A stretch of 33,400 bases of DNA from a virus. How positions within the stretch are numbered: position 1 is the stretch's first letter; each line of letters begins with the position of its first letter. The position numbers and the translations under genes are program-made. The notes under the pieces are model-generated. The model had not been told where the DNA came from. It was given only the letters and a program-made list of their open reading frames with translations, and ran no database searches. The stretch spans positions 1 through 33,400 of IMG/VR virus record IMGVR_UViG_3300042304_000197; one strand, written 5' to 3'. Positions 1 to 33,400 of this stretch are shown piece by piece.

Positions 1-324
1 ATTCCTATCAATCCAAAATTAGCAACAGAACTACAAGACTTCTTATTAGTTGATAAGTGGAAAACTCCTACAGGAGAAACTCTTACAGACTTTGATCGTG
101 CTATCTTGGATATGAAAAGACCAGAGAATCATGCAATGAAAGTTAAAGTGGGTCTTCTTATGAAGATGTTAGAGAAAGATCCTACATTATCAACTATACA
201 AAAAACAGGTGTGACTAAAAAGTCTAACGAACTGTTTGGAGAAGTTGCAAGACAAGTAACAAAAGCTAAAGGTGCTGGAGTTACTAGTGGTTCAAAAGCT
301 AACCCTAATTCATGGTTTTTATAA
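1..324 (+). CDS. Carboxy-terminal part of a capsid-module protein (partial)
   Basis: The reading frame is open from base 1, so the gene begins left of the window; 107 residues and a TAA stop are visible. A TTG at 106 could be called as a start, but the frame continues upstream with protein-like sequence (IPINPKLATELQDFLLVDKW), so the gene is better treated as truncated by the window edge. The visible part is charged and helical, with a basic stretch near residues 76-95, and ends in SWFL. No catalytic motif is seen. It lies 35 bases upstream of the major capsid gene, so a role in head assembly is plausible from position only. I do not recognise the family. Confidence 0.75.
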   Translation: MPINPKLATELQDFLLVDKWKTPTGETLTDFDRAILDMKRPENHAMKVKVGLLMKMLEKDPTLSTIQKTGVTKKSNELFGEVARQVTKAKGAGVTSGSKANPNSWFL

Positions 325-359
325 CAAAATAATTAATAATTAACAAAAAACAAATAACA

Positions 360-1922
360 ATGGCAATTCAAACAATCCCAGGGTTAACAGGTTTTACTTA
401 TGCTCGTGTAGCGTCTATGGACAAACGTGCTGTTGGAAAACTTACAGACTCAAATCACTTGGAAAGTTTTCACTCTACTGAGCCTGCTGATTATGACAAG
501 AAAATCATTTCTTTATATACTCAAAGCTCATTGTACAGTAATGACTTTTTAGACATGATCAACAAAAGCACACCTTATTACATCGATAATAATAGTGATG
601 CTTGGAAATGGCAAGTAGCTGTTCCTTACAAATTCCCAAAAATTATTGACATTCCTGCTTCTACGCAAGATTTAATCAATGCTGGTAAAACAGGTATTGA
701 TGGTCAAGAATTTACTTTAGTATTAGATACTAATGAATTTTCTAAAAACGCAATCATCTCTGTAGGTACACGTCAGTATGGTCCTAGATTCTACGTAATC
801 AAAGATCCTGTGCCTTGGAATATGGGATTCTTGTATTCATTTACATTAGTAACTGATAACCCAACAGTTGATTTCGTAAATCCTGTATTTTTACAATATG
901 GTGTTGAATTAGAATTAGTTGATGCTGCTATTGGTGAATTTGATCAAGACTTATTAGGTCTTCCAAGATTAGGTGAGCAAATCACAATGTTTGAATCTTT
1001 AGGTTCTGCATATGGATATGAGCACAAAATCACTGAATGGGCTGATGACAAAATGATGAGAGATGCTTCTGGTAAACCATTAGATATCTTAGTATATGCT
1101 CCACAAAGAAGAAACCAATTACCATTAACTCGTAATGATGTTAAATGGGAACCGTTCATCGAATTCTGGATGCGTAAATCAATGTTAGAATTAAAAGTTA
1201 AACGTATGATCTGGGCTAAACCAGGTACAGTTAAAACTAACGGTTCTAAACAAGAATTGAAAAGAACATCTGCTGGTGTATACCACAGAATGAGAAACAA
1301 TGGTAACTTAGTACAATATAACAGAGGTGAGTTCTCTGCTAACTTAATCCGTTCTGTATTTGGAGATTTATTCTACAGACGTGTGGACGTTAAAGATAGA
1401 AGTGTTAAAATGTATACTAATGAAGCTGGATTCGATGTATTCCAACAAGCTTTAAAAACAGATGCATTAAACTCTGGATTAACTTTCATGGCAGATTCTG
1501 GAAACAGATATATGCAAGGTGAAGGACAACATATCACTTACAACTTTGCATTTGATGCAATGGTAACTCGTGAGACTGGTAGAGTTGAATTAATCCACTT
1601 AAAAGAATTAGATTTACCACAATCTAACTTAGAATTTGGACAAAACAAAAAATCTACTCCAGTATTTATGGTATTTGATGTTTCTCCAATGTCTGATGGT
1701 TCAATGGTAAACAACATCCGTGAAGTACGTATGAAGGGTGCACCTTCTATGACTTGGGGTTATATTGATGGTACTCGTCACCACTTAGGTTTTGCTAAAT
1801 CTCAAGGTATGAGTTCTGCTAATAAATTCCCAGGATACGAAATCTGGATGAAAGATAGATGTGATGTATTTATCGAAGATCTTTCTAGAACTGTGTTGAT
1901 TGAGGAAATGCCACAATTCTAA
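360..1922 (+). CDS. Major capsid protein, crAss-like
   Basis: This 520-residue protein is probably the shell-forming HK97-fold capsid protein. The assignment rests on overall resemblance to crAss-like capsid proteins (N-terminal GFTYARVASMDKRAVGKL, a middle segment with WADDKMMRD and PLDILVYAPQRRNQLPL, and a carboxy end with YEIWMKDRCDVFIEDLSRT), on a length close to that family, and on its place at the head of the structural module. No signal peptide or membrane segment is seen, and the product is soluble-looking. The ATG at 360 follows an A-rich leader with no Shine-Dalgarno motif, as is usual in Bacteroidota. A rho-independent terminator follows 12 bases after the stop, which fits a very highly expressed gene with its own transcript end. 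Confidence 0.88.
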   Translation: MAIQTIPGLTGFTYARVASMDKRAVGKLTDSNHLESFHSTEPADYDKKIISLYTQSSLYSNDFLDMINKSTPYYIDNNSDAWKWQVAVPYKFPKIIDIPASTQDLINAGKTGIDGQEFTLVLDTNEFSKNAIISVGTRQYGPRFYVIKDPVPWNMGFLYSFTLVTDNPTVDFVNPVFLQYGVELELVDAAIGEFDQDLLGLPRLGEQITMFESLGSAYGYEHKITEWADDKMMRDASGKPLDILVYAPQRRNQLPLTRNDVKWEPFIEFWMRKSMLELKVKRMIWAKPGTVKTNGSKQELKRTSAGVYHRMRNNGNLVQYNRGEFSANLIRSVFGDLFYRRVDVKDRSVKMYTNEAGFDVFQQALKTDALNSGLTFMADSGNRYMQGEGQHITYNFAFDAMVTRETGRVELIHLKELDLPQSNLEFGQNKKSTPVFMVFDVSPMSDGSMVNNIREVRMKGAPSMTWGYIDGTRHHLGFAKSQGMSSANKFPGYEIWMKDRCDVFIEDLSRTVLIEEMPQF

Positions 1923-1934
1923 TAACAAAAACGT

Positions 1935-1978
1935 AGATGTGATGCTTCCCATAATAGAACAGCACACATCTCTTTTTT
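1935..1978 (+). terminator. Rho-independent terminator after the capsid gene
   Basis: AGATGTG-(A)-TGCT at 1935-1946 pairs with AGCACACATCT at 1961-1971, giving 11 base pairs with one bulged A and a 14-base loop. It is followed by a C and six T at 1973-1978. The position directly behind the capsid stop codon supports termination or attenuation. Confidence 0.75.
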
Positions 1979-2235
1979 CCGAGAAGAATCCCCTCACCTC
2001 CTCTCCCTCCTAGAGGGGATGATTCTCAAACCTAAAGCAGAACAATATCTGGACAGCTTAACAGCAGGATTTAGTTTGGACAGTTTTAGGTATAGTGCCT
2101 AACTAAGCATTTGCCTTAGTTGTGCACTTTAAAAGAATAAACAAGAGTGTTTGATATGGATAGCATCCATGATCAGGTTCCTTCGATGGGACCACTCTAC
2201 TAAAATAAACCAAATATTATTAAATAACTACATTT
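1979..2235 (+). ncRNA. Structured intergenic region, candidate RNA element or leader
   Basis: The 313-base gap between the capsid gene and the next gene holds no convincing protein gene but is rich in secondary structure and visibly richer in G and C than its surroundings. Hairpin A (1981-2027): GAGAA-GA-ATCCCCTC pairs with GAGGGGAT-GA-TTCTC, leaving a tandem G-A mismatch. A longer-range pairing joins ACCTAAA 2030-2036 and TTTAGGT 2085-2091. Hairpin B (2094-2128): AGTGC..AACTAAG pairs with CTTAGTT..GCACT. A three-way junction lies at 2144-2198: AGAGT/ACTCT encloses ATGGAT-AGC-ATCCAT and GGTTCC-TTCGAT-GGGACC. It could be a long 5' leader of the next gene, a processed RNA, or the remnant of a lost element. 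I match it to no known RNA family. Confidence 0.45.
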
Positions 2236-3204
2236 ATGGGTAAAACAGGCAAAATTTCTACTATTAAGAGAGAATATAATAATTCTCAATTACAAACTAT
2301 GGATAGTGGATTATCGCAAAAAGGAATGACAAGAATCCCTGGAACAGGTGTATTCAAATATCCTTATAAAGAATTGGATGGAAAGTATAGAACAGGCTTA
2401 GATGAGACTGCAGCTTACATTAAAAGAATCCAAGATCCTTTAGAAAGAGAATTAGAAATTGAAAGAGTGAAAGCTCTTAGAGCAAAACTTGAGAACGAAA
2501 TAGGTGATATTGATTTAGGACCTCGTTCATCATTTTGGAACTATGGCTTATCATTATCAACAGATGACCAAACACACGTTCAGTCAGTTAAGTTGTTAGA
2601 TGGTGATAACTATTTTGATTTATCAGTTCCTTTTCAAGAAATAGCCTTTTCATGGTTGAGAGTACATCCAACTATTGCATCTTCATACCAAGCTTGGGAA
2701 AGAGGAGAATATGCTGCAGATACACAATTCTACGTTGTAGATGATGAGATTGAAAATGCAGTTATCTTCAAGAAAAAACAATTGATCAACAAAGCAATTG
2801 TTAAGTTTGATAGTATGACTCCTGAGAAGAAACGTAAAGTTGCAAGACTTTTAGGACTTCCAGTTACAGAAGATACAAAAGAAGAAGTTGTGTACAATCA
2901 AGTAGATAACGTATTGAAACAAACAGAATTCAAGAATGGTAAGTATTCAGGATTGAATCCAGTTGAAGTGTTCAATAGATTTGCTGACATGAAAGAAAGT
3001 TTACTCCATATTAAAGATTTAGTAAAACAAGCTGTTGCACACTCTATTTATAGAATCAAACCTAATGGTAAGGTTTATGAAGGTGAGTTTGAGATAGCAA
3101 AAGATGAGGAAGACTTAATTAAATTCCTTACTGATGATGATAACCAAGATGAGTTATTAACATTAGAAGGCAAATTAAAAACTAAAAAACTAGCTTCTAT
3201 TTAA
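2236..3204 (+). CDS. Conserved crAss-like virion protein, function unknown
   Basis: A 322-residue soluble, charged protein. Residues about 70-100 form a long charged helix (ERELEIERVKALRAKLENEI), and residues 195-215 are basic (TPEKKRKVARLLGLPV). The carboxy end is acidic, then basic (KLKTKKLASI). No enzyme motif or membrane segment is seen. It is the second gene after the capsid protein in a run of head genes, so an assembly or minor head role is likely. The family looks familiar from crAss-like genomes at this position, but I cannot name its function. The ATG start follows an AT-rich leader at the end of the structured intergenic region. Its stop codon lies inside a terminator-like hairpin. 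Confidence 0.8.
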   Translation: MGKTGKISTIKREYNNSQLQTMDSGLSQKGMTRIPGTGVFKYPYKELDGKYRTGLDETAAYIKRIQDPLERELEIERVKALRAKLENEIGDIDLGPRSSFWNYGLSLSTDDQTHVQSVKLLDGDNYFDLSVPFQEIAFSWLRVHPTIASSYQAWERGEYAADTQFYVVDDEIENAVIFKKKQLINKAIVKFDSMTPEKKRKVARLLGLPVTEDTKEEVVYNQVDNVLKQTEFKNGKYSGLNPVEVFNRFADMKESLLHIKDLVKQAVAHSIYRIKPNGKVYEGEFEIAKDEEDLIKFLTDDDNQDELLTLEGKLKTKKLASI

Positions 3205-3216
3205 GAGGCTAGTTTT
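3186..3216 (+). terminator. Terminator-like hairpin overlapping a stop codon
   Basis: AAAACTAGCTTCT at 3186-3198 pairs with AGAGGCTAGTTTT at 3204-3216: 13 base pairs with one G-T wobble and a 5-base loop ATTTA. The TAA stop (3202-3204) of the upstream gene sits at the loop. A-run/T-run symmetry is typical of intrinsic terminators, though only four T follow the G/C core, so it may be partial. Confidence 0.55.
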
Positions 3217-3232
3217 AAAAACATAAAAGAAT

Positions 3233-3964
3233 ATGATACCAGTAGATAGTTTATTATATAAGATCGATCAGAAACTAAATAAACTATCAACTAATGAGCA
3301 CCAACAGATTCAGTTAGAAGACAAGATCTTAGCTTTGAATGAGGCTCAGATTAAGTTGATAAAACAAAAAGTTGATGGTCTTAGTGTTACTAGTGGATTA
3401 GGAATGGATGCATTTAAAAAGCGTTATGAAGACTTACAGAGTCTTATAATGAATTATAATCATCAACCTTTAGATCTTACACTAAAGAACGTTGAATTAA
3501 ATCAATGGTGCACGTATGTGCATAATCTTACTCCACAATATATGTTCTATATAGATTCATATATTTTGGCAGATAAAGGAAGATGTAAGGATAGAAAGAT
3601 TTGGATCAATCGAGATCTTGCTAAACATGGCGATCTACAGTTTATATTAAACAATGATCATTACAAACCAAGTTTTGAATATCAAGAAACATTCAACTCT
3701 TTATCATCAGATGAGATAAGTTACTTTACAGATGGTACATTTATCCCAACAAAAGTTTACATAATGTACATGAGATATCCTCAATATATAAATAAGACAG
3801 GATACATAATGTTAGATGGGCAACCATCATTTGATCAAGATTGTGAACTTGAATTATATTTAGAAGATGAATTGTTAGACTTAACAGTACAGAATCTAGC
3901 AATGTATACTGAAAACTCTGCTGCTGTACAAAGTGCACAGTTCAGAATACAAACAAACGAATAA
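3233..3964 (+). CDS. Conserved crAss-like virion protein with N-terminal coiled coil
   Basis: This 243-residue protein begins with a heptad-like helix (residues about 8-45, VDSLLYKIDQKLNKL onward through QIQLEDKILALNEAQIKLI). This is followed by a mixed alpha/beta body rich in aromatic residues (LNQWCTYVHNLTPQYMFYID) and an acidic beta-rich end (CELELYLEDELLDLTVQN). No enzyme motif, signal peptide or membrane helix is seen. The coiled coil suggests an oligomeric structural role. Neighbours on both sides are head genes. It starts 28 bases after the preceding stop, behind a possible terminator, with a plain ATG. The precise role is not known to me. Confidence 0.78.
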   Translation: MIPVDSLLYKIDQKLNKLSTNEHQQIQLEDKILALNEAQIKLIKQKVDGLSVTSGLGMDAFKKRYEDLQSLIMNYNHQPLDLTLKNVELNQWCTYVHNLTPQYMFYIDSYILADKGRCKDRKIWINRDLAKHGDLQFILNNDHYKPSFEYQETFNSLSSDEISYFTDGTFIPTKVYIMYMRYPQYINKTGYIMLDGQPSFDQDCELELYLEDELLDLTVQNLAMYTENSAAVQSAQFRIQTNE

Positions 3965-3991
3965 ACTTTATTAACATTTAAATAAATTAAA

Positions 3992-5161
3992 ATGGCTGAT
4001 TTTTCATTAACCACGTTATTCGTGGTTCCAGTAGGGCAAACTGCACTCCCTAGCTCTGGCTCAACACAAAACTTGACTGCAGGACAAGTTGGTATTTTTA
4101 AAAGCGACTATTCGTTAGCTACTGCTGCGAACATTGCTGCTGCTCCATATTTTTATGTAGCTCAAGGTAGAACAAACACTTACTTACAAGGATCTAAAAG
4201 ATCTGACAAGATCAAAGGATGCCCTTCAGGATCTGGTTGTAGTTCAAATGTAACAGAATGGTACAAAGTATCAGGATGTCCTACAGCTGCAAACCAAATT
4301 ACTGATGTAACTGATTTCACTGTACAATGTGGAGAAACTATCACGTTAACTTTACGTGCTCACTCTTCTTACATTGATACATTGTATTTCAATGGTTTCA
4401 CTCGTTCAGTAACTATTCAAGCTCCATGTTGTAATTGTGATGACAACCCATGTGATGATGTAAGCACTAACACTATCATCAATGAGTTGATTTATCAATT
4501 AAACTTAAAAGCTCCAGGAAACAACCCTGACAACATTTCTTTCTCTACATTCTATACATTTGAAAATGTAGGTGGTACAATTTTACGTATTACAGGAAAA
4601 CCATTAACTAAATATGGACAACCTTGTGATGTAGCAGCGTTCCCTTTTGAATATGACAGAATGTCTTTCAGAACATTTGTATATTCTGGTCCAGCTACTA
4701 CTGCTGACTTTATCGTAGCAGATGCTTGTAACTTTGTTGCTCAACCAGTTATTACTCAACGTGCATCTTATGCTACAGGTACATCTGCAGAAATTGCTCA
4801 ATTAGAGAAAAACTTCTACAGCTACCAAGCAGGTTACTTGAAACACCTTTACAGAATGAATGGGTACAATGAGAACTTTGAGTCTTGGGTGTCTGATGGC
4901 GTAACTTATGATACATACTACATTAGATTTAATGAGTATAACAAATCTGAGTACCAGTGGGGTGATTATATTATGGAAGATTCTACTGTAATCATTGCTG
5001 CTCCAAACGCTTTAACAAGTGGTATTGCTGCTGCAATTGAAACTGTATTAGAAGCTGCTTTAGGAACTGTTGTTGACAATAATGCTTGTATCACTACAAC
5101 TACTACAACTTCTAGTGCTCCTGCATCAACAACAACTACTACTTCTACTCTTATCCCTTAA
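3992..5161 (+). CDS. Structural protein with poly-Thr tail, candidate capsid accessory protein
   Basis: A 389-residue, beta-rich protein. Features visible: Cys clusters GCPSGSGC (about residues 75-82) and CCNCDDNPCDD (about 148-158), an aromatic middle region (NFYSYQAGYLKHLYRMNGYN), and a carboxy-terminal tail of Thr/Ser repeats ending TTTTTSTLIP. No catalytic motif is seen. Position within the head block and regular codon use suggest an abundant virion component such as an auxiliary capsid or neck protein; this is inference. The Thr tail matches tails and linkers in five other proteins of this window. A strong hairpin follows the stop. Confidence 0.75.
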   Translation: MADFSLTTLFVVPVGQTALPSSGSTQNLTAGQVGIFKSDYSLATAANIAAAPYFYVAQGRTNTYLQGSKRSDKIKGCPSGSGCSSNVTEWYKVSGCPTAANQITDVTDFTVQCGETITLTLRAHSSYIDTLYFNGFTRSVTIQAPCCNCDDNPCDDVSTNTIINELIYQLNLKAPGNNPDNISFSTFYTFENVGGTILRITGKPLTKYGQPCDVAAFPFEYDRMSFRTFVYSGPATTADFIVADACNFVAQPVITQRASYATGTSAEIAQLEKNFYSYQAGYLKHLYRMNGYNENFESWVSDGVTYDTYYIRFNEYNKSEYQWGDYIMEDSTVIIAAPNALTSGIAAAIETVLEAALGTVVDNNACITTTTTTSSAPASTTTTTSTLIP

Positions 5162-5190
5162 GAATAAACAGTAGATAAATATTAATAACC

Positions 5191-5231
5191 TATGCCAGGG
5201 GAAAGAGGATAACTCATATTCCTCTGGCATA
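5191..5231 (+). terminator. Hairpin, probable terminator or RNA-processing site
   Basis: TATGCCAGGGGAA at 5191-5203 pairs with TTCCTCTGGCATA at 5219-5231: 13 base pairs with one G-T wobble. The loop itself contains a small GAG/CTC pair. It is followed by TTTATTTAAAA rather than a clean T run, so termination may be weak. Confidence 0.5.
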
Positions 5232-5247
5232 TTTATTTAAAACAAAC

Positions 5248-5811
5248 ATGGCAAACTTACAATTAGATATATTAGTAGTTCCTACTTACGATGTTAATAC
5301 TCTTGGTGTTGCAGATGCTTCTGTATATCCTACCAATCCTCCAGTGGTTTCAGCACCATCTGTTGAAATTGAAATACCAGGATTTGGAATTAAAATTTTA
5401 CCATTTGTTCCTAACCAATTAAATGTATTCACATCTTCTAATTTAGGAATTACAGAGCCTGGTTGTAATCAACCTCTTCCTGATGGAGTTTATAGAATTA
5501 AATATTCAGTTGCTCCTGCATATGCAAATTATGTAGAGAAGACAATTTTACGTGTTGATAGACTTCAAGAGAAGTTTGACAATGCATTTTTACAATTAAA
5601 CATGATGGAATGCGATAGAGCTCTTAAAACTCAATCTACCGTACAATTAAATACAATTAACTTCTTTATTCAAGGAGCGATTGCAGCAGCTAACAACTGT
5701 GCAGAATACGAATCAAACACATTATATACTCAAGCAGATAATATGTTAGATAACTTTTTAAAATCAAACTGTGGTTGTTCTGGTAACAACTACCAATTAA
5801 ACTTTTATTAA
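5248..5811 (+). CDS. Conserved crAss-like structural protein
   Basis: A 187-residue protein with a beta-rich first half and a helical second half. The core PLPDGVYRIKYSVAPAYANY, then helix LRVDRLQEKFDNAFLQLNMM, then LNTINFFIQGAIAAANNCA, looks like a widely shared crAss-like virion protein. It ends with NCGCSGN and an aromatic tail. No enzyme motif is present. It is packed tightly with the next two small genes (2 and 4 bases apart), suggesting co-translation and perhaps a shared assembly site at head or tail. Recognition is from memory and the exact part of the virion is uncertain. Confidence 0.8.
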   Translation: MANLQLDILVVPTYDVNTLGVADASVYPTNPPVVSAPSVEIEIPGFGIKILPFVPNQLNVFTSSNLGITEPGCNQPLPDGVYRIKYSVAPAYANYVEKTILRVDRLQEKFDNAFLQLNMMECDRALKTQSTVQLNTINFFIQGAIAAANNCAEYESNTLYTQADNMLDNFLKSNCGCSGNNYQLNFY

Positions 5812-5813
5812 TT

Positions 5814-5909
5814 ATGGCACAATGTTCAAGCTGTGGAGCTAAAGTGGGATGCGGTTGTCAATTGACAAACGGAGTGTGTGCAGCATGTGCTGCTAAACCA
5901 AATAAATAA
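5814..5909 (+). CDS. 31-residue Cys-rich mini-protein (zinc-ribbon-like)
   Basis: A short gene starting with ATG at 5814, 2 bases after the preceding stop, and ending with TAA at 5907-5909. The product has six Cys in a CSSC - CGC - CAAC arrangement (residues 4, 7, 13, 15, 22, 25), which would suit a small zinc ribbon or a disulfide knot. The start context (TTAATTATGGC) is the same as at several neighbouring genes. It is the only good reading frame in the interval between two tightly packed genes. Function is unknown; it could be a small virion cement or an assembly factor. It is easily missed by annotation because of its size. Confidence 0.7.
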   Translation: MAQCSSCGAKVGCGCQLTNGVCAACAAKPNK

Positions 5910-5913
5910 AATT

Positions 5914-6279
5914 ATGTTATCACCAAGATTAACTAATTGTCCAGAATGTGCAAACATTCCTTCTTTACTTAAAAAAATAGATTGCAAGTTAGCAGAACTT
6001 GGCAATAACTTATACAACAATATTTCATATATGTTGAACAAACCTGTTCCTTCTAGTGATATACTTCAACTAATAGGATATAGAAGAATATTACAATATA
6101 AATATATAAACCCAAACTACGCTCATAAATACTCAGTAAATATGATTGCTAGTAGAGTGATAAGACTTACTACAGGATGTGTAAGTAGATGTAATGAACC
6201 AGCACCTTGTTTAGAAGTTCCTTGTGATATTACAATTGTACCAAATCCTACAATAACTAGTACAACAACAATAGCTTAA
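5914..6279 (+). CDS. Conserved small crAss-like protein with Cys pairs and Thr tail
   Basis: A 121-residue protein. A GTG at 5878 is also in frame, but it would overlap the mini-protein gene; the ATG at 5914 has the usual ATTATG context and lies 4 bases after that gene, so I choose it. The N-terminal part has LTNCPECANIPSLLKKIDCK with a CxxC pair, followed by a helical region containing KPVPSSDILQLIGYRRILQY. Then come more Cys (CVSRCNEPAPCLEVPC) and a short Thr-rich end STTTIA. No enzyme motif is seen. It is probably a minor virion protein, by context; the family looks familiar from crAss-like phages but has no function known to me. Confidence 0.75.
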   Translation: MLSPRLTNCPECANIPSLLKKIDCKLAELGNNLYNNISYMLNKPVPSSDILQLIGYRRILQYKYINPNYAHKYSVNMIASRVIRLTTGCVSRCNEPAPCLEVPCDITIVPNPTITSTTTIA

Positions 6280-6298
6280 ATCTTTTAAAATAAATAAT

Positions 6299-7405
6299 AT
6301 GTCCAATTGCTCAAATTGTTATAACGGATGTACAGAAATTGTCTCTGACAGATGTGTTAAATATACAGGAATAGATGTTCCTGTTCTAGGAATACAAACA
6401 GGTGATTCATTATCATTTGTAGAACAAGCATTAATTACATTCCTTACATCTACATTAGATGGTACAGGAATAAAAATTGATCTTACACCTACAGTGATAT
6501 GTAATCTTGTACAACAATATCTTCCTACATGTGGAGATCTTTCTATTGTAGATATATCAAAAGCTCTTATAGAAGCTGCTTGTGATCTTCAATTGCAAAT
6601 TGATGCTATAGTTACAGACATAGTAACAATTAATAATGAATTAAATGTAATTGAAGCTGATTATACTGTAAGATGCCTTACAGTTGCAACACCTTCTATA
6701 ACACCTTCTTCAGGAACACATGCTATTCTTCAGGCTACAATAGATACATTATGTGCATTAGCTTTAGATCTTAGTACAAATTATGTAAGTATAGCTAATA
6801 TTGATACTTACATTGCAGCATATATTAGTGGATCAAGTTCATTAGTAAGTGCTAAAATGATTCCTTATGTAGCAGTTCCTTATTTCAATCCAGATCTTTC
6901 AAACTTTGATGGTACAGGAGCTGGTATAGGAAACTGGGCTAAGATTTATTTATGTAATGGAGCTAATCCAGGTGTACCTGATTTAAGAGGTAGAGTGTTA
7001 GTAGGAACCACTACAGGAATGAATGGCGGCTCTCTCAACACTGCTGTTGATCCTGCTTTAGGTAACCCTCCTTATTCATTAGGAACTACAACAGGTGTGA
7101 ATCAAGTTACACTTGGACCTACACAAATTCCTAGTCATACACATGCTATTACAAATGTTGTAAATGTGACTGATCCTGGACATACACATGCTCTTAGTAA
7201 TATTCAAAATAATACTAATGCTTTTGGAGTTAATGGATTTTTTGACCGAGCTGCTGGAGGAGCATCATCAGGATTATTAACTACTAGTTCTACTACAGGT
7301 ATTACTGTTAGTGTAAATTCTTCAGCATCTAATTTTGGTGGAAATCTTCCTCATCAAAATAATCAACCTGCAATTGGTTGTTACTATATTATATATATAC
7401 CTTAA
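6299..7405 (+). CDS. Fibre protein with C-terminal tail-collar domain
   Basis: A 368-residue protein. Residues 1-20 carry four Cys (4, 7, 11, 19). Residues 20-120 form an attachment and coiled-coil-like region (AIVTDIVTINNELNVIEADY). The carboxy half resembles the phage tail-collar family: WAKIYLCNG near 213-221, PDLRGRVLVG at 227-236, two HxH motifs at 280-282 and 295-297, and NLPHQNNQPAIGCYYIIYIP at the end. In T4 short tail fibres similar HxH motifs bind metal inside the trimer and the collar domain sits in the receptor-binding tip. A trimeric head or tail fibre recognising the host surface is therefore likely. Which end of the virion it decorates is not visible from sequence. Confidence 0.8.
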   Translation: MSNCSNCYNGCTEIVSDRCVKYTGIDVPVLGIQTGDSLSFVEQALITFLTSTLDGTGIKIDLTPTVICNLVQQYLPTCGDLSIVDISKALIEAACDLQLQIDAIVTDIVTINNELNVIEADYTVRCLTVATPSITPSSGTHAILQATIDTLCALALDLSTNYVSIANIDTYIAAYISGSSSLVSAKMIPYVAVPYFNPDLSNFDGTGAGIGNWAKIYLCNGANPGVPDLRGRVLVGTTTGMNGGSLNTAVDPALGNPPYSLGTTTGVNQVTLGPTQIPSHTHAITNVVNVTDPGHTHALSNIQNNTNAFGVNGFFDRAAGGASSGLLTTSSTTGITVSVNSSASNFGGNLPHQNNQPAIGCYYIIYIP

Positions 7406-7417
7406 TAAATCATCAAT

Positions 7418-8176
7418 ATGTCATATCCATATTTACCAGTAAATCCTTGCTGTACAAATGTAGTTTTAAATACACCTTGCGGATGTAGTTCTATTATAAC
7501 CAATACTGGTTGTAACACTAACAATCCATGTTCAACACATTTAACTGCATCTAGTACTATTGTTTATGATGGTCCTGAATTACCATGTATAGTGGCTGAA
7601 CCATGTGATACTTTGAATGTGATCTTACAAAAGATAGATGAAATTATATGCAATTTAACATTACAAGTAAATTATTTAAATAATCAAGTTACTAATATCA
7701 CTAATCAGATAATCACTATTAATGGTGATATAATTAATATAAACAATCAGTTAGATGTTTGTTGTAATGTTACAACTACCACTACCACTACTGCAGTTAA
7801 GTCTACAACAACGACTACCACTAAATTGGAACCAACTACTACTACTACCACAACAACGTTTGCTGGAGCTTGTACATGTTTCCATGTTGCTATAAATCAA
7901 GCAGATATAACTAATGCTACAGGTAATACATTCCCTGAACTTAATGGTAAAGTGTACTTACAAACTTCTAAAGATTCAGCTTGTGAAGGTGGTGATATAG
8001 CTGCAGAATACTCAACTTTCACTTCAGATGGTTTCTGTATTCTAACAAGTGAAGTAAGTTCGATACAGTTGTTCTATTATAAAGATGATGTTCCAATTTA
8101 CTATCCAGCTACAGTTAGTACATATAATGTACTGTATAGCACATGTTCAGTAAATGGAGAATGTTTACCTGTATAA
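7418..8176 (+). CDS. Fibre-like protein with Thr linkers, paralogue of the next gene
   Basis: A 252-residue protein in three parts: a Cys-rich start (Cys 11, 12, 21, 23, 32, 38); a module with PCDTLNVILQKIDEIICNLT followed by an Asn/Ile heptad stretch ending DIININNQLDVCC; and, after three Thr runs (about residues 124-147), a C-terminal domain of about 100 residues with several Cys. The middle module is clearly related to that of the gene at 8200 (CDGLNTILAKFNTIICN and DVININNQLNICC). This fits a trimeric stalk with an exchangeable tip. No enzyme motif. It is probably a surface fibre, from architecture. Confidence 0.72.
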   Translation: MSYPYLPVNPCCTNVVLNTPCGCSSIITNTGCNTNNPCSTHLTASSTIVYDGPELPCIVAEPCDTLNVILQKIDEIICNLTLQVNYLNNQVTNITNQIITINGDIININNQLDVCCNVTTTTTTTAVKSTTTTTTKLEPTTTTTTTTFAGACTCFHVAINQADITNATGNTFPELNGKVYLQTSKDSACEGGDIAAEYSTFTSDGFCILTSEVSSIQLFYYKDDVPIYYPATVSTYNVLYSTCSVNGECLPV

Positions 8177-8199
8177 AAACTAACGTTAAATAAACAAAG

Positions 8200-9033
8200 A
8201 TGGCTGATTGCTCTCAGATAAATAATACAACAATAAAAGGAACGAGTGCTGTTACATACGATAGCACTCCACTTCCTTGTACAGACGTGAATACATGTGA
8301 TGGTTTAAATACTATACTTGCTAAGTTTAATACTATTATATGTAATGTTACAGATAGTGTAAATACACTTACAGAAGACATAACAAATCTTACTGAAGAC
8401 TTGATAATTATAATTGATGATGTAATTAACATTAATAATCAATTAAACATATGTTGTCCAACAACAACTACAACATCATCATCAACTAGTACAACATCAT
8501 CATCAACTAGTACAACTACAACAACTACCACTGCTGTTCCTACTACAACTACCACCACGACTGTAGCACCAACAACAACAACAACAAGTTCAACAACAAT
8601 TGCACCAATTATTCCAACATATTCTTTAGCGGAATCTCAGAATTTTACTGGTGGAAGTCCTTTTTCTTTCTCGGATAGTTTGATGATAGGTACTCCTTCT
8701 GGAAGAGCTGATTCATTTGGTATAAACTATTTAGGTACAAGTTCAACATCTTGGAAAACATTAGTTGTAACTGGATTCAATCCAGATTATGATGGAGATG
8801 GAAATACACTTTGGACTTTACAGATAACTACTGGTGGTGGTACTCCTTCATATCCTCAATCTATAGATGTTACTGGAATTGCTAATGCTAATGGTCCTAC
8901 ATTTAAGGTTGTTTATAATGATCCAACTGGAACACATAGAGCATCTGGTCAGTATTGTAGAATAACATACTATATAATAGATTCAAATAATCAACAAGGT
9001 GCATTAGCAACGCTTACAATAGGGGCTCAGTAA
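8200..9033 (+). CDS. Fibre-like protein with long Thr/Ser linker and beta-sandwich-like tip
   Basis: A 277-residue protein. Residues about 15-85 repeat the stalk module of the preceding gene. Residues 88-143 are an almost pure Thr/Ser/Pro linker with AVP, VAP and IAP spacers, including a perfect tandem repeat of TTSSSTS. Residues about 145-277 form a separate domain that looks like a beta-sandwich (STSWKTLVVTGFNPDYDGDG, TTGGGTPSYPQSIDVTG). It ends in GAQ. Just beyond the stop, another frame still reads a poly-Thr-Ile-Pro tail, suggesting a frameshift or replaced end (see 9042-9068). It is probably a host-binding or capsid-decorating fibre; the ligand is unknown. Confidence 0.72.
   Translation: MADCSQINNTTIKGTSAVTYDSTPLPCTDVNTCDGLNTILAKFNTIICNVTDSVNTLTEDITNLTEDLIIIIDDVININNQLNICCPTTTTTSSSTSTTSSSTSTTTTTTTAVPTTTTTTTVAPTTTTTSSTTIAPIIPTYSLAESQNFTGGSPFSFSDSLMIGTPSGRADSFGINYLGTSSTSWKTLVVTGFNPDYDGDGNTLWTLQITTGGGTPSYPQSIDVTGIANANGPTFKVVYNDPTGTHRASGQYCRITYYIIDSNNQQGALATLTIGAQ
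8470..8511 (+). repeat. Perfect 21-base tandem repeat in the Thr/Ser linker
   Basis: Two identical 21-base units lie at 8470-8490 and 8491-8511, each encoding TTSSSTS in frame. Because the unit is a whole number of codons, slippage changes linker length without breaking the gene. Confidence 0.9.
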
Positions 9034-9041
9034 TATCATCT

Positions 9042-9068
9042 AACACCACAACTACTACAATTCCTTAA
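9042..9068 (+). pseudogene. Relic poly-Thr tail downstream of a fibre gene
   Basis: After the TAA at 9031-9033, a different frame reads N-TTTTT-I-P followed by TAA (9042-9068). The frame stays open upstream to at least 9003. This is the same ending style as the genes ending at 5161 (STLIP) and 19977 (TITPL). It looks like the former or alternative 3' end of the upstream gene, separated by a frameshift. Confidence 0.5.
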
Positions 9069-9078
9069 CAATTAAACT

Positions 9079-9693
9079 ATGACAGTATTAATAACATTAA
9101 CAACAGCAGGAACAGATTCTGGTCCTTTTAATTTGTATTCAAATCTAGATGGATATACATCAGCATTTGAAGTGGGAGTTTCTAAATCAGCATTGCTTGC
9201 AGGATATTCTTCTTCATCAGTTCCAGATTTTGCAACTATAATTAGAGTAAAATCTACAGGGGATTGTGTAAACTATATAGACATTACATTAGTAGGAACT
9301 ACAACAACCACCACTACTACAATTGCTCCTACTACCACAACTACTACTACTTCTCCAGTCGGCTCAGGTTTAGTTTTTATTAATAATTTTGATACTTTTG
9401 GGAGTATTGGTGATGTACAAGTAAATACAATTTCTATTTTTGTAACTTCAGGAGCATTTCCAGTATTAGGAGGAGAAAATGCTATAGGAAATTATGGAGG
9501 TGCCATACCAGGACTTTCTACAGTAGGAGTATTTGTTTCTGTGGCAACAGATGCTCCAATAAATCTTACATTAAGTACAGGATATACAGATTGTCTTATA
9601 ACTACAGGTTATGTGGAATTTACAGGAGTAGATTTATCAACAAATCCAAACATAACAATAACTCTTCAACCTCAAGGGTCAGCATGTTTATAA
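9079..9693 (+). CDS. Virion-surface-like protein, GPFN module plus Thr linker
   Basis: A 204-residue protein. Residues about 1-72 form a small beta module with SGPFNLYSN near 14-22 and VKSTGDCVNYIDITLV near 57-72. This module recurs at the start of the protein at 19990 (GPFNISDQFG, IESTGKCKFKK). Residues 74-93 are a Thr linker with one IAP spacer. The rest (VGSGLVFINNFDTFGSIGDV onward) is beta-rich and rich in Gly, Thr and Val, like an immunoglobulin- or lectin-type tip. No catalytic motif or signal peptide is seen. It is the last gene before a strong terminator. Role in decoration or adsorption is inferred from architecture. Confidence 0.7.
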   Translation: MTVLITLTTAGTDSGPFNLYSNLDGYTSAFEVGVSKSALLAGYSSSSVPDFATIIRVKSTGDCVNYIDITLVGTTTTTTTTIAPTTTTTTTSPVGSGLVFINNFDTFGSIGDVQVNTISIFVTSGAFPVLGGENAIGNYGGAIPGLSTVGVFVSVATDAPINLTLSTGYTDCLITTGYVEFTGVDLSTNPNITITLQPQGSACL

Positions 9694-9745
9694 ATTTTAA
9701 TAAAATAATATAAAAAAATCATAGTTTGTTGGTTTTCTGTGTTTT

Positions 9746-9782
9746 CTCCTAGGGACAAATTGTCTCTGGGAGTTTTTGTTTT
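9746..9782 (+). terminator. Strong rho-independent terminator
   Basis: CTCCTAGGGACA at 9746-9757 pairs with TGTCTCTGGGAG at 9761-9772 (12 pairs, two wobbles, 3-base loop), followed directly by TTTTTGTTTT. It closes the head and fibre block and lies just ahead of a promoter-like site. Confidence 0.85.
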
Positions 9783-9802
9783 ATAACTAATTTAATTATA
9801 AA
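9780..9802 (+). repeat. Copy 1 of a 23-base intergenic repeat upstream of a promoter
   Basis: The 23 bases starting TTTATAACTAATTTAATT are identical to 26764-26786. In both copies the TTTG of the promoter starts 47 bases after the first base of the repeat. The sequence is nearly palindromic at its ends (TTATAA...TTATAA). It could be an UP-like element or a binding site for a phage or host activator. Confidence 0.75.
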
Positions 9803-9826
9803 TAATTAACTCTCTAACTAAAATTA

Positions 9827-9859
9827 TTTGGAATATATAAAAACTATTCTTTATCTTTA
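9827..9859 (+). promoter_or_regulatory. Bacteroidota-type promoter for the tail operon
   Basis: TTTG at 9827-9830, 21 bases, then TATCTTTA at 9852-9859, close to the Bacteroidota consensus TTTG...TAnnTTTG. It lies after a terminator and 28 bases before the ATG at 9888. An inverted repeat, AAATAATT (9800-9807) and AATTATTT (9822-9829), overlaps the TTTG. Confidence 0.55.
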
Positions 9860-9887
9860 CAATATTTTTTAACTAATATGAGTAAAT

Positions 9888-11102
9888 ATGTCTGAAAATC
9901 AAAGCTTGTTATACCAATTAGAAGAGTTATTAACGCAGAAGAAAAGTAAAAAATTCTATGCTGAGAAACTAGGAATAAGTGAATTTGAGGTTAATGAACT
10001 CATGAAGGAGCTTAAAGAAAAAGATACAGAACCTGTATCAAGAAACTATACAGAAGAACGCAAAGTTAATGTTGAAAAAGGCACAATAGAAAGTACAATT
10101 ATATCAGACTTTGAACCTAAAGATGATATTGAATTAGCTAAGCTACATAAGATAAATCTAGATAAGTATGTTATAACAAACTACTGGTCTAAAATGTTAC
10201 CAAGTGGGAAGTTCACTTCCTCAATCTTCTCAAAAAGAAAAGAAGCAAAAGATTATTCTCCTGAAGACTTTGCTAAGTTTTTAGAAAACTACAAACCAAA
10301 TAATATCCCAGTCACCAAAGTAGATCGTGCTAATAGTAAAGACTATGTAGATGTAGAAATCTCTATATCTGATTATCATTTAGCTAAGAGAACAGTAGAT
10401 GGTGACAATGATGTAACTACACGAGCTTTAAGATATGTTACTGTGGCTCAGTCTTTGATTGACAAAGTGGAAGCTTGTTACAACATAAACACTGTTGTTC
10501 TTCCTATATCAAATGATTACTTCCATACTGATAACTATCAACATCAGACTACAAATGGTACTCCACAGGATACTATAATGGATTATGCTGATGAGTATGA
10601 AGTGGGATTTGCTATTCTTGTAGATACAATCAACATGTTGAGAAAACATTCTAGTACAGTAAAGGTTGTTTTAGTACAAGGAAATCATGATAGAACTAAA
10701 TCTTTTTACCTAGCACATGCATTAGATGTATTCTTTAAAGATATAGATGATGTAGAGTTTATTAGAGAACATAGTGTTGTTAAAGGAATGACACTAGGAA
10801 ATACATTTATTGGATGGCACCATGGTAACTGTAAGTTAGAAGACTTACCATTATTATTTGCAACACATCCTAAATATAGTCATCAATTTGGTGATGCTGT
10901 TTACAGAGAGGTACATACAGGAGATAAACATCACTATATGGCTAAAGAGGTTAAGGGAGTAAGAATACAACAAATGCCCAGTTTGTCTGGAGTAGACCGT
11001 TGGCATATGGACAATAATTTTGTTCATTCAATACGTTGTGCATTAGCACTAGTATATGATAGTGAACTAGGAAAGATTTGTGAATTTGAACATAGAATAT
11101 AA
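9888..11102 (+). CDS. Calcineurin-like metallophosphoesterase
   Basis: A 404-residue protein. Residues 1-45 look like a winged-helix or HTH segment (AEKLGISEFEVNELMKELK). The enzyme domain has the metallophosphoesterase motif series: D162-x-H164 (SDYHLAKR), N209-D210 with H213 (a GDxxH variant with Asn in place of Gly), G265-N266-H267-D268 (GNHDR), H311-H312-G, and H343 with GDKHH 345-349 in place of GHxH. Metal ligands are essentially complete, so activity on a phosphodiester or phosphomonoester is likely; the substrate is unknown. It opens the tail-gene operon just after a promoter. An alternative ATG at 9878 gives only a five-codon frame. It may act in DNA processing during assembly or host take-over. 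Confidence 0.85.
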   Translation: MSENQSLLYQLEELLTQKKSKKFYAEKLGISEFEVNELMKELKEKDTEPVSRNYTEERKVNVEKGTIESTIISDFEPKDDIELAKLHKINLDKYVITNYWSKMLPSGKFTSSIFSKRKEAKDYSPEDFAKFLENYKPNNIPVTKVDRANSKDYVDVEISISDYHLAKRTVDGDNDVTTRALRYVTVAQSLIDKVEACYNINTVVLPISNDYFHTDNYQHQTTNGTPQDTIMDYADEYEVGFAILVDTINMLRKHSSTVKVVLVQGNHDRTKSFYLAHALDVFFKDIDDVEFIREHSVVKGMTLGNTFIGWHHGNCKLEDLPLLFATHPKYSHQFGDAVYREVHTGDKHHYMAKEVKGVRIQQMPSLSGVDRWHMDNNFVHSIRCALALVYDSELGKICEFEHRI

Positions 11103-11103
11103 T

Positions 11104-11868
11104 ATGCATTATTTATATAGACATATAAGATTAGATATAGATCAACCATTTTATATTGGCATCGGAACTATGGCTAATAAAAAATTTAAAACAATTAAAT
11201 CAAGATATTCAAGAGCAAATTCTAAAACACAAAGAAGTAAATACTGGAATAGTATAATTAATAAAACAAATTATGAGGTAGAAATTCTTTTAGAATCAGA
11301 TGATTATGATTTTATAAAAGATAAAGAAATAGAATTTATTAAATTATATGGTAGAGTAGATAATAAAACAGGAATATTATGTAATCTAACTGATGGTGGA
11401 GATGGTGTAGTAGGTTGTATTTGTTCAAAAGAATCCAGTATTAAAAAATCTATAAACAGTAAAAAAAGTTTATTAGGAATATATGGAAAAAATCACCCTG
11501 CATCTAAAGTAATATATCAATATGATTTACAAGGTAATTTTATAAAAGAATGGAGTAGTATTATAGATACAGGTTTTAACAATTTAAAACCAAAAAGTTC
11601 TAGTCAAAATGGAAATTATTTTTTTGCTAGGGGTTATTTATGGAGTCACAATTTTAATTTAAGTGTTGATGAATACAAAAAATTTGACTATATTACTCAT
11701 AAAAAACAAATAGAAATGTTTGATTTAAATAATAACAAATTAAATACTTTTGATTCTGTAAAAGAAGCTGCTTTATTTTTAAATAAAACTTCTTCAAGAG
11801 CAGATATAAGTAAGGCAGCAAATGGTAAAAGAAAATCTGCATTAGGATATTTTTGGAAATATAAATAA
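11104..11868 (+). CDS. GIY-YIG homing endonuclease, free-standing
   Basis: A 254-residue protein from the ATG at 11104, one base after the upstream stop; a TTG at 11080 would overlap that gene and is less likely. The nuclease domain (residues 1-105) has YLYRHIR with PFYIGIG at 15-21, R44 and W48 in a basic helix, E75 or E77 (DKEIEFIK), and N94 in LCNLTDGGDG. Residues about 128-254 hold DNA-binding repeats typical of homing enzymes: GKNHPASKVIYQYDLQGNFI and IEMFDLNNNKLNTFDSVKEA, with GYFWKYK at the end. It sits between two virion genes of one operon, with very low G+C, which suits a mobile gene that cuts genomes lacking it. No intron was seen. Confidence 0.85.
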   Translation: MHYLYRHIRLDIDQPFYIGIGTMANKKFKTIKSRYSRANSKTQRSKYWNSIINKTNYEVEILLESDDYDFIKDKEIEFIKLYGRVDNKTGILCNLTDGGDGVVGCICSKESSIKKSINSKKSLLGIYGKNHPASKVIYQYDLQGNFIKEWSSIIDTGFNNLKPKSSSQNGNYFFARGYLWSHNFNLSVDEYKKFDYITHKKQIEMFDLNNNKLNTFDSVKEAALFLNKTSSRADISKAANGKRKSALGYFWKYK

Positions 11869-11870
11869 TT

Positions 11871-12599
11871 ATGGCAACATTAAGAAAATTAGTATCAGAT
11901 GTTAGAAGTGTTCACAAGATACTTTCTACAGACAGTCTTATTACAGATAGAGCAATTGCATCTGAGATAAGAAACAACTCTTTATTATTAATCAAGAGAG
12001 AAACCAATTTAAGAAAGCTTTGGGCCACTGATACATTGTTCACTACTATACCTTGTTTAGAAATGATAGAGGTACCTATTTCTGAATGTTGTAACTATGT
12101 AGATGAATGTACTATTGCCAGAACAAAACTTAAACTTCCACGTATATCAGAAGGTAATTACCAATATGTAATACAAGGAGTTTATTCTATTAATGCATTA
12201 GGTGGTCAAGGAAAGAAGTTAAAAGAGATCTCTGTTAACAGGTACATCAATCTTTTAAAACTTCCTATAATCAAGAAAGAAGAATACTTCTGGATATCTA
12301 ATGGATATCTATATGTAAACAATCCTTTACTTAAATCAATTAGATTTGTTGCAATGTTTGAAGAAGATGTAGAGAATGAGATCATGTATCCAGAATGTGG
12401 ATGTGGAACTCCAGAATATACATTAGAAGAGATATGTAAGAATCCATTAGATAAAGAGTTTCCTCTTCCTGGATACTTAGAACAACAAGCATTACAACTT
12501 ACTTCTCAAAAATTACTATCTACATACTTCAATCTTAAAACAGATACTAGTTCAGAAGGAATAGATGGACAAGCACCAAACTCAAAACAAAGTAGTTAA
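11871..12599 (+). CDS. Conserved crAss-like neck or tail structural protein
   Basis: A 242-residue protein. The first 60 residues are helical (ATLRKLVSDVRSVHKILSTD), the middle is beta-rich with Cys (ISECCNYVDECTIARTKLKL), and residues 180-200 carry CGCGTPEYTLEEIC. No enzyme motif. The stop overlaps the next start (TAATG), so translation is coupled to the IHF-like gene. Gene order (this gene, IHF-like, ring protein, muzzle) matches the connector block of crAss-like phages, so it is probably a ring or connector component. It is displaced from the phosphoesterase by the inserted GIY-YIG gene. Confidence 0.75.
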   Translation: MATLRKLVSDVRSVHKILSTDSLITDRAIASEIRNNSLLLIKRETNLRKLWATDTLFTTIPCLEMIEVPISECCNYVDECTIARTKLKLPRISEGNYQYVIQGVYSINALGGQGKKLKEISVNRYINLLKLPIIKKEEYFWISNGYLYVNNPLLKSIRFVAMFEEDVENEIMYPECGCGTPEYTLEEICKNPLDKEFPLPGYLEQQALQLTSQKLLSTYFNLKTDTSSEGIDGQAPNSKQSS

Positions 12600-13078
12600 T
12601 GAGAACAAAGATTGATTGGAGAAGCTCTAGTAAAGAAAACTACGATAAGTTTTGCAAAAACTACCCTTCTATAAAACTTACATACGATGAGTGGAGAAAT
12701 ATTCTCTACACATTCAATGAGTTCTTTAAAGAATACATTTTAGAGACAGGAGATAAAGCAAAGCTACCTTATGGGTTTGGAGAGTTCTCAATCAATAAGA
12801 AGAAAAGAAGAAGATTAAAAAACAGTATAGATGGTAAAGAGTTTGTAAACCTACCAATCGATTGGCAAAAAACTAAAGAGAAAGGAAAGATTATATACAA
12901 CTTTAATTATCATACAGAAGGATTTTTCTTTGGTTGGATGTGGTTTAAACAAACAGCACGTTTTAAAAATTCAGACCTTTGGTATTTTAAACCATCAAGA
13001 CTTACATCAAGACTTTTATCACACTACTTAAAAACCAACGACAAGTACCAAAATATTTACCGAGAATGGAAAAAATAA
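12599..13078 (+). CDS. IHF/HU-like connector-block protein
   Basis: A 159-residue basic protein. Residues 55-72 (KLPYGFGEFSINKKKRRR) match the conserved beta-arm signature of the HU/IHF family (a GFGxF core followed by basic residues). The flanks are longer than in HU, including an aromatic segment near 103-118 (YHTEGFFFGWMWFK). Genes at this position in crAss-like phages have been annotated as IHF-like. It may bind DNA near the portal or use the fold as a ring subunit in the neck. It overlaps the preceding stop by one base and lies 6 bases ahead of the ring-protein gene, so the three are probably made together. Confidence 0.75.
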   Translation: MRTKIDWRSSSKENYDKFCKNYPSIKLTYDEWRNILYTFNEFFKEYILETGDKAKLPYGFGEFSINKKKRRRLKNSIDGKEFVNLPIDWQKTKEKGKIIYNFNYHTEGFFFGWMWFKQTARFKNSDLWYFKPSRLTSRLLSHYLKTNDKYQNIYREWKK

Positions 13079-13084
13079 TGAACT

Positions 13085-14059
13085 ATGTCATACTACTATA
13101 AATATAATTTCGTATCCCCAGAGCCTGTCTACTCAACTGTTAAAGAAGAGCTTAAAAGCTATTTCGATACTGGTGCAGTGGATGATCTTTTATTTCCTAC
13201 CTACTTAGATAAAGCTCTAAAGAAGTTAGGAAGAACCACATTTGTAATAAGTGAAGAAGTCTTATTTATAGAAGATTTTGAAGCTAGGCTTCCAGATAAC
13301 TTTTATGCTGTAAGAGAAGCTTGGATGTGTACAGAAGTTGCTGGTTATCCATATCAATCAGCTAATTCATTTTATTCTCAAGCAGCTAACGCAACTACTA
13401 TTCAAGTGGCCCCATTAACTATTGGAGGAACTCCTTGTAATAGACCTGGTTGTCAAGATACTGCTTGTAACGGTACATGTATGCCAACATTAGTTCAAGC
13501 TGTATACAAAACAAACAACACTGTGGCTAGAGGATTTACTCACGAGTATTTACTTAAACCTGGAAACATCTCTGCAAGACAAAACTGTGGAGTGGAGTAT
13601 ACAAACAATTGGGACTTCTATGCAGAAGCTCCACCTATTCATGAGTTTACTCCTGGTGCTGCTAGTTATGATTCATTTGATGTTAGAGATAATAAGTTTG
13701 TAACTAATTTCAGAAATGGAACAGTTCATTTATTATTCTATGCTACAGAATATGATGAGATAGGAAATCAAATGATTCCTGATAACTATCGTATTAGAGA
13801 GTATGTAGAAGCATTTCTTAAATTCAAGATATTTGAAATCCTGACTAATCAAACTAATGATGAAACTTTCAATCAGTTACAACAAAAGTTGATGTATTAC
13901 AAGCAGGCATATGAAGAAGCTTACATCATGGCTGATATTGAAATCAAGAAACAAACTCCTTGGGAGAAACAAAGAAGAATTAAAAACGATCTTAACAGGT
14001 TTAATATGTACGAACTTCCTAACAGAACTAATCGTTATGGAAGAAGACGTAATAATTAA
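13085..14059 (+). CDS. Head-tail connector ring protein, P22 gp4-like (tail tubular)
   Basis: A 324-residue protein resembling the crAss-like tail-tubular/ring protein that binds beneath the portal. Diagnostic stretches are YFDTGAVDDLLFPTYLDKAL (27-46), IEDFEARLPDNFYAVREAWM (62-81) and, near the end, NYRIREYVEAFLKFKIFEIL. Residues 118-132 form a Cys loop (Cys 118, 123, 128, 132) that may bind metal or form disulfides. The carboxy end is basic (KKQTPWEKQRRIKNDLNRFN) and would suit contact with DNA or the portal. It is immediately upstream of the muzzle gene (5-base gap), as expected for neighbouring parts of a short tail. Confidence 0.85.
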   Translation: MSYYYKYNFVSPEPVYSTVKEELKSYFDTGAVDDLLFPTYLDKALKKLGRTTFVISEEVLFIEDFEARLPDNFYAVREAWMCTEVAGYPYQSANSFYSQAANATTIQVAPLTIGGTPCNRPGCQDTACNGTCMPTLVQAVYKTNNTVARGFTHEYLLKPGNISARQNCGVEYTNNWDFYAEAPPIHEFTPGAASYDSFDVRDNKFVTNFRNGTVHLLFYATEYDEIGNQMIPDNYRIREYVEAFLKFKIFEILTNQTNDETFNQLQQKLMYYKQAYEEAYIMADIEIKKQTPWEKQRRIKNDLNRFNMYELPNRTNRYGRRRNN

Positions 14060-14064
14060 TCATT

Positions 14065-17000
14065 ATGGCTGAAGAAAAACAACAAGGGAACGTAAGACAA
14101 GAGTACAATAATGCTACTGTAGGACTGAACATGGATCAATCTGTTAATCAGATTAAGCCAGGTACTCTTACATATGCATTAAATGCTGCCTTGGAAAACT
14201 TTGATGCTAGTTCTGTTAACTATCAGAATGAACAAGGTAATGAGTTTTGTGTAAGTTTCCCAAAAGGATTTACATTAATAGGTAATCATTTTATTGCAGA
14301 ACAAAGTAAACATATATTCTTTATAACCAATCCTAATACAGGAGACTGTCAGATTGGGTATATGGATAACAATGATTGTATCTATCATATATTAGTACAA
14401 GGTAAATGTCTTAATTTTAATGTAAATAATCCAATACAAAAAACAGTACATAAGATTACAAACTGTACAACAGAAATATATTGGACAGATGGATTGAATC
14501 CAAGAAGATATTTAGATATTAATAATGTTCCTTATATACTAGCACCTCAATCAGAATTATGTGATCCTGTATATACAGATCAGTTAGATTGTAATCAATT
14601 GAAGATACAACCTAATTTCAGTATTCCAGAATTAAATGTTGTTGATGTAATCAGTGGTGGTGAATTAAAAGCAGGAGTTGTACAATTTGCTATACAATAT
14701 TGTGATGCTGCAGGTAATGCATTCACATCATACTATTCTGTTACCAATCCTACACCTATTGCTGATCCATTTATCACTACAGTTAATTATGATTACACTG
14801 TTGGTAAATCAGTTGTAGTTGATATTACAGGATTAGATACTACAGGACAATATCAATATTATAACTTAGCAGTGATTACCACTGTAAACGCTATCACTTC
14901 TGTAGAATTAGTTGGTACATATTTTATTGAAAACTCATTTGATCAAGTTACATATACTGGTCAAAACGTAGATAACATTCGTTTAGTTATTGCAGACATA
15001 TTTGAAAAATATCCTTACTATGATATTGCACAAGATTTAACAGCTGTACAAGATGTTCTTGTATGGGATAATCTTACATCTATAGATAGACTTAACTATC
15101 AATCTATTGCCACTAAAATAAAACTTAATTGGCAAACATATAGAATACCAAATGATGAAAACTATGCTAATGAGATGAATGCTACAAATTTGCGTGGATA
15201 TCTACGTGATGAGGTGTATGCATTTGAGATAGTGTTTTTATTAAAAAATGGAAAGCAAACAGATGGTTTCCATATCCCTGGAAGAGAAATAGGTTATAAT
15301 GATTTACAATATCCAAATGTACTAGATACGGATCCAGATTTTATTGGAAATCCAGAACCAGGTACAAACTATAGTCCTTATTGGAAGATATATAATACAG
15401 CAACCGTAATAGGACCTGCAACAGGAGAAGATATTGGAAATGCAACACCATATCAATATGGTGAATTTGCTTACTGGGAATCTACAGAAGAATATCCTTG
15501 TAACGAAGATTTGTGGGGTGAACTTGCTGGTAAAAATATTAGACATCATAAATTTCCAGATGTTCTTGTAAGTCCTATATTTGAGAATCCTACATATGTA
15601 TATTCGGGAACTCAAGTAGTTCCTGTAATGCAAAATGATGCAGTGTATCCAATTGGTGTAAGAGTTGATGTTGGACAAATTAGTGCATTGATTGCACAAT
15701 CATCATTAACTGTAGAACAAAAGGATGACATTGTTGCATTCAAAATAGTTAGAGGTGACAGAGGAACAAACAAATCTATTGTAGCTAAAGGGATACTTCG
15801 TAATGTTGGATCTTATGAAAGACAGAACCAAACTCTTTACTATCCAAACTATCCATACAATGACCTTAATTCAGATCCTTTCTTAAATGAATTTAACAAT
15901 GCATATAACTTAATATCTGATCCATGGTTAATAATAAACAATACTGGTGCTCCTATAACATATACATTCAAAGATCCTAATACAAACCAAACTGCTCAAG
16001 ATACAGTAGGTCCTGGAGAAACTCATGAGATTTGTTCAACAAGTAGACCTGTAACAAAAGAGGGTAATGCAGAAGGTAATGCACTTATTGGACCTGCAAA
16101 CTATGATGTATTCTTTATAAGTGGATGTGAAGGTTGTAGAGGATATAGAGCAAACTGGGCCACTCCATTTACTACAGATAACACTGTACTTAATGTAAGA
16201 GATCCATGGATTGATGGTATAAGTGAAGGTTTGTTTGGAGCATTTGGAGGTGGATGTAGTACAGAATATGCTACAGTAAATGTTGGAGGAAATGTTGGTG
16301 ATGATTGTAGTAATGGATTTTGGGATGGAGCTTGTAAATGTGATGTATCAATTACATATAAAGATCCAATTACTCCAGATAGAGGATCGGTAGATTTTAC
16401 TCAAAGTAGAAGGTCTCCACTTAACTGTAAAGGACAAACTCCTATTCCTGCTTTTACTGGTGGAACTTTAAACTATAGACAAATATTTAATTCTCCTGAA
16501 ACATCATTTGGACAACCATTCTTAGGTAATGTATTAAAACTTGAGAACGTAATGTTTGGTGCTGGTAGAGCACATTTTGTTCCAGTGGAAAGTAATGCTA
16601 AATATAAACTTCTTACACAAGAAGCTCAAAGAGATGCATTAGCTAGTTCAGAAAATTTAGCAAATATTGGTGGATTCAATGCTTCATATATGTTTGCTGC
16701 ATATCAAGCATACCTAACTATATATGTAAATGGTATTACAAGAAAGAACTATGCATACTCATTTAATTCAATAGCTAACTATGACTACTTTGGAAACATA
16801 AATAATGGTCTTGGTATTAAACAAAGAACAATTGATTTTGCTCGTTATTTAATTCCAGGTGTTCAATCTGTTGGAGAACCAGGTGGTATTAATGTAAACA
16901 ACTTTGAAAGAGAAAGCTCTGTATATATCAAAACTATAGAAGAAAGAGATGGTGCTATTTCTGTTACACCTTTAGAATTTCCTAGCAAGACACCAAGTCT

Positions 17001-19977
17001 TGTTTCAGGAGGAACTTCTATCATTACAGATAAATCTAGGTTTACTATAGGAAGTCGTGCTGTATGTAATTCTCCAGGTAAAGAACAAGACATTAGTGTT
17101 GTATCTTATTATGGTTCTATGAAAAATATATTTGTAAACCAATGGGGACAGATATATTCATACAATACTATTGATACAGGGTTCCAAAGAAAACTTAATT
17201 CAGGAAATACAGATGTTGCTACTGTTTTTGGTGGTGATACATTTATCTCTAGATTTACATTCAAAACAAAACTTCCATTCTTTATAGATAACAGAGTTAA
17301 TGCTCCTGATGATTCAGACATATTCTATGATGAAATTGGTAACGTAGCTTATCCAAAATACTGGCACTCTGCTAGATCTATTCTTTCAGACTATACAGCA
17401 CAAGGTCAAGTTATGTCAAATATTGTTTCGTATAAAGCAAACTATCTTGATTGTCCTAATTACAATCCTGTAACATTTGCAATTAATTCACCTTCTGGTT
17501 CAAATAGAACATTCTATGATGGATACTTTTATTTGTTTGCATATGGAGTACCTAACTTCTATTGTGAGACTTCTTACAACTTAGATCTTAGACAAGCATT
17601 CAATAATAGAGAAGGTGACTTCTGGCCACATGTATCAACAGGTATTCCTGATGCGTGGGTTCAAGAAGATTACGTATCTATACAAAATGATAATACGTAT
17701 ACTTATAATGTAACATTCTCTAAACAAAACAAAGAGAATACATTTACTCATTTACCACCTGATTGGGTTGAACAATTCTGTTATACAAATTATCCATTTA
17801 GAGCAATCTATTCAGATTCTCAAAACACAGATGCTGATAATAGAGTGAACAGTTGGTTAACGTATAGAGCATTATCATATTTTGATTTCCCTCAAAATTA
17901 TGGAGGACTTATATCATTAGATGGTATTCAGAATAAAGCTGTGCTTGCTAGATTTGAGAATAAGAGTTTATTATATAACAACTTATTAACTATTGATACA
18001 AGTAATCCACAAGCTGCATATGTAGGTAATCCTAATATGTTTAGAGGTGCTCCTCCTATTGATTTTGCTGAAACAGATCTTGGATATGTAGGAAGTCAGA
18101 ACAAGTTCTTATTAAAGATTCCTCAAGGACAAATAACAGTGGATGCTAAAAGAGGTCAGATATTTTTAATCTCTGGTACACAAGCTGTAGATATTTCTGC
18201 ATTTGGTAGTGGTATGAACAGATTTTTTACAGACCATTTAGCGTTTGAGATACTTAGATATTTCCCTGATGTAAATATAGATAATAACTTCACTGGAGTT
18301 GGACTTCATGGAGTGTATGATAGTAAATTTGATAGAATTATTTTTACTAAATTAGATTACATTCCTATTGATAAAGATGTTAGATATGATTCTACATTAC
18401 AACAGTTTTATGTAGAAGATGTAATTAACGGAATTACATTAAGAACACAAGTATACTTAACAGACCCTGATTACTTCTGTAATAAGTCTTGGACTATATC
18501 ATTCAATATGAATACTAAGAGCTGGGTAAGTTTCCATACATATATTCCTAATTTCTATATAGCAGAAAACAATTTCTTCTATTCAGGAATTAATGGATGT
18601 TGTGATGATATTAGTTTCTCTGCATTAGTTGGAAATTTAATACCTCCTACTAGTACAACAACCACTACAACACAAACTCCTCCAACAACCACAAGTACAA
18701 CCACAATAGGTTTAGATTGTCAGTTAGGAGGAATAGCAGTTACGTTGATATGTAACTTAGCAGGTACTGGTATAATAACTGTACCTTCTCCAAGTACAAC
18801 AACAACAACTACAGTGTGTTCTAGACCTGCTGGATTAATTGAATACGGATTTGCTACTGGATATCAAGTGGGATCTAATCCTGCAGTTATTTCTACAGGA
18901 AGTCTTGTAGATGCTTGTGCTGCTATTGCATTTACAATCACTGCTCCTTTAGGATTAACATTGTCAGGAATAACTGTTATGGCTGCAAATCTTTCAATAG
19001 GTACTTTTGTTTATTTAGGAACAGGTACTAATTGTACATTAGTTCCTAATGGATGGTATTTTACAGAAGAAGGTCAAACAGAAGGATTTGCTTATGAAGT
19101 AATTAATGGAGTTATTGCACAAATTTCATATTGTAATTCTAATAAAACTACTACATCAACTACTACGTTGGTTCCAAACGTTCCAGAATGTTGTGGAATA
19201 TTATTTAGTGAAGGAAATAACATAAATCTTCTTAATCAAGATGGAACATTAAGCCCATTATCAGTGCCAGGATATACAAGCTCTTACGGAATAGAATTAT
19301 CTTTAGACAAATTATGGTCTATCGGTAGTCAAATTATTGAATGGGATGTTACACTAAGTCCTTTCAGTGCAGTGTTTAATAGAAACATAACACTCCCTGG
19401 AGGATTTACAACAGCTACTGGAATATCATCATTAAGTGATACGTTATTAATTGCTGTAGATTCATCAGCTAGTCCTCAAGAAGTAGTTGAGTTAAATATA
19501 ACTACTACTACTGCAGTTATGACTACTGTGTTTCCATTACAAGCAGATAGAGTTGCGTTAGGTAATTTCTTATACACTACATCTGGTAAGTTCTTAATAC
19601 TTAATCAGGATTCAATTACATCAGCATACTATCTTACTCAGTATGATTATGCAACTGCTACAATTGATCTTGATATAGATCTTGGGTCAGTTGTTCCTGT
19701 ATCAATGTTCTCATGTAGATGTGTTGTATATGTTATAGATACTTCAGGAGATGTTTATACAGTACAACCAGCTGTTCCATATGAATTAAATATAATAGAT
19801 AATTTTGGTATAGTTCCTAATTCAGCTACTCAATCAAATTCATGTATAATATGTTCATTAACAGATAATGGAAATCTTCTTACTACTACTACAAGTACAA
19901 CGAGTGCTCCAATAACCACCACTACAACAACAGCTGTACCAACAACTACTACCACTACTACAATAACGCCTCTTTAA
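14065..19977 (+). CDS. Giant muzzle / tail stabilization protein (P22 gp10-like) with added Thr-linked domains
   Basis: A 1970-residue protein. Residues 1 to about 1525 resemble the crAss-like muzzle that seals the tail: an opening region (QEYNNATVGLNMDQSVNQIK; TYALNAALENFDASSVNYQN), a blade-like part with EIYWTDGLNPRRYLDI, and a late segment WTISFNMNTKSWVSFHTYIP then FFYSGINGCC. Then come extra parts: Thr linker about 1527-1548, a short Cys module, a linker near 1578, a domain of about 100 residues, a linker near 1694, and a repeat domain of about 240 residues that could be a beta-propeller. The end is a poly-Thr tail, TTTTTTTITPL. The usual muzzle C-terminus seems to be encoded by the next gene. 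This chain is larger than I expect for the family because of the additions. Confidence 0.82.
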   Translation: MAEEKQQGNVRQEYNNATVGLNMDQSVNQIKPGTLTYALNAALENFDASSVNYQNEQGNEFCVSFPKGFTLIGNHFIAEQSKHIFFITNPNTGDCQIGYMDNNDCIYHILVQGKCLNFNVNNPIQKTVHKITNCTTEIYWTDGLNPRRYLDINNVPYILAPQSELCDPVYTDQLDCNQLKIQPNFSIPELNVVDVISGGELKAGVVQFAIQYCDAAGNAFTSYYSVTNPTPIADPFITTVNYDYTVGKSVVVDITGLDTTGQYQYYNLAVITTVNAITSVELVGTYFIENSFDQVTYTGQNVDNIRLVIADIFEKYPYYDIAQDLTAVQDVLVWDNLTSIDRLNYQSIATKIKLNWQTYRIPNDENYANEMNATNLRGYLRDEVYAFEIVFLLKNGKQTDGFHIPGREIGYNDLQYPNVLDTDPDFIGNPEPGTNYSPYWKIYNTATVIGPATGEDIGNATPYQYGEFAYWESTEEYPCNEDLWGELAGKNIRHHKFPDVLVSPIFENPTYVYSGTQVVPVMQNDAVYPIGVRVDVGQISALIAQSSLTVEQKDDIVAFKIVRGDRGTNKSIVAKGILRNVGSYERQNQTLYYPNYPYNDLNSDPFLNEFNNAYNLISDPWLIINNTGAPITYTFKDPNTNQTAQDTVGPGETHEICSTSRPVTKEGNAEGNALIGPANYDVFFISGCEGCRGYRANWATPFTTDNTVLNVRDPWIDGISEGLFGAFGGGCSTEYATVNVGGNVGDDCSNGFWDGACKCDVSITYKDPITPDRGSVDFTQSRRSPLNCKGQTPIPAFTGGTLNYRQIFNSPETSFGQPFLGNVLKLENVMFGAGRAHFVPVESNAKYKLLTQEAQRDALASSENLANIGGFNASYMFAAYQAYLTIYVNGITRKNYAYSFNSIANYDYFGNINNGLGIKQRTIDFARYLIPGVQSVGEPGGINVNNFERESSVYIKTIEERDGAISVTPLEFPSKTPSLVSGGTSIITDKSRFTIGSRAVCNSPGKEQDISVVSYYGSMKNIFVNQWGQIYSYNTIDTGFQRKLNSGNTDVATVFGGDTFISRFTFKTKLPFFIDNRVNAPDDSDIFYDEIGNVAYPKYWHSARSILSDYTAQGQVMSNIVSYKANYLDCPNYNPVTFAINSPSGSNRTFYDGYFYLFAYGVPNFYCETSYNLDLRQAFNNREGDFWPHVSTGIPDAWVQEDYVSIQNDNTYTYNVTFSKQNKENTFTHLPPDWVEQFCYTNYPFRAIYSDSQNTDADNRVNSWLTYRALSYFDFPQNYGGLISLDGIQNKAVLARFENKSLLYNNLLTIDTSNPQAAYVGNPNMFRGAPPIDFAETDLGYVGSQNKFLLKIPQGQITVDAKRGQIFLISGTQAVDISAFGSGMNRFFTDHLAFEILRYFPDVNIDNNFTGVGLHGVYDSKFDRIIFTKLDYIPIDKDVRYDSTLQQFYVEDVINGITLRTQVYLTDPDYFCNKSWTISFNMNTKSWVSFHTYIPNFYIAENNFFYSGINGCCDDISFSALVGNLIPPTSTTTTTTQTPPTTTSTTTIGLDCQLGGIAVTLICNLAGTGIITVPSPSTTTTTTVCSRPAGLIEYGFATGYQVGSNPAVISTGSLVDACAAIAFTITAPLGLTLSGITVMAANLSIGTFVYLGTGTNCTLVPNGWYFTEEGQTEGFAYEVINGVIAQISYCNSNKTTTSTTTLVPNVPECCGILFSEGNNINLLNQDGTLSPLSVPGYTSSYGIELSLDKLWSIGSQIIEWDVTLSPFSAVFNRNITLPGGFTTATGISSLSDTLLIAVDSSASPQEVVELNITTTTAVMTTVFPLQADRVALGNFLYTTSGKFLILNQDSITSAYYLTQYDYATATIDLDIDLGSVVPVSMFSCRCVVYVIDTSGDVYTVQPAVPYELNIIDNFGIVPNSATQSNSCIICSLTDNGNLLTTTTSTTSAPITTTTTTAVPTTTTTTTITPL

Positions 19978-19989
19978 TAAGTTTAAACT

Positions 19990-20856
19990 ATGTCAAAGAC
20001 TTTAACAATAAAATTAACAATATCTGGACCAAGTGTTGGACCATTTAATATCAGCGATCAGTTTGGTAATGTTATTGCTATGGACGTACCTAAAAAAATA
20101 TTAATCAGAGGAATAAGTTATACAGTGAATGATAATGTTAGTATTATTGTAATTGAATCTACAGGAAAATGTAAGTTTAAAAAGAGCTTTGCAGTTAGCA
20201 CCTTTGATATTATAGAATATGCTAACACAGGATACACTCAAACTACAACAGCTTGTATATGGAGACACTTAACTAACATAAGACTTTACAATACATTCTA
20301 TGGAAACATAGATCCTTATATTATTGAGTACCCTTTTGCTTATGAATATCAAGATCAGATATTACAGAATGTAAAAGACTACACTAAGGCATATGAATAC
20401 TATCCTATAGAAGATGGTGTGTTTAATGATAACACAAGAATAGAAACAAATGATAAATGGTTTAACCAAGCAATAGTATACAACTCTCAGCAAAACTCAG
20501 GGTTATTAAATCTTGTAGCAAAACCTTTAAACAATTTAAAAGCTTATAATAGTTATCCAATATATAGTACAGATGGTAAAACTATAATGTATACTAAATC
20601 TGATAATTTTTATCAGTACAATACTTTTTGGAATGTGCAAATAAATTCACAACTTCCTGCATTTAAAACTACATGTGAATCTTTATCTGTAGATAAAGTA
20701 TTAAATCAAAATAATATGGATTATGGAATGTTAAGTTTTAAAAAAGCAACTATACGAGCTAAAGATTTGAGAATCAGGCATATTTTAAACAATAGTTCTA
20801 CAACTCATTTAGTTTCACAATTTATTACTACAGGATCTCAAATATCTTACAAATAA
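19990..20856 (+). CDS. Probable separated C-terminal part of the muzzle, with an N-terminal GPFN module
   Basis: A 288-residue protein starting 12 bases after the muzzle stop. Residues 1-70 are a small beta module paralogous to that of the protein at 9079. From about residue 88 the sequence (CIWRHLTNIRLYNTFYGN, EYPFAYEYQDQILQNVKDYT, MYTKSDNFYQYNTFWNVQIN, KKATIRAKDLRIRHIL, SQFITTGSQISYK) looks like the C-terminal region that, in other crAss-like muzzles as I remember them, follows directly after the WVSFHTYIP segment. The muzzle would therefore be a two-chain assembly here. Alternative: an independent tail protein conserved at this site. Confidence 0.7.
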   Translation: MSKTLTIKLTISGPSVGPFNISDQFGNVIAMDVPKKILIRGISYTVNDNVSIIVIESTGKCKFKKSFAVSTFDIIEYANTGYTQTTTACIWRHLTNIRLYNTFYGNIDPYIIEYPFAYEYQDQILQNVKDYTKAYEYYPIEDGVFNDNTRIETNDKWFNQAIVYNSQQNSGLLNLVAKPLNNLKAYNSYPIYSTDGKTIMYTKSDNFYQYNTFWNVQINSQLPAFKTTCESLSVDKVLNQNNMDYGMLSFKKATIRAKDLRIRHILNNSSTTHLVSQFITTGSQISYK

Positions 20857-20905
20857 TTAGGATTTGTCAAATGATAAAGTTATCTTTACTGGACAAAATA
20901 TAGTT

Positions 20906-21562
20906 ATGAAAAATATAGAAAAAATTGTAGCAGGAAGTAAAATAGGTGAGTGTATATTTATGGAAGAATTAGATTCAAAAGTTTTTCCTAAGACTAAAAC
21001 AAGTAAACGAATTAGAACTAGAAGAATTGGTTTGTTTAAATGTAATTGTGGAAATGAATTTAAAGCAGATATTTCTTTAGTTAAAAAAGGTAATACAAAA
21101 TCTTGTGGTTGTTTATTTAAACAAACATCAAAAAAGGCAAAAAGAATAACACATAATAAAACAAATCATCCATTGTATAATACTTGGGTAGGGATGATTA
21201 GAAGATGTACAAAAGATACTTCTATTAGTTTTATTAGATATGGTGCTATTGGTATTAAAGTTTGTAATGACTGGATGGATGTAAATAAATTCATTGAAGA
21301 TATGTATCCTAGTTATAAGAAAGGGTTACAGTTAGATAGAATAGATAACTCTGGAAACTATCATAAAGGTAACTGTAGATGGGTTACACCTAAAGTAAAC
21401 AGCAATAATAGAAAAGATAATAGAATAATTGAATACAAAGGTTTAGTTAAAACATTAAGTGAATGGTCAGATGAATTAAACATTCCTGTTAACACTTTAA
21501 GATATAGATTAAATAATTGGGATATAGAAAAATCTTTTACTTATAAAAATAAAATAGAATGA
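20906..21562 (+). CDS. HNH homing endonuclease, free-standing
   Basis: The ATG at 20906 gives 218 residues; an in-frame TTG at 20864 would add 14, but the family usually starts close to the GxxxG-type segment, so I prefer ATG. The N-terminal zinc module is KCNCG...SCGC (Cys 46, 48, 67, 69). The HNH core is LQLDRIDNSGNYHKGNCRWV (142-161) then NNRKDN. The C-terminal part is a helical DNA-binding segment (LSEWSDELNIPVNTLRYRLN). It sits between the muzzle C-part and the next virion gene. Its TGA stop overlaps the next ATG (ATGA), and it is the only gene here not ending in TAA, consistent with foreign origin. Confidence 0.88.
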   Translation: MKNIEKIVAGSKIGECIFMEELDSKVFPKTKTSKRIRTRRIGLFKCNCGNEFKADISLVKKGNTKSCGCLFKQTSKKAKRITHNKTNHPLYNTWVGMIRRCTKDTSISFIRYGAIGIKVCNDWMDVNKFIEDMYPSYKKGLQLDRIDNSGNYHKGNCRWVTPKVNSNNRKDNRIIEYKGLVKTLSEWSDELNIPVNTLRYRLNNWDIEKSFTYKNKIE

Positions 21563-23145
21563 GTAGTGGTAAAGTAAAATGCACATGTGGATGGTCATGG
21601 GACAAATCTGATTCTAGTAAGAAGGATATGTACATATGTCATGAGTGTGGTAGAGATAATTCTAATAACATGAAGAATGGTGGTTGGTTAGATAGCTATG
21701 CTGATGGTGGAACAATGCAAGAACACCAAGAGAATTATAATGATAATTATGTATCATTACCAGAAGGATTTGTAGGAGATGGATATAATACTAAGGGTAG
21801 AAACTATTCTCCTGCTTGGGGTGGACAATTTCAAATGGGTGGATCTGTCTATCCAGTTAAATATGTTCCTCAAGCACAAGGAGGAATGTCTATGCCAGGA
21901 GCTGTAGGATTTACATATGCACGTACACAATCTCCTGCTCCTAGTAATGGGAAGTATGCTAAGAAGACTATGCCTAGTGCTAAAGATGGTGGATGGTTAG
22001 ATGGATATGATAAAGCACAGAATGGTAAAAAGAAATTTAAATTAAAAGATGAAAGGTTACAAGCTATTAAACCTTCTGAATCTACATTTGTTAAGAAACC
22101 AAACTTTGACGCAGAGCAAGCTAAAGTTCAAAAAACATATGTAAACCAAGTTGGTAAACAAATGGCTGAAGAAAAAAGAAGAGCAAAACTAACTAAAGAC
22201 CAAAGAGAAAGAGAAGATTACAATGCACGTAATGAAGAACGTGGTAGCATTCAAGCACATGTTCCAGAAAGTACATGGGAAAGAACAAAAGCAATAGTTT
22301 CTAATCCATTAACAGCATTTGGATATGCAGCAAGAAATGAAAGTTTACCTACTCGTTTTCAATTTGGACCAAGAAATGAACATGATTATGCACTTGATTG
22401 GGTAAATCCTTTACAAGGAGCAGCAGCCTTATCAGAAATTCCTGGAGAACTAGGAAGAGGAGAATTCTTAAATGCAGGGCTAAGTGCATTAGATGCTGCA
22501 GATCTTGGTGTGTATGCTAGAGGTGCAAAGCAATTAAAAAATATAAATCCAGAAGGTAAAATATTTAATGGATTAAATAAACAACTAGATGACATTGCTA
22601 TTAAAAATACTGAAAAATACATGGCAAAAAGAACTCCTTCTAATACACCATTATCTAAAGAAATGAAACCACAATTATTAGATAATTTTGACCCAGGAGA
22701 ATATACACCATTTCAAGAAGATGATTATATGAAGTGGTTTAATGAACAAAAAAATAAATTAAATCCTCGCCCTGTTAAACAAGATCCTCGTTCTATAGTA
22801 AGAAGATCATCTGTTATAGATATTAATGATATGAAAGAAGGAGGAGTTATAAAAGATGATATGGGACAATGGGATCATCCAGGAGAAATAACAGAAATAG
22901 GTTCTAATCAAATAACAATGCAAGGAGTGCCTTATCCTGTCCTTGGTATATCAGATGAAGGAGATATAAAACTAATGAAACCAGGAAAGAACTATAAGTT
23001 CAAAGGAAAGAAAGTAACAGAGTTTCCTATGGCTAAGAATGGATTAAGACAAGAACAAAAAGGTTTGGTTAACTTAGACCAATTAACTAACTTTACAAAC
23101 TATAACAAACCACAACCAGGTAAATGGTTGAACAAATATAACTAA
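21559..23145 (+). CDS. Presumed internal virion protein with N-terminal zinc ribbon and GG motifs
   Basis: A 528-residue protein. Residues 8-30 form a treble-clef or ribbon-like site: C8-x-C10, GWSWD, C27-H28-x-C30. It is followed by GG-bearing repeats (NGGWLDSYADGG 40-51, DGGWLDGYDKAQNG near 149-162, EGGVIKDD further on). A central segment (NPLTAFGYAARNESLPTRFQ, then LQGAAALSEIPGELGRGEFL, LSALDAADLGVYARGAK) resembles hydrophobic segments of ejected phage proteins. The end has GQWDHPGEITEIGSNQITMQ and a basic strand region. Function is unknown; position next to the cargo genes and the shared GG motifs suggest it is packaged in the head. The zinc site could bind nucleic acid. Its start overlaps the HNH stop. 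Confidence 0.72.
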   Translation: MSSGKVKCTCGWSWDKSDSSKKDMYICHECGRDNSNNMKNGGWLDSYADGGTMQEHQENYNDNYVSLPEGFVGDGYNTKGRNYSPAWGGQFQMGGSVYPVKYVPQAQGGMSMPGAVGFTYARTQSPAPSNGKYAKKTMPSAKDGGWLDGYDKAQNGKKKFKLKDERLQAIKPSESTFVKKPNFDAEQAKVQKTYVNQVGKQMAEEKRRAKLTKDQREREDYNARNEERGSIQAHVPESTWERTKAIVSNPLTAFGYAARNESLPTRFQFGPRNEHDYALDWVNPLQGAAALSEIPGELGRGEFLNAGLSALDAADLGVYARGAKQLKNINPEGKIFNGLNKQLDDIAIKNTEKYMAKRTPSNTPLSKEMKPQLLDNFDPGEYTPFQEDDYMKWFNEQKNKLNPRPVKQDPRSIVRRSSVIDINDMKEGGVIKDDMGQWDHPGEITEIGSNQITMQGVPYPVLGISDEGDIKLMKPGKNYKFKGKKVTEFPMAKNGLRQEQKGLVNLDQLTNFTNYNKPQPGKWLNKYN

Positions 23146-23146
23146 T

Positions 23147-26100
23147 ATGAAGGCACAAATTTTAAAAATAGCAGGAGTTAAATCTGAGAAAGCATTTTAC
23201 AAAAAATATCCATCAGAAGAAGCCTTTATGAAAGTGCATGGTAAAGAGTTTAAGAAAGCTCAGTTTGGAGCATACATAGGTGGTGATGCTATTGCTAATC
23301 CAAAGATGGTTAACTTCGGTGCTTTATATGATGAAGCTGATTTATCAGCTACTGGAATGACTGATGCTATGCGAAAAGCACAAGCTGAAAAAGCTGCTGA
23401 AGCTGCTGCTAAACAAAGTGGTGAAGGTGAAGCTGGTGGTGATGCTGGTGGTGGAATGGGTGGTATGGACATGGATAGCATCATGGGTATGTTTGGTGGT
23501 GGTGAAGGCGGTGATGCTGGTGGTATTGCTGAGATTGCTTCTATGGCTGGTGGAAGAGATGGACTACATATTCCAAAAGCAGCTAGTGGAACTAATATAA
23601 ATGATTGGTGGAGTGGTATGACTACTGATACTACTACTACAGTTGCTCCAGGATTTGATATTAAGAAATGGGGAATTGGTGCTCAGACAATGGGTAAATT
23701 AGGAGAACCATCTGCTCCTTCAAATAAAGCTGCAGGAAATCCTGTAGATACAAGCAAAGAGAACTGGATGTTTAAAAACAATAACACTATTCCACAAGTA
23801 GGAGCTCCATCCACTCAAGGAGTTGGTGTTGTACCTAATGACGATGAACAAGAAGATATCACTCTTGGAGGATTAACTAAAATGGCAGGACCATTAGGTG
23901 GAATCATTGAGGGAATAGGTGCATTAAGAGCAGAACGAACAGCAGCACAACAAGCAAATCGAGCAAGACAATTAAGTGATTTACAATTAAAAGCTTCTAC
24001 TACTAGACCTGAAGAAAGAGAAAGAAAGTATGTACGTCCTGAAGATGTAGTTAACACTGGTGAAGCGTTCTTTCCTATATATGGTGTTGGTACAAATGTA
24101 CTTGCTAGAAACGGTGCTAGATTACAAGATGGTGGAATGATAGGAGGTAATCCTACAGAGATACAAAATACTTATGGTAATGGTAATTCTTTATATGATG
24201 ATCTTGGATATGAACCATTAATTGATTATGACCAACAAAAGAGTTTTAGACAAGGTGGAATGTTACATCAATTACAAGATGGTGGTTATGCAAATTCACA
24301 AGATTATTATAATCAAATAATAGCTTCAGGTAAAAAAACAGGTACAATTTCAGGAGGAGAAAGTGCTAAAGGAGCTGCTGGTGGAACTGATTGGGGAGCT
24401 ATATCAAATGTAGCTTCAGGGTTAGGACAAGAAGCAATGGGTGGACAAAATGCTGGTGGACAAATTGGTGGTACTGTTGGTGAATCACTAGGTACAGCTG
24501 CAGGTACTGCTATTGCAGGACCTATGGGTGGAAAAATTGGTGGAGCAATTGGAAACTTTACTGGACAGATTGCTGGAAATGCACTTGATCCATATCAAAG
24601 AAGAATGAAGAAAGATAATGCTGCTACTAAAAAGAATGTTCAAAACATAGTAATGAATCAAATGGCTCCAGCTATACAAGCAGGATATGCATCACATATG
24701 AAAGATGGTGGATGGGTATCTAATGATTGGACACCACAAGTGATTGCATCATTTGGAGATGTGACATCAGAAGACTACCGTAGATTCGCACACAAAGATG
24801 AATTCAGAGCTGGTGGACATTTAAAATCATACAGAGAACCTAGTGAAAGAGCTATGGAAACATTTGATATGGGTGGAGAACTTCAAACACATTGGGGTGG
24901 TTACGCTGAACCTATGTCTTATAATCCTTACTTACCAGGTACAGGACAAACAGTTATGTTTAGAGGTAAGTCTCATGAAGAGTATTCTCCTAATGGAGAA
25001 ACAGGAATTGGTATTACTTATGGTGGTAACCCAGTAGAAGTGGAAAGAGGAGAACCTATGGTTGAATTAGAAGAAGGTGGTGTAGTAGATCCTGAAACAG
25101 GAGAAGTACAAAAATCTGGTGTAGTGTTTGGTAACTTAAAAATTCCTAATCAATATATAGATCTATTAGGAGATAAATCTGCTAAAGGTAAAAAGTTTAA
25201 GAACTATGTAGCTGATCTTTCTAAGACAGAAGAAAAACAAAATAAATTAATTGAGAAATCAACTAATGAGTTAAATAGGTTTGATGTAAAAAATTCTTTT
25301 GATAAATTAAAACTCACTGCATTAGAAGCAAGTATTAAAGGGGGTAATATGAAACTTAAAGAAATTGCTGATAAAAAAATAAATGCAGCTGCTCTGCAGA
25401 ATGCTATTAATGATACAGCAGAAGAAAATGGATTGGTTGCAGATGATCTTGCAAGAGGTAAAGTTAAAATAGATAAAGAAGCTATGAAAGAATATGCAAA
25501 GTTTGGTGGTAAGTTTACTAAAGCACAAGTAGGAGGCAAAGTTGTAAAAGGAAGAGGAGATAAATGGAGTTACACACAAGCAGGTAATACAGGTAATCCT
25601 ATCTGGGATGATACACAGCGTTATGATCAAGAGTGGACTCCTTCTGTAAAAACAGCATTAGGCGATAAAGAAAGAGCTAAAAAAATGCTTGATTATATTA
25701 ATAATTCTTATGGTGTTGAAAGCGACAAAGTTAAAAAAAGTCTTAATAAGTTTAGTACAGAAGAAGAAAAAATAAACTTTTTAACTACTCAGGGGACTAA
25801 TAGAGAAGTTGGTCCTATACACCATGTAATTGACGCTGCTATTAAATATACTTCTCCAGGAATGACTACTCCTTTAAAAGAAAATGTTAAAGAGATTAAA
25901 AAAGAAAATCCACAAACTAAACCAATTGAATATAAAAGAAGTCCATTAATTGATATTGGAAATCAAGCACTTGACTATTTAAGACCTACTGATCAAGAAG
26001 CTCTTGATATGGAACAGTTATATCCAGAGATGTATGCTATGTCCTCTAATCAATTAGAACCTGTACCAGCTCAAGGTTACCAACCTGAACTTGGTGTACC

Positions 26101-26770
26101 TTATGACATCTCTTTACAAGATCAATTGAATGCTAACCAAGCAGACTATAGAGCAATGCAAAGAATAGCAGGATATAATCCAGCAGCTCAAGCCAACTTG
26201 AATGCTCAGAAATATCAAGCTAATCAACAAGTGTTAGGTACTCAGTTCAGAGCTAACCAAGAAATGAAAGATAGAGTGTATACTGAGAATAGAAACATTC
26301 TAAACCAAGCTAAGCTTACTAACCTTGGTATATACGATAAGCAGTATGAAAGACAAGCACAAGCATTGTCTAACACTAAAGCTACAACACAAGCTGCTCT
26401 TAATTCTATTTCTGATAAAATGGCTAAGAACGAACTTGAGAATAGAACTCTTGGTATCTATGAGAACTTATACAAATATAGATATGATAAGAGTGGTAGA
26501 GCAATCAACATGAATGGAATATTTCAACCAAACATTCCTACAGTTGGTGGTGTTAATGCTACACAGAAACAAGTTCCTGTTCTTGATGAAAACGGTAATG
26601 TGAAGTATTATCAATTACAAAACAAAACTAAAGAAGAATTAGCTGCAGAAGAAGAACAAGAAGATTACAAAGCTGTTCCTTCATTGGCTACATCACCAAT
26701 AAATATAAATATTCAAACAAAGAATAAGAAAAGAAATGGCTCAATAGTAAAAGCTATCAAAAATTTATAA
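23147..26770 (+). CDS. Large internal (cargo-like) virion protein with glycine-zipper segment
   Basis: A 1207-residue protein. Residues 1-40 (LKIAGVKSEKAFYKKYPSEE) form a short helical module. Residues about 80-135 are almost only Gly, Ala, Met and acidic residues. Residues about 432-480 hold a glycine zipper (GGQIGGTVGESLGTAAGTAI, GGKIGGAIGNFTGQIAG) that could insert in membranes. GG motifs recur (LQDGGM, RQGGML, MKDGGWVSNDW, RAGGHL, MGGELQ, LEEGGVVDPETGE, KFGGKF). Residues about 700-790 are coiled-coil-like, and residues 1000-1130 are helical and rich in Gln, Asn and Ala. Gene order after the muzzle matches crAss-like cargo genes, so ejection with DNA is likely. No enzyme site is seen. Confidence 0.75.
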   Translation: MKAQILKIAGVKSEKAFYKKYPSEEAFMKVHGKEFKKAQFGAYIGGDAIANPKMVNFGALYDEADLSATGMTDAMRKAQAEKAAEAAAKQSGEGEAGGDAGGGMGGMDMDSIMGMFGGGEGGDAGGIAEIASMAGGRDGLHIPKAASGTNINDWWSGMTTDTTTTVAPGFDIKKWGIGAQTMGKLGEPSAPSNKAAGNPVDTSKENWMFKNNNTIPQVGAPSTQGVGVVPNDDEQEDITLGGLTKMAGPLGGIIEGIGALRAERTAAQQANRARQLSDLQLKASTTRPEERERKYVRPEDVVNTGEAFFPIYGVGTNVLARNGARLQDGGMIGGNPTEIQNTYGNGNSLYDDLGYEPLIDYDQQKSFRQGGMLHQLQDGGYANSQDYYNQIIASGKKTGTISGGESAKGAAGGTDWGAISNVASGLGQEAMGGQNAGGQIGGTVGESLGTAAGTAIAGPMGGKIGGAIGNFTGQIAGNALDPYQRRMKKDNAATKKNVQNIVMNQMAPAIQAGYASHMKDGGWVSNDWTPQVIASFGDVTSEDYRRFAHKDEFRAGGHLKSYREPSERAMETFDMGGELQTHWGGYAEPMSYNPYLPGTGQTVMFRGKSHEEYSPNGETGIGITYGGNPVEVERGEPMVELEEGGVVDPETGEVQKSGVVFGNLKIPNQYIDLLGDKSAKGKKFKNYVADLSKTEEKQNKLIEKSTNELNRFDVKNSFDKLKLTALEASIKGGNMKLKEIADKKINAAALQNAINDTAEENGLVADDLARGKVKIDKEAMKEYAKFGGKFTKAQVGGKVVKGRGDKWSYTQAGNTGNPIWDDTQRYDQEWTPSVKTALGDKERAKKMLDYINNSYGVESDKVKKSLNKFSTEEEKINFLTTQGTNREVGPIHHVIDAAIKYTSPGMTTPLKENVKEIKKENPQTKPIEYKRSPLIDIGNQALDYLRPTDQEALDMEQLYPEMYAMSSNQLEPVPAQGYQPELGVPYDISLQDQLNANQADYRAMQRIAGYNPAAQANLNAQKYQANQQVLGTQFRANQEMKDRVYTENRNILNQAKLTNLGIYDKQYERQAQALSNTKATTQAALNSISDKMAKNELENRTLGIYENLYKYRYDKSGRAINMNGIFQPNIPTVGGVNATQKQVPVLDENGNVKYYQLQNKTKEELAAEEEQEDYKAVPSLATSPININIQTKNKKRNGSIVKAIKNL

Positions 26771-26786
26771 CTAATTTAATTATAAA
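26764..26786 (+). repeat. Copy 2 of the 23-base intergenic repeat
   Basis: Identical to 9780-9802. Its first bases overlap the TAA stop (26768-26770) of the upstream gene, so here the element is partly coding, yet it keeps the same spacing to the TTTG box. Confidence 0.75.
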
Positions 26787-26822
26787 GAATTACCAGAATT
26801 CATTATTAATTTTGGTAATTCT
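26786..26822 (+). other. Large inverted repeat overlapping a promoter (possible operator or hairpin)
   Basis: AGAATTACCAGAATT (26786-26800) pairs with AATTTTGGTAATTCT (26808-26822): 15 pairs with one wobble and a 7-base loop. The right arm contains the TTTG box of the promoter, so it could be a protein-binding dyad. No T run follows, so a terminator is less likely, although a stem ending the upstream transcript is possible. Confidence 0.6.
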
Positions 26823-26842
26823 AATAATTCATATTACATTTG
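26811..26842 (+). promoter_or_regulatory. Bacteroidota-type promoter, full consensus
   Basis: TTTG at 26811-26814, 20 bases, then TACATTTG at 26835-26842. This is a full match to TTTG-N(19-21)-TAnnTTTG, the host primary-sigma consensus in Bacteroidota. Transcription would begin near 26849, about 33 bases before the ATG at 26882. Confidence 0.7.
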
Positions 26843-26881
26843 CTAACCTACATGTAACAACATGTTTTAAAAGAAAAACAT

Positions 26882-29530
26882 ATGGCATCTTGGACAGATA
26901 AAATCCCAACTTTTAACCCTTACGTAGCACAATTACCTGTTGAGGCAATGGTTCAAGTTGGTATGCAAAAACAAAAGCAGTATGATGAGGGAATACAAAA
27001 GATTCAAACTAATATTGATAATGTTGCTGGTCTTGATATAGCTAAAGACTCAGATAGAGTATATCTACAATCTAAACTTAATCAGCTAGGTAACGATCTT
27101 AGATTTGTTGCTGCTGGTGACTTCTCTAATTTCCAATTGGTTAATTCTGTTAATGGCATGACCAATCAAATTGTTAAAGACAGTAATGTTCAAAATGCTG
27201 TTTCATCTACATCATGGTTAAGAAAACAACAAGCTGAGATGGAGAAAGCTATATCAGAAGGAAAATCTTCACAATCTAATATCTATGACTTCAATGACAC
27301 AGCAGGTAAATATTTAAACTCTAAGAAGATTGGAGAAAAATTTAGTGGAAGATACACTCAGTATACAGATGTAAAGAAGAAAGCAATGGATGCTATCAAA
27401 GCTTTGCATCCTGATCTTATTAAGTATGACATACCTTTTAAAGTGGATGGTAATGGTAAAGTGGATACTAGATTCTATGCTGATGCAATGAAGCGATATA
27501 AAATTGAAGGAGTCAGTGAAGCAAAGATTGCTCAAGCTATCTATGCTAGTATGACACCTGATGATTTAAATCAATTGAGAATTGATGGTAAGTATCAGTT
27601 TAGAGGAGCAGGGTTTGATCAACTTGCTGAAAAAGCTAAAGGAGAATATGATTCTCAGAAAGCTCAAGCAGTAGGTGCTTTAGAGTTATTACAAACTCAA
27701 AGAGCGGTAACTACAGATCCTACTAAATTAGATGAACTTGATAATCAAATTGACTACTACAAAGAACAATTAGGTGGTGATGGTAAACCTGGTATATTAG
27801 ATGAGAAGTTCTACAAAAACATTGAGTTAGCTAGAACTGATCCTGATGCTGCAAAGTATAACATTTACAAAGATGGTTTTGTAAAAGAGTTTGCTAACGC
27901 TTTTAAATGGAGTTCTAAAGAAGAAGAAGCTGTTACTAATCCTTATAAACAACAGGAGAACTGGGTAGCTGGAATGAAACTTGATCAAGCTAAGTTCCAA
28001 CAAAGTAAATATGAATTTGGTGTTAATACTCAATTCAAAATAAAAGAGTTGGAACAAAAAGATGAAGAGAATAGATTAAAAGCTCAAGAGGTTGCAATAA
28101 AGAATGCTGAACAATTTGGTGTAGATGGTCCTTGGACTAATTTAGGTAATCCTACAGATAACAAAAATAGAGGACAAGAGTTGTTCACTAATCATGTTGT
28201 GTCAGTTGGTGATTCAATCAAAGCAGACATGAATGTATTGAAGGATAAAGGTTATACTGAAAAACAAATCAACACGATGTTAAATAATTGGAACAATGCA
28301 CAAGGTGTAGTTTCTAAAGCTAACATCCCAGCAAATGCACTTAAGACAATTCAAAGTATTACTAAGAACCAAAACTACGTAGATCAGTTAAAAGCTTTCC
28401 AAACAAAAACTAGACTTGAAGCTGAAAAAGAAGCTGGTGTAGCTAATGTAATAAATGAAACTTTAAAAGGAAAAACAGGTATCAATTTCTATAGCGAAGG
28501 AAAGAAAAGAACATTGAGTGCTCGTGATATTGTAGGAGTTAAAACAAGCCAAGTTGTATTAGATTATGAAACTCCTGGAGCACCTACTAAAAAATTCTCA
28601 TATGTAGATCCACGTGGTTTAACAGAAGATCAATTAGCTTATGCTAGAGCTGTCTATGGACGTGAAGGTATTGCTAAAGTAGATAAGAATGGTAAGTTGG
28701 TTGCTAACCAAGATCCAAAAGATAGAGGATTCACTGTTAGTACTGATACAAGATATCAGTTAGATAAACTTACAAGACCTCACTTAGAAGCATCTTATAA
28801 AATTAAAGGTGCTATGAATAAAGCAAACGAGATATACAAACAAAAGCTTGGAGAGTCTGCAAATGTATTTGTTCCAAAAATAAAAGCTGTAGCTAATGGT
28901 AAAGGAGAAGTTCCACCACTGGTATTACAAGGACTTAATCAATTGATTATTGCTCAACAAAGAAAAGGAATTAAAACAGATGGTAAGTTTGACTTTACTA
29001 CTGCTTCAAATTATCTAACAGATAAAGAGGTAAAAGATACAAGAGTGTTAGTTGAACAAGATGGTGATAATTATATAATCCAATTACAAAATTTAAAAGA
29101 ACCAGAAAACACTCAAACTTTTAAAGTGAGTGCTGTAGATGTTCAAGATTACTTGGGAGACAAATATGTAAATCCTAATGTTCAAGAATCTTCTAGATTT
29201 GCAATAGGTAAAGGTAAGAGTGATATTAATAAATCACACATTGCAACAGATGCGTTAATGCAAAAGCGATTTGGAGATTTTCCAGGAATTAAAAAGTTAC
29301 AAGTAACAGCAAACCTAGAAGAAGATACTCCTGGTTTATTTATTCCTACTGTATATCTTAAACAAAAAGATGGTAAGTATGTTCGCTTTGAGATCTCAGG
29401 AGATGATAGATTATCTAGAGTTGGATATGAACAAGGAAGAGATAACTTGAATCGATTGAACGATGAGGTGTTGTTAAAAACACTTAAACAAGCTTACCCT
29501 AATTATGATTTTTCTAAAATAGACTACTAA
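26882..29530 (+). CDS. Large helical internal (cargo-like) virion protein
   Basis: An 882-residue protein, mostly alpha-helical, hydrophilic, with no signal peptide. The start (WTDKIPTFNPYVAQLPVEAM, then QKQKQYDEGIQKIQTNIDNV and DRVYLQSKLNQLGNDL) resembles a family found in crAss-like and related Bacteroidota phages just after the tail block. Residues about 375-400 are a charged helix (KIKELEQKDEENRLKAQEVA). The last 100 residues are mixed alpha/beta (FGDFPGIKKLQVTANLEEDT). No catalytic motif is seen. It is the first gene behind the second promoter. I infer packaging in the head and ejection from order and composition; direct function is unknown. Confidence 0.75.
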   Translation: MASWTDKIPTFNPYVAQLPVEAMVQVGMQKQKQYDEGIQKIQTNIDNVAGLDIAKDSDRVYLQSKLNQLGNDLRFVAAGDFSNFQLVNSVNGMTNQIVKDSNVQNAVSSTSWLRKQQAEMEKAISEGKSSQSNIYDFNDTAGKYLNSKKIGEKFSGRYTQYTDVKKKAMDAIKALHPDLIKYDIPFKVDGNGKVDTRFYADAMKRYKIEGVSEAKIAQAIYASMTPDDLNQLRIDGKYQFRGAGFDQLAEKAKGEYDSQKAQAVGALELLQTQRAVTTDPTKLDELDNQIDYYKEQLGGDGKPGILDEKFYKNIELARTDPDAAKYNIYKDGFVKEFANAFKWSSKEEEAVTNPYKQQENWVAGMKLDQAKFQQSKYEFGVNTQFKIKELEQKDEENRLKAQEVAIKNAEQFGVDGPWTNLGNPTDNKNRGQELFTNHVVSVGDSIKADMNVLKDKGYTEKQINTMLNNWNNAQGVVSKANIPANALKTIQSITKNQNYVDQLKAFQTKTRLEAEKEAGVANVINETLKGKTGINFYSEGKKRTLSARDIVGVKTSQVVLDYETPGAPTKKFSYVDPRGLTEDQLAYARAVYGREGIAKVDKNGKLVANQDPKDRGFTVSTDTRYQLDKLTRPHLEASYKIKGAMNKANEIYKQKLGESANVFVPKIKAVANGKGEVPPLVLQGLNQLIIAQQRKGIKTDGKFDFTTASNYLTDKEVKDTRVLVEQDGDNYIIQLQNLKEPENTQTFKVSAVDVQDYLGDKYVNPNVQESSRFAIGKGKSDINKSHIATDALMQKRFGDFPGIKKLQVTANLEEDTPGLFIPTVYLKQKDGKYVRFEISGDDRLSRVGYEQGRDNLNRLNDEVLLKTLKQAYPNYDFSKIDY

Positions 29531-29545
29531 TTACAATAGATAATT

Positions 29546-32500
29546 ATGCCAGATTTTAAAAACCTTAATCCAATCCTTATAAACCCAGACCAGCAATTAC
29601 CTAATTTGCCTAGTCCATCAACTCCTACTCCTGATAATTATGCATCGCTTCCCATAAATACAGATCTGTCAGGAAGAGATAATGGTGATCCTATTTTTGG
29701 TAAAGGACCAGTTGTAGGTAAAGGATTGATACCAACTGTTACAGCAAATGAATTATATGATAATAGAAGATATGATGTGTTTGCTCGTGACATTATTGAT
29801 ATTGAGGACCAGAATGCTAATGCACAATCTTGGTATACTCAAGCTGCTAATGGTATATTAAAAGGAACTAATCTTGCTGGTACTACTATTGCAGGAAGTT
29901 TTGGTATGTTATATGGTACCATCTCTTCTATGGGTACAGGAAGAATGGCTGATATATGGGATAACCCTATTATGCAAAACTTAGATAAGTGGAACAATGA
30001 AGTGGATCAAAACTATCTACCAAACTATTACACTAATCAAGAAAAGAATGCTTCTTGGTATTCTACTGATAACTGGTTAACAACAAACTTCTTATTTGAT
30101 AAGTTAGTTAAGAATGCTGGATTTGCTGTTGGAGCAATGGTGTCTGGTAACATAGCTAATGGTGCTTTAAAAGGAGTAGGTGCTGGAGTAGGTATGCTTG
30201 CTGGCGAAGGTGCTATACTTGCAGAATCATCTCAAGCATTTAAACTATTCACTCCTCTATTAAGAAATACATCAAGAGCTTTCTCTTCTGGTAAAAATAT
30301 TGAAGCTGCTGCAATTCTTGAAAAAAACATTTCATCTATTGCAGATCTTTCAGCTAGAGAGTCTGCTATTCTAAACATAGCAAAGACAACAAACACAATA
30401 GCTGGATTCCAAGATAAAGCTAGAAGAACAGCAGTGGCATTATATTCATCTGCAGGTGAGGCTTCTTTTGAAGCATTACAAACCTCAAATGAATTTAGAA
30501 ATAACTTGATTCAACAATATAAAGATACTCACTTTGGTGAAACTCCTGCAGGTGCAGATTTAGCACAAATTGATACCATCTCAGAGAGTGTAGGTAAAAC
30601 TGCATTCTTTGGAAACATGGCACTATTGAGTGTTACTGAATACGCACAGCTTCCTAAGTTATTAGGAAGTTCATATGCTGCTGAGAAACAAGCTGCTAAT
30701 AGTTTGTTAGGAAGAGTGGATGATGTTATATTGAAAGAAGGTAAGTATGTAGCAAAAGAAGGAGCTACAAGTAATGTTGGTAAATTATATGAGAGAGGTA
30801 AGAAAATAGGTAACTATGTATTTGATCCTAAAGAAGCTGCTCAAGAAGTTGGTCAATATGCTTTACAAGTAGGTACACAAAACTATTTTAACAAAGGGTA
30901 CAACGGTAAAGAAGCAAGTGCTTGGACTGATGGTTTTCTTTATGGAATGGTTGGTACAGATAAGTCTGGTAAAGGAGTTGGAGCATTCAATTCAAAAGAA
31001 GGTATTGAAAGTGGAATCCTTGGTGGTATCACTGGAGGATTAATGCAAACATTTGGACCTCAAGGACAAATTGCTAGAAACAAAGCTGCACAATATAACA
31101 CAGAAAGATTTATTCAAGATCTTAATAATGCTCCTACATTCAGAGAAGCATTCAAAGAAAAACTTCAAGCTGTAGATAGATTTGTTAAGATACAACAACA
31201 ACAACAAGGTGCTATCATTGATGGTAATGAATTAGAAGCTAGAGATCTTAATGCTGACTTAGTTCACACATATCTTGCTCCACGTATTAAGTACGGTAGG
31301 TTTGATATGATTATGGATGAAGTGAATGAGCTTAGACAATCTGGTATGAACAATGAAGGTCTTAGCGAATTGAAAGAAGAAGGATTAGCTAATATCAATG
31401 ATACAGTTGAATCATTCCAAAAAAGATTAACCTCATTTGAAGCATCTGCAAAAAATGTAGAACAGTTATATAAATCTTTGAACCTTAGATATGCTGGTGA
31501 AACTTTAAAAAATGAAGATGGTACTCCTGTAGTATCTCCTGATGGAAAACAAATTAAAAAGTATTCTCCATTAATCATTGATAAGATGGTGTATGCAGCT
31601 AGTAAAATAGCTGACTATGATATTCGTATACCTCAGTTAGCTGCTAAGCTATTAAGAGCAAACGTTCCTGTACAGGATATAATCAATGATGAGTTAACAA
31701 ATGATACATCTGTATCTCTTGCTAAAGCATTGTACAATATAGATGAGCAAAAATCAGAACGTATTGATACAGACCTTGCTAAACAAGAACTAAAAGATGT
31801 AGTTGAGGTTGCTAAAAGAAGACAACAGTTTGTTAATGAGTACAATGATCTTAAAGATAACCCACAAAACTATTCATATACTGGAGAGAAAGAAGAATTC
31901 ACACCAGAAGGAAAGAAGACTAGAACTACTCCTGCTGATAGAAGTAATGATCAATACTTTTCTAAAAGTAGAGATAAGTTTAAATCAGACAAAAGAACTT
32001 ATGAAGATCTTGTAAAACAATATGGTGAAGGAGAGAAAAGTAAATATGAGGTGTTAGAAAAGATTGCTAACTCACCTTATGCTACTGTTCTTGAAAAACA
32101 ATTAGCTCTAGCTTTCTTAAACTTTACAAGTAGAGATAGTAAGATTATATTAGGTGATAGAACATTAACTAATGCTGGAGTTTCTCAACGTGGAACAGAT
32201 GCATTTTCAGCATTGACTAGAATTAATTATGAATCTAATGCTGATGATTATGAATCAGGAAGTCTTCCAGTAGAACATGTATTGTTACATGAGATAGGAC
32301 ATGACTTAACTACATATGCTTTGTCCGATACAAACGGACAGTTCTTCAAAGAACTTGATCCATTGTTTAAGTTTGTAAAAGAAACATTCAAGAATGATCC
32401 TAACAAATATGCTGAAGCTGGATTGATTAAAGATGGTGAGTATTACGCATTCAAAAATATATATGAGTTTGCAACAGAAGCTCTATCTAATAGAGAGTTT

Positions 32501-33400
32501 CAAAGATACTTACAAACTATTCCATACAAGGGTACAAAAACTTCTACATGGCAAGCGTTTGTTAATTCATTAAAAACATTCTTCAGAAGATTGTTTGGTA
32601 CTAATAATGAAACATTATTAGAAGAAACTATTGCTGTTATAACAAACAGTATAGATGAAACATATAAGTCTGTAAAAGAAAAGAATGCTGCTATAGAGAA
32701 AGAGGAACAAGCATTGCTTGCAACTAAGAATGAGATAGATAGAGAACAGGATAAGGTAGAACTTAACTCTGGTGAGATTGCTACGCCTGCACCTATAGAA
32801 ACTACTACAGCAGAAGAGGTAGTAAAAGATGATGAGAGTTATTTAAAGAGCTGGAAAGATTTCTACATATCAGGTACAAGTGAATCTGAGAATGATCAAA
32901 ATCGTGCTAATGCACCTCAACATGTTAAGAACGCTAGACAGTTTTTAAACAACATTAAAAACTTCAAGAATGTACGTAACATAGGTGCAATACTAGTTAC
33001 ACCAAATAACCAAGCTGCATTAGGATTAGAAGGACTTACAGACTTACAGTTTGGTAGACCTACCAATGCAGAAGATAAAATCAACGATGTTGATAATGGA
33101 TTTGTTGCACAAGTATTTGTAGAACATGAGAATGGTAAAACATTCTTTGTAGATAAAGATGGAAATAGAATTGGTGAAGTGGGAAAACAGATTGATATAA
33201 ATCAAGCTATCTTTCAAGCTATGCCTACAACAGATCTTTATTATAACTATACAGATCCTAAGACAGGACAAAGAGTTCCTAGATACAGACAAGGTCAAAA
33301 AGAACAACTTGAGTCTGCATCTAATGGTTGGAGACAAGAGAGAGCTAAATTGTTTGCAAATAGTAATGGTGATTATAAAGTATATCAGATCAATGTTTCT
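29546..33400 (+). CDS. Giant virion protein with HEIGH metalloprotease domain (partial, runs off right edge)
   Basis: An open frame of 1285 codons from the ATG at 29546 to the window end, without a stop. Residues about 102-131, 190-225 and 490-505 are hydrophobic and rich in Gly and Ala, like segments of ejected proteins that cross membranes. Residues about 565-765 are helical and charged. At 915-919 lies H-E-I-G-H (LLHEIGHDLTTY), and about 60 residues on, EFATEALSNREFQRYLQ (974-990) offers a third metal ligand (E974 or E978). This arrangement is typical of zinc metallopeptidase domains in large polyvalent phage proteins. It begins 15 bases after the upstream stop. It probably acts as an ejected internal protein that processes host or virion proteins. 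Its C-terminus is not visible and could carry further domains. Confidence 0.8.
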   Translation, partial: MPDFKNLNPILINPDQQLPNLPSPSTPTPDNYASLPINTDLSGRDNGDPIFGKGPVVGKGLIPTVTANELYDNRRYDVFARDIIDIEDQNANAQSWYTQAANGILKGTNLAGTTIAGSFGMLYGTISSMGTGRMADIWDNPIMQNLDKWNNEVDQNYLPNYYTNQEKNASWYSTDNWLTTNFLFDKLVKNAGFAVGAMVSGNIANGALKGVGAGVGMLAGEGAILAESSQAFKLFTPLLRNTSRAFSSGKNIEAAAILEKNISSIADLSARESAILNIAKTTNTIAGFQDKARRTAVALYSSAGEASFEALQTSNEFRNNLIQQYKDTHFGETPAGADLAQIDTISESVGKTAFFGNMALLSVTEYAQLPKLLGSSYAAEKQAANSLLGRVDDVILKEGKYVAKEGATSNVGKLYERGKKIGNYVFDPKEAAQEVGQYALQVGTQNYFNKGYNGKEASAWTDGFLYGMVGTDKSGKGVGAFNSKEGIESGILGGITGGLMQTFGPQGQIARNKAAQYNTERFIQDLNNAPTFREAFKEKLQAVDRFVKIQQQQQGAIIDGNELEARDLNADLVHTYLAPRIKYGRFDMIMDEVNELRQSGMNNEGLSELKEEGLANINDTVESFQKRLTSFEASAKNVEQLYKSLNLRYAGETLKNEDGTPVVSPDGKQIKKYSPLIIDKMVYAASKIADYDIRIPQLAAKLLRANVPVQDIINDELTNDTSVSLAKALYNIDEQKSERIDTDLAKQELKDVVEVAKRRQQFVNEYNDLKDNPQNYSYTGEKEEFTPEGKKTRTTPADRSNDQYFSKSRDKFKSDKRTYEDLVKQYGEGEKSKYEVLEKIANSPYATVLEKQLALAFLNFTSRDSKIILGDRTLTNAGVSQRGTDAFSALTRINYESNADDYESGSLPVEHVLLHEIGHDLTTYALSDTNGQFFKELDPLFKFVKETFKNDPNKYAEAGLIKDGEYYAFKNIYEFATEALSNREFQRYLQTIPYKGTKTSTWQAFVNSLKTFFRRLFGTNNETLLEETIAVITNSIDETYKSVKEKNAAIEKEEQALLATKNEIDREQDKVELNSGEIATPAPIETTTAEEVVKDDESYLKSWKDFYISGTSESENDQNRANAPQHVKNARQFLNNIKNFKNVRNIGAILVTPNNQAALGLEGLTDLQFGRPTNAEDKINDVDNGFVAQVFVEHENGKTFFVDKDGNRIGEVGKQIDINQAIFQAMPTTDLYYNYTDPKTGQRVPRYRQGQKEQLESASNGWRQERAKLFANSNGDYKVYQINVS

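Follow-up and report, generated by a model that had tools for sequence, protein, structure and literature searches.

The muzzle is reported to be highly conserved across Crassvirales, in which a single protein gates the ejection of both DNA and protein. In phiCrAss001 this protein is gp44 (PDB 7QOK/7QOL; PMC10172136), a single polypeptide in which both of the sites considered below are tight turns. PMC10172136 places IG2, with the crass domain inserted, at gp44 318–1021, attributes variation in muzzle length to insertions within crass and IG2 rather than to chain breaks, and reports that phiCrAss001 tails contain disulfides. Phage genes in two parts are already known: in the 'genes in pieces' Aeh1 nrdA, T4 topoisomerase gene 60 and phage 25 gene 43, a conserved gene is divided between two coding regions, and the two products act jointly (PMC2988022). 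The muzzle described here shares that arrangement, but whereas those genes encode enzymes and were split by, or are associated with, homing endonucleases, it is a virion gate protein with modules on its cut ends and a covarying cysteine pair. It belongs to the same protein family as gp44 but, unlike gp44, comes as two chains and bears, at the second turn, a Thr-linked tail and a GPFN module (a family named in the present analysis). No split muzzle is described in the open-licence literature that we searched, which is weak evidence of novelty; the split is new within a known protein family.

The window analysed comprises positions 1 to 33,400 of IMG/VR record IMGVR_UViG_3300042304_000197. A ring protein gene (ORF 13085–14059; CrAss_Ring_1, E 1.7e-9) lies upstream of the muzzle, which is encoded on the plus strand by P1, a 1970-aa ORF at 14065–19977, and, after a gap of 12 bases, by P2, a 288-aa ORF at 19990–20856. 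P1 is matched by crAss_MUZ (PF25731) at E 1.8e-39, above the curated Pfam cut-off, and by phrog_37948 at E 4e-111, bearing out its earlier assignment to the crAss-like muzzles. P2 matched nothing in PHROG and, in Pfam, nothing that cleared the cut-off. The body of P1 (residues 1–1511, 14065–18597), which comprises everything before the cut and is co-linear with the fused muzzles of relatives, stops at FFYSGING, residue 1511. A tail of Thr-linked, variable segments, putative decoration domains, then runs to the stop codon (residues 1512–1970, 18598–19974), with Thr/Ser runs at residues 1529, 1541, 1577, 1695, 1940, 1951 and 1960. P2 opens with the GPFN module (residues 1–85, 19990–20244), followed by CIWRHLTN and the remainder of a core of about 200 residues (20254–20853) up to the C terminus. 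Both ORFs are thus laid out as the preliminary description had it, and the same layout recurs in the nearest relatives. Unlike the window's muzzle, those of two relatives, L032 (2124–7151) and L036 (1188–6461), had no PF25731 match in hmmscan, perhaps a HMMER filter effect.

The two chains correspond to one chain in relatives. In each of four named phages, a single contiguous ORF takes both the P1 match (to residues 1509–1511) and the P2 match (from residues 75–90) in tblastn/blastp searches: Leptolyngbya phage Lbo-JY46 (1654 aa), Cellulophaga phage phi4:1 (2289 aa), csAssE-Sib (2257 aa, annotated as muzzle) and Flavobacterium phage Fpv1 (1783 aa). The end of the P1 match and the start of the P2 match lie 3–10 residues apart in Fpv1 (1586/1590), phi4:1 (2098/2103) and csAssE (2059/2069) and overlap slightly in Lbo-JY46 (1455/1448), and the best E-values against fused relatives, 6e-96 for P1 and 9e-21 for P2, are far better than chance would give. 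P2 from about residue 90 to 288 is therefore the missing C terminus of the muzzle. These muzzles are full-length homologues of P1 plus P2 but, unlike the window's, are uncut at both turns; those of phi4:1 and Fpv1 carry inserts at the first turn, and the records of Lbo-JY46, phi4:1 and Fpv1 are without a GPFN module. The proposal that one ancestral muzzle chain was cut, with modules added to both new ends, is supported by this comparison, which places the cut at a turn that is contiguous in fused relatives.

A contrary case, set out in advance, was that P2 belongs to a separate family, an accessory tail protein in its own right that merely resembles the muzzle C terminus and works beside an intact muzzle; in favour of it, P2 has a start and an N-terminal module of its own and no PHROG or above-cut-off Pfam match. 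Yet the P2 sequence resumes exactly at the point where P1 stops, and the muzzles of split phages are without the P2-core part. Moreover, exactly one P2 core was present in each of the 22 whole records searched, 14 of which are split at the same turn as the window, so that an intact muzzle in addition to the split one was seen in none of the split phages among them. An accessory origin of P2 is accordingly highly improbable.

Nor do the halves appear to be rejoined during expression. The window's P1 stop and P2 start happen to share a frame, as would be expected if frameshifting, readthrough, splicing or a sequencing error concealed one continuous gene. Across 125 adjacent pairs, however, the frame of the P2 start relative to the P1 stop was divided 54/39/32, and these mixed frames leave no conserved frameshift or readthrough; programmed recoding was ruled out on this basis. 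Against a rejoined chain there are also the recurrence of the layout in independent contigs, the entire ORFs that lie between the halves in some relatives, and an Rfam search at the break that returned no match, to introns or to other RNA. A gene that is not truly split is therefore scarcely credible, and we infer that P1 and P2 are separate translation products. A Shine-Dalgarno-like signal is missing in most of the 125 pairs. Where crAss_MUZ describes a single polypeptide the window has two ORFs, and these, together with the mixed frames across relatives, lead us to file its muzzle as a split variant rather than as a standard member.

We surveyed the state of the turns with HMMs for three blocks, K (P1 876–1440), M (P1 ~1447–1510) and T (P2 ~89–288), in 339 sequences, mostly from five IMG/VR scans; all three blocks were found in 326 loci. 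At loop 2, the M–T junction cut in the window, muzzles are either fused in one ORF with a gap of 0–57 nt or split with a gap of 413–5359 nt, and none of the fused proteins among the 326 loci carries a domain insert there, all keeping a tight turn. Loop 1, the K–M junction, is tight, carries an insert of up to 458 aa in one chain, or is split. In the window this turn (approximately P1 1443–1465, 18391–18457) is intact, with a K–M gap of 21 nt. Of the 210 distinct loci, loop 2 alone is split in 125, both loops in 22, loop 1 alone in 7 and neither in 56, counts that are not frequencies because each scan contributed its best 80 loci and sampling is biased towards the window's kin. The window's layout is thus shared by 147 of the 210, and muzzles split at both loops, as in L008, L032 and L036, consist of three chains.

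On a tree of 208 rows, the state of loop 2 requires two changes and that of loop 1 ten. The loop-2 splits form one strongly supported clade, save for a single fused muzzle nested inside it (99/99), that of L103 (3867–8843 of IMGVR_UViG_3300027736_000055). The split is real, precise and fixed in nearly all of one clade. Because the trees nest L103 within the split clade, re-fusion is suspected; AU tests do not reject its placement outside (p 0.83 and 0.25), and L103 may be either a re-fusion or a fused sister of the clade. Loop 1, the turn neighbouring loop 2, has been broken independently and repeatedly, in at least three separate places: within the loop-2 clade, in the group of L165 near phi4:1, and in L196 near Flavobacterium phages.

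The fused L103 muzzle offers a natural template for the joint fold of the two chains, and we modelled its C-terminal 847 residues with AlphaFold2 from 62 aligned rows. The model is confident across most of residues ~480–847, with pLDDT mostly 80–94 in the cut region. Loop 2 is a three-residue turn between adjacent β-strands (640–644 and 648–652) in a confident hairpin, and loop 1 lies between strands 582–585 and 590–593. The best Foldseek matches in the PDB are the phiCrAss001 muzzle chains 7qol_P and 7qok_A (E ~1e-14), with TM-scores (0.2–0.34) kept low by the poor confidence of much of the model's first half. Profile alignment (hhalign, five crAss001-like muzzles) pairs L103 301–838 with gp44 966–1365 at 98.4% probability. 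Searching PDB sequences with individual proteins or with profiles found nothing, and Foldseek with P2 alone gave no significant match; the link of the C terminus to gp44 came only from the fold search and the profile of crAss001-like muzzles. Homology and fold match of the C-terminal part to gp44 were thus established on L103, and the P2 core is homologous to the T regions of fused muzzles.

In gp44 the equivalents are ~1233–1239 for loop 2 (FKDG|KMW, cut at ~1236) and near 1191–1206 for loop 1. Since residue ~1236 lies past the end of IG2 and crass at 1021, the cut probably falls in the later, propeller part of gp44 and not in the distal crass domain, so that the initial placement of the modules on the 'tail tip' was imprecise. 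When P2 was modelled alone, the GPFN module, mostly β, was predicted with pLDDT mostly 82–91, while residues 87–106, around the first core strand, fell below 50, as expected if that strand needs P1.

The two sides of the cut covary. Just past the cut, P1 reads SGxNGCC in most of the 147 distinct split loci and SGLNEGC in the others; two residues before a conserved Trp, P2 has a cysteine in the former and a serine in the latter. The extra P1 cysteine and the P2 cysteine occur together in 118 of the 147 and are jointly missing from the other 29, and at no locus does one occur without the other. Fused junctions are mostly (58 of 63) without cysteine. In the window the residues are P1 Cys1512 (18598–18600), directly after the cut, and P2 Cys89 (20254–20256), which we predict to form an inter-chain disulfide. 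These cysteines might instead be bonded elsewhere, either inside the tail or to further virion proteins, their covariation reflecting shared ancestry alone: the pair changes state just twice on the tree, so the covariation may represent as few as two evolutionary events, and P1 tails contain further cysteines. Such an explanation is somewhat unlikely given that all 147 sequences agree, among them the lone L115, where both cysteines are lacking, and given that alignment makes the two positions neighbours in the turn of L103.

In comparisons of the window with six near relatives, dN/dS is 0.07–0.19 for the body and 0.41–0.56 for the tail, 0.19–0.51 for the GPFN module, and 0.06–0.12 for the P2 core where dS is computable, the last being rough because dS is near saturation. 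Purifying selection acts on both the body and the P2 core; the tail values, being below 1, are as compatible with relaxed constraint as with diversifying selection. The median tail is 318 aa long, the extremes being 25 and 1690 aa, and Thr runs occur in 143 of 147 loci. The window tail matched no Pfam family, and with domains of no recognised family a binding role for it is a guess. Among loop-1-split relatives, Pfam finds Fib_succ_major domains in L032, L036 and L138, and PKD_5 and LRR domains in L165, the LRR just under cut-off. The Thr linkers, the hypervariability and these lectin-like, LRR and PKD domains suggest that the added modules may bind the host. RVT_1, a reverse transcriptase as in a diversity-generating retroelement, was found in none of 15 relatives' records, some of which are fragments.

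The GPFN module had been called unrelated, but it is not foreign to the phage, since further genes of these genomes also use members of its family. An N-terminal pattern, GPF...L..G...S.G.C, is conserved across the alignment and present in P2. Split-clade records hold 1–6 copies and five fused outgroup records none; the L103 record has one, elsewhere than in the muzzle. In the window a second user, ORF 9079–9693, opens with a GPFN module followed by Thr runs. This ORF belongs to a row of Thr-rich ORFs (6299–9693), and ORF 3992–5161 likewise ends in Thr runs. A number of relatives have stand-alone GPFN genes between P1 and P2, and an economical origin would be that such a gene was inserted at the turn and supplied the start codon of the severed C-terminal half.

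The split could be real and yet neutral, a mobile gene insertion having fractured a muzzle whose halves still fit, with tails that are decorative or drifting. Phage precedents exist in Aeh1 nrdA and gene 43 (PMC2988022); an HNH-endonuclease-like ORF (20864–21562; phrog_374, E 3e-55) directly follows P2 in the window, and a similar-looking ORF lies between the loop-1-split halves in L104, L110 and L167. We consider neutrality unlikely, as tails and GPFN modules are kept across the clade (T-runs in 143/147), lectin-like, PKD and LRR domains occur in loop-1-split relatives, and the same kind of place was reused at loop 1. The 12-base break between P1 and P2 holds no endonuclease gene, and such an ORF is found at the loop-1 break only in L104, L110 and L167.

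Several further observations concern the neighbouring genes. In L104, L110 and L167 the ORF inside the loop-1 break (at ~7204–7809) resembles a homing endonuclease; L165 and L170, closely related to them, have the split but no such ORF. The near relatives L002–L007 have a different ORF after P2, starting at the P2 stop. For the P2 core (20254–20853), dS against L003 and L002 is 1.4–1.7, compared with 0.25–0.35 for the muzzle body; the core looks to have recombined from another lineage, perhaps via conversion next to the HNH ORF. In L115 (5838–7791) three ORFs separate the muzzle halves, one lysozyme-like by eye and one Thr-linked and display-like, and the start of window ORF 11080–11868 resembles, by eye, a GIY-YIG endonuclease.

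The best explanation, to which we assign a probability of roughly 88%, is that a single muzzle subunit, opened at a turn and decorated at its cut ends, is built from the two chains P1 and P2. An ancestral single-chain muzzle would have been opened at a tight β-hairpin turn of the C-terminal region, in the propeller part; its upstream half would have gained a Thr-linked, fast-changing tail and its downstream half a start codon and a small β GPFN module from a family used elsewhere in these genomes. The separately translated chains would fold together into one protomer, presumably with the site exposed at the surface, and in most of the clade a Cys1512–Cys89 disulfide would lock them at the cut. 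The opened turn could then act as a port at which tails grow, shrink and swap and, in some relatives, whole display-like genes sit between the halves; the likely benefit would be the carriage of surface-binding modules without fitting a domain inside a closed turn. That the port is dedicated to exchange, the free ends and intergenic gap of a disulfide-stapled two- or three-chain muzzle allowing whole host-recognition cassettes to be swapped with the gate left undisturbed, we put forward tentatively, at somewhat less than even odds.

The split explains why PHROG and Pfam searches leave P2-like genes as unknown proteins, and a clade-wide natural cut reveals which turn the muzzle fold can spare, offering naturally evolved and possibly disulfide-locked split sites. 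The cut also provides a direct handle on tail-surface variation in these phages. If the turn is indeed an exchange port, the structure of the tail gate and its surface specificity would evolve separately.
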